DNA from: Thermosipho melanesiensis BI429
GTDB taxonomy: Bacteria > Thermotogota > Thermotogae > Thermotogales > Fervidobacteriaceae
NCBI RefSeq assembly: GCF_000016905.1
Contig: NC_009616.1
Coordinates: forward strand, 1 to 64,000
Reading direction: 5' to 3'
DNA length: 64,000 nt
The translations under genes were made by a program, and so were the position numbers. A model generated the notes under the pieces. The model had not been told where the DNA came from. It saw only the letters and a list, made by a program, of their open reading frames with translations, and did no database searches. How positions within the stretch are numbered: the first letter of the stretch is position 1; every line of letters begins with the position of its first letter. This document shows, in pieces, positions 1-64,000 of the stretch.

Positions 1-74
1 TTTTTTTGCACTTAAAAAAGAAATTTAATAAACTTGCTAATTTGTTTCACATTATTGGGAATTTATTTAGAACA

Positions 75-120
75 TTGACACATTTATTCCTTGAAATTTT
101 ACATACAGATATGAGATAAT
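75..120 (+). promoter_or_regulatory. Putative dnaA promoter
   Basis: TTGAAA (91-96) lies 18 bases before GATAAT (115-120), which is preceded by TG one base upstream (112-113), giving an extended -10. A second TTGACA is at 75-80. Transcription would start near 127, about 35 bases before the dnaA ATG. No experimental support; the assignment rests on sequence match only. Confidence 0.45.
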
Positions 121-161
121 AAATTCTGTCCCACCAAAAAAATAACCCTGAGGTGTTTCCA

Positions 162-1475
162 ATGAAAAACAAAATAATTGCTTCTTTAAAAGAAAGAATC
201 AGCCGCCAAAACTGGGAAAACTGGTTTCTGGATTTTAATATCAGAGAGCTCAAAGACAACCACGTTGTCTTTGAAGTAGGAAATTTCTTTATAAAAGAAA
301 GACTTGAAAAAAAATTTAATAAGATAATTTCAAAGGTCGTAAAAGACATTTTAGGTAAGGACGCTACATATGAAATTACTTTCAAAGAAATACCTTATGA
401 AACAAAGGTAGAAAGTGGACCTTTAATCAAAAAAAGGCCACTACTTATAACTCCACTCAATCCTAAATATACATTTGAAAATTTAGTAGTTGGAGAATTC
501 AATAAATTCGCATATAACGTTTTCTTGGAAGCAAGTAAAAATCCGGGTTTTTACAATCCCATTTTCTTGTATAGTGGAGTTGGCCTCGGTAAAACTCACC
601 TTGCTCAAGCATTAGGGAACTATTTACTGGAAACAGATCCCGATATGAAAGTAGCATATTTAACAAGTGAAGAATTTATGAACGAAATGTTTTCAGCTAT
701 AAAAAATGGAAATATAGACGAGTTCAGAGAAAAATACAGAAAAAAAGCTGATATTTTAATAATTGACGATATTCAGTTTCTTATTGGTATAAAATCTGCT
801 CAAACAGAGCTTTTTCACACTTTTAATACTATTCATGAAGCAGGAAAACAAATTATTATCTGTTCTGACAGAACACCTCAAGAATTAAAAGATTTTCATT
901 CAAGAATGATATCTAGATTTCAAATGGGACTTTTAGTAAAGATTGAAAAACCTAGTAGTGAAGATTTATTCAAAATTGGCAAAAAAATCTCTGAAATGAA
1001 AAATGTAGAAATTGATGATGAAATTATTAAATACATAAGTAAAATTTACGATAACCCCAGGTTAATTCATGGGGCCATATTAAGATTAATCGCATACAGA
1101 AACCTTTATGGAACATTAAACCTTTCCATCGCAGAAAGTATTTTAACAAATGTATCAAAACCACCAAAATCATTTGAAGAAAAACTACTTGAGATACTTT
1201 CAGAAATTTTTGATTGTTCACCTGATGATATCACTTCTTCTAAGCGAACAAAAAACATATCGTACGCTAGAAAAATAGGAATGTATTTTGCAGTTAAAAA
1301 ACTTAATCTCTCTACAAGGGATGTGGGTACTATATTTAAAAAGTCACATTCCTCAGTTGTACAAAATGTAAAACAAGTAGAAAAATTATTAAAAGAAGGA
1401 AATGTTATACTAAAAAACTATCTCAAACAAATAGATAAGATGTCAAAAGGCTTTGCACAAGGTGAAAGCATGTGA
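162..1475 (+). CDS. dnaA: Chromosomal replication initiator DnaA
   Basis: DnaA binds DnaA boxes at the origin and opens the duplex as an AAA+ ATPase. The 437-residue protein has the usual layout: an N-terminal interaction region (1-90), the AAA+ core with Walker A GVGLGKTH (about 139-146) and Walker B ILIIDD (about 198-203), and a C-terminal helix-turn-helix DNA-binding region with the family-typical SYARKIGMYFAVK and FKKSHSSVV segments (about 360-400). The ATG at 162 is chosen because GAGGTG (150-155) sits at proper distance; an upstream GTG at 153 lies inside that ribosome site. No obvious cluster of DnaA boxes is visible in the short upstream stretch, so the origin is probably elsewhere. 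Family identity is certain. Confidence 0.97.
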   Translation: MKNKIIASLKERISRQNWENWFLDFNIRELKDNHVVFEVGNFFIKERLEKKFNKIISKVVKDILGKDATYEITFKEIPYETKVESGPLIKKRPLLITPLNPKYTFENLVVGEFNKFAYNVFLEASKNPGFYNPIFLYSGVGLGKTHLAQALGNYLLETDPDMKVAYLTSEEFMNEMFSAIKNGNIDEFREKYRKKADILIIDDIQFLIGIKSAQTELFHTFNTIHEAGKQIIICSDRTPQELKDFHSRMISRFQMGLLVKIEKPSSEDLFKIGKKISEMKNVEIDDEIIKYISKIYDNPRLIHGAILRLIAYRNLYGTLNLSIAESILTNVSKPPKSFEEKLLEILSEIFDCSPDDITSSKRTKNISYARKIGMYFAVKKLNLSTRDVGTIFKKSHSSVVQNVKQVEKLLKEGNVILKNYLKQIDKMSKGFAQGESM

Positions 1476-1481
1476 TATAAT
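1453..1481 (+). promoter_or_regulatory. Ferredoxin promoter overlapping the dnaA stop codon
   Basis: TTGCAC (1453-1458), a 17-base spacer, then TATAAT (1476-1481). The dnaA stop codon TGA (1473-1475) supplies the TGn of the extended -10. This would give the ferredoxin its own transcript, independent of dnaA. Confidence 0.7.
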
Positions 1482-1504
1482 CTATATGACAACTTTAATA
1501 TTAG

Positions 1505-1699
<195 letters not shown>

Positions 1700-1714
1700 T
1701 AAAATTAAAAAATA

Positions 1715-1750
1715 AATCCCGCTTCAAAAGTTAGAAGCGGGATTTTTTTT
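1715..1750 (+). terminator. Intrinsic terminator after ferredoxin
   Basis: Stem AATCCCGCTTC (1715-1725) pairs with GAAGCGGGATT (1734-1744), 8-base loop, followed by a T run to 1750. The A run on the other side could also let it act on the convergent minus-strand transporter locus. Confidence 0.9.
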
Positions 1751-1773
1751 ATATCTTTTTCATCTTTATAAAA

Positions 1774-3462
1774 TCAGTTTTCAGTAACTTTTGTACAATT
1801 ATGAGTTAATAACTCAATTTTTAAATCGATAATTTCTTTTGGAACAAAATATTCATGAGAAATTATTAATACCATTTTATCTTTTGGAATATTTTTCAAT
1901 GTTTTAATTAACGTCTCTTTAGAATCTTTATCGAGTGAAGAAGTTATTTCATCTAATAACAAAATAGGTGAACTTTTTAGTAATGCCCGAGCTATAGCTA
2001 TCTTCTGCTTTTGACCTCCAGAAAGATTTCTTCTATTTTCTTCGATAATAGTATTGCACCCATTTTCAAATTTCTCTATAAATTCATGAGCTCCACTTAA
2101 TTTAGCAACCTTAAGAACATCTTCATACGATGCCTTAAGATTACCATATCTTATATTTTCGTAAATCGTATCACTAAACAACTTATAATCCTGCGGGACG
2201 TAAGAAACCAAATCTCTAATCTCAAAAATACTATATTCCTTTATATCTTTCTCAAAAATCTTTATTCTTCCTTTTTGCGGGTCATAGAACTTTAAAATAA
2301 GTTTGAAAATAGTACTCTTGCCTATCCCACTCTTACCAATTATTAAAACCTTTTGGCCTTTTTTTATTTTAAATGACAAATTTTCCAATATATTACCATT
2401 TCCATATGAAAAAGAAACATTTTCAAACTCTATTGCATCACTCACTTTTACATTAAATTTAGCAGAAAAATCAGGAGTAGCCATTAAATCTCTCTCATTT
2501 AATTCCTCTTCTTCTATATCTAAAATTTCAGAAATTCTTTCATATGATGACATTGAAATACCCAAATTAGAAAGAAAAGTGCTTAAAGCCTTAAAAAATT
2601 CAATAACTGGTCTTGTAAGTTGAATTGTTGCCATAAGTTCTCCAAAGCTAATATAACTATGCATTATAAGAAACCCACCCACAATAAAATGTCCTACTAT
2701 TTCAACGTAATCTGCAGCATTATTTACAAGATCAACATATGTTTCATTTTTTACAGAAGATTTATAGTAATCCTCATTTACACGTTTTATACTTTTTAAT
2801 ATTATATCCTCCAAAACAAAAGATTTAATTACATTTACTCCAGAGATTATATTTGAAATATACTGGACAAACTTTGAGTTATTCTTTTGTATATTATGAT
2901 TTATTTCTTTCATTTTGTTTATAAAAATTACATTAAGTAGTAAATTTAAAATTCCTACTCCTAAAATATAAACAAATACAATAAAATTAATCTTAAAAAT
3001 TACAATTGCTCCACCAACCGCACCAACAATTGCCATTAAAAATTGTAACACATATTCAGAATATACGCGTTCAACATTTAAAATATCGTTGTTATAACGT
3101 GATAAAATATCACCAATGCCAAATTTTTCAAATTTATATTAAGGTATTTTAATTATTTTTTAAAAAAAATATTCTCTAATTATATTAGAAGTTTTTTGAC
3201 AAACAAGTAAAAATATGTAAGTGAAAACTCCAAGAATTAAAATAAGCATTACCAAAGCTTCAAGTGTATTTAGAAAACCTATTCTAAATAAATCTACGTT
3301 TTTTTGAAATAATCCATCAACAATATTTTTTATCCCCATTGTTACAAAATAATTAAAAAGAAAATTCTGAGAAGAAATCAACAATATGGAAATTAAATAA
3401 ATAAAAAATAAAAGAGGATTTCCACCATTTTTGTACATAAATGAATATATTCGTTTAATCAT
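1774..3462 (-). pseudogene. ABC exporter half-transporter B, broken by two in-frame TAA codons
   Basis: The reading frame encodes an ABC exporter subunit: an N-terminal transmembrane domain, then an ATPase with Walker A GKSGIGKST, signature LSGGQKQ and Walker B ILLLDE. It starts at 3462 with an ATG that overlaps the TAA of the upstream half-transporter (TAATG), as in a coupled pair. The frame is interrupted by TAA at 3160-3162 and again at 3139-3141, between the first helices and the rest, with no shift of frame. As written, translation gives a 100-residue fragment; a downstream start could give only a transporter lacking its first helices. The partner is also broken, so the pair is probably non-functional. 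It is likely to have exported a peptide or drug. Confidence 0.85.
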
Positions 3463-5150
3463 TAAAATTTCTCCTCCTTAATTATCGTTCCATCTTTTAA
3501 TTCAATAATTCTATCAAAAAACTTTTTATTAGATACTCTATGAGTAATTATCAAAACTGTCTTATCTTTTAAAAAGTCTAAAAAGTTTTCAAAAATTTCA
3601 TCAACTGTAAGTTCATCAAGTTGAGAGATAGGTTCATCCATAACTATTATTTTTGCATGCTTAAACAATGCCCTAGCAATAGCTATACGTTGCTTTTAAC
3701 CACCTGAAAGACCTATTCCATTTTCTCCAATTAACCTAACACTTTCCATAAACTCATCCAATTTCGTCACTTTCAAAATCTTTTCAAGATTTTGTTTATT
3801 TACTTCTTCATAATTTCCATATCTTATATTTTCTTTTACATCTCCTGGAAAAACATAGTGCTCCTGATCAACAATAGCAATCTGTTTCCTCAGATATTTT
3901 AAATTCCACTTTGAAACATCAATTCCAAATAACCTTACATTACCATTCTGAGGCTTGTAATATCCTAAAATCAATTTCACAAGAGTTGATTTTCCTGTGC
4001 CATTTTGCCCAACAATAAGTATCTTCTCGCCTTTTTTTATTTTTAAATTAAAATCTTTAAATACATAATTTTCCGAATCTGGGTATTTAAAAGATACATT
4101 TTCAAATTCTATATCAAATTCATACGCTTTAGGAACTTCTTTTATTTTCCCTCCTTTTTCGTCCTTTAAATCCATTATTTTTTCTATTCTTTGCACAGCA
4201 GCTTCTGCTTTTCTAAAGGTAACCGTGTAATCCGAAAAAAAACTTAAGCGGATTCAGAAAAATTACAATAAATTGTAAAAAAGCAATTAGTTCACCAAAT
4301 GTTAAAACACCACTAAAAATCCGCATCCCACCGTACCAAAAAATAGCTATCAAAGGTAAAAACATAACAACTATATTTACTTGAAATGTAATTGATTCAA
4401 ATAGTGCTATTTTCATGAAATTTCCAAAATAAAGTTTTAAATTTTTTTAAATTTTTCTAAAAAAAACCCTTCTATTTTATATGCTTTTTTATATGCTTTT
4501 AATACGTCCATTGAATTCACAGCCTCAGAAAAAATTATGTTGGCATTCCCACTCATTTCTTGTTGGATACTTGTATGGATTTTTATTGGTAAACTAATCA
4601 TCAATATAATCAAAAAACCTATTGGTATTACCACAAATGTTACTAAGGTCATTTTAAAATCCATTTTTGCAGCAAAAAAAAGTGCTATACAAAAAATACT
4701 TAGTTGATAAAATAGATCGATATATTGGGTCAGAAATTCCTTAATTAATTCCAAATCGTTTGTCACCATGGAAACTACATCTCCTCTTTTCTGTTTATTA
4801 ACTTGAGAGTATTCTGAAAAAATTAGCTTTTCTGATAATCGATTTCTTAAACCAGTAGTAATTCTTTCTACCGTCCTGCCTGTCAAAAGCTTTTTTAAAT
4901 ACTCAAAAATTAATTCTAGACATATAAATATCAATATATAATAAACAATTCTCACTGTATCTGTATAATTTTTTCCAACAATGGAATTTATCATATCTTT
5001 CTCTAACAATATCAAATAAACTGCCAATAATACCGAAATAAAGGCAACAAAATAAGATGATAGAAACCTTTTCTTATTGTTTTTTATCAGAACTTCTTTT
5101 AATTTACTTTGCTTTGATTTTCTTCCTTCAATTTTTACAGTAATCCCCAC
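3462..5150 (-). pseudogene. ABC exporter half-transporter A, two frameshifts and one nonsense codon
   Basis: The GTG start at 5150 has GGAGG upstream. The product would be an exporter subunit with a membrane domain followed by an ATPase carrying Walker A GQNGTGKST. Three lesions are visible. First, a run of seven T at 4442-4448 (plus strand) appears one base short; eight would join EKFKK to NLKLYFGNF. Second, a run of eight A at 4235-4242 appears one base long; seven would read PLKFFSDYTVTFRKAEA. Third, the signature LSGGQKQRIAIAR has TAA at 3696-3698 in place of the Q codon. The remaining fragments match the family closely, so the decay looks recent. Confidence 0.88.
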
Positions 5151-5161
5151 TATTATTCCTC

Positions 5162-5212
5162 CTACTTAATTAATGGTAACTGTTGTATAAAAAGTAGTGT
5201 AATTATTGGCAT
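5162..5212 (-). CDS. Possible 16-residue peptide ORF upstream of the exporter
   Basis: ATG at 5212, stop TAG at 5162-5164, encoding MPIITLLFIQQLPLIK, with GGGAG about seven bases upstream of the start. It lies between the permease remnants and the exporter pair, where an exported peptide or a leader peptide could sit. There is no homology evidence, and a 16-codon ORF can occur by chance in AT-rich DNA. Confidence 0.2.
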   Translation of the reverse strand: MPIITLLFIQQLPLIK

Positions 5213-5250
5213 ACAATACTCCCTGAAAATAATTAAATTTTTTCACCCAT

Positions 5251-6008
5251 TTACTCAATATAATCTGAATTCAAATCTCTAATATTAAATATCATATATA
5301 AAAATGTTATTAAAATAGCAGAATACATTAACATAATAATAGAATGAATTAAAGATAGTGAATTATTGGAACTAAACTTTTCAAAATTATTAAAACAAGG
5401 AAAAGGAATAAAAATAATGTTTCTTCCAGTACCAATGAAGGAAAATAATACAAAAAAAGTAAGTTATAAAGTACACTTTTGAATGTATCAAATTTTAAGC
5501 TTAATAGATTAGTAATACAAATCTCAAAAATCCCATAAGAGAAATAAACTAACGATAAAGGAATATACTCTATATAATCACTTAGACTAGGCATTTCAAT
5601 TGCAAAAGCATAAAACTTATTCACAAAAATCCAATAAAATACAGTACCTACCAAAAAAGCAAAAATATACAAAAAATATAGAACAAATTGACCAAAAAGC
5701 AATCCTACAATAAATTTTTTCTATTATCAACATATATAAAAGACATTTCATACAATCCATTAACCAACTCTTTATTTCAATTCATTGAAATAAGTAAAAT
5801 CACAGGGACAAAAAAAGTACGCCACAAAAAATAAAAAAGTACAATAAAACTCTCAGATAATTGAATAGATTCATCACTATGAACTTCTGAAATTCCCAAC
5901 AGAATGAACAAACAGAACATTATTGGCACTGAAAAAAATATGATAATTCCCCATTTTGAACTTCTTTTTTTAAAAAACATATAAATGATACTTGATAATC
6001 TTCGACAT
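5251..6008 (-). pseudogene. ABC-2-type membrane permease, multiply disrupted
   Basis: The original start is probably the ATG at 6008, behind GAGGTGGGG. The frame breaks after about 12 codons at a T7/A6 homopolymer (5965-5977), continues as a 67-residue hydrophobic segment to a TGA at 5777-5779, then changes frame at a run of six T (5715-5720, apparently one short) into a 117-residue hydrophobic segment, and changes again at four T (5378-5381, apparently one short) to end at a TAA at 5251-5253. Joined, the pieces make one permease of about 250 residues with some six transmembrane segments and the conserved context KELVNGLYEMSF. It would have worked with the ATPase at 6807-8114. Confidence 0.7.
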
Positions 6009-6023
6009 TTATTATCCCCACCT

Positions 6024-6805
6024 CTATAAATCTAAGTTCTCCAAAACCTTTTTCGAAAAAATATTTAAAGAAACAACTATAACTACATTGCCAAAAATCA
6101 CCTTAAAAAACAAATCACTTTCAATAAAACCACTACATATCAATTTTTCAAATTTTCTTTCATACAGAAAAAAAGTAAAAATTCTCCCAAGGAAGTAAAA
6201 GAAAGATATACAAGTAAAACAAAAACTATAATAGATATCAAATAGGATTTTACCAGGTTGTGAAACTTTAAAGAAATAAATTTACTAATATTCCTAACTA
6301 TCAGCGTTCCAAAGAAAATGGAAATAAATATATACAAAACAAATAGAACATCCATGTTTAAACCCATTAATTCTCTATCTTTCACATTTAAAAACCAACC
6401 AACATATAAAACAAATAAATTAACCAACATCACACATAAAAGCAAAAAGAATTCCGAAAAAAATCTTCCGTTAAGGTATTTACTTCTGCTTTTACCATAA
6501 AATATTACTGTATGAATTCGGTTATATTTAACATCATAAGTAATATCCCCTATCGCTATACCATACAACGGATATAAAAACATTCCAAATGAAACCATAT
6601 ACAAATACCAAACATGTGTGAAAAATTCCATACGCAAATTAACATATCTTGCATTTTCAAGATCCTCACCATGATAAAGCCAAAAATCTGGCATGTTCTT
6701 TAAAGACCAGGGGATAAAGACTGAAGATAAAATAATTAATCCAATCATTATTAACGTTTCGCGCCTTTTTAGCAAATTGTAAAACTCAATTATAAAAACC
6801 CTCAT
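6024..6805 (-). pseudogene. ABC-2-type membrane permease, probable C-terminal frameshift
   Basis: The ATG at 6805 lies two bases after the stop of the upstream ATPase gene, suggesting coupling. An intact 221-codon reading frame runs to 6140 and encodes about five hydrophobic helices. Beyond it, a second frame continues with a further hydrophobic helix (VIFGNVVIVVSLNIFF) and ends in LENLDL at a TAG at 6024-6026. Adding one base to the run of five A at 6177-6181 (plus strand) would join the two parts into about 260 residues, the same size as the neighbouring permease. The truncated product may still fold, so loss of function is inferred rather than certain. Confidence 0.6.
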
Positions 6806-6806
6806 A

Positions 6807-8114
6807 TCATTTACCCCTTTTAAATTTCAAAATAATTTTATTCGTATAATAAGTAACTAAAATAATCCATAATGAGACCAAAATAATACCTAAAAAATTA
6901 CTTATATTTCCTTCAAAAGAAACTGTTATTCTGAAATTTTCACTATCCTCAACAAATTTTTCAAATTTGTCAATAACATTCATCTTTTTAGATACCAACC
7001 CATTAATCAAAAAAGTGGTTATTCCAAATATTAAATTTATCAAGTATTGTTTTCTCTTTATCGTTAAAGCACTAATAACTATTGCACATGTTGGTAATAA
7101 CAAAAAATACACTAATAAAATTATCATATTCATCGAATTAATTTCTTTAATTTTTAACAAATACAAAAAAAAGAAAAAAACAGATAAGGCATAAACGAAA
7201 AAAGATTTTATATATCTACTCATATCCCCCCGCCTTTCAAATAATTTTGATAATTTGAATGATTCCACTTCTATATCCAAAATCTTATAACCATTTTTAC
7301 AAATATAACTAACAATTGAATTGAGATACTCCTTATTTTTAACAAAAACAAAACTTTTATCATTTTTAAAAATAACCTCTGCATGTTGTTCCAAATAATC
7401 TAAGGATTTTAAACTCACATTTCCTTTTATTTTCAAAATATACTTTTTCTTATTTTTTATATTTTCAAGAGTATCATTAGCTATGATTTTTCCATCATCC
7501 AACATAATAATCCTGTCACATAATTCTTCAACATCTCCTAATAAATGTGTTGAGAATAAAATTGTTTTTCCCTCTTCCTTTGCTATTTTTCGTATTCTTT
7601 TTTTCATCTCTACTGTTCCAATGGGATCAAGTCCAACTAATGGTTCGTCTAAAATCAAAATCTCTGGTTCAACTATAAGTGTTCTTGCTAAACCTAACCG
7701 TTGTTTCATACCAAAGGAATATTCTCTTACCTTTTTATACCTAACTTCAAACAAATTAACAAATTTCAAAATTTCATCTATAAAGCTAGGATTATTTTTA
7801 CCCAGAAGAATAGTAATTATCTTCAAATTTTCATACGCATTTAAATGATCATAAAACGTTGGCCTTAACAAAAAGCCTATTTTTTTGTTCACTTTATCAA
7901 AAGAATCACTTACACTACATCCATTAATATATATTTCACCTTTTTGAAATTTCAACAATCCTAAAATACACTTCATTAAAGTTGTTTTTCCAGCTCCATT
8001 TCTTCCAACAAGACCCACAATTTCTCCCTTTCTTATCTCAAATGATACATCTTCTAAAGCAACCTTTTTATTTTCATATATCTTTGTAAGATTTTTTACC
8101 TTTATAACACTCAT
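6807..8114 (-). CDS. ABC transporter ATPase fused to a small membrane protein
   Basis: Residues 1-290 form a BcrA-like ABC ATPase: Walker A GRNGAGKTT, signature SFGMKQRLG, Walker B ILILDEPLVGLDP and the H-loop in STHLLGDVEE. Residues from about 298 to the end form a separate membrane protein with some four hydrophobic helices. The junction lies at a run of six C (7226-7231, plus strand). With seven bases the ATPase would end a few codons later at a TAG overlapping the ATG of the membrane protein, which would have the G run as its ribosome site. The fusion may therefore be a one-base deletion joining two coupled genes. The start ATG at 8114 has GGAGGG upstream. It belongs with the two following permease genes, possibly a bacteriocin or antibiotic immunity/export system. 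Confidence 0.8.
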   Translation of the reverse strand: MSVIKVKNLTKIYENKKVALEDVSFEIRKGEIVGLVGRNGAGKTTLMKCILGLLKFQKGEIYINGCSVSDSFDKVNKKIGFLLRPTFYDHLNAYENLKIITILLGKNNPSFIDEILKFVNLFEVRYKKVREYSFGMKQRLGLARTLIVEPEILILDEPLVGLDPIGTVEMKKRIRKIAKEEGKTILFSTHLLGDVEELCDRIIMLDDGKIIANDTLENIKNKKKYILKIKGNVSLKSLDYLEQHAEVIFKNDKSFVFVKNKEYLNSIVSYICKNGYKILDIEVESFKLSKLFERRGDMSRYIKSFFVYALSVFFFFLYLLKIKEINSMNMIILLVYFLLLPTCAIVISALTIKRKQYLINLIFGITTFLINGLVSKKMNVIDKFEKFVEDSENFRITVSFEGNISNFLGIILVSLWIILVTYYTNKIILKFKRGK

Positions 8115-8141
8115 AGTTTATCTTCCCTCCAATAATAAGGA

Positions 8142-8153
8142 AGGGGGCCCCCT
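8142..8153. repeat. GC-only palindrome AGGGGGCCCCCT
   Basis: A perfect 12-base palindrome, extendable to AAGG...CCTT with one bulged A, in otherwise very AT-rich DNA just upstream of the ATPase gene. It overlaps a strong AAGGAGG ribosome site on the minus strand. Its role is unknown; it could be a hairpin limiting ribosome access. Confidence 0.5.
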
Positions 8154-8162
8154 CCTTAAAAA

Positions 8163-8271
8163 TCAAATTGTTTTTCCTTTTACTACTATCGTAATACCCA
8201 CACAAACAATAAACCCAACTAGAAATAGTAGCTCTTTTCAACTCGTTTCTTCTTTTTAACAAAAATAACAT
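8163..8271 (-). pseudogene. Possible 35-residue single-span membrane peptide, one-base frameshift
   Basis: The ATG at 8271 opens a frame reading MLFLLKRRNELK. Removing one A from the AAAA run after the TTG codon joins it to a second frame reading ELLFLVGFIVCVGITIVV followed by KGKTI and a TGA at 8163-8165. The joined product is 35 residues: a basic start, one hydrophobic span and a short basic tail. It would be the first gene of the decaying ABC locus and could be its small accessory protein. Not recognised; the reconstruction is an inference. Confidence 0.3.
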
Positions 8272-8280
8272 CCCAATACT

Positions 8281-8727
8281 CCCTTTTTAAAATGCTCAAT
8301 TACAACAAACCATATAAAAATAAATAAATTCATATATTTTCTAAAGTTAATTTTACCAACACAAGATTAAAAAAAAAAAATAAGATTGAATGAATTTTTA
8401 GTTAAAAACATCAAATAAACTTCTATTAATAAACATCTAAACACAAATTACCTAAAAAAGCATTATTATGACACAATTTATATTTTTGTAACAATAATTT
8501 TGTTACTACTTTCTAAAATTCAATATTAACACATATACTAATTAATACTAATAATTAATATATAATACCAATAAATAAAAAGCTTCATCTTGATATTCAA
8601 ATTTTTATTAAAATAACATAAATAAATATTTACCTAGAGATAAGTTTATTTAAAACAATACAGCCGACTTTTAATTTTTCATATATTGAAAATAGTAAAC
8701 ATTTACAAATAATTATCTATAAATAAA
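8281..8727. other. Long AT-rich stretch without a recognisable gene
   Basis: About 450 bases of extremely AT-rich DNA between the decayed ABC locus and the terminator of the next minus-strand gene. No reading frame with a credible start or similarity is visible on either strand. The only structure noted is an imperfect inverted element GTAAC-N9-GTTAC near 8489-8507. It may contain the promoter region of the ABC locus or eroded gene remains. Confidence 0.6.
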
Positions 8728-8767
8728 AAGACAACAACCCCTCTTAAATAACAAGGGGTTGTTGCCT
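8728..8767 (-). terminator. Intrinsic terminator of the flavoprotein operon
   Basis: CAACAACCCCT (8732-8742) pairs with AGGGGTTGTTG (8754-8764); on the minus strand the stem is followed by TCTTTTTATTT. It ends the 13389-8798 gene cluster. Confidence 0.88.
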
Positions 8768-8797
8768 ATCTTGTACTCGAAAAATTGCTAAACTCTT

Positions 8798-10666
8798 TTA
8801 AATTTCTTCAGCTAATTCAAAAGCATCTTGTACCGCATCTATAATCTGACCAATTTTTGCTGCGTCACCTATTAAATAAACATTTTTAAATTCTCTTGAT
8901 AATTCTTCATATAACTTATTTTCAGGCTTTGTCCCAGCTGTTACAATTATGCTGTCAAACTCTCCTAAAGAAAATTCTCTTCCATCTTTTGTTTGCGCAA
9001 CTACATTTTTCCCATTAATTTCTTTAACCAAAGTATTTGTATAAATTGAAATCTTCGGTGCATAATTTTTCTGAAATAGTTTACTAGCTACAATCTCCAT
9101 ACCTCTCCCAACTTGTTCTAACATCTCAACTACAGTAACCTTTTTTCCTTCGATTATCAATGCTTCAGCAACTTCAAGTCCTATTAAACCTCCACCAATA
9201 ATCAACACCTTTTCACCATCAACTTTTTTACCATTAAAGAAATCAAAACCAGTTATAAAATTTTCCAATCCTGGAATATTTGGAACAAATGGTTTAGCAC
9301 CGGTTGCTACAATTATTATTTCAAATTTTTCACTTCTAAATGTATCCAAAGTAGCTTCTGTGTTTAATCTTATTTTCAACTCTTTTTTAGCCTTTTTTAT
9401 CAAATCCTCTAAAGTATCTTTCATAGACAACTTACCTGGTGATTTATAAGCTAAAACCCATTGACCACCTAGATAAGAATTTTTTTCAAATATTGTAACA
9501 TCATAATTTTTCTTCTTCAAATACAATCCCGCAAACAATCCCGCTGGGCCACCACCAACTATAGCTACCTTCTTTCTGTTAGTACTAGTTTTACTATTAA
9601 AGCTACTATGAACTTCAGGATTTGCAATACAACCAATTTCTCTTCCGGCTTTCACGTTTCCCAAACATCCTTGCAAACAACTACCACATCTAATATAATC
9701 ATCAGAATTTGATAATATTTTCTTTGGAAATCCTGGATCTATAATTAACTGCCTTCCAAAAACTACCCCATCTATAACCTTATCATCCATGAGTTTTTTA
9801 TATCTTTCGTCTTTTTGCATTCTACCAACTGCGATTATAGGAAGTGATGTTAAATTTCTTATTTCTCTTAACTTATCATCCATTACTTTTAAAGGCAATG
9901 ACATATGATTATAATACCAAGGTGCCGAATCGCAAGCATTACCCCAACCAACGTGAATAACTGAAACCCCAAATTCTTGTGCAAGTAGAAAAATTCGCGA
10001 AAGTTCTTCTAATGTTATTCCTCCATCAACAAACTCACTTCCTGAAATTCTTAAAAACAACGGTATTTTTATCTCTGATGTTATCGCGGATAAAAGTTCC
10101 TTCGCAAACTTTAGCTTATCCTTTCCATATTCATCTTTTCTTTTGTTCATCCTTTCAGAATAAAATTGATGTACAATATAACCATGTCCAAATTGTATTT
10201 CAATAGCATCAGCTCCCGCTTCCTGTGCACGTAGTGCGTTTTCTTTAAATGCATGAATAATTTCCCATATTTCCTTCTGTGTCAATTCTCTTGGAGTTTG
10301 CCCAGTAGATGGACAAATAACTGACGATGGAGCGACAACTTCTCCAGAAGCTTTTGGATTAGCTGCTCTTCCAGCATGGTTTAAATGAACAACTAATTTA
10401 GTATCATATTTATGTAAAGTATCTACTAGTCTTTTTAAACCTTCAATATGAGCGTCAGTATTCAACATAGTCTGCTTAGGATGTTCTTTTCCATTTGGTA
10501 AAACTGAAATAGGTTCAAATATTATTGTTCCAACCCCACCTTTTGCTTTATTTTCATAATACTTTATTTGCTCATCAGTAATTAAACCTGTTTTCGGTGT
10601 GGCAAGTGCTGTTTTTATCGGAGCCATAAATATGTAATTTTTGGTTTCAAAATTACCAAATCTCAA
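8798..10666 (-). CDS. NADH:flavin oxidoreductase, old-yellow-enzyme/dienoyl-CoA-reductase type
   Basis: A 622-residue multidomain redox enzyme. Residues 1-320 form an FMN-binding TIM barrel of the old yellow enzyme family. Next come the cysteines of a 4Fe-4S cluster (CGSCLQGC, then a fourth Cys in GCIANP at about 340). From about 360 a FAD/NAD-binding pair of Rossmann folds begins with VAIVGGGPAGL and contains a second VLIIGGGLIGLE. This layout is that of 2,4-dienoyl-CoA reductase and NADH oxidase enzymes of anaerobes; the true substrate cannot be read from sequence. The start is a TTG whose last bases overlap the TGA of the upstream ferredoxin (TTGA), with GAGGTG upstream, so the two genes are translationally coupled and the ferredoxin may feed or drain electrons. 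Confidence 0.92.
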   Translation of the reverse strand: MRFGNFETKNYIFMAPIKTALATPKTGLITDEQIKYYENKAKGGVGTIIFEPISVLPNGKEHPKQTMLNTDAHIEGLKRLVDTLHKYDTKLVVHLNHAGRAANPKASGEVVAPSSVICPSTGQTPRELTQKEIWEIIHAFKENALRAQEAGADAIEIQFGHGYIVHQFYSERMNKRKDEYGKDKLKFAKELLSAITSEIKIPLFLRISGSEFVDGGITLEELSRIFLLAQEFGVSVIHVGWGNACDSAPWYYNHMSLPLKVMDDKLREIRNLTSLPIIAVGRMQKDERYKKLMDDKVIDGVVFGRQLIIDPGFPKKILSNSDDYIRCGSCLQGCLGNVKAGREIGCIANPEVHSSFNSKTSTNRKKVAIVGGGPAGLFAGLYLKKKNYDVTIFEKNSYLGGQWVLAYKSPGKLSMKDTLEDLIKKAKKELKIRLNTEATLDTFRSEKFEIIIVATGAKPFVPNIPGLENFITGFDFFNGKKVDGEKVLIIGGGLIGLEVAEALIIEGKKVTVVEMLEQVGRGMEIVASKLFQKNYAPKISIYTNTLVKEINGKNVVAQTKDGREFSLGEFDSIIVTAGTKPENKLYEELSREFKNVYLIGDAAKIGQIIDAVQDAFELAEEI

Positions 10667-10956
10667 CTAAAATCACCTCTTCTCCCAATACCTCTTCTAC
10701 CCAATCCTCTACCCATACCTTTTCCAAAACCTTTGCCCATTCCATTTCCTCTACCAAAACCTCTTAATGATGGATTTTCATAATTTGGCCTAATTGCATT
10801 TTTAGGACATTTTTCCATACACAAACCACATCTTGTACAAATTTCATTATTTATGTAAGGAAACCCATCTTCCTTCATAATAATTGCTCCTTCAACAGGG
10901 CAAACATTAACACAAAACTTGCATTTTATACAATCACTCTCTCTTATCCAAGGCAC
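10663..10956 (-). CDS. Two-cluster 4Fe-4S ferredoxin with a Gly/Arg-rich tail
   Basis: A 97-residue protein. Residues 1-56 hold two CxxCxxCxxxCP-type motifs (CIKCKFCVNVCP and CTRCGLCMEKCP), predicting two [4Fe-4S] clusters. The last 35 residues are a low-complexity basic tail built of G, R, M and K (GFGRGNGMGKGFGKGMGRG and similar), a feature often seen on small proteins encoded beside NifX-like and MinD-like ATPase genes in anaerobes. The GTG start at 10956 has GGAGGTG five bases upstream. It overlaps the following oxidoreductase gene by four bases. Probable electron-transfer partner of that enzyme or Fe-S donor to the neighbouring ATPases; the tail may bind nucleic acid or a partner protein. 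Confidence 0.85.
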   Translation of the reverse strand: MPWIRESDCIKCKFCVNVCPVEGAIIMKEDGFPYINNEICTRCGLCMEKCPKNAIRPNYENPSLRGFGRGNGMGKGFGKGMGRGLGRRGIGRRGDFS

Positions 10957-10974
10957 GTTTTCACCTCCTATATT

Positions 10975-11298
10975 CTACTCAACTAGTTTCGTACTAATCT
11001 CTTTTAAAGCCTCTTCAACGGTATCTGCTTCGACCAATAAAGTTCTATATCCCCAATCTTTTAATTTCATCATAGAAGCTTTTCCCATAGATTTTCCAAC
11101 CCAAACATCACAATGGCCTAAAAATTCCTTTATCTCTTCAACCTTTGCATGCATATGTGTTTCTGCGTATGGATTTTTTATTTCTTCAACCTTTTTAAAT
11201 TCTCCATCTTTATAGTCGTATATAACGTATAGTTTTGAATGTCCAAAATGTTCTTCATTCATAAAAATCCCATCATTTGTACCAAACGCTATTTTCAC
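10975..11298 (-). CDS. NifX/NafY-like (dinitrogenase Fe-Mo cofactor fold) protein
   Basis: A 107-residue single-domain protein of the dinitrogenase iron-molybdenum cofactor superfamily (RNase-H-like fold). The family pattern is seen in MKIAFGTNDG, HFGHSKLYVIYD and the C-terminal glycine-containing strand GYRTLLVEADTVEEAL. In nitrogen fixers such proteins carry Fe-S or FeMo-cofactor precursors; in non-fixing anaerobes their role is unknown. A histidine/methionine-rich stretch (ETHMHAK, 46-52) and one cysteine (HCDVW) could bind metal. The start is GTG with AAGGAGATG upstream. It is cotranscribed with a second family member and two MinD-like ATPases; no nifHDK genes occur in this window. Confidence 0.85.
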   Translation of the reverse strand: MKIAFGTNDGIFMNEEHFGHSKLYVIYDYKDGEFKKVEEIKNPYAETHMHAKVEEIKEFLGHCDVWVGKSMGKASMMKLKDWGYRTLLVEADTVEEALKEISTKLVE

Positions 11299-11310
11299 AA
11301 TTTCATCTCC

Positions 11311-11655
11311 TTAATGTGTCGGACTTTCAACTTTTTCTAATTTACCACTTTTATAATCCTCAATAATTTCTCTTAATGTTTTTTTGTTCGTTAAATACAC
11401 ATCAATACCTGCTGCTTTTAATACTTCAAATGCATTTTTTCCAACATTTTCCAACACTAATACACTAACACCTTTCGATACCAACATCTGCGAAACTTTT
11501 GGACCCATTCCATGGGCATCATCAGCAGTATTTTCAATAACTTCTACAATTTCTTCTTTTTCCAAATCATAAACCACAAAAAATTCAGCCCTTGCAAATC
11601 TCTCATCACTCAATGAATCTAATGTTTTTCCCTTTGATGGTACCGCCAATTTCAT
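11311..11655 (-). CDS. NifX/NafY-like (dinitrogenase Fe-Mo cofactor fold) protein
   Basis: A 114-residue paralogue of the next gene, with the same fold signature (MKLAVPSKG, FARAEFFVVYDLE, HGMGPKVSQMLVSKGVSVLVLENVG). It contains no cysteine, unlike its neighbour, so any metal cluster would need other ligands. The ATG start has GGAGGTG upstream. It lies between the MinD-like ATPases and the second NifX-like gene in one minus-strand operon. Likely a cluster carrier or scaffold working with the ATPases; precise function unknown. Confidence 0.85.
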   Translation of the reverse strand: MKLAVPSKGKTLDSLSDERFARAEFFVVYDLEKEEIVEVIENTADDAHGMGPKVSQMLVSKGVSVLVLENVGKNAFEVLKAAGIDVYLTNKKTLREIIEDYKSGKLEKVESPTH

Positions 11656-11671
11656 ACTAACACCTCCACTT

Positions 11672-12544
11672 TTAATATAATTTCTTTATTACTTTACCAA
11701 ATATTTCTTTAATAGCTTTTGCAGCAATACTATTTTCATAATTTACAACTGGTTTCGTTTCAAGATTAGATTTCTCCACAACATCATCAAATGGAATCTC
11801 TCCAAGAATCTCAATACCATCACTTATGCAATAATTCTTTATTTCCTTTGTCATAGATGGATTTAAATCATATTTATTAATCACTACCCCGAATTCTCTT
11901 CTGAAATGCCTTACCGTCTCTACAATTCTTTTTAAGTCATGTAATCCAGAAGAAGTAGGTTCCGTCACTATTATCACATAATTAACTGCAACAATTGACG
12001 AAGTTGCAGGGCAACCAATACCAGGCGCTCCATCTATTAACACCACTTCTTTTTTTTCTTCAGTAGCTTTGTTTAATGCTAATTTCCTAACTTCTGCTAC
12101 CAAACCCCCAGAGGTTTCTTCGCCGGGATTTAAATTTGCATGTATTATTTCTTTTTCATTAGTAGTCACCGAGTAGTAATATTCGCCAGACAATGCAGTT
12201 TCTAACCTAATTGCATTTCTTGGGCATGCTATCACACATGCATTACAACCTTCACATGCAAATTGATCAACATCGTATTTTTCATTTTTAAAACCTATCG
12301 CTTCAAACCTACAAACTTTCTTACAAATTCCACATTTATCACATTTTGTCTGATCAATTACCGCTTTTTTTCCTCCATAATAATCATATTTCTCTTTTAT
12401 TTCTCCACTAAACATAAGATTTAAATTTGCAGCATCAACATCACAATCTGCAAGTACTACATTTTTTAGCAATACTCCAAATGAAGAACTCAAAGTTGTC
12501 TTACCTGTTCCTCCCTTGCCACTCACAATAGCCAGTTGTTTCAT
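11672..12544 (-). CDS. MinD-superfamily P-loop ATPase with inserted ferredoxin domain
   Basis: A 290-residue deviant-Walker ATPase. It starts with the P-loop SGKGGTGKTTLSS (8-20), followed by the switch-like DCDVDAANLN. An inserted ferredoxin domain at about 60-115 contains CDKCGICKKVC and CEGCNACVIACP, predicting two [4Fe-4S] clusters. A later DGAPGIGCPATSS segment is the Walker B region. This family (MinD-like ATPase with ferredoxin insert) is common in strict anaerobes and is thought to take part in metal-cluster assembly or transfer, but it is uncharacterised biochemically. Its ATG overlaps the TGA of the preceding homologue (ATGA), so the two are probably made together and could form a heterodimer. 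Confidence 0.9.
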   Translation of the reverse strand: MKQLAIVSGKGGTGKTTLSSSFGVLLKNVVLADCDVDAANLNLMFSGEIKEKYDYYGGKKAVIDQTKCDKCGICKKVCRFEAIGFKNEKYDVDQFACEGCNACVIACPRNAIRLETALSGEYYYSVTTNEKEIIHANLNPGEETSGGLVAEVRKLALNKATEEKKEVVLIDGAPGIGCPATSSIVAVNYVIIVTEPTSSGLHDLKRIVETVRHFRREFGVVINKYDLNPSMTKEIKNYCISDGIEILGEIPFDDVVEKSNLETKPVVNYENSIAAKAIKEIFGKVIKKLY

Positions 12545-13389
12545 TTTATCATCTCCTTTATTGCATTAAAAAAATCTAAAAATTTCCCTTCCCACTCTGG
12601 TAGATGTTGTGCAAATATCTTTCCTTCAGAATACAATCTGGCTATCTTCTTATCAAATGGTATCTTTAAGCCAATAGGAATATTTTCTCTCTTTGCATAT
12701 TCATCAATTAAGTTACTTCTATTAGTATCACGATTTACAACAATAGCAGCTGGTATTTTCATTTCTTTCACAAGATCAACAGCAAGTGATAAATCATGTA
12801 AACCAAATGTGGTAGGTTCTGTAACTAATATTGCAAAATCCACATTTCTTAAACTTTCAACCACAGGACATGAAGTACCAGGTTGAGAATCAATTAGTAT
12901 CACATCAAAAGATTCATCAATGTGTTTCTTCAATTGCCTTATTATTCTCACACCCGAAGGTTCACCTATGTTTAAAAGTCCCATACCAAATTTTAAATTT
13001 TCATTTATTCTTCCCAACTTAATTTTTCCTATACTTTTTGGTACTTCTTTTATGGCATTTACAGGACACACCATGGTACACGCACCACAACCATGACACA
13101 AATTCTTAAACACCACTGTACTATTTGGAAAAACGGAAATCGCCCCAAATTGGCACGCTCTTGAACATTCTCCACATTTTATACATTTATCATTATCAAC
13201 AACTGGTAACAAAATATCTACACTTTCTTCTTTTTCAAAAGTAACATCAAAGAACAAATAATCATTTGGTTCCTCCACATCTACATCTAGCAACTGTACT
13301 TTATATTTCTTTGAAAGAACATACGCCAAGTTAGTGGATACAGTTGTTTTACCTGTGCCTCCTTTACCACTTAATATTGTTATTTTCAT
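12541..13389 (-). CDS. MinD-superfamily P-loop ATPase with inserted ferredoxin domain
   Basis: A 282-residue homologue of the following gene. P-loop LSGKGGTGKTTVSTN near residue 5-19; inserted ferredoxin with CIKCGECSRACQ and CHGCGACTMVCP (about 72-112); Walker B region IDSQPGTSCPV. It is the first gene of a minus-strand set: two ATPases, two NifX-like proteins, a ferredoxin and a flavin oxidoreductase. The ATG at 13389 has GGAGGAAAAGAT upstream, and an extended -10 promoter is visible further up. The arrangement suggests an ATP-driven pathway for building or moving an Fe-S cofactor, possibly for the last enzyme of the operon. Confidence 0.9.
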   Translation of the reverse strand: MKITILSGKGGTGKTTVSTNLAYVLSKKYKVQLLDVDVEEPNDYLFFDVTFEKEESVDILLPVVDNDKCIKCGECSRACQFGAISVFPNSTVVFKNLCHGCGACTMVCPVNAIKEVPKSIGKIKLGRINENLKFGMGLLNIGEPSGVRIIRQLKKHIDESFDVILIDSQPGTSCPVVESLRNVDFAILVTEPTTFGLHDLSLAVDLVKEMKIPAAIVVNRDTNRSNLIDEYAKRENIPIGLKIPFDKKIARLYSEGKIFAQHLPEWEGKFLDFFNAIKEMIK

Positions 13390-13440
13390 ATCTTTTCCTC
13401 CTTCTTTTATTCCAAAATATACTTTTTTATCATTACTTAT

Positions 13441-13470
13441 ATTATATCACTATTATTTGAACAATAAAGA
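13441..13470 (-). promoter_or_regulatory. Promoter of the MinD/NifX-like operon
   Basis: On the minus strand, TATAAT (13446-13441) is preceded by TGA, giving the extended -10 TGATATAAT. A weak -35 (TCTTTA) lies 18 bases upstream. The first gene begins about 50 bases downstream. Confidence 0.55.
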
Positions 13471-13510
13471 AGATAAATTTAAATAATTCTTACAAATTTT
13501 ATCCACAATA

Positions 13511-13550
13511 AAAAATCACTTCTGGTTGATTGTGAACAACCAGAAGTGGT
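13511..13550 (-). terminator. Intrinsic terminator of the aldehyde dehydrogenase gene
   Basis: CACTTCTGGTTG (13517-13528) pairs perfectly with CAACCAGAAGTG (13537-13548); on the minus strand the stem is followed by ATTTTTTATT. Confidence 0.9.
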
Positions 13551-13588
13551 ATATTCCAATTAATAAATCTTTTATATTAATAAGTCCT

Positions 13589-15157
13589 TTATAATATCTT
13601 TTCTGACCAAACTTTTGCTTGTAAGAAAAGACCTAAATAATCTCTTCCGCCTGCTTTACTATCTGTGCCTGACATATTAAATCCACCAAACGGATGAACT
13701 CCAACAAGTGCTCCTGTACATTTTCTATTGAAGTATAAATTCCCAACGTGAAATTCCACCTTGGCTCTTTCTATATGTTCTCTTGATTTCGAATAAAGTG
13801 AACCAGTAAGACCATATTCTGTAGAGTTAGCTATTTTTAATGCCTCATCAAAATCCTTTGCTTTAATTACAGACAACACAGGACCAAAAATTTCCTCTTG
13901 CGCTATTCTTGCATTCCAAGGTACATCTTTGAATATTGTCGGTTGTATAAAATATCCGCCCAATTCTTCTAGCGCTTTACCACCAAATATCAATTTTCCT
14001 TCATTTTTACCAATCTCAATATAGTTCATGATCTTATTCTTCGCTGAGCTGTTGATAACTGGACCTAGCCAGTTCTCATGAAACCTTACATCTCCAATTT
14101 TTATTTCTTTTGTTTTTTCAACTATTTTTTCAACTAATTTATCATAAATATCTTCAACAATTATTGCTCTACTTCCGGCACTACATTTTTGACCTTGAAA
14201 TCCAAACGCACTAACTACAATACCTTCTGCAGCAAAATCTAAATCTGCCGTTTCATCAACAACAACTGCGTCTTTCCCTCCCATTTCCAAAACAACTCTT
14301 TTAATCCACATCTGTCCTTTCTGAGGTTTTGCAGCAAGTTCATTTATCTTTAATCCAACTTCTTTAGACCCAGTAAAGCTTATAAATCTTATCTTTGGAT
14401 GCTTAACTAAATATTCACCAACAACTGCTCCACTTCCAGGCAAAAAGTTAACAACCCCATCAGGAAGTCCAGCTTCACGTAATGCTTCAACAAATTTTGC
14501 TGCAATAACAGTACTATCACTAGCAGGTTTTAGTACTACTGTATTACCAGTAACTACCGCTGCACTTGTCATTCCAACAAGTATTGCAAGTGGAAAATTC
14601 CACGGTGGAATTATTGCACCAACCCCCATTGGAATATAATTCAAATCATTTTTTTCAGTTTCTATCCTAACCAATGGTTGCTGAGCATCATACCTCAACA
14701 TTTCTCTTGCATAAAACTCTAAAAAGTCTACCGCTTCGGCAAAATCAGCATCAGCTTCTACCCAATTTTTCCCCACCTCATAAACCATTGTAGCCACAAA
14801 TTCAAATCTATTATCTCTAAGAATTTTTGAAGTTTTCAATAGATATTCTGCCCTTTTCCATGCAGGTACTCTGCTCCAACTTTTAAATGTTTCAAACGCT
14901 GTCTCAACTGCCTTTTCAGCAATCTCTTCATTTGATTTAGCAGTATAACCCACAACCTCTTCAATTTTACTTGGATTGATGGATCTTATAAATTCTCCTG
15001 TTTCATATTCTTTTCCACCAATCACAATAGGATATCTTTTTCCAAACTCACTTTCCACTCTTTTTAATGTTTCTTTCATTTCATTGTAAATCTCTTGATC
15101 GTTAAAATCTATAATACCTAGATTTTTAAAAGGTTTTAAAATATAATATTTACTCAT
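13589..15157 (-). CDS. rocA: L-glutamate gamma-semialdehyde (1-pyrroline-5-carboxylate) dehydrogenase
   Basis: A 522-residue aldehyde dehydrogenase of the PutA-C/RocA group, oxidising glutamate semialdehyde to glutamate with NAD+. Family marks are IIPPWNFPLAI, the NAD-site FTGSKEVG, the general-base Glu in LEMGGKDAVVV, and the catalytic Cys in GFQGQKCSAGSR. The N-terminal extension (about 50 residues before the dehydrogenase fold) is typical of RocA. The second ATG (15157) is preferred because AAGGGGGG lies at normal distance from it; the ATG at 15163 overlaps that site. It stands alone with its own terminator; no proline dehydrogenase gene is next to it. Function is well supported; substrate specificity is by family. 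Confidence 0.88.
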   Translation of the reverse strand: MSKYYILKPFKNLGIIDFNDQEIYNEMKETLKRVESEFGKRYPIVIGGKEYETGEFIRSINPSKIEEVVGYTAKSNEEIAEKAVETAFETFKSWSRVPAWKRAEYLLKTSKILRDNRFEFVATMVYEVGKNWVEADADFAEAVDFLEFYAREMLRYDAQQPLVRIETEKNDLNYIPMGVGAIIPPWNFPLAILVGMTSAAVVTGNTVVLKPASDSTVIAAKFVEALREAGLPDGVVNFLPGSGAVVGEYLVKHPKIRFISFTGSKEVGLKINELAAKPQKGQMWIKRVVLEMGGKDAVVVDETADLDFAAEGIVVSAFGFQGQKCSAGSRAIIVEDIYDKLVEKIVEKTKEIKIGDVRFHENWLGPVINSSAKNKIMNYIEIGKNEGKLIFGGKALEELGGYFIQPTIFKDVPWNARIAQEEIFGPVLSVIKAKDFDEALKIANSTEYGLTGSLYSKSREHIERAKVEFHVGNLYFNRKCTGALVGVHPFGGFNMSGTDSKAGGRDYLGLFLQAKVWSEKIL

Positions 15158-15250
15158 TCCCATCCCCCCTTTTTTGATATTGTAGTTTTATTTTAATATA
15201 AAACAGGTGAATTATTTAAAAGCAAAAAAATAGAGAAAAATTTAATTTTA

Positions 15251-15281
15251 TTGTAATTTATCGCAATTTTCATGCTATAAT
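15251..15281 (+). promoter_or_regulatory. Promoter of the membrane-protein/nucleoside-importer operon
   Basis: TTGTAA (15251-15256), 19-base spacer, TATAAT (15276-15281) with TGC immediately before it (extended -10). The first gene starts about 70 bases downstream. Confidence 0.6.
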
Positions 15282-15351
15282 TCTTGTAGATAAAGATAAA
15301 GTTTTATGTTAAAATTTAAATCCGAAAAAATTAACTGGAGGTGCTGATTTA

Positions 15352-17166
15352 ATGAAACGGATTATACTACTAATTTTTTCTCTCACAATCGCTGTTTCCC
15401 TATTTTCTATTGATCTAGAAAAATCAAAAGAACTATTTCTAAATTACATTAAAATTTTTGACAATCCTGATGATGAATTTTTGTTGCAAGTTAAAAATTC
15501 TATTGAAAAAGATCTTCCTTTATATAGATATTACAAAATAGAATTAGTAGGCAGTGTTGAAAAAACCGACGTTACAAAAGGTGTTGGAGACTATCTCAAT
15601 GTTATTTATAACTCTTATGTTTCAAAAGATTATAGTAAACAACTCGCACGTGCTGCGTTTTTCGCATACCTTGAAGCTAAACTAGAAAGAAAATCATTTG
15701 AATCTAGTTTTATAAAATCCTCTCCAAATTTCAATCAATTTTTCAATAATTACCAATCAAAAGTCATCTTTGCTGCAAGAAACTATATATCAGATCTCTT
15801 TGCAAAACATCTTGGAGCATCTGATATTAACCTACCGTACGATATAGATGCGCCATATTTTGATTTTAACTTTGAATATAAACCTAAATTTACTCAAAAA
15901 GAATTTGAAAATGAAATAAAAATTCTTCTCAATGACAAAGAAATAGTTAAAAAATTTAATGAATACCTTGAACTAATATCAAAAAATCCTGAAAGAATAA
16001 CATTTTTCATTAACAGATACACTGGATTAATGCAAAGGAATATTATACGAAACATATCCAATTTAAAAAATTATTTTTCGGAGTATTTTGCGCAAAATAC
16101 TCCAAAAAACATTAGTTACTGGTGGATAAGATGGCTTGTTTATATAGTTATAGTCACTTTCTTTATAAAATACAAAAAATGGAATCTTGCTATAGCCATT
16201 ATTTCAATAATAGAAATTATTTATTTATTCGTTGCATTTGATATTTTGTCTAACACCGATGCAAACATTTACGGATTAATTGCATTTTCAACAATTATTG
16301 CGTCTTCATTAATAATTTTAAAGAAAGGAAAAATTTTTAATTTAGTTGTTTTATCATTAATAATTGTTTCATTTTTTATTCCTTCATTTTTCACAAAAAG
16401 TCTTAATATGAAGGAACAATCTTCTTTCCAAGACTCAATTTATTTTAATCAACTTGTCCAAGATGTTTTGAAAGATAAATATTCTACCTTTTCAAATATA
16501 GTAACAAAAACACTTACTATTGTAAATTCAAGCATCAACAACACAGAAAGCATATCAAACAGAATTAGTATAATTTCTAAAGAACTAGAAAAAAAAGTTA
16601 AAACACCTGAATATAAAAGTATAGAGAATTTTAATGACAGAATAAAAGATATAGAAAATTTGAAAGGGGAAATTTCAAATTACATAATTGAAGAACAAAT
16701 AAATAAAAAACAATTAAATGGTGCAAAGAAAGATATTGAAAAATTTTCAAAAAAAATCGCAAAATTTTCCTCTGAAAAATTTGAAAACATATTCTTAAAA
16801 GAATTTGAAAAAAGGGTAAATTTCGAAGAAATTTCACCTTTAATTGATACAACAAAAAAAATTGTAGCAAGTACAAAAGATCTAACTAACTATAGGATAT
16901 ATTTCTATAAAACAAAATACGGAATTATATCTTTTGTTCTAATATCTGTAGCTCTATTTTTATACGTATTAAATAATAAAAACTTCATTATTTGGGCTAT
17001 TTCTGCTTTTGTTTCTTCAATCTTTATGTTAATAAACCCAATAGAATTTTTTGTACAAAAAGGAGTACCCACTTTAAACATTAACTATAATTTTTCAATT
17101 CCAATACTGCTTTTAGTTTCAATATTAATCTTAATTAAAGCTATACCCAAAAAGGGTAACTCTTAA
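15352..17166 (+). CDS. Membrane protein of unknown function upstream of the BMP importer
   Basis: A 604-residue protein that I do not recognise. It begins with a signal-like hydrophobic segment (residues 5-20). A soluble, charged region follows to about 260, probably outside the cytoplasm. Then come four hydrophobic helices (about 263-350), a long lysine/glutamate-rich helical region with coiled-coil character (about 360-515), and two to three helices at the C-terminus (about 525-600). The ATG at 15352 follows GGAGGTG. The gene ends only 16 bases before the BMP binding-protein gene and has no terminator between, so it is probably cotranscribed with the importer. It could be an accessory or sensory factor; nothing in the sequence fixes a role. 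Confidence 0.75.
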   Translation: MKRIILLIFSLTIAVSLFSIDLEKSKELFLNYIKIFDNPDDEFLLQVKNSIEKDLPLYRYYKIELVGSVEKTDVTKGVGDYLNVIYNSYVSKDYSKQLARAAFFAYLEAKLERKSFESSFIKSSPNFNQFFNNYQSKVIFAARNYISDLFAKHLGASDINLPYDIDAPYFDFNFEYKPKFTQKEFENEIKILLNDKEIVKKFNEYLELISKNPERITFFINRYTGLMQRNIIRNISNLKNYFSEYFAQNTPKNISYWWIRWLVYIVIVTFFIKYKKWNLAIAIISIIEIIYLFVAFDILSNTDANIYGLIAFSTIIASSLIILKKGKIFNLVVLSLIIVSFFIPSFFTKSLNMKEQSSFQDSIYFNQLVQDVLKDKYSTFSNIVTKTLTIVNSSINNTESISNRISIISKELEKKVKTPEYKSIENFNDRIKDIENLKGEISNYIIEEQINKKQLNGAKKDIEKFSKKIAKFSSEKFENIFLKEFEKRVNFEEISPLIDTTKKIVASTKDLTNYRIYFYKTKYGIISFVLISVALFLYVLNNKNFIIWAISAFVSSIFMLINPIEFFVQKGVPTLNINYNFSIPILLLVSILILIKAIPKKGNS

Positions 17167-17182
17167 AAAGGAGGGATGTTTT

Positions 17183-18280
17183 ATGAAAAAACTACTTATT
17201 TTTGCTTTGGCGGTGCTTTTCGTAATAAGTGCATTTTCATTTAAAGCTATTATGGTAACTGATACTGGTGGCCTTGGTGACAAATCATTTAACGACGGTA
17301 CATGGTCTGGTATACAAAGAGCAGGAAAAGAACTTGGAATTGAAACAATGGTGATACAATCTTACGAACAGGCAGACTACGTTTCTAACCTTACAAAAGC
17401 TGCTCAAGAAGTTCAAAAAGAACCAGATGGCGGAATAGTATATGCTGTTGGATTCATGATGACCGATGCATTGTTTGAAGTTGCACAACAATTTCCAGAT
17501 GTATATTTCGCAGGAATAGATATTGCTCCTCCATCAGAAAATGTTCCACCAAATGTCATCTGTTTCTTATTCAAAGAACAAGAATCTGCATTCTTAGTTG
17601 GTTATATTGCAGCAGCAACAACAAGAGCTGGAAAAGTTGGTTTTATTGGTGGTATCCCAATTCCTCCAGTTGAAAGATTCAGATATGGATTTGAAACTGG
17701 TGTAAAGGTATACAACAATATTCATGGTACAAATGTTGAAATATTAAAAGGCTACACAAACCACTTTAGTGATCCAAAAAAGGGTAAAGATCTCGCACTT
17801 TCCCAATTTGCTGAAGGTGTAGACATTATATTCCATGCAAGTGGTGCTTGTGGAAACGGTGTTATTGAAGCTGCAAAAGAAAAAATGGTATCTTTAGTTG
17901 GAAAAAATGATCTTGTTTCTATATTAGATTACGCATATAACAATGGTGGTTATTTTGCAATGGGTGTCGACGTTGATCAAGATTACATGGCACCTGGTGT
18001 AGTTCTTGCAAGTGCAATGAAAGGTGTAGATACTGCTTCTTATTATGGTGTAAAATGGGCATATGAAGGTAATTGGGACCCTGGAATTCACACACTAGGT
18101 CTCAAAGAAAATGGTGTAAGAATGAGTCCTATGAAATATACAAAAGGATTAGTGGATAACAGAACTCTTGCAGAGCTTGCATATCTTGTAACATTAATCA
18201 AAAATGGAATTCTCGTAGTTCCAGACACAGAAGAAGCATTAAAATCCTTTAGAACTCCAAAAATTGTATTCCCATTTTAA
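17183..18280 (+). CDS. BMP-family substrate-binding protein of a nucleoside ABC importer
   Basis: A 365-residue exported binding protein. A signal peptide (residues 1-19) lacks a lipobox cysteine, so the protein may remain anchored by the uncleaved segment or be free in the periplasm. The mature part opens with AIMVTDTGGLGDKSFNDGTW, the hallmark of the BMP/PnrA family, whose characterised members bind purine nucleosides. GKVGFIGGIPIPPVERFRYG is the conserved central motif. GGAGGG precedes the ATG. It is followed, after an intercistronic hairpin, by the ATPase and two permease genes of a complete BMP-type transporter. Nucleoside specificity is inferred from the family. Confidence 0.92.
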   Translation: MKKLLIFALAVLFVISAFSFKAIMVTDTGGLGDKSFNDGTWSGIQRAGKELGIETMVIQSYEQADYVSNLTKAAQEVQKEPDGGIVYAVGFMMTDALFEVAQQFPDVYFAGIDIAPPSENVPPNVICFLFKEQESAFLVGYIAAATTRAGKVGFIGGIPIPPVERFRYGFETGVKVYNNIHGTNVEILKGYTNHFSDPKKGKDLALSQFAEGVDIIFHASGACGNGVIEAAKEKMVSLVGKNDLVSILDYAYNNGGYFAMGVDVDQDYMAPGVVLASAMKGVDTASYYGVKWAYEGNWDPGIHTLGLKENGVRMSPMKYTKGLVDNRTLAELAYLVTLIKNGILVVPDTEEALKSFRTPKIVFPF

Positions 18281-18290
18281 TATTAAATAA

Positions 18291-18358
18291 AAAGGGGGAT
18301 TTTTCCCCCTTTGCTTTGTTACTTTATCAAAGTAACAACTTTGGTAAAGTAACAAAGC
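18291..18358 (+). promoter_or_regulatory. Intercistronic hairpins between binding protein and ATPase genes
   Basis: A first stem AAAGGGGG (18291-18298)/CCCCCTTT (18305-18312) is followed by a 20-base-pair stem (18313-18332 with 18339-18358, one U-G wobble, hexaloop TAACAA). The left arm alone can also fold as GTTACTTT-ATC-AAAGTAAC. There is no strong T run after either stem. Such a structure can stabilise the 3' end of the abundant binding-protein mRNA or attenuate the downstream genes. Confidence 0.75.
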
Positions 18359-18376
18359 AGAAAGGAGGATTAAATT

Positions 18377-19900
18377 GTGTATGCCGTTGAAATGGTAAAT
18401 ATTGTTAAAAAGTTTCCTGGTGTTTTAGCAAACGATCACGTTACAATAAGAATTAAAAAAGGTGAAATTCACGCTATTGTTGGTGAAAACGGTGCAGGTA
18501 AATCTACATTAATGAACCAACTTTATGGCCTTTATCATCCAGACGAAGGAGAAATTTATATTAATGGAAATAAAGTAGAAATAAAAGGTCCAAAAGATGC
18601 AATTAAAAACGGAATTGGAATGGTTCACCAACATTTTATGCTTGTTGATACACTCACTGTTGCAGAAAATATAGTCTTGGGAAGTGAACCTATAAAAGGA
18701 TTAAATTTTGATTTGAATAAAGCAAGAAAAGAAGTTCAAGAACTTTCCGAAAAATATGGTTTATATGTTGATGTTGATGCAAAAATAGAGGACATTTCAG
18801 TTGGAATGCAACAGAGGGTAGAAATCTTAAAAACACTCTATAGAGGTGCAAATATAATTATACTTGATGAACCTACCGCTGTGTTAACCCCACAAGAAGT
18901 GGAAGAATTATTCGAAATAATGAGAAAATTAAAAAATGATGGAAAAACCATTCTTTTTATTTCACACAAATTACATGAAGTTATGGAAATAAGCGAAAGA
19001 ATAACTGTAATGAGACTTGGAAAAGTCACAGGAGAACTTGAAACATCTAAAACAAATCCAAAAGAAATAGCACGACACATGGTTGGAAGGGATGTGGTAT
19101 TAAGAGTTGAAAAAAAACCACATATTCCTAAAGATGTGGTATTTGAAATAAAAGATCTCGTTGTAAAAGACAATAGAGGTTTAATTGCTGTTAATAACAT
19201 TTCTTTCTCTATAAAAAAAGGAGAAATTGTTGGGATTGCAGGTGTCGCAGGAAATGGTCAAACAGAGCTTGTTGAAGCTATAACAGGATTAAGAAAAATT
19301 GAAAGTGGCAAAATTTTCTTTGAAGGAAAGGATGTAACAAACCATTCGCCAAAACAGTTAAGAGAATTGGGACTTTCTCATATTCCTGAAGATAGGTTAA
19401 AACACGGTCTTATAGAAGATTTTGAAGCTTATTATAACGTAATACTTGGTCAACATTACAAACAACCTTTTTCGAATGGAACGTTTTTAAATCATCAAAA
19501 TATTTTTGAATACACAAAGAATTTAATGGAGGAATTTGACGTTAGACCTCGAAGAATAGAACATCTTGGTGGAAATTTCTCAGGAGGTAACCAACAAAAA
19601 TTAGTCGTTGGTAGAGAAATTAGAATGAACCCAAAATTCTTGGTTGTAGCACAACCAACTAGAGGGTTAGATGTTGGAGCAATTGAATTTATCCACAAAC
19701 AAATCTTAAATATGCGTGAAAAAGACACAGGCATTTTGTTGATTTCAATGGAATTGGAAGAAATATTTTCATTAAGTGATAGAATACTGGTAATGTATGA
19801 AGGAGAAATAATGGGTGAAGTAAAGCCCGAAGAAACTACTGTGGAAGAAGTAGGATTAATGATGATTGGTCAAAGACTTGAAGAGGTACGGAGGGGATAA
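18377..19900 (+). CDS. ABC importer ATPase (two-module, nucleoside type)
   Basis: A 507-residue cytoplasmic ATPase with two fused ABC modules, as in the NupB/YufO and RbsA-like group. The first has Walker A GENGAGKST and Walker B IIILDEPTA. The second has the degenerate Walker A GVAGNGQTE and the signature SGGNQQK, as usual for this group, so ATP hydrolysis is expected mainly at the first Walker A. The GTG start at 18377 has AAAGGAGG at good distance. It powers the import of the substrate delivered by the BMP protein; its 3' end is close to the permease start at 19902. Confidence 0.93.
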   Translation: MYAVEMVNIVKKFPGVLANDHVTIRIKKGEIHAIVGENGAGKSTLMNQLYGLYHPDEGEIYINGNKVEIKGPKDAIKNGIGMVHQHFMLVDTLTVAENIVLGSEPIKGLNFDLNKARKEVQELSEKYGLYVDVDAKIEDISVGMQQRVEILKTLYRGANIIILDEPTAVLTPQEVEELFEIMRKLKNDGKTILFISHKLHEVMEISERITVMRLGKVTGELETSKTNPKEIARHMVGRDVVLRVEKKPHIPKDVVFEIKDLVVKDNRGLIAVNNISFSIKKGEIVGIAGVAGNGQTELVEAITGLRKIESGKIFFEGKDVTNHSPKQLRELGLSHIPEDRLKHGLIEDFEAYYNVILGQHYKQPFSNGTFLNHQNIFEYTKNLMEEFDVRPRRIEHLGGNFSGGNQQKLVVGREIRMNPKFLVVAQPTRGLDVGAIEFIHKQILNMREKDTGILLISMELEEIFSLSDRILVMYEGEIMGEVKPEETTVEEVGLMMIGQRLEEVRRG

Positions 19901-19901
19901 G

Positions 19902-20936
19902 ATGAACAAAAAGGTGTCAGCAATACTTATTCCAATTGTTTCAGTGCTAATAGCACTTTTAATTTCTACTGTAATTATATTACTCATTGGAAAAAATCCA
20001 TTGGTTGCATATTCTGCCTTAATAAAAGGATCTTTTGGTTCAAAACAGGCACTAGCAGATACAATAATTAAAACCACTCCATTAATATTAACTGGCCTTG
20101 CTGTGGGTTTTGGATTTAGAGCAGGCGTATTTAACATTGGTGCAGAAGGACAAATGGTAATGGGAGCACTTATCGCTGCTACCTTTGCAGGTAATTTTGG
20201 CTTTTTACCTCCTATAATTGCCATTCCACTAACCATACTTATTGCAATGTTGGTTGGTGCAGGCTATGCCGCAATTGCAGGTTTTCTTAAAGCAAAAACT
20301 GGTGCCCACGAAGTTGTTACAACCATTATGCTTAACTGGATTGCCACATATTTTGCTTCATACATGGTAACCGGTCCTTTAAAAGTAGGATCAGGTACAC
20401 CAAAAAGCCCTGAAATAGCAACATCTGCCCAGCTTCCAATACTTATGAAAATAGGCGCTATAGAACTAAGTTCTGGAATAATCATTGCTGTAATAGCCGC
20501 TATATTTATGTACATTTTGCTAAATAAATCCACTACAGGTTACGAAATTAAAGCTGTTGGATTTAACCCATATGCTGCTGAATACGGCGGAATTTCCGTT
20601 GCAAAAAACATCGTTTTTGCAATGGCAATAAGCGGTGCATTAGCTGGTCTTGCAGGTGCAACAGAATTAATGGGGGTCCATCACAGATTCTTAGGAGAAC
20701 TTTCAGGTGGAAAAGGCTTCGATGGAATTAGCATTGCATTGATAGGTCAAAATAATCCTATTGGGATTATCTTTGCTGCACTACTCATTGGAGCATTAAG
20801 AACAGGAAGTAACGAAATGCAATTTGTTGGTGTCCCAAAACACATGGTTATGATTATTCAAGGTATAGTAATCTTTCTTGTTGCAGCTGATAGAATTGTT
20901 CGTACTATCATGATCAGAAAGAAGGTGGAAAAATGA
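19902..20936 (+). CDS. ABC importer permease 1 (BMP/nucleoside type)
   Basis: A 344-residue inner-membrane permease of the BPD-transp-2 family with about eight to ten hydrophobic helices. The conserved FNIGAEGQMVMGAL motif (about 75-90) and the EAA-like loop GYEIKAVGFNPYAAEYGGI identify the YufP/NupP-like subunit. The ATG at 19902 is chosen because CGGAGGGGATAAG precedes it; a start at 19866 inside the ATPase gene lacks a ribosome site. It overlaps the second permease gene by four bases (ATGA) and must pair with it. Confidence 0.92.
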   Translation: MNKKVSAILIPIVSVLIALLISTVIILLIGKNPLVAYSALIKGSFGSKQALADTIIKTTPLILTGLAVGFGFRAGVFNIGAEGQMVMGALIAATFAGNFGFLPPIIAIPLTILIAMLVGAGYAAIAGFLKAKTGAHEVVTTIMLNWIATYFASYMVTGPLKVGSGTPKSPEIATSAQLPILMKIGAIELSSGIIIAVIAAIFMYILLNKSTTGYEIKAVGFNPYAAEYGGISVAKNIVFAMAISGALAGLAGATELMGVHHRFLGELSGGKGFDGISIALIGQNNPIGIIFAALLIGALRTGSNEMQFVGVPKHMVMIIQGIVIFLVAADRIVRTIMIRKKVEK

Positions 20937-21892
20937 GAGTACTAGAAGCTATCTTTTTGGTCTTTGCAAACCCACTATTTTATAAAATAACACTCACCGC
21001 TTCTACTCCACTTATATTTGCATCACTTGGTGGGGTTTATAGTGAAATCACCGGGGTTGTAAATATAGCTTTGGAAGGGATTATGCTTCTCGGAGCGTTT
21101 ACTTCTGTAGTTTTCACATATCTTACCGGGAATGTTTGGATTGGGATATTAATGGCTGTTATAACTGGAATTGCTTTTGCATGGCTTCATGCTTGGGGAA
21201 GTATTAAATGGGCTGGAAATCAAGTTGTTTTAGGAACAGCATTAATTTTAATAGCTCAAGGTGTAACTGGTTTCTTGATGGAACCGATATTCGGAAAACC
21301 CGGGCAAACAGATTTTGTTGGAAAAGTTGAAGAAATTAAAATTCCTGGATTAGTAGATATACCATTTGTAGGAAAAATATTCGGTGAATTAAGTCCTTTT
21401 ATATACATAGCTTTCATTTCAGTCGCATTCTCATGGTGGCTTATATACAAAACCAAGCTTGGTTTAAGGATGAGAGCTGTTGGGGAAAATCCAGAAGCAG
21501 CAGACACACTTGGAGTAAATGTATTTGGGATTAGATATTTTGGAGTACTTATGAGCGGTGTTTGGGCAAGCCTTGCAGGTGCCTACCTTAGTATTGGCGA
21601 AGTAGGACATTTTAGAGAATTAATGTCTGGAGGTAGAGGTTTTATAGCTCTAGCTGCCATGATACTTGGAAAATATAATCCTGTTGGAGCAATGCTTGCC
21701 AGTCTACTTTTTGGTGCATCTAGTGCCTTTGCAAACCAAATGCAAAGTAGCTCATTAATCCACGTTTCTGCAACAGTAAAACCTTTATTTGATATGATTC
21801 CATTTATATTAACTATAATCGTTGTCGCTGGTTTTGTTGGAAAATCAAGGCCACCAAAGGCAGATGGTATACCATACGAAAAAGTTTCATAA
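20933..21892 (+). CDS. ABC importer permease 2 (BMP/nucleoside type)
   Basis: A 319-residue partner permease. Family marks are GVVNIALEGIMLLGAFTSV near residues 40-60 and the cytoplasmic loop LRMRAVGENPEAADTLGV. About eight hydrophobic helices are visible. It is the last gene of the importer operon; the ATG overlaps the preceding stop codon. A terminator follows at 21928. Confidence 0.92.
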   Translation: MRVLEAIFLVFANPLFYKITLTASTPLIFASLGGVYSEITGVVNIALEGIMLLGAFTSVVFTYLTGNVWIGILMAVITGIAFAWLHAWGSIKWAGNQVVLGTALILIAQGVTGFLMEPIFGKPGQTDFVGKVEEIKIPGLVDIPFVGKIFGELSPFIYIAFISVAFSWWLIYKTKLGLRMRAVGENPEAADTLGVNVFGIRYFGVLMSGVWASLAGAYLSIGEVGHFRELMSGGRGFIALAAMILGKYNPVGAMLASLLFGASSAFANQMQSSSLIHVSATVKPLFDMIPFILTIIVVAGFVGKSRPPKADGIPYEKVS

Positions 21893-21927
21893 GATTGTCA
21901 AAAATCTCAATATACTCCCTATAAATT

Positions 21928-21976
21928 AAAAACACCCCCAAAAGTGGTAAAATAAAAACACTTTAGGGGGTGTTTT
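21928..21976 (+). terminator. Terminator-like hairpin after the importer operon
   Basis: AACACCCCC plus AAAGTG pairs with CACTTT plus GGGGGTGTT across an A-rich loop, then TTTTTC. The right arm also supplies the G run in front of the degraded insertion-sequence ORF. Confidence 0.75.
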
Positions 21977-21979
21977 TCT

Positions 21980-22190
21980 TTGGCAAGGAAAGGACAAAAA
22001 TTCAAAAAGTATTCTTCCATCAATCAGAAAAACTTTCTGGAACGAAAGTTATTTTCAAGTTCTATGTAAAAAACAGCAAAACTAAAGAAAGAATGAAGAA
22101 AAAATAAATTAATATACCTATTAATATAAGAGGAAATGGAACCACTAGAGTATCAAAAGTATGCTAATTGAAAAATAAATACTTAATTTT
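21980..22190 (+). pseudogene. Degraded insertion-sequence orfA-like fragment
   Basis: TTG at 21980 after GGGGG opens a frame reading MARKGQKFKKYSS, resembling the N-terminus of IS3/IS150-type OrfA transposase proteins, and stops at 22067-22069. A neighbouring frame continues with KVIFKFYVKNSKTKERMKKK, and another ends in NIRGNGTTRVSKVC near 22180. No inverted repeats or orfB were found. I regard it as an eroded transposase gene; the resemblance is from memory of family sequences and is modest. Confidence 0.35.
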
Positions 22191-22254
22191 TTCCTATCAC
22201 TTTTTTGTATAATCAACTAATTCTTCTATTAAGTTAATCGTAATTACACGCATG

Positions 22255-22283
22255 AAAAAAGGGCAAAGCACGAAACTTTGCCC
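22255..22283 (-). terminator. Terminator of the tRNA-Asp pair
   Basis: Stem GGGCAAAG (22261-22268)/CTTTGCCC (22276-22283), with six T following on the minus strand. The same hairpin lies behind the other tRNA-Asp copy (22411-22432) but has lost the T run there. Confidence 0.88.
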
Positions 22284-22288
22284 ATTTC

Positions 22289-22366
22289 TGGCGGGGACGA
22301 CGGGATTTGAACCCGCGGCCACCGGTGTGACAGACCGGCGTGATAACCAGGCTTCACCACGTCCCC
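22289..22366 (-). tRNA. tRNA-Asp (GTC), copy 2, CCA encoded
   Basis: Acceptor GGGGACG pairs with CGTCCCC, followed by G and an encoded CCA. The anticodon loop CTGTCAC gives anticodon GTC. The T arm contains GGTTCAAATCC. 78 bases. On the minus strand, TTGACA-N17-TATGTG upstream may be a separate promoter. Confidence 0.97.
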
Positions 22367-22437
22367 AACACACATAATTTTCTATAATCAACTTGTCAAT
22401 TTCTCACAAAGGCAAAGCACGAAACTTTGCCCATTTC

Positions 22438-22515
22438 TGGCGGGGACGACGGGATTTGAACCCGCGGCCACCGGTGTGACAGACCGGCGTGATAACCAAG
22501 CTTCACCACGTCCCC
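22438..22515 (-). tRNA. tRNA-Asp (GTC), copy 1, CCA encoded
   Basis: Identical to the other copy except for one base in the D loop (22499 versus 22350). It is the first transcribed of a tandem duplication of about 110 bp (22262-22371 and 22411-22520). Upstream, TTGACG-N17-TAATGG or TTGACA-N17-CAAAAT could serve as promoter; it may also be read from the queuosine-transporter gene 84 bases upstream. Confidence 0.97.
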
Positions 22516-22598
22516 AACACTTCTTACAAAGACCATTATTTATTTTGCCATAGACCGTCAAATTTGTCAATATAGATTTCAGTAAACATTTAGTTAAT

Positions 22599-23306
22599 TT
22601 ATGCCTCATTTTTTACTAATTCATTAATCTTTCCTTTATCGTATAAAAACTTTGCAACATACAAAAACGGAGTATCTGCCGCTGCTACTATCCACTTAAA
22701 AAAGTAAGTTGTCCACAATATACTCCAAAAAATATTTAGTTCATACACTCCCCAAAACGCAATAAAACAAAATACAAAACTATCTATAAATTGTGAAATC
22801 ATAGTTGACAAATTATTTCTAATCCATAAATACTTAGTTTGTGGCAATCTTTTTTTCCACAAATGGAATGCCCATATATCATGAAGCTGTGAAAGCCAAT
22901 ATGCAGCTAATGACGCAATCACTATTCTTGGCATAAATGAAAAAATTGTAACTAATGCATCTTGTGAAAAATCAGATGCATCTGGTTTAAACAACAATGC
23001 TATTTGCATCATTATCGTCATTGTAATAAGACTTAAAAAACCAACTAATACTGCTTTTCTAGCTTCCTTTTTACCATAATTTTCAGAAAGAATATCCGTA
23101 ACCAAAAATGTCGTTCCATATACTATGTTACCAAGTGTTGCAACAAATCCAAAAAGTTCCACAGTTTTTAAAACCTGTATATTCGCAATGATAGTTGCAA
23201 GTGCAGTCCAAATAAATAAACCTGTTTTACCAAAATATCTGTAAAATATTAAAATGCTAGTAAAGTTTGCAACCATCAACACCAGCCATAAAAGTTCGTT
23301 ACTCAA
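22599..23306 (-). CDS. yhhQ: Queuosine precursor transporter (YhhQ family)
   Basis: A 235-residue inner-membrane protein with about six helices, of the VUT1/YhhQ family that imports queuosine precursors (preQ0/preQ1). Family features are the GNIVYGTTFLVTDILSENYG motif (about 58-77) and the C-terminal DTPFLYVAKFL. The start is TTG, behind AAGGAGG. It is the last protein gene of the clpC-radA-degV run and is followed within 100 bases by two tRNA-Asp(GTC) genes, whose G34 is a known target of queuosine modification. Confidence 0.88.
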   Translation of the reverse strand: MSNELLWLVLMVANFTSILIFYRYFGKTGLFIWTALATIIANIQVLKTVELFGFVATLGNIVYGTTFLVTDILSENYGKKEARKAVLVGFLSLITMTIMMQIALLFKPDASDFSQDALVTIFSFMPRIVIASLAAYWLSQLHDIWAFHLWKKRLPQTKYLWIRNNLSTMISQFIDSFVFCFIAFWGVYELNIFWSILWTTYFFKWIVAAADTPFLYVAKFLYDKGKINELVKNEA

Positions 23307-23320
23307 CTTTTATACCTCCT

Positions 23321-24187
23321 TTATTCCAAAATCTCTATACCAAACCCTGCCATACCAATTCCCACATGTGTAGAAATAACTTTACCAGTATTTGACATTT
23401 CAAAATATTCCAATTTATATCTTTCTCTTATTAACTTCAACATCTCTTCAACATGTTCTTTTGCATTACAATGTATTCCAATTAACCCTATCTTTTTACC
23501 AATCTTTACTCCCTCTTCTTCCATTTTTGTTAAAATCATATTATACGCCTTTTTATAACCTCTTACTTTATCAAATGGTATCATTTCACCATCTTTGTTA
23601 ATAAAAATTCCAACTTTAATTTTTAATAAATTGCCTACAAATCCAGAAAATCTACTTACTCTCCCGCCTTTAACCAAAAAATCAAAATCGGAAACAAAAA
23701 ATATAGCGTGAAATTTTTTATTCTCCCTTGCGATTTGTAGTTGTTCTACCACATCATCTAAATCCATACCACTTTCAAGTAATTCACGTGCATATCTTGC
23801 CATGTTTGCTATAACTGAAGAAGCCATCTTGGTATCTATCACCTTTATTGGAATTTCAAATTCCTGAGAGGCAAGCAATGCTGAATTATACGTTCCAGAC
23901 ATCTTTGTGGATATGGTTAAAACCAAAATACTATCATATCCATTATCAATAGCTTTTTTATATGCTTCTTGAAATTGAACAATCGATGGTTGTGAAGTTT
24001 TTGGTAATTGCTCTGCATTTGATAGTTTTTCATAAAATTCTTTTAACTCTTCTTCGTCTCTTGTGTCATCAGGTTCACTTTCATCATTAGGCCAATTAAC
24101 ATGTAACGAAACAATATCAATATCGTATTTTTCAAGCCAATTTTTTGGAATATCACTTGTACTATCTAAAATAATTTTAGTTTTCAT
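23321..24187 (-). CDS. DegV-family fatty-acid-binding protein
   Basis: A 288-residue soluble protein of the DegV/FakB family, which binds a fatty acid; in Firmicutes such proteins present it to the kinase FakA. Characteristic segments are ILDSTSDIP at the N-terminus, the SQPS loop (about 71), LTISTKMSGTYNSA, and IGTHVGIG-like STHVGIGMAGFG near the end. The ATG at 24187 overlaps the last codons of radA and has GGAGGG directly upstream; the earlier TTG lacks such a site. No fakA-like kinase gene is nearby. Confidence 0.88.
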   Translation of the reverse strand: MKTKIILDSTSDIPKNWLEKYDIDIVSLHVNWPNDESEPDDTRDEEELKEFYEKLSNAEQLPKTSQPSIVQFQEAYKKAIDNGYDSILVLTISTKMSGTYNSALLASQEFEIPIKVIDTKMASSVIANMARYARELLESGMDLDDVVEQLQIARENKKFHAIFFVSDFDFLVKGGRVSRFSGFVGNLLKIKVGIFINKDGEMIPFDKVRGYKKAYNMILTKMEEEGVKIGKKIGLIGIHCNAKEHVEEMLKLIRERYKLEYFEMSNTGKVISTHVGIGMAGFGIEILE

Positions 24188-25511
24188 TTTCTCCCTCCTC
24201 AAATATTATTTCTTGTAACTCTCTAATATTTTTTACTAAATATATTTTATTACCATAAACTTTTTTATTATGTGGGATTATAAACCTTTCAAATCCCGCT
24301 TTTTTAGCATTTTCAATCCTTTTTTCAAGATCTCTAACTTTTCTAACACTACCATCCAATCCCACTTCACCAATAACAACAACCTTTCCTAAGAATTTAT
24401 TAAACAGTGATGATAAAATAGAAGATGCTATTGCAAGATCACTTGCAGGATCAGTAATTTTAATACCTCCGGATACGTTAAGATATATATCATGCGCATC
24501 AATTGGTAAATTCAAATGTTTAGATATCACCGCACTCAGTATTATTAGCTTTCTAACATCTACTCCATGCGAAATACGCCTCGACGTTGAAATTCTATCT
24601 CTTGATACAAGACTTTGAACTTGAACTAGAATTGGCCTAGTACCTTCATATACACATGAAATAACATTCCCAGGCATATTACTTTCTTCAATAAAAACTT
24701 TATTTTTTAACTCTTCGAGACCGGTATTCATCATTTGAAATACCGCAATTTCACCACTTGGCCCAAATCTGTTTTTTATTACCCTCAAAATTCTCAAATC
24801 AGTTGTTTTTTCCCCCTCAAAATATACAACGGTATCTACTATATGTTCAACTAACTTTGGCCCAGCTATATTCCCTTCTTTATTTACATGGGCTATTAGC
24901 AAAATGGGAACACCACTTTCTTTTGAATATTTTCTTAGCTTTTCTACAACAGTTCTCAACTGTAAAATTCCACCTGGCACTCCATCAACTTTATTAGAAA
25001 AAACAGTCTGAATAGAATCTAAAACAACAAAAACAGGAGAAATCTTTTTTAAATTTACAAAAACTGCCTCTAACTCATTATCAATACTTACATACAAATT
25101 ATTATTCTTTATTCCCAATCTTTTTGCTCTAATACCTATCTGCTTAATACTTTCTTCTCCGCTAACATATAAAACTTTTCCTCTTTTTGATATTAAATCA
25201 CTTATTTGAAGGGCTAAAGTACTTTTACCCACTCCTGGTTCTCCACCTAACAGTATAACCTGCCCGGGAACAATTCCTCCTCCAAACAAACCATCAATCT
25301 CTTCCTTATTAGTCTTTATTCGTCTTACTTCCCCTCCAATTAAATCATCATTTAGCAAAAAAATGCGGGAATCAATACCCGCATTAACTTTTTCTTCAAA
25401 CTTTAATTCCCTTGCACTATCCCAAACATTACACACTGGGCATCGGCCAAACCATTTAGGAGATTCATAACCACAATTTTCGCAAACATAAATTTTCTTC
25501 GCTTTACTCAT
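24177..25511 (-). CDS. radA: DNA repair protein RadA/Sms
   Basis: A 444-residue RecA-like branch-migration ATPase. An N-terminal zinc finger (CENCGYESPKWFGRCPVC, residues 10-27) is followed by the ATPase with Walker A GEPGVGKST (about 89-97), the RadA-specific KNRFGP motif, and a C-terminal Lon-protease-like domain (ISGG-like VSGGIKITDPASDLAIA). It overlaps the end of clpC by eight bases, an arrangement (clpC-radA) common in other bacteria. It acts in recombination repair. Confidence 0.95.
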   Translation of the reverse strand: MSKAKKIYVCENCGYESPKWFGRCPVCNVWDSARELKFEEKVNAGIDSRIFLLNDDLIGGEVRRIKTNKEEIDGLFGGGIVPGQVILLGGEPGVGKSTLALQISDLISKRGKVLYVSGEESIKQIGIRAKRLGIKNNNLYVSIDNELEAVFVNLKKISPVFVVLDSIQTVFSNKVDGVPGGILQLRTVVEKLRKYSKESGVPILLIAHVNKEGNIAGPKLVEHIVDTVVYFEGEKTTDLRILRVIKNRFGPSGEIAVFQMMNTGLEELKNKVFIEESNMPGNVISCVYEGTRPILVQVQSLVSRDRISTSRRISHGVDVRKLIILSAVISKHLNLPIDAHDIYLNVSGGIKITDPASDLAIASSILSSLFNKFLGKVVVIGEVGLDGSVRKVRDLEKRIENAKKAGFERFIIPHNKKVYGNKIYLVKNIRELQEIIFEEGENEN

Positions 25512-27960
25512 TTTTCACCTTTACTTTTTTCGCTTTCTTTTTTTTAAAAACAATTTTGCCACGCTCAAAAGCACAAACTATTACATCATTTTCTTTAAAT
25601 TTTCCTTTCAGAAGTTCTTCTGATAAAGGATCTTCAATATATCTTTGAATTGTTCGTTTTAACGGTCTTGCACCATATGCAGGATCATATCCTTCCTGAA
25701 CAAGGAAATCCTTTGCATTTTTTGTTAATTCCAGCTTCAATCCTTTCTCTTCCAACCGTCTTCTTATATCCTTTAATAATATATCAATTATTTCTCTTAT
25801 ATGTTTTTCAGTAAGTTTGTGGAAAACAACTATTTCATCAATTCTATTCAGAAACTCTGGTCTAAAGGTTTTCTTAACCTCTTCAAGTACCTTAGATTTC
25901 ATTTCTTTAAATTCTGCATTTAAATTCTCAGAATTAACAAATCCAAGCGTTTTTTTGCTCGAAACTATTTGATTGCCTCCTATATTACTTGTCATAATAA
26001 TTATGGTGTTTCTAAAATCAACGACGTGACCTTGTGAATCTGTAAGCCTTCCATCATCCATTATTTGTAACAATAGGTTGAATACATCGGGATGGGCCTT
26101 TTCAATTTCATCAAACAAGATCACCGAAAATGGTCTTCTTCTAACCTTTTCTGTAAGCGTTCCACCTTCTTCATAACCAACATATCCAGGTGGAGCACCA
26201 ATAAGCCTTGAAACGGAAAATTTTTCCATATATTCGCTCATGTCAAACCTTATCAAAGCCTTTTCATCACCAAACAAATATTCCGCAAGAGTCTTTGCAA
26301 GCTCTGTTTTTCCAACACCCGTTGGCCCTAAAAATAGAAATACCCCAACTGGCCTTCTTGGATCCTTTAATCCACTACGTGCACGTCTTATTGACCTTGC
26401 AATTGCCTTAACAGCTTCATCTTGACCAACAATCCTATTATGCAACGCTTCCTCTAACCTCAATAATTTTTCACTTTCTTCTTCTTCAAGTTTTTTCAAC
26501 GGGATACCCGTCCAGTTTGCTACAACCTCTTCCACATCCTGCACATCTACAACTATAATACTAGAATCAACTTTTTCTTTCCAGTTCTCATATCTTGACG
26601 AATATTCCATCTTAAGTTTGTTTTCTTCTTCTTTTAATCTTGCTGCAGTTTCATAGTCTTGATTTGCAACCGCAAGTTCCTTTTGAAGTTTAACATTCTC
26701 AATTTTACTTTTGTACGATTGTAAGTCACTAGGAATAACAAATGCCTTAAGCCTTGCCCTTGCACCAGCCTCATCGATGACATCAATTGCTTTATCAGGC
26801 AAAAAATGATCACTAATATACCTCTGAGATAAATAAACAGCTGCTTCCAATGCTTCATCAGTATATTTAACTTTGTGATGCATTTCGTATTTAGGTTTTA
26901 AACCTTTTAGAATTTCAATCGTCATTTCAGCTGAAGGTTCTTGGATATAAATCTTTTGAAATCTTCTTTCCAACGCAGCATCTTTCTCAATATACATTCT
27001 ATACTCATCAGGAGTAGTTGCACCAATACACTTTACCTCTCCCCTGGCAAGGGCAGGTTTTAAAATATTTGCCGCATCTACAGCACCTTCAGCGGAACCT
27101 GCACCAACAATCATATGTATTTCATCTATAAACAATATTATATCCTTTTCATTTTTTAAAACTTGCAATAACTTTTTCATCCTTTTTTCAAATTCACCAC
27201 GGTATTTTGTTCCTGCAACTAATGAAGCAACATCTAAGGAAAAAATAGTTTTTCCTTTTAAAGGTTCAGGTACTTCTCCAGCAACAATTCTTTGTGCTAA
27301 ACCTTCCACTATTGCAGATTTTCCAACGCCCGGTTCACCAATTAACACAGGATTGTTCTTTTTTCTCCTAACTAAAACTTGCATTACTCTTTCTATTTCT
27401 TTTTCCCTTCCAATTACAGGATCAAGTTCTCCTTTCATAGCTTGCGCAGTTAAATTAACTCCAAATCCTTCTAATTGTCTTGTTCTTTTAATTAAATCAT
27501 CATCTAATTCTACATAATCAGTACCTTCATCAGACATGTCACCCAACAACTCCCTTCGTAAAACTTGTATATCAATTCCTATTTTTCTTAAAATATGAAC
27601 TGCAATACCTTCCCCTTCTCTTAAAATTCCCAAAAGAAGGTGGATAGGTTTTATCTTTTCATCTCCCATCGATTTTGCTTCTTCATATGCAATTTCAGTC
27701 ACCCGCTTTGCTCTTGGTGTCATCTGAGGTGACATAATAAATCCGCGCATTCCCATACCTACAACAGAAATAACCTCATTTTTAACTTTCGAATAAGTAA
27801 GGCCATAACCCTCTAACATTTTTCTCAAATTTTTATCATTTAACTTCAAAATTGCAAGTAATAGATGCTCTGTTCCAACATAAGAATGTCCTAGTTCTTT
27901 CGCCTCCTCTTGGGCGGTTACAAAAACCTCTGCGGACTCTTCCGAAAACCTGTCAAACAT
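25504..27960 (-). CDS. clpC: AAA+ unfoldase ClpC
   Basis: An 818-residue Hsp100 chaperone that unfolds substrates for ClpP. It has a duplicated Clp-N domain (1-145), a first AAA+ module with Walker A GEPGVGKSA (about 206-214), a UVR-type coiled segment (NQDYETAARLKEEENKL, about 425-440), and a second AAA+ module with Walker A GPTGVGKTE (about 550-558). The length fits ClpC rather than ClpB. The start ATG follows GGAAGGTG. No McsA/McsB/CtsR genes are next to it. A good promoter lies about 40 bases upstream. Confidence 0.96.
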   Translation of the reverse strand: MFDRFSEESAEVFVTAQEEAKELGHSYVGTEHLLLAILKLNDKNLRKMLEGYGLTYSKVKNEVISVVGMGMRGFIMSPQMTPRAKRVTEIAYEEAKSMGDEKIKPIHLLLGILREGEGIAVHILRKIGIDIQVLRRELLGDMSDEGTDYVELDDDLIKRTRQLEGFGVNLTAQAMKGELDPVIGREKEIERVMQVLVRRKKNNPVLIGEPGVGKSAIVEGLAQRIVAGEVPEPLKGKTIFSLDVASLVAGTKYRGEFEKRMKKLLQVLKNEKDIILFIDEIHMIVGAGSAEGAVDAANILKPALARGEVKCIGATTPDEYRMYIEKDAALERRFQKIYIQEPSAEMTIEILKGLKPKYEMHHKVKYTDEALEAAVYLSQRYISDHFLPDKAIDVIDEAGARARLKAFVIPSDLQSYKSKIENVKLQKELAVANQDYETAARLKEEENKLKMEYSSRYENWKEKVDSSIIVVDVQDVEEVVANWTGIPLKKLEEEESEKLLRLEEALHNRIVGQDEAVKAIARSIRRARSGLKDPRRPVGVFLFLGPTGVGKTELAKTLAEYLFGDEKALIRFDMSEYMEKFSVSRLIGAPPGYVGYEEGGTLTEKVRRRPFSVILFDEIEKAHPDVFNLLLQIMDDGRLTDSQGHVVDFRNTIIIMTSNIGGNQIVSSKKTLGFVNSENLNAEFKEMKSKVLEEVKKTFRPEFLNRIDEIVVFHKLTEKHIREIIDILLKDIRRRLEEKGLKLELTKNAKDFLVQEGYDPAYGARPLKRTIQRYIEDPLSEELLKGKFKENDVIVCAFERGKIVFKKKKAKKVKVKNE

Positions 27961-27997
27961 TCATTTCACCTTCCTTTCTGTCCGCAACTTCAATTAG

Positions 27998-28026
27998 ATT
28001 ATACATCAAATTATTTCAAAAAGCAA
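27998..28026 (-). promoter_or_regulatory. clpC promoter
   Basis: Minus strand: TTGCTT (28026-28021), a 17-base spacer, TATAAT (28003-27998). About 38 bases upstream of the clpC start codon. Confidence 0.65.
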
Positions 28027-28032
28027 TTTTTA

Positions 28033-30261
28033 TTAATTTAATATATTTTCCATAAAGTCTTTATTATAATCAAAATCGTAATCTGAAAAGATAAATTTTC
28101 CAAACACGAAAATTTCACCTGAGCCTATCTCTTCCCGAGCAACTAAAACTACTTTATCAACTATCATCGCATCACCATTATTATCCGCATCCTCAGTATA
28201 CGCACTATCCGAAAAAACTACAATCATATTTTTGTCTGAAATTATCAGAGAGCATGGGCTATAAAACCTTAAGCCATTTGCCAAAATCTTATACTTTACT
28301 CCATAATTATTAACATCATCTAATACTTGATCATCATTAAACCTTATATTCGAACCCAAATATTCCAAAATATCATTCAAACTTTCAGTATTTCCACCGT
28401 CTTTATAATCACTCTTTGAAGCTATTAATAACCTTCCGCCATTTTCAACAAAACTTTTTATATTTTCCAATTCCTCTTTGGTGTAATCTCTTCCGTTCTG
28501 AATTACCAATAATTTTCCAGACACTTTAGAAATTTTATCAAGATATTCAACCTTAAAACCTTTTGCTCTTAAAAAATTCTCAAATTTTGTTAACTTGCCT
28601 CTACCGTAATCATTTCCATGACCTATGTCTATAAAAACATTTGGTTCTACATTTTGCGATAAACCAAAATACTTCTCCAACTCTTCTAAACTCATAACAT
28701 CTGCATTGATAAGTTTTTTGTAAAGTTCAAAATAAGTTTTGTCACTCCCTGGAACTAATATTATCTTTCCTTTAAATGATTTTAAAGCTTCTATTTCCGG
28801 ATTTAAAAGATCCTTAGAAAAGTCAAAACCATCAATTTTTGGAGTAGAAATTATTAAGACATCCACATCTTTTAAATCATTTAACATTCTTTTTGAAAAT
28901 AATACTCTATAACCTTTATTGTCAAGCAAAACTGCCAGTTTCTTTAGAAAATCAAGGTGATCATTCTCATGTAATGTATCAATCATTACACTCTTTTCAA
29001 ATTTTTTAACAAAAGTCTTTAAAGATTGTACAAAAATCCCATTTACAAAAAACTCCACCTTGTTCTCTCCAGCTGGTAATTTCAATTCTAAAACTTTGTA
29101 CTTTTTTTCAAATGCCTTTAAAGAGATATTTTCCGTATAAAGTAAGTTCCCATTTGATTTAATTTCCAATAAAACACTTTCATTGCTAGATGTAATGTTA
29201 TAAATATCAAACGAAAGTTTTCCATCAAAATAATTATGGTTATTTACATAAACATTACTCATTCTTTGAAAATAAATGGGCGAAGTAACTACTTCGTCTT
29301 TATCTGACTGCAGTGCATATACATAATACCATTCATAGCCATCTGGGATTTTCACACTAATATCTGTTGAATATTTTGTTTGATTAGGATATGCTTCAAC
29401 AACTGTTCCACTCTGTGAAACTAACGCAAAATATGTTAATGTATCATCATCTTCATATTCAAAGTGCAAAATTACGTTTTCTTTATCGTATACTATATCT
29501 CCCATTATATTTTCCCCACAACCAAAGAAAACTATTACATCTTTATCCTCTGTACCAAATACGTGTCTCGCCCAAAGTGCTTTCATAATATCATTATAAG
29601 TTAAAGCATCGGCAACTATGCCAGTTCTTCCTTCGTTTGCACTTCCCCAATTTACCTTATGGTTATCTTGACCAACTGTAGCTCCCAAATGCCATCCTTT
29701 ATCCAAAGACAATTTATAATTCTGAAGCATTTCACTATTAATTACATCCCCTTGTTTCCAATTCCCATTTCCAACTTCAATAAGGTTCATGTATTTATCC
29801 GCCTCTGGATAATATTCAAAATCATTAAAATTCCCAAATATACTTATAGGATGGTTAAATTGTCCTAATTTTTTATGTTCAATTAACCATTTATAAAATC
29901 CTTCAGCAGAAGGAACGTTATTTCTATCAACCCACTCTAATGATTCATACACGTTAATATGACCTATTCCAGAAGTCCACTCAAAACCTTGTAAAGCAAT
30001 AAATTCACCTTCAACGGTAGCCTTTTTCGCAGCTTCCTTTGTCAAAAATGGCTTTGTTTTTCCGTTGATTAATTGGGTAAAATAATATGCATGGTCCGTA
30101 ATAGCTTGTATATCAACATAGTTCTTCGCATAACTATACGCATCCTCAGGAAATAGTTTTCCATCAGAATATGAAGTATGCGCATGTAAATTCCCATAAT
30201 AAACATTTGCAAATACATACAATGTTAAAAATGATAGAAAGATAACCAAAAATTTTTTCAT
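28033..30261 (-). CDS. Exported PHP-domain (CehA/McbA-type) metallohydrolase
   Basis: A 742-residue protein with a signal peptide (1-18). A PHP phosphoesterase domain follows: GNLHAHTSYSDGKLFPEDA supplies the first metal ligands, then ITDHAYYF, and VGQDNHKVNWG further on. The middle third looks like beta-rich, immunoglobulin-like modules. The last third (about 440-740) resembles a ThuA/GATase-like fold with IVPGSDKTY, IDIGHGNDYGRGK and SFVENGGRLLIAS. The ATG at 30261 follows GGAGGG; a TTG five codons earlier is inside that site. The substrate is unknown; a role on phosphoesters or nucleotides outside the cell is possible. It is monocistronic. Confidence 0.8.
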   Translation of the reverse strand: MKKFLVIFLSFLTLYVFANVYYGNLHAHTSYSDGKLFPEDAYSYAKNYVDIQAITDHAYYFTQLINGKTKPFLTKEAAKKATVEGEFIALQGFEWTSGIGHINVYESLEWVDRNNVPSAEGFYKWLIEHKKLGQFNHPISIFGNFNDFEYYPEADKYMNLIEVGNGNWKQGDVINSEMLQNYKLSLDKGWHLGATVGQDNHKVNWGSANEGRTGIVADALTYNDIMKALWARHVFGTEDKDVIVFFGCGENIMGDIVYDKENVILHFEYEDDDTLTYFALVSQSGTVVEAYPNQTKYSTDISVKIPDGYEWYYVYALQSDKDEVVTSPIYFQRMSNVYVNNHNYFDGKLSFDIYNITSSNESVLLEIKSNGNLLYTENISLKAFEKKYKVLELKLPAGENKVEFFVNGIFVQSLKTFVKKFEKSVMIDTLHENDHLDFLKKLAVLLDNKGYRVLFSKRMLNDLKDVDVLIISTPKIDGFDFSKDLLNPEIEALKSFKGKIILVPGSDKTYFELYKKLINADVMSLEELEKYFGLSQNVEPNVFIDIGHGNDYGRGKLTKFENFLRAKGFKVEYLDKISKVSGKLLVIQNGRDYTKEELENIKSFVENGGRLLIASKSDYKDGGNTESLNDILEYLGSNIRFNDDQVLDDVNNYGVKYKILANGLRFYSPCSLIISDKNMIVVFSDSAYTEDADNNGDAMIVDKVVLVAREEIGSGEIFVFGKFIFSDYDFDYNKDFMENILN

Positions 30262-30292
30262 AAAATCACCCTCCAACCCATTTTTCTAAATA

Positions 30293-30338
30293 ATTATAAC
30301 CCAAATAAAAATAAATTTGAACAAAATTGTGCTACAAT
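30293..30338. promoter_or_regulatory. Overlapping divergent promoters of the PHP gene and yfcE-like gene
   Basis: Minus strand: TTCAAA (30321-30316), 17 bases, TATAAT (30298-30293). Plus strand: extended -10 TGCTACAAT (30330-30338). The two polymerase footprints overlap, so they may compete. Confidence 0.55.
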
Positions 30339-30359
30339 ATTGTTAAAGGGGGGACGATT

Positions 30360-30836
30360 ATGTGGTTAATTCTCAGTGATTCTCACGATAATTTAACAAA
30401 AGCAAAAGAAATTGAAAAAGTAATAGAAAGTTATAAAATTGACACAATTTTCCATTGTGGTGATTTTGTTGCACCATTTATCCTTCCTTATTTTTTTAAA
30501 GACAATATAGAATTTTATGGGGTTTTTGGAAACAATGATGGAGAAAGATTACTACTCTCAAAAAAATCCAACGGGAAAATCAGAACAGGCCCTTATGAAA
30601 TTTTAATTCAAAATTTTAAAATTTTCTTAATGCACGAACCATATGCGCTTAAAGCCGCAAAAGAAAGCAATTTATACGATTTTATCTTTTTTGGACATAC
30701 CCATGAATTGGTTGTTGAAAAATATAATAATTCAGTTATAATTAATCCAGGCGAATCTTCAGGGTGGCTTACAGGAAAAGCAACCGTTGTTCTACTTGAA
30801 CCTGAAGAAAAACGATGGGAAATCCTTACTATTTAA
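30360..30836 (+). CDS. YfcE/MJ0936-type metallophosphodiesterase
   Basis: A 158-residue calcineurin-like phosphoesterase. The metal motifs are visible: SDSHDN (D-x-H), HCGDF (GD), GNNDGE (GNxD/H), MHEP and FGHTHE (GHTH). Small members of this family hydrolyse phosphodiesters such as bis-p-nitrophenyl phosphate or 2',3'-cyclic nucleotides in vitro; the natural substrate is not known. The ATG at 30360 follows AAGGGGGG; the earlier in-frame start at 30327 has no ribosome site. Confidence 0.9.
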   Translation: MWLILSDSHDNLTKAKEIEKVIESYKIDTIFHCGDFVAPFILPYFFKDNIEFYGVFGNNDGERLLLSKKSNGKIRTGPYEILIQNFKIFLMHEPYALKAAKESNLYDFIFFGHTHELVVEKYNNSVIINPGESSGWLTGKATVVLLEPEEKRWEILTI

Positions 30837-30853
30837 AACGGAGGTGAAAAATA

Positions 30854-30904
30854 ATGGAAAGTTATGGTAGTTATTCTGATGAACCTTTACCACGACCACC
30901 GTAA
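30854..30904 (+). CDS. 16-residue proline-rich ORF ahead of corA, possible leader peptide
   Basis: ATG GAA ... CCG TAA encodes MESYGSYSDEPLPRPP. A strong GGAGGTG lies about seven bases before the ATG, and the next gene (corA) begins 25 bases after the stop. The acidic-then-proline ending (DEPLPRPP) recalls the proline-containing leader peptides that sense magnesium upstream of mgtA and corA in enterobacteria. There is no proof of translation; length and position are the only evidence beyond the ribosome site. Confidence 0.5.
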   Translation: MESYGSYSDEPLPRPP

Positions 30905-30929
30905 AATAAAAATTAGAGGAGGTAATAAA

Positions 30930-31856
30930 ATGGTAAAATTTTACACCACAAAGGAAAACAAAATTGTGGAAGCCGACAAGTTTGTTCCAAACTCTTTAAT
31001 AAAGGTTATAGATCCTTCCGCTGATGAAATTCATATGCTTTCAAGCCTTCTGCAATTTGACCCCGATTTTATATATGATTCTCTCGACGATGATGAAAGA
31101 GCACGTATTGAAGTAGATGAGGATACTATTCTAATAATACTCAAAATCCCAAAAAAATTCAATAACAATTCAAAAATACCGTATAGAACAGTATCCATGG
31201 GAATAATAATAGGCAAAAATTATACTATTTTCTCCTCAAAAGAATCCGTTGATTTTATAGAACACATGATTGAAAATAGCAAATTTGATATAAACAAGAA
31301 GAGCAGAATGATTTTCCAAATATTTCTTTTAAACGCCAAAGTTTTTCTTGCATACCTAAAAGAAATTAACAAAACAATTAGTATAATTGAAGAAGAATTG
31401 CATCGTTCAATGAAAAACAAAGAACTCGAAGATATGATGTACCTTGAAAAAAGCTTAGTCTATTTCACCACATCTTTACGTTCAAACGAAATAATGATGG
31501 AAAAACTTCTCAGAGGAAACATATTAAAAATTTACGAAGAAGATAAGGACGTATTGGAAGATGCAATTATTGAAAACAGGCAAGCAATAGAAGTTTCAAA
31601 TATATACAGTGACATTCTTGCAGGTATGATGGATTCTTATGCATCAGTTATTTCAAATAATCTAAACATTGTTATGAAAATCCTTACAGTTGTCACCATT
31701 TTAATGCAAATTCCTACCATTTTGACTAGCTTTTACGGAATGAATGTAAAACTTCCAATTCAAAACAACCCATTTGCATACTTACACATAATTTTTTGGT
31801 CCATTGGAACGATTGTCTTAACATTAGTTTGGTTTAAGAAGAAAAAATGGCTATAA
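30930..31856 (+). CDS. corA: CorA-family magnesium transporter
   Basis: A 308-residue CorA-like divalent-cation channel. A large cytoplasmic N-terminal domain with long helices (to about 240) is followed by two transmembrane helices. The first ends in the diagnostic YGMN motif (about 270), and a positively charged tail (KKKKWL) closes the protein. The ATG at 30930 has AGAGGAGG upstream. The related Thermotoga CorA is a pentamer gated by cytoplasmic Mg2+. A short proline-rich ORF lies directly upstream. Confidence 0.94.
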   Translation: MVKFYTTKENKIVEADKFVPNSLIKVIDPSADEIHMLSSLLQFDPDFIYDSLDDDERARIEVDEDTILIILKIPKKFNNNSKIPYRTVSMGIIIGKNYTIFSSKESVDFIEHMIENSKFDINKKSRMIFQIFLLNAKVFLAYLKEINKTISIIEEELHRSMKNKELEDMMYLEKSLVYFTTSLRSNEIMMEKLLRGNILKIYEEDKDVLEDAIIENRQAIEVSNIYSDILAGMMDSYASVISNNLNIVMKILTVVTILMQIPTILTSFYGMNVKLPIQNNPFAYLHIIFWSIGTIVLTLVWFKKKKWL

Positions 31857-31890
31857 CTCCTTTCAGCCCTGCTGAAAGGAGTTTATTTAA
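31855..31890 (+). terminator. corA terminator
   Basis: AACTCCTTTCAG (31855-31866) pairs with CTGAAAGGAGTT (31872-31883), loop CCCTG, then TTATTT. It overlaps the end of the convergent threonine aldolase gene. Confidence 0.85.
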
Positions 31891-32902
31891 AATAACTCCT
31901 TATTTTATCCACAACATAATCTATATCTTTTTTCTTTATCCAATAATGTGTCACATACCTAAATACTCCATCTTCAGAAGGATTTATTTTTACACCATTG
32001 TCCAACATATATTTTATAAACTCATTCTCATCAAAATTTCTTTTCATCTTAAAAAATACCATATTAATTTCTACTTTTTCTACTATCTCAATAAAATCAA
32101 ATTTTTTTAACCTTTCAGCTAAATATTTTGCATTATCATGATCCTCATTAAGCTTAAACCTCATCTTTTCAAGAGCTATAATACCCGCTGCGGCTAATAT
32201 ACCTACCTGTCTCATACCCCCACCCATTATTTTTCTCTTTCTTCTTGCTTCTTTTATAAAATCTTTGCTTCCAACTAGCAAAGAACCAACTGGTGCATAC
32301 AATCCTTTTGAAAGGCAGATATTAATTGAATCAGCATACTTTGCAATTTCATTTGGTTCAACATTTAAGTAAGTAGCTGCGTTAAAAAGCCTTGCACCAT
32401 CCAAATGTATAGGAATGTTATATTTATCCACAATTTTTTTAATTTAGTCAAAATTTTCTAAAGAAATAACTCTTCCACTTGAATGGGCATTTTCCAAACA
32501 GATTAGACCTGTTTTCGGAAAATGTATATCTTCTACTTTCCTTATCTTATTTTCAACAATTTCACGGACAAGTGCTCCATCTCTCGTTTCAACTGTTCTT
32601 AACTGTACACCAGCATTTACCGCTGCGGCTCCTGCTTCATGTTGAACTATATGATAGTCATCACCAATAATTACTTCATCTCCCCTTTGACAATGGGTAA
32701 ACAAAGCAAGTTGATTTGCAAAAGTTCCGCTCGGAACAAAAAGTGCATCTTCTTTTCCCAAAATTTCTGCAGCTAGTCTTTCAAGTTTATTTGCTGTGGG
32801 ATCATTGCCATAAACATCATCTCCAACTTCTGCTTCAGCCATTGTCTTTCTCATCTCTTTCGTAGGTTTTGTAACTGTATCACTTCTTAAATCAATATAC
32901 AT
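31883..32902 (-). pseudogene. ltaE: L-threonine aldolase interrupted by an in-frame TAA
   Basis: The frame encodes a PLP-dependent low-specificity threonine aldolase (threonine to glycine and acetaldehyde). The start ATG at 32902 has GGAGGTG upstream. The first 153 residues end in ISLENFD, then TAA at 32444-32446, and the same frame goes on with IKKIVDKYNIPIHLDGARLFNAA and the PLP-lysine region SICLSKGLYAPVGS. No frameshift is present: one codon (most likely GAA or CAA) reads TAA. Everything else is intact, so the change is recent, is a sequencing error, or is read through. Confidence 0.88.
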
Positions 32903-32920
32903 TAATACACCTCCATACAA

Positions 32921-32948
32921 AAAAAGCCGAGGACACCCTCGGCTTTTT
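32921..32948 (-). terminator. Bidirectional-looking terminator after the LPP20-like gene
   Basis: GCCGAGG (32926-32932) pairs with CCTCGGC (32937-32943), flanked by A and T runs on both sides. On the minus strand it ends the 33636-32947 transcript before ltaE. Confidence 0.88.
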
Positions 32949-33636
32949 ATTGTTCTTCTTCAAATGGTGTCCCTTTCGAAGCTTCTTCAAGTACCGAATT
33001 TAAAGCTTTAAAGAAATCCACTCCCTGCTTTCCAAGTTTTCCAACTGTCTCACTTACAAGTGCTTGAGATTCAAGTATTGAAAGAAGGTTAGTTGGATCG
33101 TAGAAATAAAGCACATGCAACTCAACTACATTTCCCTTTCTAACTTCCCAACTTGCGTATTTTAAAGCACCACTTACTATCGCATTGGCCATAACTTTTG
33201 TAATACCTTTGTATGCACTTACAGCTGCTTCAACTAATTGTTGATTTGCTTCTTCATTTGTATTGTTTGTTTGAACACTTTGTAATTGGCCTTCAACTAC
33301 TTTTCTAAAAGTTTCTACCTTTGCATTTAAAAACTCTGCTATCTTACCCAATGCTTGCGTCCTTGCCGCATTCTCCGCTATGGTCATATTAACTCCGCCA
33401 CCAACATTTACACCTTCAAATACAAATAACCTTCCTTCACGTGCAAGTTGAGCAACTTTTGCTTCTTGAGAGTAGTTAATCTGCACATTTTGCGCTTCTT
33501 TAGGCAACTTCCAAATCCTAATACCTTGTGCCTCAATATACCTATCTTTTGGCAATAAAAAGAAAATTGCCCCAACAACAAGCGCTGCTGCTAATACCCC
33601 AATACCTATCCACATTAACATGTTGTTTTCACTCAT
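32947..33636 (-). CDS. Membrane-anchored LPP20-like protein of unknown function
   Basis: A 229-residue protein with one N-terminal hydrophobic helix (about 8-28, [19 protein letters not shown]) and the rest probably outside the cytoplasm. The central part ([20 protein letters not shown] and after) resembles the LPP20/flagellar-assembly-like domain in which conserved alanines alternate in a long helix. There is no lipobox cysteine. The C-terminal 30 residues are acidic. GGAGGTGG precedes the ATG, and the gene has its own promoter and terminator. Function is unknown. Confidence 0.7.
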
Positions 33637-33657
33637 GGTACCACCTCCTTGAAAAAA

Positions 33658-33685
33658 ATTATAACATTTTTTTATTAATCCACAA
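33658..33685 (-). promoter_or_regulatory. Promoter of the LPP20-like gene
   Basis: Minus strand: TTGTGG (33685-33680), 16-base spacer, extended -10 TGTTATAAT (33666-33658). It lies at the end of the upstream radical SAM gene. Confidence 0.6.
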
Positions 33686-34613
33686 AATCATATCCATATT
33701 CTAATTGCTCTTTTTCCATTAAATGTTTTTGTACATATTGACCACAATTGCTCCCTATTTTGTTCTCTTCTAATTCACCAATACTTATTATTACATCATA
33801 CCCTGCTTCCATTAATTTTTCAACAAAATACTGGTGATTCACTGGTATAAACGTCTTTAAATCTATATCAGATTCTAAATTATTTTTCATAGCTGAATAT
33901 GTGGGATTTATAGGTGTAATTTTAATCAAGAATTTTTCTTTATCAAAATATTTTATTATAACATCTGGATCCGCTATATTTTGCTTCGCAAGAGCAAAAT
34001 TTAATGTAACCTTTCTATCACCACTTTTTACAAATTTTTCACCATATTTTGCTATATCTTCAAAACTCCATTTTTTAATCGGTATAATTCTATTTCTTTG
34101 ATCTTTATCTGTAGCATGTATTGAAAATTGTAGTTGAAAACGTCCTAAATACATCTTATCTTTGATTTCCAGCAACCTTTCGAAAAAATCATCTGTTCCA
34201 ATTGGTGCTACCGTAGACACAGACGGCATCAAACCTGGAGCATCAATCTCCTTGGGTAATCTCTCTAAAACATCTAAAACTGCTTCGTTTAAAGCTGGTT
34301 CTCCCATTCTTGCAAATTGTATTTTAAATTTTTCCACCGGCACACGTTTATTAATAAATCTTGATTCAACAAGAAAAAGTATTTGCTCCATAATCTCATC
34401 ACTTTGTAATTTCCCTTTATAGAATCCTCCTGCATCACACATTAAACAACCCACAGGACATCCATTTAAAGTAGAAACAATCAATACCCATTTCTTTTCC
34501 CTTGGTATAGGAGGCTGAATTGATTCTACAAACTCAACTAAATTTCCTCTTGAAGTCTTTCCAAGATATACATATGCAACTTCTTCTTTGCCTACTTTTT
34601 TTAATATTTCCAA
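33675..34613 (-). CDS. RlmN/Cfr-like radical SAM protein lacking the N-terminal domain
   Basis: A 312-residue radical SAM enzyme. The cluster motif is CPVGCLMC (C52, C56, C59). RlmN-like landmarks follow: FARMGEPALNEAVLD (GEP motif), SIHATDKDQRNRIIPI, and a cysteine in NCGQYV (C290) at the place of the methyl-carrying or thiyl Cys of RlmN. It is shorter than RlmN and lacks the N-terminal helix-hairpin-like accessory domain, so rRNA is not the sure substrate. The gene overlaps the upstream flavoprotein gene by 13 bases and ends an operon that begins at recG. Methylation of an RNA or another molecule is inferred only. Confidence 0.8.
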   Translation of the reverse strand: MEILKKVGKEEVAYVYLGKTSRGNLVEFVESIQPPIPREKKWVLIVSTLNGCPVGCLMCDAGGFYKGKLQSDEIMEQILFLVESRFINKRVPVEKFKIQFARMGEPALNEAVLDVLERLPKEIDAPGLMPSVSTVAPIGTDDFFERLLEIKDKMYLGRFQLQFSIHATDKDQRNRIIPIKKWSFEDIAKYGEKFVKSGDRKVTLNFALAKQNIADPDVIIKYFDKEKFLIKITPINPTYSAMKNNLESDIDLKTFIPVNHQYFVEKLMEAGYDVIISIGELEENKIGSNCGQYVQKHLMEKEQLEYGYDFVD

Positions 34614-35395
34614 TCTTCTCCCCTCCTTAAAATCTTCATCGCAATCTTTATACCATCACTTACCGCTATGGAAGCCTGTCTAAAATCAGGATGTGCCACA
34701 TCTCCTATCAAATAAACATCTGATGTTTTTACAAATGACAAATCAATTTTTCTACCAATTGCCAAAAGCAACTTATCAAATTTGTAAGTATTCACTGCCG
34801 TATGAATCTCAACATAATTTTTTTTATATTCTACATCCTTTATCTCTTCACCTAAATGCATATCTATTCCCAATTTTTTTGCTGTTTCAAACAATATTGG
34901 AACTGCCTTCACTTTCACATTTCTAGAAAAAATTGAAACTTTTTTCCCCTCCAACTTTGCTTTTATTGCACCATCAAATGCAACATCTCCAGCACCGTAT
35001 ATTGCAAGTGAATTAAATTCAAAAAGGTCAGTATATTCGTAGGCCACTCTTTCGTTTTCAAACCCCACTATTCTATTTGGAACAGTACCACTTGCTACAA
35101 TAATTTCATCAAAAAAATATCTTCCATTTCTTGTAACAATTTCATTTTTATTAACTGTTGTTACTTCATCAAAGACAACTTTCACATCATAAATTTTCAA
35201 ATATGAGTTCATAATCTTTACTATATCTTCTCCGGAAGTAGGTTTAAAAAGAGGAATATTTTCAACTCTCCACGCATTTCTCAATAATCCACCCAATGAT
35301 TTTTTTTCAAAAACTGTACAATCAATACCATACCGCTTTAAGAAAATTGCCGCGGAAATACCAGCAGGCCCTCCACCAACTATTCCAACTCGCAT
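34601..35395 (-). CDS. Small FAD-dependent oxidoreductase, thioredoxin-reductase-like without CxxC
   Basis: A 264-residue flavoprotein. An FAD site GIVGGGPAGISAAIFL is at the N-terminus, a second Rossmann motif IYGAGDVAFDGAIKA (about 131-145) is for NAD(P)H, and DVYLIGDVAHPD near the end is the usual second FAD contact. The redox-active CxxC of thioredoxin reductases is missing, so it should pass electrons to a partner rather than to a disulfide. It overlaps both neighbours by about 15 bases, and it may supply electrons to the adjacent radical SAM enzymes. Family is clear; role is inferred. Confidence 0.82.
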   Translation of the reverse strand: MRVGIVGGGPAGISAAIFLKRYGIDCTVFEKKSLGGLLRNAWRVENIPLFKPTSGEDIVKIMNSYLKIYDVKVVFDEVTTVNKNEIVTRNGRYFFDEIIVASGTVPNRIVGFENERVAYEYTDLFEFNSLAIYGAGDVAFDGAIKAKLEGKKVSIFSRNVKVKAVPILFETAKKLGIDMHLGEEIKDVEYKKNYVEIHTAVNTYKFDKLLLAIGRKIDLSFVKTSDVYLIGDVAHPDFRQASIAVSDGIKIAMKILRRGEDWKY

Positions 35396-35934
35396 AAAAC
35401 TTCCTCCGTTGAAGAAATAACAGCAAATCCATGAGCTAGTGATTTCAAAGATAAAAAATGATAAAATTCATCTTTGTCCCATAATGCATCTTCAACCATA
35501 ACAATATTATATCCTCTTACAAACCCACTCCTTGCGGTGGTTTCACAACATAGATGTGTCATAACTCCCGTAATTACTAAATCCTTAACAGATTTTTTTT
35601 CTAGGATTTCTTCAAGTTCTGTGTTGTAAAATGCATCATATGTATTTTTTTTGATAACATATGATGCCTTAAAATAAGGTTCTACATCCTTTACAATATT
35701 TCCCCACCACTTTTTCATTTTATCTGTTCCACCAACATGTAGTGTAGATATTACTGGATAACCTTTTTCTTCAAACTGTTTTATTAATTTCTCAATATTT
35801 CCAAAAATATTTTCAATTCCTCTCAAATATGCCAAACTTTTTTTATCAAAAAAGTAACTCTGTACATCGATTATTAAAAGAGCAGGGTTCTTTATCACAA
35901 GTGGATGCTTTTCCCTTTCTTTGAAAAACCTCAC
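35380..35934 (-). CDS. Cysteine hydrolase, isochorismatase family
   Basis: A 184-residue alpha/beta hydrolase of the isochorismatase/nicotinamidase group. The catalytic triad is visible: Asp in LLIIDVQ (about 23), a lysine near KKWWGN or KASYVIKKN, and Cys in MTHLCCETTARSGF (about 130) preceded by the cis-peptide GVMTH. Members hydrolyse amides or carbamoyl groups; the substrate here is not evident. It overlaps both flanking genes, so it belongs to the operon with two radical SAM proteins and a flavoprotein. Confidence 0.85.
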   Translation of the reverse strand: MRFFKEREKHPLVIKNPALLIIDVQSYFFDKKSLAYLRGIENIFGNIEKLIKQFEEKGYPVISTLHVGGTDKMKKWWGNIVKDVEPYFKASYVIKKNTYDAFYNTELEEILEKKSVKDLVITGVMTHLCCETTARSGFVRGYNIVMVEDALWDKDEFYHFLSLKSLAHGFAVISSTEEVLCELE

Positions 35935-36821
35935 TTCAAAATCCCCCTTGCAATCTCCTCAAGTTCTCTACTGTATTCAAAAAAGTTATATGGCATACTT
36001 CCAGGTTTTTCATTGTAGTATGGTCTTGTACAATAAGTACAACCTGACGTTAAAAAGGCGCGGCCTAGTCCTTCAATATATCCAAAATCTATCTCTTCCA
36101 AATTTTCGTTTTTAAAAACAAACACATCCCTAGAAACATGTTTTTCAAAAATTAGATACCTTGCAAGTTGAATTTTCCTATATCTTTCACTACTTGGAGA
36201 TTTTCGATGTTCAAATTTCGTACCTTTTATCGGTGTAAATGAAAACAACGCTACATTAACGTTTAAATCTTTCATTTCATAAAAAAAGTCCACGAGTTCT
36301 TTATCACTTTCTCCCATACCAACTATCACATGTGTGGTAATCTTTCCTTTATATTTTTTTGCCGCATCACTAATTAATTTCTTTGTTATTTTCAAACTTC
36401 CTCCCCTAATATTTTTAAAAAGCTCATCATTTACAACATCGACTGATAAACCTATAGTATCTACACCATATGAAAAATACTCATCAATTTCATCTAAATC
36501 TAAAGCCCTAACTGATACAGAAATTCTTTTACCCTTTAATTTTCCCAAAAGCAACCTTAAATCTTCTCTATATCCTTTATAACTTACAACTTGAAGACAA
36601 ATCCTCTTTACATTCAACTTGCTTAAATCTTCAATTGATACTTCTTTCCATATAACCCTTGATAAATATTTATTATCAACTTTTGCATTTCTTGCATGGG
36701 AACAAAAGGAACAATCAAAAACACATTTTCCATCAACCATAAAATATGCTGTATCCATCCTTACACTTTTCCTTACATATCCCAAAAGTGCCAACGTCCC
36801 ATATGATGCCCTCAATATCAT
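35931..36821 (-). CDS. Biotin-synthase-related radical SAM protein
   Basis: A 296-residue radical SAM protein with CVFDCSFC (C33, C37, C40) as the cluster motif and a second cysteine pair CTYC close to the C-terminus, followed by TRPYYNEKPGSMPYNF. The sequence resembles proteins annotated as biotin-synthase-related (COG2516-like) whose reaction is unknown. The C-terminal Cys pair could hold an auxiliary Fe-S cluster or sacrificial sulfur. The ATG at 36821 is preferred because GAGGTG lies six bases upstream; a GTG at 36830 is part of that site. It follows recG directly and overlaps the hydrolase gene by four bases. Confidence 0.8.
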   Translation of the reverse strand: MILRASYGTLALLGYVRKSVRMDTAYFMVDGKCVFDCSFCSHARNAKVDNKYLSRVIWKEVSIEDLSKLNVKRICLQVVSYKGYREDLRLLLGKLKGKRISVSVRALDLDEIDEYFSYGVDTIGLSVDVVNDELFKNIRGGSLKITKKLISDAAKKYKGKITTHVIVGMGESDKELVDFFYEMKDLNVNVALFSFTPIKGTKFEHRKSPSSERYRKIQLARYLIFEKHVSRDVFVFKNENLEEIDFGYIEGLGRAFLTSGCTYCTRPYYNEKPGSMPYNFFEYSRELEEIARGILK

Positions 36822-36831
36822 ACGTTTCACC

Positions 36832-39153
36832 TCAACCTACATCCAAAAATTCTAATCTTTCTTTGTAAATATCTTTTACATATTCTATTAAAGTTTTAAA
36901 TTTCTCTATGTTATTCACTATATACTTGGCATCTTCCCGAGCCATTAAGATAATATCTATATCGTTAATAATATCAGCTACTTTAAATTCTGGCAATCCG
37001 TGTTGTTTTACACCTAAAAATTCCCCAGGCCCTCTTAACTTTAAATCATATTCTGAAATTTTGAAACCATCATTCGTTGAAGCAAAGAAATTCAATCTTT
37101 CAAGGGTTTCCCTTGAAACATTTCCAACAGTTAAATAGCAATATGACTGCTTATTTCCTCTCCCAACTCTTCCTCTTAACTGATGCAATTGAGCTAGACC
37201 AAATCTTTCCGCGTTTTCAATAACTATTACAGTTGCTTGGGGCACATCTATCCCCACCTCTATTACACTTGTTGAAATCAATATTTTGATTTCTCCTCGC
37301 GAAAATTTGTACATTATCTCATCTTTTTCAAAATCACTCATCCTACCGTGAATTAAAGCTGTTGAAATATCTTTAAAATATTCTTCTCTAAGCTTTTCAT
37401 GCATAGAAACGGCTGATTTCACAGAAAGTTTTTCAGAATCATCTATCAATGGATAAACAATATAAGCCTGCCCGCCATTTTCAACTTCACTTATTATAAA
37501 TTTATATACTTCATCTATTTTGGTTTGATGAACAACAAAAGTTTTTATAGGTTTTCTTCCTTTAGGCATTTCATCTATTATTGAAACATCAAGATCTCCA
37601 TAAACAGAAAGTGAAAGAGTTCTTGGTATAGGAGTAGCGGTCATCACTAACGTATCTACTAATTTTCCTTTTGCAATAAGCTCTTTTCTTTGTCTTACGC
37701 CAAATCTATGTTGCTCATCAATTACAACCAATCCCAAATTTTTAAAATGCACATCTTCCTGTATTAAAGCATGAGTTCCAACAACCACATCTAAATCACC
37801 ATTTTTAAGCATTTGTTTTATCCTATTTTTCTCAGTTGTTGAAGTCGCCCCTAAAAGCAATGCTACTCTAATCCCAAATCTCGAAAGATGTTCAAACATT
37901 TTTTTAAAATTTTGAATAGCCAAAATTGAAGTTGGAACCATTACTGCAGATTGAAATCCTGCTTCATAATTATCCAAAATAGCAAGTTCAGAAACTATTG
38001 TTTTTCCTGAACCCACATCTCCTTGTAATAATCTATTCATAGGTTTATCTGATTTTAGATCTTTTTTGATCTCTTCATATGCATTTAACTGAGCATTAGT
38101 AAGCTTAAAAGGTAACTGTTTTAATAACTCAGATGATAACTTCCCTTCAAAATTCTTTGAGATACCACCTATATTTTCATTTTCCTTTTTTGAAAGAAAA
38201 AACGCAAGTTGTAAATATAATATTTCTTCATATGCTAGTCTAAAACGTGACATTTTTTGATGGTACATACTTAAAGGAAAATGCATTCCCGTATATGCTT
38301 GGTAAACATCTAAAAGCCTTCTTTTTCCTTTTAGCTCATCTGGAAGGTAATCTTTAAAATTGTAAATATTATACAAGTTTTCTTTGATTATTCTTCTAAT
38401 TACATTTTGCTTTATACCTTCTGTTAAAGAATAAACCGGCATAATCTCTCGTGAAGAATTTCCAATAACTTCTATTTCCGGATTATGGATTTCCAAAGTA
38501 CCATAGAATCCTTTTTTCACCAATCCAAATACATACACTTTCTTTCTCATCAAAGTCTTTAAAACATTTCCTATGTAATCTTGATTAAACCACTTTAAAA
38601 GAATTTGATACATTCCATCTGAAAGCACTGCACTCACAATCGAAAGTCCACTTTTTTTTATCTTTTCAACCGCGGACAAGACGCCACTAGTAACTACTTT
38701 TTCATCTTCTTTGAGTATAGGTAGAGGCATAACTTTTCTTCTATCTTCATAATCTCTTGGAAAATAATTTAATAAATCTTCAACCGTTTTAACCCCCAAT
38801 TTCATCAATTTTTCTGCTCTTTTTGGCCCTACTCCTTTTAAATACTTAACGGATAAATCAAGCTCTTTTAAATTTCCCTGCTTTTCTGCTTTGTAAACTA
38901 AATACATATCTCTAAACCTTTTAACCATTCCTGGAATAAACTTCATACGTTTTTCTATTCTTTCTCTATTCAAATGCTTCATTTTCACTATATAATCATA
39001 AAACTCCTGAAGTCTTTTAGAAACTTCAGGAATATTCTTTAAAGGATCATCTATTTTTTCAAAATTCTCCTCAAAAAATTCTATTAATTCAAAGGAATCT
39101 TTTATTCTTTCTACCTTCTCTAAAAAATCTTCTATTAAAAGTGGTATGTACAA
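36832..39153 (-). CDS. recG: ATP-dependent DNA helicase RecG
   Basis: A 773-residue branch-migration helicase that remodels stalled forks. The N-terminal region (1-100) is an additional helical domain typical of Thermotoga-type RecG. It is followed by the wedge/OB domain and the helicase core: Walker A LLQGDVGSGKT (about 378-388), DEQH box, TATPIPRTLS, and the C-terminal QLHQLRGRVGRG motif. The start is TTG with GGAG upstream. It follows an ABC ATPase gene after three bases and precedes the radical SAM operon, probably on one transcript. Confidence 0.96.
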   Translation of the reverse strand: MYIPLLIEDFLEKVERIKDSFELIEFFEENFEKIDDPLKNIPEVSKRLQEFYDYIVKMKHLNRERIEKRMKFIPGMVKRFRDMYLVYKAEKQGNLKELDLSVKYLKGVGPKRAEKLMKLGVKTVEDLLNYFPRDYEDRRKVMPLPILKEDEKVVTSGVLSAVEKIKKSGLSIVSAVLSDGMYQILLKWFNQDYIGNVLKTLMRKKVYVFGLVKKGFYGTLEIHNPEIEVIGNSSREIMPVYSLTEGIKQNVIRRIIKENLYNIYNFKDYLPDELKGKRRLLDVYQAYTGMHFPLSMYHQKMSRFRLAYEEILYLQLAFFLSKKENENIGGISKNFEGKLSSELLKQLPFKLTNAQLNAYEEIKKDLKSDKPMNRLLQGDVGSGKTIVSELAILDNYEAGFQSAVMVPTSILAIQNFKKMFEHLSRFGIRVALLLGATSTTEKNRIKQMLKNGDLDVVVGTHALIQEDVHFKNLGLVVIDEQHRFGVRQRKELIAKGKLVDTLVMTATPIPRTLSLSVYGDLDVSIIDEMPKGRKPIKTFVVHQTKIDEVYKFIISEVENGGQAYIVYPLIDDSEKLSVKSAVSMHEKLREEYFKDISTALIHGRMSDFEKDEIMYKFSRGEIKILISTSVIEVGIDVPQATVIVIENAERFGLAQLHQLRGRVGRGNKQSYCYLTVGNVSRETLERLNFFASTNDGFKISEYDLKLRGPGEFLGVKQHGLPEFKVADIINDIDIILMAREDAKYIVNNIEKFKTLIEYVKDIYKERLEFLDVG

Positions 39154-39156
39154 ACT

Positions 39157-39834
39157 TTACACTCCTTCTGATAAAATCCTTCCACTATCCATTCTAATTA
39201 TTCTATTTGCCTTTTTAGCCACATTTGGATCATGAGTTACAATAACAAAAGTTGTATTTAGTTCCCTATTCATATTCAAAATAATATCCATTATTTCCTC
39301 ACTGTTTTTTGTATCAAGAGCTCCTGTTGGTTCATCAGCCCAAACAATTTTAGGATTATTTATCAAAGCTCTTGCTATTGCAACTCTTTGTTGTTCTCCT
39401 CCGGACATCTCACTTGGATAAGCCTTTGCTCTATGAGCAATGTGAAGTTTTTCAAGCCAATCTAATGCCCTTTTTCTTACCTCACTTACTTTTAATTTTT
39501 TGGATATTAAAAGTGGTAATTCTACATTTTCAATTGCATTTAACACGGGGATTAAATTGAAAAACTGAAAAATAAATCCCATATACACAGAGCGAAATTT
39601 TGTTTTTTCCTCTTCATTCATGCCAGTTAAACTTTTCCCTAGAACTTCTACACTACCAGATGTTAGTTCATCTAACCCTGAAAGACAATTTAAAAGTGTT
39701 GTTTTACCGCACCCTGAGGGACCTAAAATCGCTACAATTTCCCCTTCTTCAATTTCAAGATTTATGTCTTTTAATGCTACAACTCTCTCCCTTTTTCCAT
39801 AAACTTTTGTAAGATTTTTTGCTTTAATAATCAT
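39157..39834 (-). CDS. ABC transporter ATPase, LolD/MacB type
   Basis: A 225-residue ATPase with Walker A GPSGCGKTT, the LolD/MacB-type signature EMSGGEQQRVAIARAL and Walker B VWADEPTGALD. Such ATPases work with MacB/FtsX-like permeases in lipoprotein or peptide extrusion, but no permease gene is adjacent. The ATG at 39834 is chosen over a GTG at 39843 for its better ribosome-site spacing (GGAGTGG). It starts the minus-strand transcript that runs into recG. Confidence 0.9.
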   Translation of the reverse strand: MIIKAKNLTKVYGKRERVVALKDINLEIEEGEIVAILGPSGCGKTTLLNCLSGLDELTSGSVEVLGKSLTGMNEEEKTKFRSVYMGFIFQFFNLIPVLNAIENVELPLLISKKLKVSEVRKRALDWLEKLHIAHRAKAYPSEMSGGEQQRVAIARALINNPKIVWADEPTGALDTKNSEEIMDIILNMNRELNTTFVIVTHDPNVAKKANRIIRMDSGRILSEGV

Positions 39835-39848
39835 AAACACCACTCCAT

Positions 39849-39876
39849 GTTATAATTTTTCATGTATATTATAACA
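39849..39876. promoter_or_regulatory. Symmetric, overlapping divergent promoters
   Basis: GTTATAAT (39849-39856) and its exact inverse ATTATAAC (39869-39876) frame 12 bases. Each is an extended -10 (TGTTATAAT) on its own strand, one for the thiamine pyrophosphokinase side and one for the ABC-ATPase/recG side. The two start sites would nearly coincide, so the polymerases exclude each other. Confidence 0.55.
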
Positions 39877-39890
39877 TTAGGAGGGATATT

Positions 39891-40502
39891 GTGAAAGCCA
39901 CTATAGTTTTAAACGGAAATACAAACGAAACTTTTATCATTAATTCAGAGACAATTATTGCAGTTGATGGTGGTGCAAAACTTTTAAAAGACAGAGGAAT
40001 TCTCCCAAAAGCTATTGTAGGAGATATGGATTCTCTTGAAAATGAAATAATAGAGTATTTCAAAAGAAAAAACGTTGAAATAGTTGTATTTCCAGCTGAA
40101 AAAGATGAAACAGATTGTGAACTAGCGATCAGATATGCCATAGAAAACGGGTATGATGAAATAGAAATAATAAATTTTTTTGGCGAAAGACTTGATATGA
40201 TATTATCATTATTTGGTTTAATGAAAAAATTCAATGTAAAAATTACTTTAAGATCGGAAAAATTAGAGTGTGGTATAATAAAAAAACAAATGGAAAAAAA
40301 AGTAAAAATTGGTGAAATATGGTCCTTTATTCCGCTTTGTAAAGCAAAATTCAATCTATATGGTTTCAAATATCAATTCAATGGGGAAATGAAAATAGAC
40401 AATCCCATAGGCGTAAGTAATGAAACCATATCAGAAAATGTAAAGATTGAAGTATTAGATGGTGAGGTGATTTATTTTAGATGGATGAAAAAACCGTTGT
40501 AA
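39891..40502 (+). CDS. Thiamine pyrophosphokinase
   Basis: A 203-residue enzyme transferring pyrophosphate from ATP to thiamine to make the cofactor TPP. The catalytic-domain motifs are AVDGGAKLL, VGDMDSL and FPAEKDETDCELAI, followed by the substrate segment FFGERLDM, a variant of the usual GGRxDH. The C-terminal third is the beta-sandwich substrate-binding domain. The GTG start follows GGAGGG. Its 3' end overlaps dxr by 22 bases, linking two enzymes that share the DXP/thiamine supply. No TPP riboswitch is seen upstream. Confidence 0.88.
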   Translation: MKATIVLNGNTNETFIINSETIIAVDGGAKLLKDRGILPKAIVGDMDSLENEIIEYFKRKNVEIVVFPAEKDETDCELAIRYAIENGYDEIEIINFFGERLDMILSLFGLMKKFNVKITLRSEKLECGIIKKQMEKKVKIGEIWSFIPLCKAKFNLYGFKYQFNGEMKIDNPIGVSNETISENVKIEVLDGEVIYFRWMKKPL

Positions 40503-41539
40503 TTTTAGGTGCCACCGGTTCAATTGGAACACAAACATTGGATGTAATAAACAAATTAAATAGCTACAAGGTTGTTGGTATCGTTTTTGGAAAAAATAAA
40601 TTACTTGGTGAAAAAATAATAAAACAATACAGTATAAAATACTATTTTTCAAAAAGACTTTCAAACGTAAGTTCTATAACTGAATTGCTGGAAAAGACAA
40701 GACCAGATATAGTCATTTCCGCAATACCAGGCTTTTACGGTGTAGTTACCTCATTTGAAGCAGCAAAACACACCAAAAGAATAGCACTTGCAAATAAAGA
40801 AGCCTTGGTATGTGCTGGTCCTTTCTTTAAAAAAGAGTGTGAAAAAAATAACGTCGAATTGATACCAGTGGATAGTGAACATTCAGCCATATTCCAAATA
40901 TTCGGAAAAAATGTTGAAAAAATTCTTATCACCGCATCTGGTGGTGCAGTAAGAAACTACAAAAACATAGAAAATTTAACACCTTCGGATATTTTAAACC
41001 ACCCAGTATGGAATATGGGACAAAAAATTACAGTTGATTCCTCAACAATGGTCAATAAAGCCTTTGAAGTGATCGAAGCATATGAATTATTTGAAGTAGA
41101 CAACATTGAAGTATTAATACATCCGACTGGAACAGTTCACGGAGCAGTATTCTATAAAGATGGCGTTGTAAAAATACATTTTGGTTTTCCAGATATGAAA
41201 ATACCAATTTCATATGCACTAACCTATCCAAATAGGTGTTACACATATAGTAAATGGCCTAAATTTTCAAGCAAAAATTTTATTTTTGAAAAAGTAGATG
41301 AAAAAAAATATCCCGCATTTTTCTATGGAAAAAAACTTATAAACAACCTTGCAAAAAGAATAGCATTTAACGCAGCAGATGAAATAGCAGTTGAAAAATT
41401 TTTGCAAGGAAAAATAAAATTTCACGAAATTTCAAAGATAATAATAAACACATGTGAAAAAATAGACGGAAATGTAAGAGATCTAAATGACATTTTTGAA
41501 TTAGACAAACTAGCTAGAAAAATTGCAAATAATTTTTAA
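40481..41539 (+). CDS. dxr: 1-deoxy-D-xylulose 5-phosphate reductoisomerase
   Basis: A 352-residue NADPH enzyme that makes MEP in isoprenoid synthesis. The N-terminal Rossmann motif GATGSIGTQTLD, the metal-binding PVDSEHSAIFQ (with D and E ligands), the ITASGGAVRN loop, and NHPVWNMGQKITVDSSTMVNKAFEVIEA are all present. It is slightly shorter than the usual 380-400 residues. The ATG at 40481 lies within the 3' end of the thiamine pyrophosphokinase gene, with GGTGAGGTGA about ten bases upstream. Confidence 0.95.
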   Translation: MDEKTVVILGATGSIGTQTLDVINKLNSYKVVGIVFGKNKLLGEKIIKQYSIKYYFSKRLSNVSSITELLEKTRPDIVISAIPGFYGVVTSFEAAKHTKRIALANKEALVCAGPFFKKECEKNNVELIPVDSEHSAIFQIFGKNVEKILITASGGAVRNYKNIENLTPSDILNHPVWNMGQKITVDSSTMVNKAFEVIEAYELFEVDNIEVLIHPTGTVHGAVFYKDGVVKIHFGFPDMKIPISYALTYPNRCYTYSKWPKFSSKNFIFEKVDEKKYPAFFYGKKLINNLAKRIAFNAADEIAVEKFLQGKIKFHEISKIIINTCEKIDGNVRDLNDIFELDKLARKIANNF

Positions 41540-41550
41540 AGTGATATAAT
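41523..41550 (+). promoter_or_regulatory. Promoter of the cobalamin riboswitch transcript
   Basis: TTGCAA (41523-41528), 16 bases, extended -10 TGATATAAT (41542-41550). It overlaps the 3' end of dxr, and transcription would start just before the riboswitch. Confidence 0.7.
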
Positions 41551-41562
41551 TATGTTAGAATA

Positions 41563-41714
41563 ATTTCCTTCTAAAAAAGGGAAGCCGGTGAAAATCCGGC
41601 GCGGGGACGCCACCGTAACCGGGGACAAAATCCACTTAAAGCCACTGGGACTATCCTGGGAAGGCGTGGAGAGTAGGTTGATCCGGAAGCCGGGATACCT
41701 TTTTTAGAAGGAAA
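41563..41714 (+). ncRNA. Cobalamin (B12) riboswitch
   Basis: The conserved B12 box and core are present: GCCGGTGAAAATCCGGCGCGG, GCCACCGTAACCGGGGAC, AGCCACTGGGACTATCCTGGG and GGAAGCCGGGATACC. The outer P1 stem is perfect over 17 base pairs (41563-41579 with 41698-41714). It precedes btuF and btuC, which take up vitamin B12 derivatives; binding of the ligand should switch them off. Confidence 0.95.
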
Positions 41715-41719
41715 GTTTA

Positions 41720-41757
41720 CCACCTTTACGATCCTTAAAGGTGGCTGATTTTCTTTT
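41720..41757 (+). terminator. Riboswitch expression-platform terminator
   Basis: CCACCTTTA (41720-41728) pairs with TAAAGGTGG (41736-41744), followed by CTGATTTTCTTTT. It lies just after the P1 stem of the cobalamin riboswitch and before btuF. Confidence 0.7.
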
Positions 41758-41783
41758 AAATATAAAAATATGGAGGTGGGGAT

Positions 41784-42665
41784 ATGAAAAAATTTTTAAC
41801 CGTTGTTATTACAATTTTGAGTATTTTGGCCTTTTCTATTTCCATTGTCGATGACGCCGGAAGATTGGTAACTTTTGATAAAGTACCAAAACGTATAGTA
41901 TCTGCTGCGCCAAGTTCTACAAAATTTTTATTGAAACTTGGTTTGGATGAAAAAATTGTAGGAGTTACCGATTGGGATGTATTTAACGCGGAAAAAATTG
42001 GTAACATGGTACCGTTAAATATCGAAAAAATACTTTCGTTAAATCCAGATGTAGTAATAACGTTTGGAGGATTCCAATTACCAGAAGTTGAAAAATTGGA
42101 GAAATTTGGTATCAAAGCTTTTGTTATCAACCCTGTTACCTTAAATGACATAGCAAGAGATATAATGTTACTTGGAAATATTTTCAAAAAAACTGAATTA
42201 GCTAAAAAAGTAAAAGATGAAATTTTATCAAAAATGAAAGATTACGGCACAAAGACAGCAAAAATTCCACTTTCAAAAAGACCAAAAGTATTTTTCACCA
42301 TAACAATCCCAAATGAGGAAACAAAAGACCTATGGACTGCCGGAACGGGATCGTATATAAATGAATTGATAACAATCGCAGGAGGAGTTAATATCTGTGC
42401 CCCATATACGGGAAACAACGGATGGTTTTCCGTTAATTGGGAATTTCTAACAATTAACGACCCAGATGTAATAATAGTTTCTGGATATGGTAATCCAGAA
42501 AAAATAAAAGAAAATATAAAATCTAACAAACTATTTTCTTCTTTAAAAGCTGTTAAAAATGACAGAATTCTTATTGTCAATGGAAACGATATTAGCTCTA
42601 TCTCCCCTGATATTATAAAATATCTGGATATTTTTTATAATTTTTTTTATGGAGGAAATAAATGA
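41784..42665 (+). CDS. btuF: Cobalamin ABC importer substrate-binding protein
   Basis: A 293-residue exported protein with a signal peptide (1-20) and no lipobox cysteine. The body is the two-lobed helical-backbone fold of BtuF-type proteins: VDDAGRLVTFDKVPKRIVS at the start, NPDVVITFG, and TAGTGSYINELITIAGG in the second lobe. Placement behind a B12 riboswitch supports corrinoid as ligand rather than iron-siderophore. GGAGGTGGGG precedes the ATG. It overlaps btuC by four bases. Confidence 0.9.
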   Translation: MKKFLTVVITILSILAFSISIVDDAGRLVTFDKVPKRIVSAAPSSTKFLLKLGLDEKIVGVTDWDVFNAEKIGNMVPLNIEKILSLNPDVVITFGGFQLPEVEKLEKFGIKAFVINPVTLNDIARDIMLLGNIFKKTELAKKVKDEILSKMKDYGTKTAKIPLSKRPKVFFTITIPNEETKDLWTAGTGSYINELITIAGGVNICAPYTGNNGWFSVNWEFLTINDPDVIIVSGYGNPEKIKENIKSNKLFSSLKAVKNDRILIVNGNDISSISPDIIKYLDIFYNFFYGGNK

Positions 42666-43633
42666 GAATAAATTATAAAGCTGGAAGAATTATTCTTCCA
42701 GCTTTATTTATCTTAATATTATTTTTTAATTTATCAATTGGCAGCGTTAAAATTCCTATATCCCAAATATTTAATGCTCCAAACCAAAGAGTTGAATTTC
42801 TAATTTGGCATGTGAGATTTCCCAGGGTTTTAATGGGAATTATTGCAGGTGCAGCGTTATCTTTGGTTGGAAGTATTTTTCAAACTATAATGAAAAATCC
42901 TCTAGTAGATCCTTACTTAATTGGAACTTCTGCAGGAGCGGGATTTGGTGCAGTTTTGGCGATTTACACCACCGTTTCTTTTAACAAAACTATTAGTGTT
43001 AGCGTATTTTCATTTTTATTTTCACTTCTTGCTTCTTTTCTAACTATAATATTGGCTAAAAGAAAGAATATAATTCCCGTTACACACCTAATTCTTTCTG
43101 GTGTACTAATAAGTACTATTTTTTCTTCTGCAACAATTCTTTTAATAAATCTATCTAGAAAAACATTAACAAATGCATATATTTGGCTATTTGGTAGTCT
43201 TTCAGGAATTTCAATAGACGAAATTTATTTGCCTTTAGTTTCATTACTTTTATTATTAACAATATCATACATTAAAAACAAAGAACTTGATGCTATAGCT
43301 TTGGGAGAAGAAGAAGCTAAATTATTAGGTGTCGAAACCGAGAAAATTAAATGGCTTTTTTACCTACTTGGTTCCTTCGTAATATCAATTATTGTTTCAA
43401 AAACTGGAATAATTGGTTTTGTAGGTTTGATTATACCTCACGCAGCAAGAATTTTAACAGGTTCAAAACATAGATATAGTCTTTGGAGCAGCACTTTACT
43501 TGGTGGAATTTTTCTCTCTATATCTGATACTATTGCCAGAACTATCGCCTCCCCTATTGAAATCCCTATAGGTGTAATTACATCCTTTATTGGTGCCCCT
43601 CTAATGTTTATACTTTTAAAAACCAAAAAATAA
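42662..43633 (+). CDS. btuC: Cobalamin ABC importer permease
   Basis: A 323-residue BtuC/FecCD-type permease with about ten transmembrane helices. Conserved segments are RFPRVLMGIIAGAALSLVG, the NPLVDPYLIGTSAGAGFGA loop, LGVETEKIKW and the coupling-helix region GFVGLIIPHAARIL. Its ATG overlaps the btuF stop codon. The ATPase gene (btuD) that normally completes the operon is missing; the next gene encodes a phosphatase. Confidence 0.93.
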   Translation: MRINYKAGRIILPALFILILFFNLSIGSVKIPISQIFNAPNQRVEFLIWHVRFPRVLMGIIAGAALSLVGSIFQTIMKNPLVDPYLIGTSAGAGFGAVLAIYTTVSFNKTISVSVFSFLFSLLASFLTIILAKRKNIIPVTHLILSGVLISTIFSSATILLINLSRKTLTNAYIWLFGSLSGISIDEIYLPLVSLLLLLTISYIKNKELDAIALGEEEAKLLGVETEKIKWLFYLLGSFVISIIVSKTGIIGFVGLIIPHAARILTGSKHRYSLWSSTLLGGIFLSISDTIARTIASPIEIPIGVITSFIGAPLMFILLKTKK

Positions 43634-43658
43634 TGTATAATTCTATTGAGGTGATTAT

Positions 43659-44462
43659 ATGACAATAATAACAGATGATGCCTTGGAAAAATTGAAAAAG
43701 GTAAGGTTGTTTGTTTTAGATATAGATGGAACATTTTCATTAAGTGGAAAGTTACTCCCAGGATCTATTAGTTTTGCGAAAAAAGTTAAAAATGCAAACA
43801 AAAAATTTGTTTTTTTGACAAATAACTCCAATAAATCTATTGAAACTTATCTTAAAGAATTTTCAAACGATAAAATAAAGATCTCTGCTTCCCAAATATT
43901 CACTGCCGGGATTGAAACTGCAGAATACCTCTACGAAAAATTTGGACCAAAAAAAATATACATTGTAGGAAACAATGAAATAAAAGATATTTTCAAAAAA
44001 GCAGGGCATACAATAGTAGAAAACAATCCAGATATTGTTGTTGTAACATTCGATACCACACTTAATTATGAGAAACTTGCAAAGGCATCAATTTATGTCT
44101 CAAAGGGAAAACTCTTTGTTCTAACAAATCCGGATTTAAATTGTCCTTCTGAAATAGGACCAATTCCAGATACCGGAGCAATAGCAAGTATTATTACAAA
44201 AACTACAGGAAAAAAACCTGATATTGTATTTGGAAAACCAGACCCATTAATTTTGGAAATGATAATGAAAAAACACAACGTTACAAAAGATGAAACATGT
44301 GTAATTGGAGACAGACTATACACAGATATCCTTTTGGGAAAAAGAGCAGAAGTTTTAACTGTATTGGTTTTAACAGGCGAAGCAAAGAAAGAGGATATTA
44401 CTAATATAAAGCCAGATATAATTGCAAACGACATAGGTGAAATTTCAGAACACATTAGGTGA
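43659..44462 (+). CDS. HAD-superfamily phosphatase, NagD-like
   Basis: A 267-residue haloacid-dehalogenase hydrolase with a C2 cap. Motif I is DIDGTF (about 21-26), motif II is FLTNNSNKS, motif III the Lys in FGKPDPLI, and motif IV GDRLYTDI. This group (NagD/AraL/p-nitrophenyl phosphatase) removes phosphate from sugar phosphates or nucleotides; the true substrate is not known. GAGGTG precedes the ATG. The following sigma-factor gene starts six bases after the stop. Confidence 0.9.
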   Translation: MTIITDDALEKLKKVRLFVLDIDGTFSLSGKLLPGSISFAKKVKNANKKFVFLTNNSNKSIETYLKEFSNDKIKISASQIFTAGIETAEYLYEKFGPKKIYIVGNNEIKDIFKKAGHTIVENNPDIVVVTFDTTLNYEKLAKASIYVSKGKLFVLTNPDLNCPSEIGPIPDTGAIASIITKTTGKKPDIVFGKPDPLILEMIMKKHNVTKDETCVIGDRLYTDILLGKRAEVLTVLVLTGEAKKEDITNIKPDIIANDIGEISEHIR

Positions 44463-44468
44463 TAAAGA

Positions 44469-45089
44469 GTGATAAAATACAACCTGAGAGTAAAAAGAAC
44501 TGAAAAATTAGTTGAACTTGCCCAAAGTGGATTGATGGAGGCTTTGGAATTAATAATTGAAAGATACTATCCAATGGTGGTCAAGATTTCATCAAAATAC
44601 TATGCCCCATGGGCTGAATTTGAAGATATAGTTCAAAATGGCCTTATTGGACTTATTAAAGCTGTTTTCTATTTCAATTTTGAAAAAAGCTCCTTCAACT
44701 CATTTGCTTGGAGAAGTATAGAAAGTGAAATACAAACCTTTATAACTTACCTTAACAGAAGAAAAAACAAAATATTGTCTGAATCTTCGAGTATTGACGT
44801 ATTTGATGAAGAAGAGGGAACTGAGCAAGCAGATTATTCCCTTGCAGATAAAGAATCAAATATTATAAAAACCGCATTTATCCAGATAATCAAAGAAAAA
44901 ATCACACTGTATTTAAAAGATATTGAACTGGATATATTTGAAATGTGGTTAGATGGATATAGTTACAAAGAAATTGAAAAAGAATTAAACATAAACTTTA
45001 AAAAAATAGACAACACAATACAAAAGGTAAAACGTATAGGAAGAACAAAAATAGATAAATTTATATTAGACCAAGTATTTACAAATTAA
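44469..45089 (+). CDS. SigH-like alternative sigma factor
   Basis: A 206-residue sigma-70-family protein. Region 2 is clear: ALELIIERYYPMVVKISSKYY, then DIVQNGLIGLIKAVFYF and FNSFAWRSIESEIQTFI (the -10-recognising helices). Region 4 at the C-terminus has the helix-turn-helix DGYSYKEIEKELNINFKKIDNTIQK. The size and layout match SigH of Firmicutes and the SigH-like factor of Thermotogales, which may control competence-like or stress genes. The start is GTG. A strong terminator follows. Confidence 0.85.
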   Translation: MIKYNLRVKRTEKLVELAQSGLMEALELIIERYYPMVVKISSKYYAPWAEFEDIVQNGLIGLIKAVFYFNFEKSSFNSFAWRSIESEIQTFITYLNRRKNKILSESSSIDVFDEEEGTEQADYSLADKESNIIKTAFIQIIKEKITLYLKDIELDIFEMWLDGYSYKEIEKELNINFKKIDNTIQKVKRIGRTKIDKFILDQVFTN

Positions 45090-45115
45090 AAAAAGCGGGA
45101 AAACCCGCTTTTTTT
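45088..45115. terminator. Bidirectional terminator between sigma gene and tmRNA
   Basis: GCGGG (45095-45099) pairs with CCCGC (45104-45108), extended by seven A on one side and seven T on the other. It can serve the plus-strand sigma gene and the minus-strand tmRNA. Confidence 0.88.
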
Positions 45116-45117
45116 AC

Positions 45118-45478
45118 TGGTGGAGGCGGCGGGAATCGAACCCGCGTCCGAAAGTGGAACCCCCTGAGCTTCTCCGAGCGCAGTCCGTGTTTTACAATTC
45201 GAAGCTAAGACGCCCACGGACAGGCTTCTTAGCTTCTATCCTCCCTCAAATTTCGCAACCTTGAGCGGAAGGAAGACTCAAAGTTGCTAGGTCGGTTCTC
45301 TCACGCCCTATCCGGAACCCCGACCAAATTCCGGTAGGACGGCAGCTTTTTAAATTAAGCTGCTAATGCAATTTCTTCGTTGGCACTTATCTTTTTTCCG
45401 TGCTTTTTTTACGAGGAGCACAGAAACCTCGACTCGCTTCTCGGGGGATTCCACCCCCGTCGAAACCAGTTCGCCCCC
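45118..45478 (-). ncRNA. ssrA: tmRNA (ssrA)
   Basis: A 361-base minus-strand RNA. The acceptor 5' GGGGGCG pairs with CGCCTCC before A and an encoded CCA; the 5' part GGTTTCGACGGGGG is typical. The tag frame (45384 down to 45355) reads ANEEIALAA followed by TAA. It rescues stalled ribosomes and marks products for proteolysis, probably by ClpXP and ClpCP. It lies just downstream of tRNA-Leu. Confidence 0.96.
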
Positions 45479-45513
45479 ATATACTTTTGACTAAAAAATA
45501 AAAAACTTGGTTC

Positions 45514-45537
45514 AAAAAAAGGTCCCTCTTCGGGACC
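45514..45537 (-). terminator. tRNA-Leu terminator
   Basis: Immediately after the tRNA CCA on the minus strand: GGTCCC-loop-GGGACC (45537-45532 with 45526-45521) then seven T. Confidence 0.85.
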
Positions 45538-45625
45538 TGGTGCCGAGGGCGGGACTTGAACCCGCACGGGCTATATGCCCACATGGCCCTCAACCATGCG
45601 TGTCTGCCTATTCCACCACCTCGGC
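45538..45625 (-). tRNA. tRNA-Leu (GAG), CCA encoded
   Basis: Acceptor GCCGAGG pairs with CCTCGGC, discriminator A, CCA encoded. The anticodon loop TTGAGGG gives GAG (codons CTC/CTT). A long variable arm marks it as a class II tRNA. 88 bases. Confidence 0.96.
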
Positions 45626-45675
45626 TCGCGATAATTATTATATCATTATTTATTAAACTCGTCAACAGGTACACA

Positions 45676-46128
45676 TTAAATCAATTGTCTTTTTAATTGA
45701 GCCATTTCAATAGCTACCATTGCTGCTTCAAAGCCTTTATTTCCACTCTTTGCTCCTGATCTATTTATTGCTTGTTCTAAAGTATCAGTTGTTAAAATGC
45801 CAAAAGAAATCGGAACTTTCCCTTCCAAATTAAGTTGCATCACAGCTTTTGATATCTCATTTGCAACAACATCAAAATGATACGTTTCCCCCCTTATTAT
45901 TGCACCTAATGCAATTAATGCATCATAATCTTTGTTTATTAATCTTTTCAATACAAAACCTATTTCCATACTTCCTGGAACCTTTACTATATCTATATTA
46001 CTAATTCCATGACGTTTCAAACAATCCAAAGCACCTTTTAATAATCTTTCTGTTACTTGTGAATTAAATCTAGAAAGAACTATACCAATCTTTAAATCTT
46101 CACAGCCGTAAAATTTTCCTTCTATCAT
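45676..46128 (-). CDS. ribH: 6,7-dimethyl-8-ribityllumazine synthase
   Basis: A 150-residue subunit of the icosahedral lumazine synthase, which condenses the DHBP sugar with the pyrimidine. The family core is [20 protein letters not shown], the [14 protein letters not shown] loop, [18 protein letters not shown] (with the catalytic His) and [19 protein letters not shown]. Its ATG overlaps the ribBA stop (four bases). Last gene of the riboflavin operon. Confidence 0.96.
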
Positions 46129-47246
46129 ATTTTCTCCCCTTTCAATGAAATTTTATGCCCCATCTTTAATACTTTAGTTTTTAGATACTTTTTATTGTAT
46201 TTATTCAAGTTACCATTCAATGGAATATCTATAACTTCTAAACCATATTTTTTTAACTCCTCCGACTTTTTTGGATTGTTTGTGAGAAGCCTTATTTTCT
46301 TTACTCCAAAAGTTTTCAAGATAAGATATGCTACATAGTAATCTCTTTCGTCCTCTTTAAAACCAAGCATTAAATTTGCCTCTACTGTGTCATAACCTTT
46401 CTCTTGTAAATCATATGCTTTAATTTTATTGTTTAATCCAATTCCTCTTCCTTCTTGTCTTAAATAAATTAATATACCTCCTTGTTTTGAAATTATTTTT
46501 ATCGACTTTTCAAGCTGCTCTCCACAATCACATCTTAAAGAATGAAAAATATCACCTGTTGCACATTCAGAATGAATTCTAACAAATGGTACAGAACCTA
46601 ATGGTTTTTTCACCACTGCAACATGTTCTTTGCCATCATAAACATTCTTAAATGTGTAAATTTCAAAATTTTCATCAAATTTTGTTGGAAGTTTTGCTTT
46701 TGTTTCCACACCAAAAATATCCTTGCTATATTCTTTATACAAATCCCTAATATCAACAACTTCCAAAGAATACTTTTTCGAAAATTCTAATATATACTCA
46801 AAATCGTGCGAACTCCCTTCATTATTCAGAATTTCAATAATTACACCATGTGGTGAAAAACCTAATTTTTCAGAAAAATATGTTGCAGCTTCTGTATGTC
46901 CCCATCTTCCATCTTTTGCACCAAGCAAAAAGACATGTCCTGGATAGGTAAAACATGAGACATCTAATCCTTCACTTATTTTTTTTATCGTTTGAGTTCT
47001 TTCAAATACCGAAATTCCAGTTCCAGTTCCATAATCTACTGGTATAAAAAAGTTGGTCTTTGAACCATTACTTGGTAACTTAAAAAAACCTCTTTCCAAT
47101 AATCCTTTTTCATAAGTAGCAAGACAAAGTAATCCCTTCCCTTTCTCTAAAAAGAAGTTAACAACCTCCTCATTACAAATTTGGGCTGGAACAAACAAAT
47201 CTCCTTCTTTTTCTCTTTCAGAATCAATCAAAATAAATGGTTTCAT
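46125..47246 (-). CDS. ribBA: Bifunctional DHBP synthase / GTP cyclohydrolase II
   Basis: A 373-residue fusion supplying both substrates of lumazine synthase. The N-terminal RibB part has [31 protein letters not shown] and [12 protein letters not shown]. The C-terminal RibA part has zinc ligands in [20 protein letters not shown] and the catalytic [13 protein letters not shown]. The RibB domain is more divergent than usual (e.g. W in the place of a common R in RRGHTEA). The ATG at 47246 has GGAGGG upstream and overlaps ribE by 23 bases; an earlier frame start has no ribosome site. Confidence 0.93.
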
Positions 47247-47790
47247 TCTTTTTCCCTCCATATCTTGCAAAAATATCAATTTCATAATTTACCAACTCAC
47301 CTATATCTAAATATTTCAAATTTGTATTTTCAAAGGTGTGTGGTATAACTTGTACTTCAAAAACATCTAAACTTACATTTGAGATAGTCAAACTTATTCC
47401 ATTTAATGCAATTGACCCTTTCCGAACAATTGCAAATCTCTCCTTTGGTAATGTGAAATACATATATACAGTTGAAAATAATTTAACAGTTTTTACTAAT
47501 CTAATTAATCCATCTACATGTCCCATCACAAAATGACCGTTTAACCTATCACCTATCTTTAAGGCACGTTCTATATTTAAATATTTCGAAAAAGAAAGAT
47601 TTGTAATTTTCATAGTTTCATTTCCTACATCAAAATAATGCCAAAAATTATATACTCTTTTTACCGTCAAACATACCCCATTTACACTAACACTATCCCC
47701 TATTTCACACTTAAAAGGAAGTTTTATTTCCAACTCCCCATTTCTTAAAAGAAAATCTCTTGTACAATGCTCGATAATACCACTAAACAT
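47224..47790 (-). CDS. ribE: Riboflavin synthase alpha subunit
   Basis: A 188-residue enzyme that dismutates two lumazines to riboflavin. It consists of two lumazine-binding repeats: MFSGIIEH, SVSVNGVCLTV, GHFVMGHVDG in the first, and GSIALNGISLTI, VIPHTFENTNL in the second. The ATG at 47790 follows GGAGG, and it overlaps ribD by eight bases. Confidence 0.94.
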   Translation of the reverse strand: MFSGIIEHCTRDFLLRNGELEIKLPFKCEIGDSVSVNGVCLTVKRVYNFWHYFDVGNETMKITNLSFSKYLNIERALKIGDRLNGHFVMGHVDGLIRLVKTVKLFSTVYMYFTLPKERFAIVRKGSIALNGISLTISNVSLDVFEVQVIPHTFENTNLKYLDIGELVNYEIDIFARYGGKKNETIYFD

Positions 47791-48796
47791 TTCTAAATAC
47801 CTCCAAGTAAAATTCATCTTCCAATCGCTTTAAATTCCTTATTTTAAACTCCATATTCTGTGAAACAAATTTTATTATATTTTCAAAAGGTGAAAGTCCT
47901 CTACCAAAAATTTTTGTAGAATAAAATAAATGTAATTCGTCAGCAAAATTTAAAAATTGTGATAGAACACTTGCACCACCTTCTATTAATACAGAATCTA
48001 TACCAAGATTATATAGTCTAGATAATATATCAAAAGGTTCAGTTTCTGGATAACATTCCAAAGTACCTTGACAACATTTTGAAAAAACTATTGTTCTTGC
48101 TTCTTCATTGTAAACGTTAAAACCTCTTCCCAAAGTAATCCCATCTCTATCTAAAACAATTCTCACAGGGTTTCTTCCACCGTTTCTACAAGTAAGCCTT
48201 GGATTATCCTTCAAAACAGTATTTGCACCAACTAAAATACTTGAGAAAAAATTTCTAAGAGAGTGTGAAACATTAAAATTTTGTTTTGTAATCCACTTTG
48301 AATTTCCATTTGAATCCGCAATAAAACCGTCTAAAGTAAGTGCTACTTTCAAAGCAACATAAGGAAGTTTTTTTGTAATATACTTAAAAAACACCCTATT
48401 TAAATATTTTGCTTCATCACTTAAAAGCCCAACATCTACCTCAATACCGTTCTTTTTCAATTTTTCTATACCTTTTCCATTTACAAGGGGATTAGGATCA
48501 ACACTGGCAATATACACTTTAGATATTCCGGAAGAAATTATTAAATCAACACATGGTAGGTTTTTTCCATGGTGGGAACAAGGTTCAAGATTTACAAACA
48601 AAGATGAGCCTTTTACATCTTCTTTTGCATTTAAAATTGCGTTTCTTTCTGCATGAAAACCGCCATATCTTTCATGATAACCCATACCAATAATCTTACC
48701 ATTCTTTACAATTACCGCCCCAACTAGGGGATTTGGTGAAACCTTTCCTATACCTTTTTTTGAAAGTTCAATAGCAAGCTTCATGTATTTTTCCAA
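47783..48796 (-). CDS. ribD: Bifunctional riboflavin deaminase-reductase RibD
   Basis: A 337-residue enzyme. The N-terminal deaminase has the zinc motif HAERNAI and PCSHHGKNLPC; the C-terminal reductase has LTLDGFIADSNGNSKWIT, VGANTVLKDNPRLTC and VLIEGGASVLSQFL. TTG at 48796 is the likely start: GGAGGG (48808-48803) is six bases upstream, and the sequence matches the usual N-terminus MEKYMKLA. The ribosome site can be sequestered in the leader. First gene of ribD-ribE-ribBA-ribH. Confidence 0.93.
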   Translation of the reverse strand: MEKYMKLAIELSKKGIGKVSPNPLVGAVIVKNGKIIGMGYHERYGGFHAERNAILNAKEDVKGSSLFVNLEPCSHHGKNLPCVDLIISSGISKVYIASVDPNPLVNGKGIEKLKKNGIEVDVGLLSDEAKYLNRVFFKYITKKLPYVALKVALTLDGFIADSNGNSKWITKQNFNVSHSLRNFFSSILVGANTVLKDNPRLTCRNGGRNPVRIVLDRDGITLGRGFNVYNEEARTIVFSKCCQGTLECYPETEPFDILSRLYNLGIDSVLIEGGASVLSQFLNFADELHLFYSTKIFGRGLSPFENIIKFVSQNMEFKIRNLKRLEDEFYLEVFRNV

Positions 48797-48802
48797 AAAA
48801 AT

Positions 48803-48827
48803 CCCTCCTTTTCATAGGAGGGAGAGG
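48803..48827 (-). promoter_or_regulatory. ribD ribosome-site sequester and anti-sequester
   Basis: Minus strand: CCCTCC (48822-48817) can pair with the ribosome site GGAGGG (48808-48803). CCTCTCCC (48827-48820), overlapping it, can instead pair with GGGAGAGG (48854-48847) from the 3' side of the FMN riboswitch. The two pairings exclude each other. Confidence 0.75.
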
Positions 48828-48844
48828 TAAATGCATATAGCATT

Positions 48845-48955
48845 GTCCTCTCCCATCCGGACTTTAACCGTCGGCTCCGGAATTTCACCGGATCAACCCT
48901 TAACGGGCTCGCGGGCTTTCACCGCCGGTCGGGACTTTCACCCTGCCCCGAGGAC
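48845..48955 (-). ncRNA. FMN riboswitch (RFN element)
   Basis: The minus strand carries the conserved RFN core GGGGCAGGGTGAAAGTCCCGA, CCGGCGGTGAAAGCCCGCG, and GTGAAATTCCGGAGCCGACGG followed by GTTAAAGTCCGGATG. P1 is GTCCTC (48955-48950) with GAGGAC (48850-48845). It controls the ribD operon and apparently acts on translation initiation. Confidence 0.95.
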
Positions 48956-48974
48956 TCTAACACAATTATATCAC

Positions 48975-50666
48975 TTAAATATTAAATTTTCTTACCTCTT
49001 CACTTAATTTTAACACATTTCGAGAAAGATTCTTAATACTTTCTTCAAGACTCACAGCAATTTTTAAACTATCTTCTGATAAGTTGTAAACTTCTTCAGA
49101 CTTATTTTCCACATCATGTATTTGATTTAACACTTCATTAGTAGCACTATCCATTTCTTCGACGGATGCATTCTGTTCTTCGGAATGGGCAGCAAGCACA
49201 TCTACAATAGAAGAAAGTTCATTAAATGCTTCAAAAATCCCATTAAATATATCAGCAAGTTGTTTGAATTTCTTTTTTGAACCTTCAAACTCTTTTTTCA
49301 TCTCTCCTGTTTCAGAATTAATAATCCTTGTTTTTTCGTCCAACTTCATAATTGTCTCAGTTATAGTATTTGTTGCATTCTTTGTTTCTTCCGCCAACTT
49401 CCTGATCTCATCTGCAACCACCGCAAAACCTTTCCCAGCTTCTCCCGCTCTTGCTGCTTCAATTGCAGCATTTAATGCCAACAGATTTGTTTGTTCTGCT
49501 ATATCTCGTATGGTTAACACAATATTTTCAATATCTTTAGTTGACAATAGAAAATCTTCTATCTTTCTGTTAAGTTCATCATACCTTTCTAAAATTTTTT
49601 CATTAACTTTTTCGACTTCTTCTAATCTTAATTTACCATCCTTAGAGTTTTGATTTAACTTTTCGTTAATACCTAACGTTTCAGAAGCAGTACTATTTAA
49701 AGCTACCGCTTGATTGGACAATTCATCCAAACTAGAAGAAATCTCCTCAACCGCTGCACTAATTTTCTCTATAGCTGATTTTTGTATCTCAGAAGCCTTT
49801 TCCATATCTTCAATATAGGTCAAAAGATTTTTAAAACCTTCACTTGCAGTGTTTGAAACGAATTCCGAATCCCTAGATGCTTGATTAATACCAACCATTA
49901 TCTTTCTTATACTTTCAACCATATCACGTACACTTAATGCTATATCTTTAAACTCATCATTTGATTTAATTTCTAATTCATATCTAAAATCTCCAGATGC
50001 GTATTTTTTCAAACCATTTTTTAACACATCAACCGGCTTTAACATCAACTTAATAATTCCAAGCAAAAAGAATGCGAGAAACAAGTTCAAAAATATACTT
50101 ATAAAAGAAACATTCCAACTATTTTGCGTAGATAAAATTCCTTTTGAATAAAGGTATCTTAGTATAAAGGGGCCAATCCAAAGTGAAACAGAAAGCACTG
50201 AAACCATAACCTTGGTTGATATTCCCAATTTAAATTTATCAAAATATTTCTTAACCTCTTTTAAATCCATAAATTTCGAATACATAACCAAAAATACTGC
50301 TATTATATTAACGTTGATTGCAATTGCACCACTAAGTCTTAAAGCTAATGTTTCCAAGGGGAGTTCTCTAATTTTAGTTGCAAATATTCCCACAAAACTT
50401 GCTGCCAAAAAATTACCTATAAAAAGGGCTATGGAAGAAAATAAAGGAATATTAAATCCTCTTCCTTTTTTTACATTCTTTACATTTTTATACACAACCC
50501 AAACAGTTGGAATGCCAAAAAAAACAAGCGCAACTAAATATCCAATAAGAAAAATATAAGCTGGATAATCTTTCAATCCAGAAAACACGTAATATGAAAA
50601 CATCAAAAATGGAAAATCAAATACCAGTAGAATAAAAAGAACTATATTCAGTATTCTCTTTTCCAT
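48975..50666 (-). CDS. Methyl-accepting chemotaxis protein with a multi-span membrane domain
   Basis: A 563-residue chemoreceptor. About six hydrophobic helices fill residues 1-210, without a large periplasmic loop. A HAMP-like linker ([19 protein letters not shown]) follows, then the cytoplasmic signalling bundle with the hairpin tip [35 protein letters not shown]. No CheW-binding pentapeptide or other domain is seen at the end. The ATG at 50666 has AGGAAGGG upstream; a GTG seven codons earlier overlaps sufU. It probably senses a membrane-linked or hydrophobic signal. Confidence 0.9.
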
Positions 50667-50683
50667 AATTTTTTCCCTTCCTC

Positions 50684-51091
50684 TCACAATTTTTCTTTTA
50701 AGGCAAGATCAAGTGTTTTCCATGAAAGTAAAAAACATTTTATTCTCATTGGATATTTTTTTATATTTTCAAGTTCCTTTATTATTCCAATTTTTTCCTT
50801 GTCATATTCTTCTCCTCTTGCCATAGAGTAAATATTTTTCAAAATCTCTTTAACTTCCCTTTTTGATTTTCCCAAAATACTCTCTATCATTAAATTTGTC
50901 GATGCCTGACTTATTGCACAACCTATTCCTTCAAATTTAACATCTATTATTTTATCATCTTCTATCTTTAAATACAACTTAATTTCATCACCACATGATA
51001 AATTTTTTCCTTCTTCTACAACTGTAGGGTTATCCAACTTTCCCTTGTATTTTGTCAATTTAGAATAATCCATTATTATTTCAGAGTACAT
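50684..51091 (-). CDS. sufU: Fe-S cluster scaffold SufU/IscU-like
   Basis: A 135-residue scaffold or sulfur-acceptor protein. The three cysteines of the family are in [19 protein letters not shown] and [10 protein letters not shown]. Length and the GCAIS motif fit SufU. The ATG at 51091 overlaps sufS by 11 bases. It receives sulfur from SufS in the sufCBDSU operon. Confidence 0.93.
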
Positions 51092-52322
51092 CAAACCACT
51101 CCTTTACCTTTTTAATAGCATAAATTAGTTTATCAATTTCATCTAAAGTGTTATATACATAAAAACTTGCCCTACATGTACTATTTGGAAATACGTCTAA
51201 CTTACTCTGGGATTTTAAAATACTCATTAAAGGTTGTGCACAATGATGGCCACTTCTAACGGCTATTCCAAACTTTTCATCTAACAAATGCGCAATATCA
51301 TGGGGATGTACACCATTTACATTAAAACTTAATATACCCAATTGGCTCTCATTAAGTGGACCATATAATTCTACACCGTCAATTTTACTAACTTTTTCCA
51401 AAGCATACTCCGTTAGCCTTCTAATATGATTTTCTACCTTTTTCATTTCTATCCTTTCCAAATATTCCAATGCAAATGAAAAACCTGCAATTCCTGCAAT
51501 ATTTGGGGTACCCGCTTCAAATCTAAAAGGCAAAACATTAAATGTAATTTCATCTAAACTAACCTTATCTATCATTTCTCCACCATACAAAAATGGCTCC
51601 ATTTTTTCTAGAAGTTCTCTTTTACCCCACAAAACACCTATACCACTAGGACCAAGCATTTTATGAGCAGAAAATACCAAAAAATCTATATCCAAATCTT
51701 TTACATCAATCTGTGCATGAGGTAAAAATTGTGCACCATCTACAACAAAAATTGCATTTGGAAATTTTTCTCTTATCTTTTTTATATCAATCAACTGACC
51801 TGTAACATTTGATTGAGCTGTTATAGCCACGATTTTTGGATTAACTTTTACATTAAAATCTTCTAATTTTAATTCGCCAAACCTTCCACTAGGATAAACC
51901 GCTAAAACATTATAACCATGCAACTTTGACAATCTAATCCATGGAACGAAATTTGCATGATGTTCTACCATAGTTACTAAAACATTATCATCTTTGTTAA
52001 GTATTCCACTTCTTACAAAACTTTCTACAACAAGGTTTAAAGACATGGTACTTCCAGAAGTAAAAATTACTTCTTCCTCTTGTGCATTTAAAAATTTTGC
52101 AATTTTTTTCCTAGAAGCTTCTAGTATCTGAGTAGATTCAGATGCTAGTGTATGAACTGCCCTATGAACATTTGCGTAATTATTAAGATAAAAATTTGAA
52201 AGCTTTTCTATAACCATTTTTGGTTTTAATGTACTTGCAGCACTATCAAAATATACAATGTTATTTCCATTTATCTTCCTTTCTAAAACGGGGAAATCAT
52301 CCCGTATATTCTTCGAGAGCAT
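51081..52322 (-). CDS. sufS: Cysteine desulfurase SufS
   Basis: A 413-residue PLP enzyme that takes sulfur from cysteine. The PLP lysine is in [11 protein letters not shown], preceded by [10 protein letters not shown]; the persulfide-carrying cysteine is in [11 protein letters not shown] near the C-terminus. The ATG lies within the last codons of sufD (26-base overlap). Confidence 0.95.
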
Positions 52323-53415
52323 CTTTTATCAACCCCTCAACCCCATAAATAGTTAATTCTTCTACAAGAGTTTCGAATATACCGTTTAAAATATATCTCT
52401 TTGCTTCTTTTTCACTAAACCCTCTACTCATTAAATAAAATACCGAATTCTCATCTAATGGTGCAGAGCTTGCAGCATGTGAGGCTACTACTTCATTTTC
52501 ATCGACTAATAAACTTGGGATAGCTTCCATTTTTGAGTTTTTCGAAAGTAATATACACTTTTCAAACTCCTCTGCTTCACTATTTTTTGCCCCTCTTCTC
52601 AAATCAAGTATACCACGAAAGACTACCTTTGCACTATCCATTAAAGCTCCTTCAGCTCGTATTGAACCTTTATTTTCAATTCCAACAAATCTTAAAAGAT
52701 ATAACAGATCAAAAATTGCACTATTTTTCCCCAAAAAATATGGTTTTATTTGCACATTAGCATTTTTATTTCCCATCTTTACACCCAAATAACCTGCTAT
52801 CTTACCAGAACCAATATAAACATCTTTTACAACTACTTTTGAATTATTTTTTGTCCAAATAAAGACATTATCTACAGAAAAAGAACTATCTTTTGTAACG
52901 TGTATATTATACAAATTAAGTTTCGCATTATCTCCAAGTTCGAATCTTAATGTATTATTCGAAAAATCATTAGTCCTTAAAATCCTTACAACCGTAAGTT
53001 CATCTTCAACTTGATAATAGTCATTTGTTATCTCATCTTCATATTCCTTAAAAATCTCTTTCTTTTCTTTAACCTTTAAATATTCACCCTTTGAAGAAAA
53101 TATATCAGACAATAAGACAAATTTTCTATTCGCACCCTCAAAATCAATTAAGTCTATCTCAAAATCCACATCCTTAAAATAATCAACATATCTATACTTG
53201 GGAAGATTTATCCTCTCTAACTTTAATCTCTTCCACTTTGGAAAACCAAGTTTAATATACTCTCCATACTTTTTCTCAACGTATTCTCTTAAAAACCTAT
53301 TCTCTATATTATTCAAAACATCCGAAATATCTTTATAATCTCCTTCAAAAAACTCTTCTGGTTTTGATACAACTGTAATTTCATCATTTAATACAAGTTC
53401 TAATGTTTTTTCCAT
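52297..53415 (-). CDS. sufD: Fe-S assembly protein SufD
   Basis: A 372-residue beta-helix protein that forms the SufBCD complex. The C-terminal segment [38 protein letters not shown] is diagnostic of the SufB/SufD family and shorter than SufB as expected. The N-terminal half is weakly conserved. The ATG at 53415 is chosen because GAGGTG sits six bases before it; a GTG at 53424 overlaps that site. Confidence 0.9.
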
Positions 53416-53425
53416 ACAAAACACC

Positions 53426-54817
53426 TCACCCTATTGTTGATTCTATTTCCATTTCAATTAATCTATTTAATTCAACCGCATATTCAAATGGTAAACTACT
53501 TACTATTGGTTCAATAAACCCCTTTACAATCATACTTTTTGCCTCAGCCTCATTCAATCCTCTAGACATAAGATAGAAAATCTGTTCATCTTTAATCCTA
53601 CCTATTCTCGCCTCATGCCCAATATCGGCATCGTTATTGTAAACCTCAATAATAGGAACGGTATCACTCTTTGAGTAATTATCCAACATAAGAGCGGTAC
53701 ATTGTACATGAGATTTACTTTTCTTAGCATCTTTAGCCACCTTCAAAAGTCCTCTATAAAATGCCCAACCTCCTCCAACACTTATACTTCTTGCATCTAT
53801 AGTTGAGCTTGTGTAAGGTGCAAGATGCACTACTTTAGAACCCGTATCCATATGTTGACCCGGACCTGCATAGGTAATACCCAAACTTTCTGCTTTTGCA
53901 CCTTTCCCCTTTAGAATGGTCATTGGATATAACATTGTTTTCATGCTCCCTAATGAACCAGAAACCCATGACATTACACCATCTTCTTCAACAATTGAAC
54001 GTTTTGTGTTTAAATTATATGTATTCTTACTCCAATTTTGAATAGTCATATATTTAACCTTTGCATGTTTTTTTACATATATTTCTACCATACCCGTATG
54101 TAAGTTAATTACATTATACCTTGGAGCAGAACAACCTTCTATAAATATAACCTCTGAACCTTCATCTGCAACTATTATAGTGTGTTCTAACTGACTCATT
54201 CCAGGATTACTCATGAGAAAATATGCCTGTAATGGCATTGGAACCTTAACACCTTTTGGAACGTACAAAAATGTTCCACCACTCCAAATTGCCCCATGTA
54301 ATGCGGCAAATTTGTGATCATGCGTAGGAACTAATCTCATAAAATATTCCCTTACAAGATCAGGATATTGTTTTACCGCACTTTCCATGTCTAGAAAAAT
54401 TATTCCTAAACTTTCCAATTCCTCTTTTATATTTTGATAAACAATTTCAGAATCAAATTGTGCACCAACACCTGCAAAATATTTTCTTTCCGCTTCAGGA
54501 ATGCCTAATTTGTCAAAAGCTTTTTTAATTTCCTCCGGAACTTCATCCCATGTTGTATTTTTCCTTGCCTTTGGTTTTATATAAGGAATAATTTTGCTCA
54601 AATCTAAACCAGAAATATCTACACCAAATCTCGGATTATGCCATCTTTGAAAAATCTCTAAAGATTTTAATCTATGCTCACGCATCCATTTTGGTTCTTC
54701 CTTTATATCTGAAATTTCTTCAATTATCTTTGGCGTTAAACCAGGCAAACTTACATATTCTGGCTCAATGTTTGCTATATAATTAAACTTTTCTTCATTG
54801 CTTTTTACATCAAACAT
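53426..54817 (-). CDS. sufB: Fe-S assembly protein SufB
   Basis: A 463-residue scaffold on which new clusters form. Highly conserved stretches: EPKWMREHRLKSLEIF, FAGVGAQFDSEIVYQNIK, HGAIWSGGTFLYVPKGV, EGCSAPRYNVINLH (with a conserved Cys) and HEARIGRIKDEQIFYLMSRG near the C-terminus. It follows sufC after four bases. Confidence 0.96.
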   Translation of the reverse strand: MFDVKSNEEKFNYIANIEPEYVSLPGLTPKIIEEISDIKEEPKWMREHRLKSLEIFQRWHNPRFGVDISGLDLSKIIPYIKPKARKNTTWDEVPEEIKKAFDKLGIPEAERKYFAGVGAQFDSEIVYQNIKEELESLGIIFLDMESAVKQYPDLVREYFMRLVPTHDHKFAALHGAIWSGGTFLYVPKGVKVPMPLQAYFLMSNPGMSQLEHTIIVADEGSEVIFIEGCSAPRYNVINLHTGMVEIYVKKHAKVKYMTIQNWSKNTYNLNTKRSIVEEDGVMSWVSGSLGSMKTMLYPMTILKGKGAKAESLGITYAGPGQHMDTGSKVVHLAPYTSSTIDARSISVGGGWAFYRGLLKVAKDAKKSKSHVQCTALMLDNYSKSDTVPIIEVYNNDADIGHEARIGRIKDEQIFYLMSRGLNEAEAKSMIVKGFIEPIVSSLPFEYAVELNRLIEMEIESTIG

Positions 54818-54821
54818 AATT

Positions 54822-55565
54822 TCACCTCACTATTGTCGAATATCCCTTTTGTTCCACTTCGTCTGCTAATGAAAAATCTCCACTTCTTACTATTCTTCCA
54901 TCTGTATATACATGCACTTTATCCACATCTAAATAATTTAAGATTCTCTTATAGTGTGTTATTATTAAAATACTCGTTCCACTTTTCCTTATCTTATTAA
55001 TTTGCGCTGCAACTATCCTTAATGCATCAACATCCAAACCAGAATCTATTTCATCAAGTATCAAAAGTTTAGGAGATAAAAATCTCGCTTGTAAGATCTC
55101 TCCTTTCTTTTTTTCTCCTCCAGAAAAACCAACGTTTAAAAATCTATTCAAAAAATTATCTGAAACAACTAATTCTTCCAAAATACTTTGAATTCTTTCG
55201 TTCAAAATCTTATATGAATCATCATCACCATGAATCTTTCTATACGATGTCAAAAGAAAGTTATTAAACTTTACTCCCTCAATTTCATAAGGATTTTGAA
55301 ATGTCATAAAAATTCCTTTTTTTGCACGTTCATCCGAAGTAAGATCTTTTATACTCTCTCCTTCGAAAATAATATCTCCCTCATCTATTTTATATCTAGG
55401 ATTACCCATTATAACATTCGCAAGTGTAGACTTACCAGAACCATTTGGCCCCATAATAGCATGTAATTCATCTTGTCCAATCTCTAAATTTACACCCTTT
55501 AATATTTTAATATCTTCATCTCTTACAGATGCATATAAATTTTTAACTTCTAACAATTTTTTCAT
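54822..55565 (-). CDS. sufC: Fe-S assembly ATPase SufC
   Basis: A 247-residue ABC-type ATPase that binds SufB and SufD. Walker A GPNGSGKST, signature FSGGEKKKGEILQARFL and Walker B LLILDEIDSGLD are characteristic of SufC. The ATG follows GGAGG. First gene of the operon, with a clear promoter and an inverted repeat at the start-site region. Confidence 0.96.
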   Translation of the reverse strand: MKKLLEVKNLYASVRDEDIKILKGVNLEIGQDELHAIMGPNGSGKSTLANVIMGNPRYKIDEGDIIFEGESIKDLTSDERAKKGIFMTFQNPYEIEGVKFNNFLLTSYRKIHGDDDSYKILNERIQSILEELVVSDNFLNRFLNVGFSGGEKKKGEILQARFLSPKLLILDEIDSGLDVDALRIVAAQINKIRKSGTSILIITHYKRILNYLDVDKVHVYTDGRIVRSGDFSLADEVEQKGYSTIVR

Positions 55566-55581
55566 GATATAACCTCCTTAA

Positions 55582-55599
55582 TTAGTTTTCCCTAACTAA
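55582..55599. promoter_or_regulatory. Inverted repeat TTAGTT-N6-AACTAA, candidate suf operator
   Basis: A perfect 6-6-6 inverted repeat directly downstream of the suf -10 element, where a bound repressor would block initiation. It is a candidate site for an Fe-S-sensing or metal-sensing regulator; none is encoded in the window. Confidence 0.5.
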
Positions 55600-55627
55600 A
55601 GTATAACATATTAATTGCATTAGTCAA
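55600..55627 (-). promoter_or_regulatory. suf operon promoter
   Basis: Minus strand: TTGACT (55627-55622), 16-base spacer, extended -10 TGTTATACT (TATACT at 55605-55600). Confidence 0.75.
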
Positions 55628-55661
55628 TAAAAAAACTTCCCCGGAAAATTCCGGGGAAGCT
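55627..55661 (-). terminator. groEL terminator
   Basis: Minus strand: CTTCCCCGGAA pairs with TTCCGGGGAAG, followed by seven T. It lies between groEL and the suf promoter and overlaps the -35 side of that promoter by one base. Confidence 0.9.
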
Positions 55662-55680
55662 TGTTTATCTTTAAACTTTA

Positions 55681-57589
<1,909 letters not shown>

Positions 57590-57616
57590 ATCCTTACCCC
57601 CTTTCAAAATTTTGTG

Positions 57617-57643
57617 TTGTCACTCTTAATCATCGACTGCTAA
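57617..57643. promoter_or_regulatory. CIRCE operator of groESL
   Basis: Minus strand: TTAGCAGTC-N9-GAGTGACAA, compared with the consensus TTAGCACTC-N9-GAGTGCTAA (one and two mismatches). It lies about 28 bases before the groES start. It should bind HrcA, so the operon is expected to be heat-inducible. Confidence 0.82.
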
Positions 57644-57760
57644 TTTTAGTTTACCAAAAATATCGAAAATGTTAAGCTTCATTTTTGGAAATTATATCCA
57701 TTTAAAACAAAATAACGCAAAATAAATGTATTTTTCTTTGTTTTTCTAAGTTTTTCGATA

Positions 57761-57793
57761 AAAACGGAAGGGAGGCATTAATGCCTCCCTTCC
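57761..57793 (-). terminator. tRNA-Ala terminator
   Basis: A perfect stem: GGAAGGGAGGCATT/AATGCCTCCCTTCC (57766-57793), followed on the minus strand by GTTTTTATC. Confidence 0.88.
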
Positions 57794-57798
57794 TTAAC

Positions 57799-57874
57799 TG
57801 GTGGAGCCGATGGGATTCGAACCCACTGCCTCTACCGTGCCATGGTAGCGCTCTCCCAATTGAGCTACGGCCCC
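57799..57874 (-). tRNA. tRNA-Ala (GGC), CCA encoded
   Basis: Acceptor GGGGCCG pairs with CGGCTCC (one G-U), discriminator A, CCA encoded. The anticodon loop ATGGCAC gives GGC. The D arm AGCTCAATTGGGAGAGC and T arm GGTTCGAATCC are standard. 76 bases. Confidence 0.97.
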
Positions 57875-57947
57875 AAACACCTAATAATTTATCATATTTT
57901 AATTTTCTAGTCAATATGTTAGAATAAAATAAATGGGGGGATTAATT

Positions 57948-58328
57948 TTGGATATCTTTTCTAAAGTAAAACCAAATATTAACATTAACGAACTTTCAAC
58001 TGACTCATTGGCTTATATTGGAGATGCGGTTTTTAACCTATACGTAAAATTATACTATTTCAAAAAAACTTCTGTGAGAAAACTTCACAAAAATACCCAT
58101 TCTATTGTGAACAGAGATCATCAAGCGCTTCTACTTGACAAAATCCTTCCATTACTAACAGAAGAGGAATTTTCTTATGTCAAAAGAGGAATAAATAGTA
58201 AAGGTGCAGGAAAATACGGAAATGATCCCGCCTACAGAAAAAGCACAGGTTTTGAAGTATTAATAGGATTCCTTTATTTAAAAAATGAGGATAGGCTTTA
58301 TAACCTACTAACGGAGGTGTTAAAATGA
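57948..58328 (+). CDS. mrnC: Mini-ribonuclease 3
   Basis: A 126-residue RNase III catalytic domain without a dsRNA-binding domain, which in Bacillus matures 23S rRNA ends. The catalytic acidic residues are in AYIGDAVFNLYVK (about 22-34) and in STGFEVLIGFLYL near the end. TTG at 57948 is favoured, with the G run GGGGGG upstream; the ATG at 57933 has no site before it. The 3' end overlaps the next gene by four bases. A weak extended -10 TGTTAGAAT is seen at 57917-57925. Confidence 0.9.
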   Translation: MDIFSKVKPNININELSTDSLAYIGDAVFNLYVKLYYFKKTSVRKLHKNTHSIVNRDHQALLLDKILPLLTEEEFSYVKRGINSKGAGKYGNDPAYRKSTGFEVLIGFLYLKNEDRLYNLLTEVLK

Positions 58329-60043
58329 GCCGATCAGTTATCATTGATGGTTCCATCATTTACACAAATTACAATCAAATTATGGGGCATGAAAAATTCG
58401 AATCATTATTAAACGAATTCATTGAAATACTGAAAGAAAAAAACAGCCCTCTTCTCCATGCACTAGTTCCATTTAAATTTGGTAATGAATACGATACTAA
58501 AAGAATCTCCGAGTATTTTAACCTTTTAACAATGAGAAATCTAAAAGAACTTTCTCATATAATGAACTATATAAATCCGGAATTATTAGCAAAATTTATA
58601 GAATCATTTTACACTTTTTGGCGTTCAAAACATAGATTTATGGTAAGGTACGAAAAATACATAAATGATTATAACAGAAGAGCTAGCATAGAATATACAA
58701 TGACAATGGTAGCAGATCAATTTAAGGCTGTAATTAAAAATCTTTACAGGCAGCTTATATCAAACATTACTAATGAATTTCCTAAGGTAATGAGACAACT
58801 TCCAAGTGGTGCTCAAACTATGTTTTTGTATGATTTTGTAAACTGTGAAAAATTAAGTTATAACTGGATGGACAAAATTCCAACTATTTGGGGAGCAATA
58901 TTTGATCCACCAGCTATATTTTACACAAAATCGAACAAAAGAAAAGGTGTTATCCCCATCGAAGAAAAGGATATACTTGAAAAAATAGAACTTTCACCAA
59001 ATGAATGGTTCAGAATCCCCATATTTGTTGGAAAATTATTGTTTTTTAACTTTGTACACAAAGACTTTCTTGCACACGGTGCAGGTCTTGCAAATCTCTT
59101 TGAAATTGCATCACCAAAAGATATAAAAAACAGAAAACCAGATGGAATAATAATCTTTGGTATCAATCCTGTAAAAATACCTGAATACAATAAGAAATGG
59201 GAAAATGCTGTGGTTATTAAAGATAAAGATGTATACGTTGGAATAATACCTGGAATAGATGAAAATGACTATTTTGGATATATGAAAAAAACTACACTAA
59301 CCGTCCACAACTTAATAATGATAGAAAATGGTAACCTTCCTATACACGGTTCAATGGCAAAAATTACGTTGAAATCTGGAAAGAAAGCAATTGCAATGTT
59401 TTTAGGAGATAGTGGCGCTGGCAAAAGTGAAACCTTAGATGCACTTAACAGATTAGATGAAGTAGCAGAAGTAGATATTATTATCGACGATATGGGAAGT
59501 TTACAAATCGAAAATAACGAAATTGTAGCATATGGAACAGAAACAGGTGCATTTGTAAGACTAGATGATTTACCACCGGGATATGCATATCACACAATGG
59601 ATAGAAGTATTTTTATGAATCCAGATAAAGTTAACGCAAGGGTAATTGTTCCTTTTAATAACTATAAAGAAATAATTACACCGACAAAAATTGATTACCT
59701 TTTCTACGCAAATAACTACACCGAAGTATCCAACGACGATGAAAGAATTAAATTCTTCGATTCGTACAAAGATGCTTTAAAAGTGTTTTCAGAGGGAAAA
59801 AGAATGGCAAAGGGCACAACCGCAGAAAAAGGAATTACAACATCATACTTTGCTAATCCTTTTGGTGCTATTCAAATGAAAGAAAAACATGAAAAAATTG
59901 CGGAAAAATTCTTTAAAAAAATGTTTGAAACGGGGGTGAAAATAGGTGAAATCAGAACAATGCTTGGTATAAAAGGATTTGAAAAGGAAGGAACTATTCT
60001 TGCTGCTAAAGCATTACTAAAACTAATCGAAAAAAAGGGGTGA
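58325..60043 (+). CDS. PEPCK/HPr-kinase-like P-loop phosphotransferase of unknown function
   Basis: A 572-residue cytoplasmic protein. The N-terminal half (1-330) is helical and unfamiliar. From about 340 a nucleotide-binding core appears: IHGSMAKITLKSGKKAIA, then the P-loop FLGDSGAGKSETLDAL (about 359-374), which combines features of HPr kinase (GDSGxGKSE) and PEP carboxykinase. DIIIDDMGSLQI follows as a possible metal-binding acidic motif. The enzyme is not a canonical PEPCK: the length and N-terminus differ and the usual oxaloacetate-site motifs are not recognised. It overlaps mrnC by four bases and is followed after four bases by tldD. Substrate unknown. Confidence 0.72.
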   Translation: MSRSVIIDGSIIYTNYNQIMGHEKFESLLNEFIEILKEKNSPLLHALVPFKFGNEYDTKRISEYFNLLTMRNLKELSHIMNYINPELLAKFIESFYTFWRSKHRFMVRYEKYINDYNRRASIEYTMTMVADQFKAVIKNLYRQLISNITNEFPKVMRQLPSGAQTMFLYDFVNCEKLSYNWMDKIPTIWGAIFDPPAIFYTKSNKRKGVIPIEEKDILEKIELSPNEWFRIPIFVGKLLFFNFVHKDFLAHGAGLANLFEIASPKDIKNRKPDGIIIFGINPVKIPEYNKKWENAVVIKDKDVYVGIIPGIDENDYFGYMKKTTLTVHNLIMIENGNLPIHGSMAKITLKSGKKAIAMFLGDSGAGKSETLDALNRLDEVAEVDIIIDDMGSLQIENNEIVAYGTETGAFVRLDDLPPGYAYHTMDRSIFMNPDKVNARVIVPFNNYKEIITPTKIDYLFYANNYTEVSNDDERIKFFDSYKDALKVFSEGKRMAKGTTAEKGITTSYFANPFGAIQMKEKHEKIAEKFFKKMFETGVKIGEIRTMLGIKGFEKEGTILAAKALLKLIEKKG

Positions 60044-60047
60044 AAAA

Positions 60048-61436
60048 GTGTTAAATAAATCATTAATCCAAGATATCATAGGAACGGTGTTAAAATACGG
60101 TGGCGATTTTGCAGAGGTATTTGTTGAAAAAAGATATGAAAACAAAATAGAACTATCTGATGGCTTTATACAAAAAGCAAATACAAATAATATTTCTGGT
60201 ATCGGCATCAGGGGATTTTTAGGAAACAAAGCTATCTATGCATACACAAACATTTTCGAAAAAGACAACTTACTCTCTGTAGCAAAAAGAGTAGGAGAAG
60301 CTCTCTCGGAAATAAAAGTACCCGACCTAAAACTGAATTTTGACGATCAAAAGATAAAAAATAGACATATTGTACACTTTTATCCGAAAGATATAGACAA
60401 AACAGAAAAAGCAAAAATCATGAAAAAAGCATATCATGCTGCAAAAAATTTTTCCGAGCTTATAAAACAAGTATTAGTATGGTATTGGGAATATGATCAA
60501 GAAATTTTAGTAGCAAATTCTGAAGGTGTATGGGCTGAAGATAGAAGGGTAAAAACAAGACTAATGATAAACACTGTTGCAGAACATAATGGAAATATGG
60601 AAAGAGGATTTTATGGACCAGGAGCTGGAATGGGATTTGAATTTTTTAATATAATAGACGTTGAAGAAGCAGCAAAAAGAGCAGCAAGAATTGCAGCAAG
60701 AATGGTCGATGCAGAACCAGCTCCAGCAGGAAAGATGCCAGTAATTATTTCTAACGAATTTGGTGGGGTTATTTTTCACGAAGCTGTTGGACATGCGCTT
60801 GAAGCAACATCAGTTGCAAAAGGTGCATCTGTATTTGCAGGAAAATTGGGGCAAAAAATTGCTGCTGAATGTGTTTCTGCTGTTGATGATGCAACAATAC
60901 CAAATGGGTGGGGCTCAGCTAACATTGATGATGAAGGTACCCCTACAAGGAGGAATCTCTTAATAGACAAAGGCGTTCTTGTAGGCTATTTAATTGACAA
61001 ACTTGGTGGCAGGAGGATGAATATGGAAAGTACAGGAAGCGCTAGAAGGCAAGATTACACATTTGCACCTACTTCTAGAATGAGTAACACCTTTATACTT
61101 CCTGGAAAATATTATCCAGAAGAAATTATTGCTGCAACTGAATATGGTTTGTATGCAAAAACTATGGGTGGAGGTTCAGTAATGCCAAGTACTGGGGAGT
61201 TTAATTTTGCAGTTATGGAAGCTTACTTAATTGAAAATGGAAAAATAACGAAACCTGTAAAAGGAGCAACATTAATTGGAAAAGGTTACGAAATTATACA
61301 AAAAATTGACATGGTCGGAAACGATGTTGCAAGAGGTCAGGGAGTTTGTGGTTCAATATCTGGTGGAGTTCCAGCAGATGTGGGACAACCAACAATAAGA
61401 GTATCTGAAATACTAGTTGGGGGGCGAAATAAATGA
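60048..61436 (+). CDS. tldD: TldD-like metalloprotease subunit
   Basis: A 462-residue catalytic subunit of the TldD/TldE protease. The zinc site HEAVGHALEA (about 244-253) is the family HExxxH motif. GGGSVMPSTGEFNF and SGGVPADVGQPTIRV near the end match the C-terminal core. The GTG start has AGGGGTG upstream. It overlaps pmbA by four bases. In E. coli the pair degrades unfolded peptides and matures small peptides such as microcin B17. Confidence 0.95.
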   Translation: MLNKSLIQDIIGTVLKYGGDFAEVFVEKRYENKIELSDGFIQKANTNNISGIGIRGFLGNKAIYAYTNIFEKDNLLSVAKRVGEALSEIKVPDLKLNFDDQKIKNRHIVHFYPKDIDKTEKAKIMKKAYHAAKNFSELIKQVLVWYWEYDQEILVANSEGVWAEDRRVKTRLMINTVAEHNGNMERGFYGPGAGMGFEFFNIIDVEEAAKRAARIAARMVDAEPAPAGKMPVIISNEFGGVIFHEAVGHALEATSVAKGASVFAGKLGQKIAAECVSAVDDATIPNGWGSANIDDEGTPTRRNLLIDKGVLVGYLIDKLGGRRMNMESTGSARRQDYTFAPTSRMSNTFILPGKYYPEEIIAATEYGLYAKTMGGGSVMPSTGEFNFAVMEAYLIENGKITKPVKGATLIGKGYEIIQKIDMVGNDVARGQGVCGSISGGVPADVGQPTIRVSEILVGGRNK

Positions 61437-62740
61437 ACATAAACGAATTTAAAGAAAAATTATTCTCAATAGCCAAAGCAAACGGTTTTGAAGCACAAGT
61501 TGAAATAACTGAAAAATCAGAATTTATGTTATCCTACGCTAACAACGATATTGATCAATATAAAGATGCATCAAATTCCACAATAACTTTAAAAATACTA
61601 AAAGATGGAAAAATCGGTAAAAGTATTTCGGAAAAATTTGACAATCCAGAAGAATTATTCACTGAAGCTTTTTCTAATTGGAAAATTACAGATAGTGAAG
61701 ATGAAAACTTTTTTTACGATGGAAAAGATACCTATATAGAAATGGATACATACGATGGCAGTTTTGAAAATACAAGTGTAAAAGAAAAAATAAAGTTCAT
61801 TAAAAAATTACACGACAGCGCAAAATGTGATGAAAGAATAGTAATGGTACCAAATGCAGTATTTCAAAACATAAAGATCTCTAAAACCCTTTCAAATACT
61901 TTAGGCTTAGATATCTCATCAAAAATGGATGGTGGTTACTCATATACAATAGCCATTTCAAAAGATGAAAGCACACATTCTGGCTTCTGGTTTGAAGTTG
62001 GGAAAAAATTTGAAGACTTAGATCCTGAAGAAATCGGAAAGAAAGCATGCAAGGAGGCTTTAAGCTTACTTGGTGCAAAGTCTGTAAAATCTGGAAAATA
62101 CAGGGTAATATTAAGAAACACGGCATTTGAAGATATGTTAGGACTATTGAAAAGCATGATTTCCGCGGAAAATGTGCAAAAAAACATGTCACCATTAAAA
62201 GGTAAAATCAACGAAAAAATTGGAAGTAATATATTAACAATAAAAGATTTACCATATGTGAAGGGAAGCATAAACAATAGACCTTTTGACGATGAGGGTG
62301 TACCTACAAAAGAAACAACTATTTTCGAAAACGGTATATTTAAAAACTATCTTTACGACCTGAAAACTGCCAAAAAAGATAATGTCAAATCAACGGGAAA
62401 TAGTATAAATGGTTCGATTTCACCAATAAATCTAGTTATTGAAAAAGGTGATTATTCTTATGAGGAGCTTATTAAAAAACTAAAAAGCGGTATAATAATA
62501 GTTGGTGTTGATGGAATGCATTCTGGATCAAATCCAGTATCCGGTGACTTTTCACTAGGTGCCAGGGGGTATAAAGTCGAAAATGGAAATATCGTAGGTG
62601 CAGTTGAACAAATAACTATCTCGGGAAATTTTGTAGAACTATTAAGTAAAATAGAAGCAATTGGAAATGATTGGAAACACTTTGGAGATACACTGACACC
62701 AAGTGTATTAATAAGTGAATTAGATATTGCAGGAGAATAA
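61433..62740 (+). CDS. pmbA: PmbA/TldE partner subunit
   Basis: A 435-residue homologue of TldD without the HExxxH site, as usual for the partner. Segments GVPTKETTIFENGIFKNYL, the GSISPINLVIEKGDYS and GMHSGSNPVSGDFSLGARGY region and the C-terminal LTPSVLISELDIAGE are typical. Start overlaps the tldD stop (ATGA). A terminator follows. Confidence 0.94.
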   Translation: MNINEFKEKLFSIAKANGFEAQVEITEKSEFMLSYANNDIDQYKDASNSTITLKILKDGKIGKSISEKFDNPEELFTEAFSNWKITDSEDENFFYDGKDTYIEMDTYDGSFENTSVKEKIKFIKKLHDSAKCDERIVMVPNAVFQNIKISKTLSNTLGLDISSKMDGGYSYTIAISKDESTHSGFWFEVGKKFEDLDPEEIGKKACKEALSLLGAKSVKSGKYRVILRNTAFEDMLGLLKSMISAENVQKNMSPLKGKINEKIGSNILTIKDLPYVKGSINNRPFDDEGVPTKETTIFENGIFKNYLYDLKTAKKDNVKSTGNSINGSISPINLVIEKGDYSYEELIKKLKSGIIIVGVDGMHSGSNPVSGDFSLGARGYKVENGNIVGAVEQITISGNFVELLSKIEAIGNDWKHFGDTLTPSVLISELDIAGE

Positions 62741-62757
62741 TTAAAAAAAACATTCTT

Positions 62758-62790
62758 GTCCACGACAGTAATGTCGTGGACTTTTTTATT
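62758..62790 (+). terminator. Terminator after pmbA
   Basis: GTCCACGAC (62758-62766) pairs perfectly with GTCGTGGAC (62773-62781), then TTTTTTATT. Confidence 0.92.
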
Positions 62791-62848
62791 ATTTACAAAA
62801 TACAAATTTTAGATTAAAATAAAAATAGCACTTACAAGGGGGGATACT

Positions 62849-63910
62849 GTGAATTTTCCGAAACTGATAATTAATCTCGAACACATTGCAAAAAATGCAG
62901 AAATATTATTGAAAAAATTAGGTAACATTGAACTTGTCGCAGTTACAAAATTAGTTTTAGGTAACCCAAAGATTGCAAAAATATTAAAAGAAGTTGGAAT
63001 TCCAAAAATTGGAGAATCAAGATTATTGAATATTAAAAAAATGATATCACACAATATTCCAGGCCCATTTCAACTTTTAAGAATACCTATGATTTCGGAA
63101 CTAAATGAAGCAGTACCAATTGTTGATGAAATACTTATTTCAGATGAATTCACTGCTTTGAAAATAGATGAAATTGCACAAAAATACGATAAAAACATTG
63201 AATTAATATACATGGTTGATGTTGGAGATTTAAGGGAAGGTGTTTGGTTTGAAAAAGCAAGAAAAACAATAGAAAATGTAGCAAAAAAACTTAAAATGGC
63301 TAAAATAACTGGGATTGGTACAAACGTAGGTTGTTTTGGCGGTGTCCTCCCTTCAAAAGAAAATTTAAATATTTTAGTAGAATTAAAAGAATATCTAGAC
63401 AAAAAGTTAGAAACAAATCTAAAAATTTCCGGTGGAAGTACGGTAACTTTAAAACTTCTAGAAAATGGAGAAATATCTGAAAAAATAAATCAATTTAGAG
63501 TTGGAGAAGGAATACTTCTTGGTACAGACGCAACTGGCCATAGAAATATTCCCTATCTTTCACAAAATACGGTAATCCTTGAAGCTGAAGTTATTGAAGT
63601 AGATTACAAGCCATCAGTTCCCATAGGTGAAATCGGAAGAGATTCGATGGGAAGAATACCGCACTTTGAAGATAAAGGTTGGAGAAAAAGAATAATACTT
63701 GCAATTGGAGAGCAAGATATTGATCCAAGCGGGCTAAAACCATTTGACAAAAATTTAGAAGTTCTTCATGCTTCTAGTGACCATACAATAATAGACTATA
63801 CAAATTCAGAAAACACGTATAAAGTTGGAGATGTACTAAGATTTCATTTATCTTATGGTTCTGCATTAAGAGTTTTTACAAGCCCCTATGTAAAAAAAAT
63901 ATTTGTATAA
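62849..63910 (+). CDS. Orr-like amino-acid racemase (alanine racemase N-terminal family)
   Basis: A 353-residue PLP enzyme of the alanine-racemase type III fold. The likely PLP lysine is in AVTKLVLGN (about 34), and GIGTNVGCFGG and GEGILLGTDATGHR are family motifs. Members act as ornithine or lysine racemases; in Thermotoga such an enzyme is thought to supply D-lysine for peptidoglycan. It differs from Alr in lacking the usual C-terminal catalytic Tyr domain layout. The GTG start has AAGGGGGG upstream. It is a single gene with a terminator directly after it. Substrate is inferred. Confidence 0.85.
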   Translation: MNFPKLIINLEHIAKNAEILLKKLGNIELVAVTKLVLGNPKIAKILKEVGIPKIGESRLLNIKKMISHNIPGPFQLLRIPMISELNEAVPIVDEILISDEFTALKIDEIAQKYDKNIELIYMVDVGDLREGVWFEKARKTIENVAKKLKMAKITGIGTNVGCFGGVLPSKENLNILVELKEYLDKKLETNLKISGGSTVTLKLLENGEISEKINQFRVGEGILLGTDATGHRNIPYLSQNTVILEAEVIEVDYKPSVPIGEIGRDSMGRIPHFEDKGWRKRIILAIGEQDIDPSGLKPFDKNLEVLHASSDHTIIDYTNSENTYKVGDVLRFHLSYGSALRVFTSPYVKKIFV

Positions 63911-63938
63911 AAAAACCTCTCATTTGAGAGGTTTTTTT
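63911..63938. terminator. Terminator after the racemase gene, convergent
   Basis: AACCTCTC (63914-63921) pairs with GAGAGGTT (63926-63933), flanked by A and T runs, so it can serve both this gene and the convergent minus-strand gene. Confidence 0.9.
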
Positions 63939-64000
63939 ATATTTCATCAATTTCAATAAATGCAACTCTTAATTTTCCAACCAAAAAAATAAAGAAATTT
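63937..64000 (-). CDS. C-terminal end of an unidentified protein (partial)
   Basis: An open minus-strand frame enters the window at its right edge and reads NFFIFLVGKLRVAFIEIDEI before a TAA at 63939-63937, directly at the convergent terminator. Too short to identify. Another frame is also open for part of the distance. Confidence 0.35.
   Translation of the reverse strand, partial: NFFIFLVGKLRVAFIEIDEI

Follow-up and report, generated by a model that had tools for sequence, protein, structure and literature searches.

The four genes between positions 33675 and 36821 of the analysed window, the first 64,000 nucleotides of contig NC_009616.1 from Thermosipho melanesiensis BI429, probably represent two unrelated units on one transcript. 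One is lipS2, assigned to lipoate assembly, and the other would be a self-contained enzyme system, ICH-FAD-RSX, working by the mechanism proposed below. These three genes are an uncharacterized unit of their own that matches no known one, and a literature search on the three-gene module found no paper.

Organization of the locus

All genes of the locus are encoded on the minus strand. In the direction of transcription they are:

36832-39153, minus strand: recG helicase, directly upstream of lipS2 in the list of open reading frames
35931-36821, minus strand: lipS2, radical SAM lipoyl synthase subunit, outside the three-gene module
35380-35934, minus strand: ICH, gene 1 of the module, isochorismatase-fold cysteine hydrolase (amidase-like)
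34601-35395, minus strand: FAD, gene 2 of the module, thioredoxin-reductase-like flavoprotein (FAD/NAD(P)H) without a redox CxxC
33675-34613, minus strand: RSX, gene 3 of the module, short RlmN-like radical SAM enzyme
32947-33636, minus strand: small protein with an N-terminal membrane segment, a local neighbour only

The initial annotation had described four overlapping genes at this place, and the overlaps amount to 4 bases (ICH/LipS2), 16 bases (FAD/ICH) and 13 bases (RSX/FAD). Gene overlaps of such size are common in compact thermophile genomes and alone do not demonstrate one pathway. A gene order kept across phyla is stronger evidence, and it backs only ICH, FAD and RSX.

The open reading frame of lipS2 starts with ATG, a GTG is present at 36830, and the gap to recG comprises only 1 to 10 bases. 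Hence, the transcription unit probably starts further upstream, with recG as its probable head. The helicase has no functional link to lipS2 or to the module genes; its linkage with lipS2 is kept in relatives (loci L059 and L085) without the module at this place. The gene at 32947-33636 begins 38 bases past RSX, gave no match in a Pfam search and follows RSX only in the genus of the window and in the relative g5.

LipS2 and lipoate assembly

Judged by its sequence, the protein encoded at 35931-36821 is LipS2, one of the two components of the known lipoyl synthase LipS1/LipS2. It scored 341 bits against the NCBIfam model NF053743 (cut-off 270), and the residues C36/C40/C43, C78, H167, C264 and C267 were invariant among 41 aligned sequences, Thermococcus LipS2 included. 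The radical SAM cluster cysteines and the auxiliary cluster ligands follow the same pattern as in TK2248 from Thermococcus kodakarensis (C39/C43/C46, C85, H178, C276 and C279), in which C85, C276, C279 and H178 are ligands of the auxiliary cluster (PMC9585515). C264 and C267 are the second cysteine pair that had already been noticed at the end of this protein. LipS2 is predicted to add sulfur onto C8 of octanoyl-lysine and would thereby make the 8-mercaptooctanoyl intermediate of lipoate.

The second sulfur would come from LipS1 and the octanoylated protein from a lipoate-ligase/LipM-like protein, and genes for both were found in the genome. LipS1 is located at genome positions 1,165,857-1,166,618, away from lipS2; it matched most of its model with 199 bits, under the curated cut-off of 230, and keeps the C-terminal CC pair. 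The LplA/LipM-like protein is encoded near 289 kb. In score, cluster ligands and accompanying proteins the system is thus like the archaeal LipS1/LipS2 pair (TK2109/TK2248) and the bacterial sLpl(AB)-LipS1/S2 systems. It differs in that the three lipoate genes of T. melanesiensis lie dispersed in the genome instead of forming a cluster, and that lipS2 has an unrelated module as its neighbour. LipS1 and LipS2 accompany each other across Thermotogota, with LipS2 in 52 and LipS1 in 53 of 61 genomes. A search of plasmids for lipS1-lipT-lipS2 or other LipS clusters found none, only unrelated matches. The possibility that the other radical SAM gene of the operon codes for LipS1 was rejected, since LipS1 is encoded elsewhere and RSX matches RlmN, not LipS1. 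The identification of LipS2 completes the lipoate assembly set of the organism.

It also removes a false unknown pathway. The initial annotation had taken all four genes for a complete pathway matching nothing known. For LipS2 this does not hold: it is a known enzyme, and its linkage to the module was found in only 7 genomes, that of the window and those of 6 out of 39 LipS2 loci in relatives. Most Thermotogota possess LipS2, usually apart from ICH, FAD and RSX. Outside Thermotogota, a LipS2 match occurred in only 5 of 43 other module-bearing genomes. A single four-gene pathway was rejected because LipS2 and the module are apart in most genomes. The claim stands for ICH, FAD and RSX, which stay together, with order and overlap kept across many phyla.

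LipT, an FAD-binding NAD(P)H oxidoreductase often encoded with bacterial lipS1/lipS2, has been proposed as an electron donor (PMC10332631). If all four genes served lipoate, FAD would be LipT, the donor for LipS1/LipS2, with RSX and the hydrolase as accessory proteins. Such a role would agree with the adjacency of LipS2 and the module in the clade of the window and with a LipS2-LplA-LplB group just upstream of the module in one Thermoplasmatota contig (L185/L228). It is unlikely given the scarcity of LipS2 in module-bearing genomes, the absence of the module at most LipS2-bearing loci of Thermotogota and the fact that FAD tracks RSX, not LipS2. Compared by description only, both proteins are FAD/NAD(P)H oxidoreductases; LipT is encoded near radical SAM sulfur-insertion genes, whereas FAD travels with RSX, mostly in genomes without LipS2.

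Conservation of the three-gene module

The order ICH, FAD, RSX is fixed. The patchy spread of the module, traced on a quick tree with many weak forks, takes in about 20 phyla of bacteria and archaea. Among 80 loci drawn from many phyla, 62 contained the complete set of three genes. ICH was missing beside FAD-RSX in 12 loci and both partners in 6, some of them contig ends; the hydrolase may therefore be non-essential. Of 94 FAD/RSX gene pairs, 46 have an overlap of exactly 4 bp, and in 82 the two genes lie within 20 bp. Among Thermotogota loci chosen for RSX, FAD adjoined in 20/20 and a close ICH was present in 16/20. RSX occurred as one copy per genome (41/41). Plasmid-borne RSX was not found, the plasmid matches being of the RlmN/Cfr type or unrelated.

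Neither clustering of the 80 loci nor reading of the neighbours revealed a constant neighbour beyond the three genes. In a few lineages the surroundings point to one-carbon or corrinoid metabolism, where the module might repair or methylate a methyl-transfer cofactor. An operon of Anaerolineales combines it with RACo, a pterin-binding methyltransferase, MTHFR with MetV, DUF3786 and two CooC-like ATPases, and elsewhere it is encoded behind MttB and B12-binding genes. However, this link is confined to those few lineages. RACo was no commoner with RSX (15/43 genomes) than in Chloroflexota without RSX (15/37), and it was absent from all 41 searched genomes of the order of the window, 28 of which have an intact RSX. 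The RACo test thus gave no support to a general corrinoid or one-carbon role, which was rejected, and we regard participation in this metabolism as improbable.

The hydrolase and the flavoprotein

ICH matched the Pfam family Isochorismatase with 153 bits (cut-off 27). The catalytic residues were conserved in 83 homologs (D23 in 82, K96 and C129 in all), and W76, W77 and H66 were invariant. With YecD, RutB, biuret hydrolase and isochorismatase it shares the fold and the Asp/Lys/Cys catalytic residues, but it differs from them by its own invariant WW and KxxYDAF motifs. The isochorismatase fold is common to nicotinamidases, and quinolinate synthase is encoded close by in two loci, so that nicotinamide/NAD salvage or damage repair was considered, with ICH as the nicotinamidase. 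This function is very improbable: in family models ICH is nearer to biuret hydrolase, RutB and YecD than to nicotinamidase, under every curated NCBIfam cut-off, and nadA, although nearby, is encoded on the other strand.

The flavoprotein matched Pyr_redox_2 (Pfam) with 80 bits. Its AlphaFold model (pLDDT 93.5) resembles thioredoxin reductase and thioredoxin-reductase-like ferredoxin-NADP reductases, with two Rossmann domains and the glycine motifs for FAD and NAD(P)H, although the identity to solved structures is about 20%. In contrast to thioredoxin reductase, and as read initially, the protein of the window lacks a CxxC, which was found anywhere in the sequence in only 3 of 100 homologs; it therefore has no disulfide relay. 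Linkage and fold make FAD a reasonable candidate for the electron donor to RSX, in line with the role as electron source suggested in the initial annotation.

RSX, an RlmN-like enzyme minus one cysteine

RSX is covered by no curated family among the Pfam and NCBIfam models. It reached 61.7 bits with RlmN (cut-off 290), 48-52 bits with the Cfr models (cut-offs 468-550) and 27.1 bits with Pfam Radical_SAM (cut-off 29.5). The best PDB matches of its predicted model (pLDDT 88) by Foldseek were RlmN and Cfr. It shares with them the fold, the CxxxCxxC and GEP motifs, the methyl-carrier cysteine in a CGQ loop and the glutamate that deprotonates this cysteine. The radical SAM cysteines C52/C56/C59 were present in 107/107 sequences, as were C290 and E27, the equivalents of C355 and E105 of RlmN, in which E105 deprotonates C355 (PMC9692996). 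C290 is the C-terminal cysteine that the initial annotation had reported as retained.

Two cysteines are considered necessary in RlmN and Cfr, the first to carry the carbon and the second for its release. The second, C118 of RlmN, resolves the crosslink and is essential for both enzymes (PMC9692996). It was a cysteine in 12 of 12 RlmN sequences compared, whereas the corresponding position 45 of RSX was never one (Ile in 77, Met in 15 and Leu in 14 of 107). This absence had been missed in the initial annotation. The N-terminal accessory RNA-binding domain is also absent, as had been stated: residue 8 of RSX aligns with residue 72 of the RlmN of this genome, and the match to the RlmN model begins only at model position 89. 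Further distinctions are other invariant pocket residues (R102, N205, K231 and D60) and the nearly constant company of the flavoprotein and, mostly, of the hydrolase. Members from different phyla are 55-60% identical to the protein of the window; together with the first cysteine kept in all 107 sequences and the second in none, this implies a strong, uncharacterized function.

A function as RNA methylase on rRNA or tRNA, another protein replacing the lost domain, would fit the best fold and sequence matches and the retained methyl-carrier cysteine with its glutamate. We consider it rather unlikely, since the essential resolving cysteine and the accessory domain are missing and RSX is constantly accompanied by a hydrolase and a reductase rather than by RNA-binding proteins. 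In addition, the genome already contains a separate true RlmN (383 bits), and RSX was accordingly rejected as the RlmN of this organism.

Proposed mechanism

From its residues, RSX is predicted to act on a small molecule by S-methylcysteine/methylene-radical chemistry, with electrons supplied by FAD. C290 would be deprotonated by E27 and methylated by a first SAM to S-methylcysteine. A second SAM would be cleaved by the [4Fe-4S] cluster on C52/C56/C59, and the 5'-deoxyadenosyl radical would convert the methylcysteine to a Cys-S-CH2 radical that adds to the substrate. Since the equivalent of Cys118 is always replaced, release would have to depend on some other base or on an alternative acceptor. 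Given the loss of C118, C290 could also do something other than carry a methyl group. With the RNA-binding domain gone, a small molecule is the probable substrate; a partner protein could instead bring RNA or protein to the enzyme. FAD may hand electrons from NAD(P)H to the cluster, directly or via ferredoxin or flavodoxin, and ICH may cut an amide in a precursor or product.

Tentatively, RSX might represent a new class of radical SAM enzymes. It would form the Cys-S-CH2 radical as RlmN does but, having no second cysteine to resolve the crosslink, would transfer the carbon to a small molecule by a novel route, e.g. as a bridging methylene or a carbon of a ring, yielding an undescribed cofactor or metabolite common to bacteria and archaea. 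RSX bears on the reach of S-methylcysteine radical chemistry beyond RNA.

Gene organization of the locus

The window forms the first part of one 1,915,238-base contig. ORF calling recovered the four overlapping genes of the initial annotation, and two further minus-strand genes lie beside them:

33675-36821, minus strand: four ORFs encoding RSX (short RlmN-like radical SAM enzyme, 312 aa), FAD (thioredoxin reductase-like flavoprotein, 264 aa), ICH (isochorismatase-fold cysteine hydrolase, 184 aa) and LipS2 (lipoyl synthase subunit, 296 aa counted from ATG), overlapping in this order by 13, 16 and 4 bases
32947-33636, minus strand: protein of 229 aa, without a Pfam match and with a membrane segment at its N-terminus
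31883-32902, minus strand: threonine-aldolase-like gene with one in-frame TAA at codon 153

Within the genus, the gene of the 229-aa protein is conserved at 89-92%, above its adjoining genes. The TAA looks like a recent nonsense mutation; an intact 341-aa copy of the threonine-aldolase-like gene adjoins RSX in a relative (L141).

LipS2 and the lipoate genes

The first gene of the four almost certainly encodes LipS2. Its product scored 341 bits against NCBIfam NF053743 (cut-off 270), and residues C36/C40/C43, C78, H167, C264 and C267 showed no variation across an aligned set of 41 sequences, one of them a Thermococcus LipS2. The pattern matches the one described by Neti et al. (PMC9585515) for both clusters of TK2248 (C39/C43/C46, C85, H178, C276 and C279). 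The second cysteine pair noticed earlier in this protein, C264/C267, belongs to the auxiliary [4Fe-4S] cluster. Further along the contig, at 1,165,857-1,166,618, a gene encodes LipS1 (199 bits, under the curated 230 although the match covers most of the model), and a BPL/LplA/LipB-family protein near 289 kb fits the reported pairing of LipS1/S2 with LipM in some Thermotogota (PMC10332631). With these proteins the lipoate set is complete without the other three genes, and lipS2 is an ordinary part of the locus. Among 61 Thermotogota genomes, 52 encode LipS2 and 53 LipS1. Several Fervidobacteriaceae (G009, G013, G015, G017, G018 and further f1 genomes) carry LipS1 no more than about 1 kb from their true rlmN.

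A three-gene module in bacteria and archaea

ICH, FAD and RSX form an uncharacterised three-gene module spanning bacteria and archaea, around an RlmN-like enzyme without the resolving cysteine; no paper on it was found in the literature searched. In 20 further Thermotogota loci picked for RSX, mostly distant from LipS2, FAD always adjoined RSX, with a close ICH beside both in 16. A scan of 84,980 species, one genome each, gave 509 places encoding an RSX relative; among the weaker of these, some may be RlmN. The best 80 represent about 20 phyla, among them Chloroflexota, Zixiibacteriota, Eiseniibacteriota, Cloacimonadota, Latescibacterota, Bipolaricaulota, Thermoplasmatota, Thermococcus, Methanogenium and Heimdallarchaeota. 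All three genes occurred in 62 of these 80 loci, directly adjacent except in L143 and L210, FAD-RSX in 12, and RSX alone in six, some at contig ends. FAD and RSX overlap by 4 bases at 46 of 94 junctions, and at 82 of the 94 they meet within 20 bases. The three genes are very probably a unit.

The initial annotation had read all four genes as an apparent single pathway. The loci support a unit of ICH-FAD-RSX (62/80) but do not support adding LipS2, a known enzyme, which the module adjoins in only 6 of 39 other Thermotogota LipS2 loci (G001, G002, G003, G006, G007 and G014). That all four genes serve lipoate, with the flavoprotein as LipT, appears improbable: INDEPENDENCE from lipoate is seen outside Thermotogota, where only 5 of 43 module-bearing genomes had a LipS2 match, three passing the cut-off. 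We retain this reading at low probability because a Thermoplasmatota contig (L185/L228) again carries LipS2-LplA-LplB shortly upstream of the module.

Of the 103 Thermotogota genomes searched, 43 carried an intact RSX and two more a broken one (G021:C82 and G028:C1), split or stop-interrupted while whole in close relatives; the module can therefore be lost. RSX is sporadic (4/301 Chloroflexota) and single-copy (41/41 genomes). A quick tree, many of its forks weak, placed RSX fully apart from RlmN and followed phyla poorly, which fits transfer between lineages. In three Thermotoga-like g7 loci (L122, 6289-6870; L123; L124) a gene of the GloB-like metallo-beta-lactamase fold is inserted between FAD and RSX.

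Properties of the encoded proteins

RSX scored 61.7 bits against the RlmN family model (cut-off 290) and slightly under the cut-off of Pfam Radical_SAM. Its AlphaFold model (pLDDT 88.2) best matched RlmN and Cfr in the PDB (TM 0.6-0.7, about 19% identity). A role as this genome's RlmN is ruled out, a separate true RlmN being encoded elsewhere (383 bits). As proposed from the initial reading, the accessory domain is absent, since RSX begins near RlmN residue 65, and the C-terminal cysteine is kept: C52/C56/C59, E27 and C290 were invariant across 107 RSX aligned with 12 RlmN. RlmN has E105 and C355 at the positions of E27 and C290; the former deprotonates the latter before its methylation (PMC9692996). 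Class A is defined by two conserved cysteines, and C118 is indispensable for crosslink resolution (reviewed in PMC9692996). At the corresponding residue 45, RSX has Ile (77), Met (15) or Leu (14 of 107) and never Cys; RSX is therefore not a class A member. It may still work in part like class A enzymes, and the chances of a methylcysteine-radical mechanism are about even. The pocket residues R102, N205, K231, D60-A61-G62 and W182 are likewise invariant; all but G62 differ in RlmN.

FAD (model pLDDT 93.5) retains both glycine motifs of thioredoxin reductase-like proteins. It lacks CxxC, as observed initially (present in only 3/100 homologues), so a thioredoxin reductase-style disulfide relay is not possible; as its structural matches include thioredoxin reductase-like ferredoxin-NADP reductases, we infer that it donates electrons taken from NAD(P)H. 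ICH shares Asp/Lys/Cys with the isochorismatase fold (D23 in 82, K96 and C129 in all of 83 homologues), and hence is probably an active amide hydrolase, but has WW and KxxYDAF motifs of its own.

Genomic neighbourhood

No constant neighbour besides the three genes was found among the 80 loci examined. In Latescibacterota L164 and L217, the genes that come after RSX are one for a UPF0173-type metal-dependent hydrolase and a large one resembling ASKHA activases, with neither FAD nor ICH in view. A one-carbon or corrinoid role is suggested by Anaerolineales, where the module sits between RACo/pterin-methyltransferase/MTHFR/DUF3786 and CooC-like genes, and by other loci, where it follows MttB with B12 genes. 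However, RACo, through which the generality of this link was tested, was at least as frequent in Chloroflexota genomes without RSX (15/37) as in RSX genomes (15/43). It was missing from all 41 genomes searched in the order of the window, of which 28 have an intact RSX, so that the corrinoid link is a local one.
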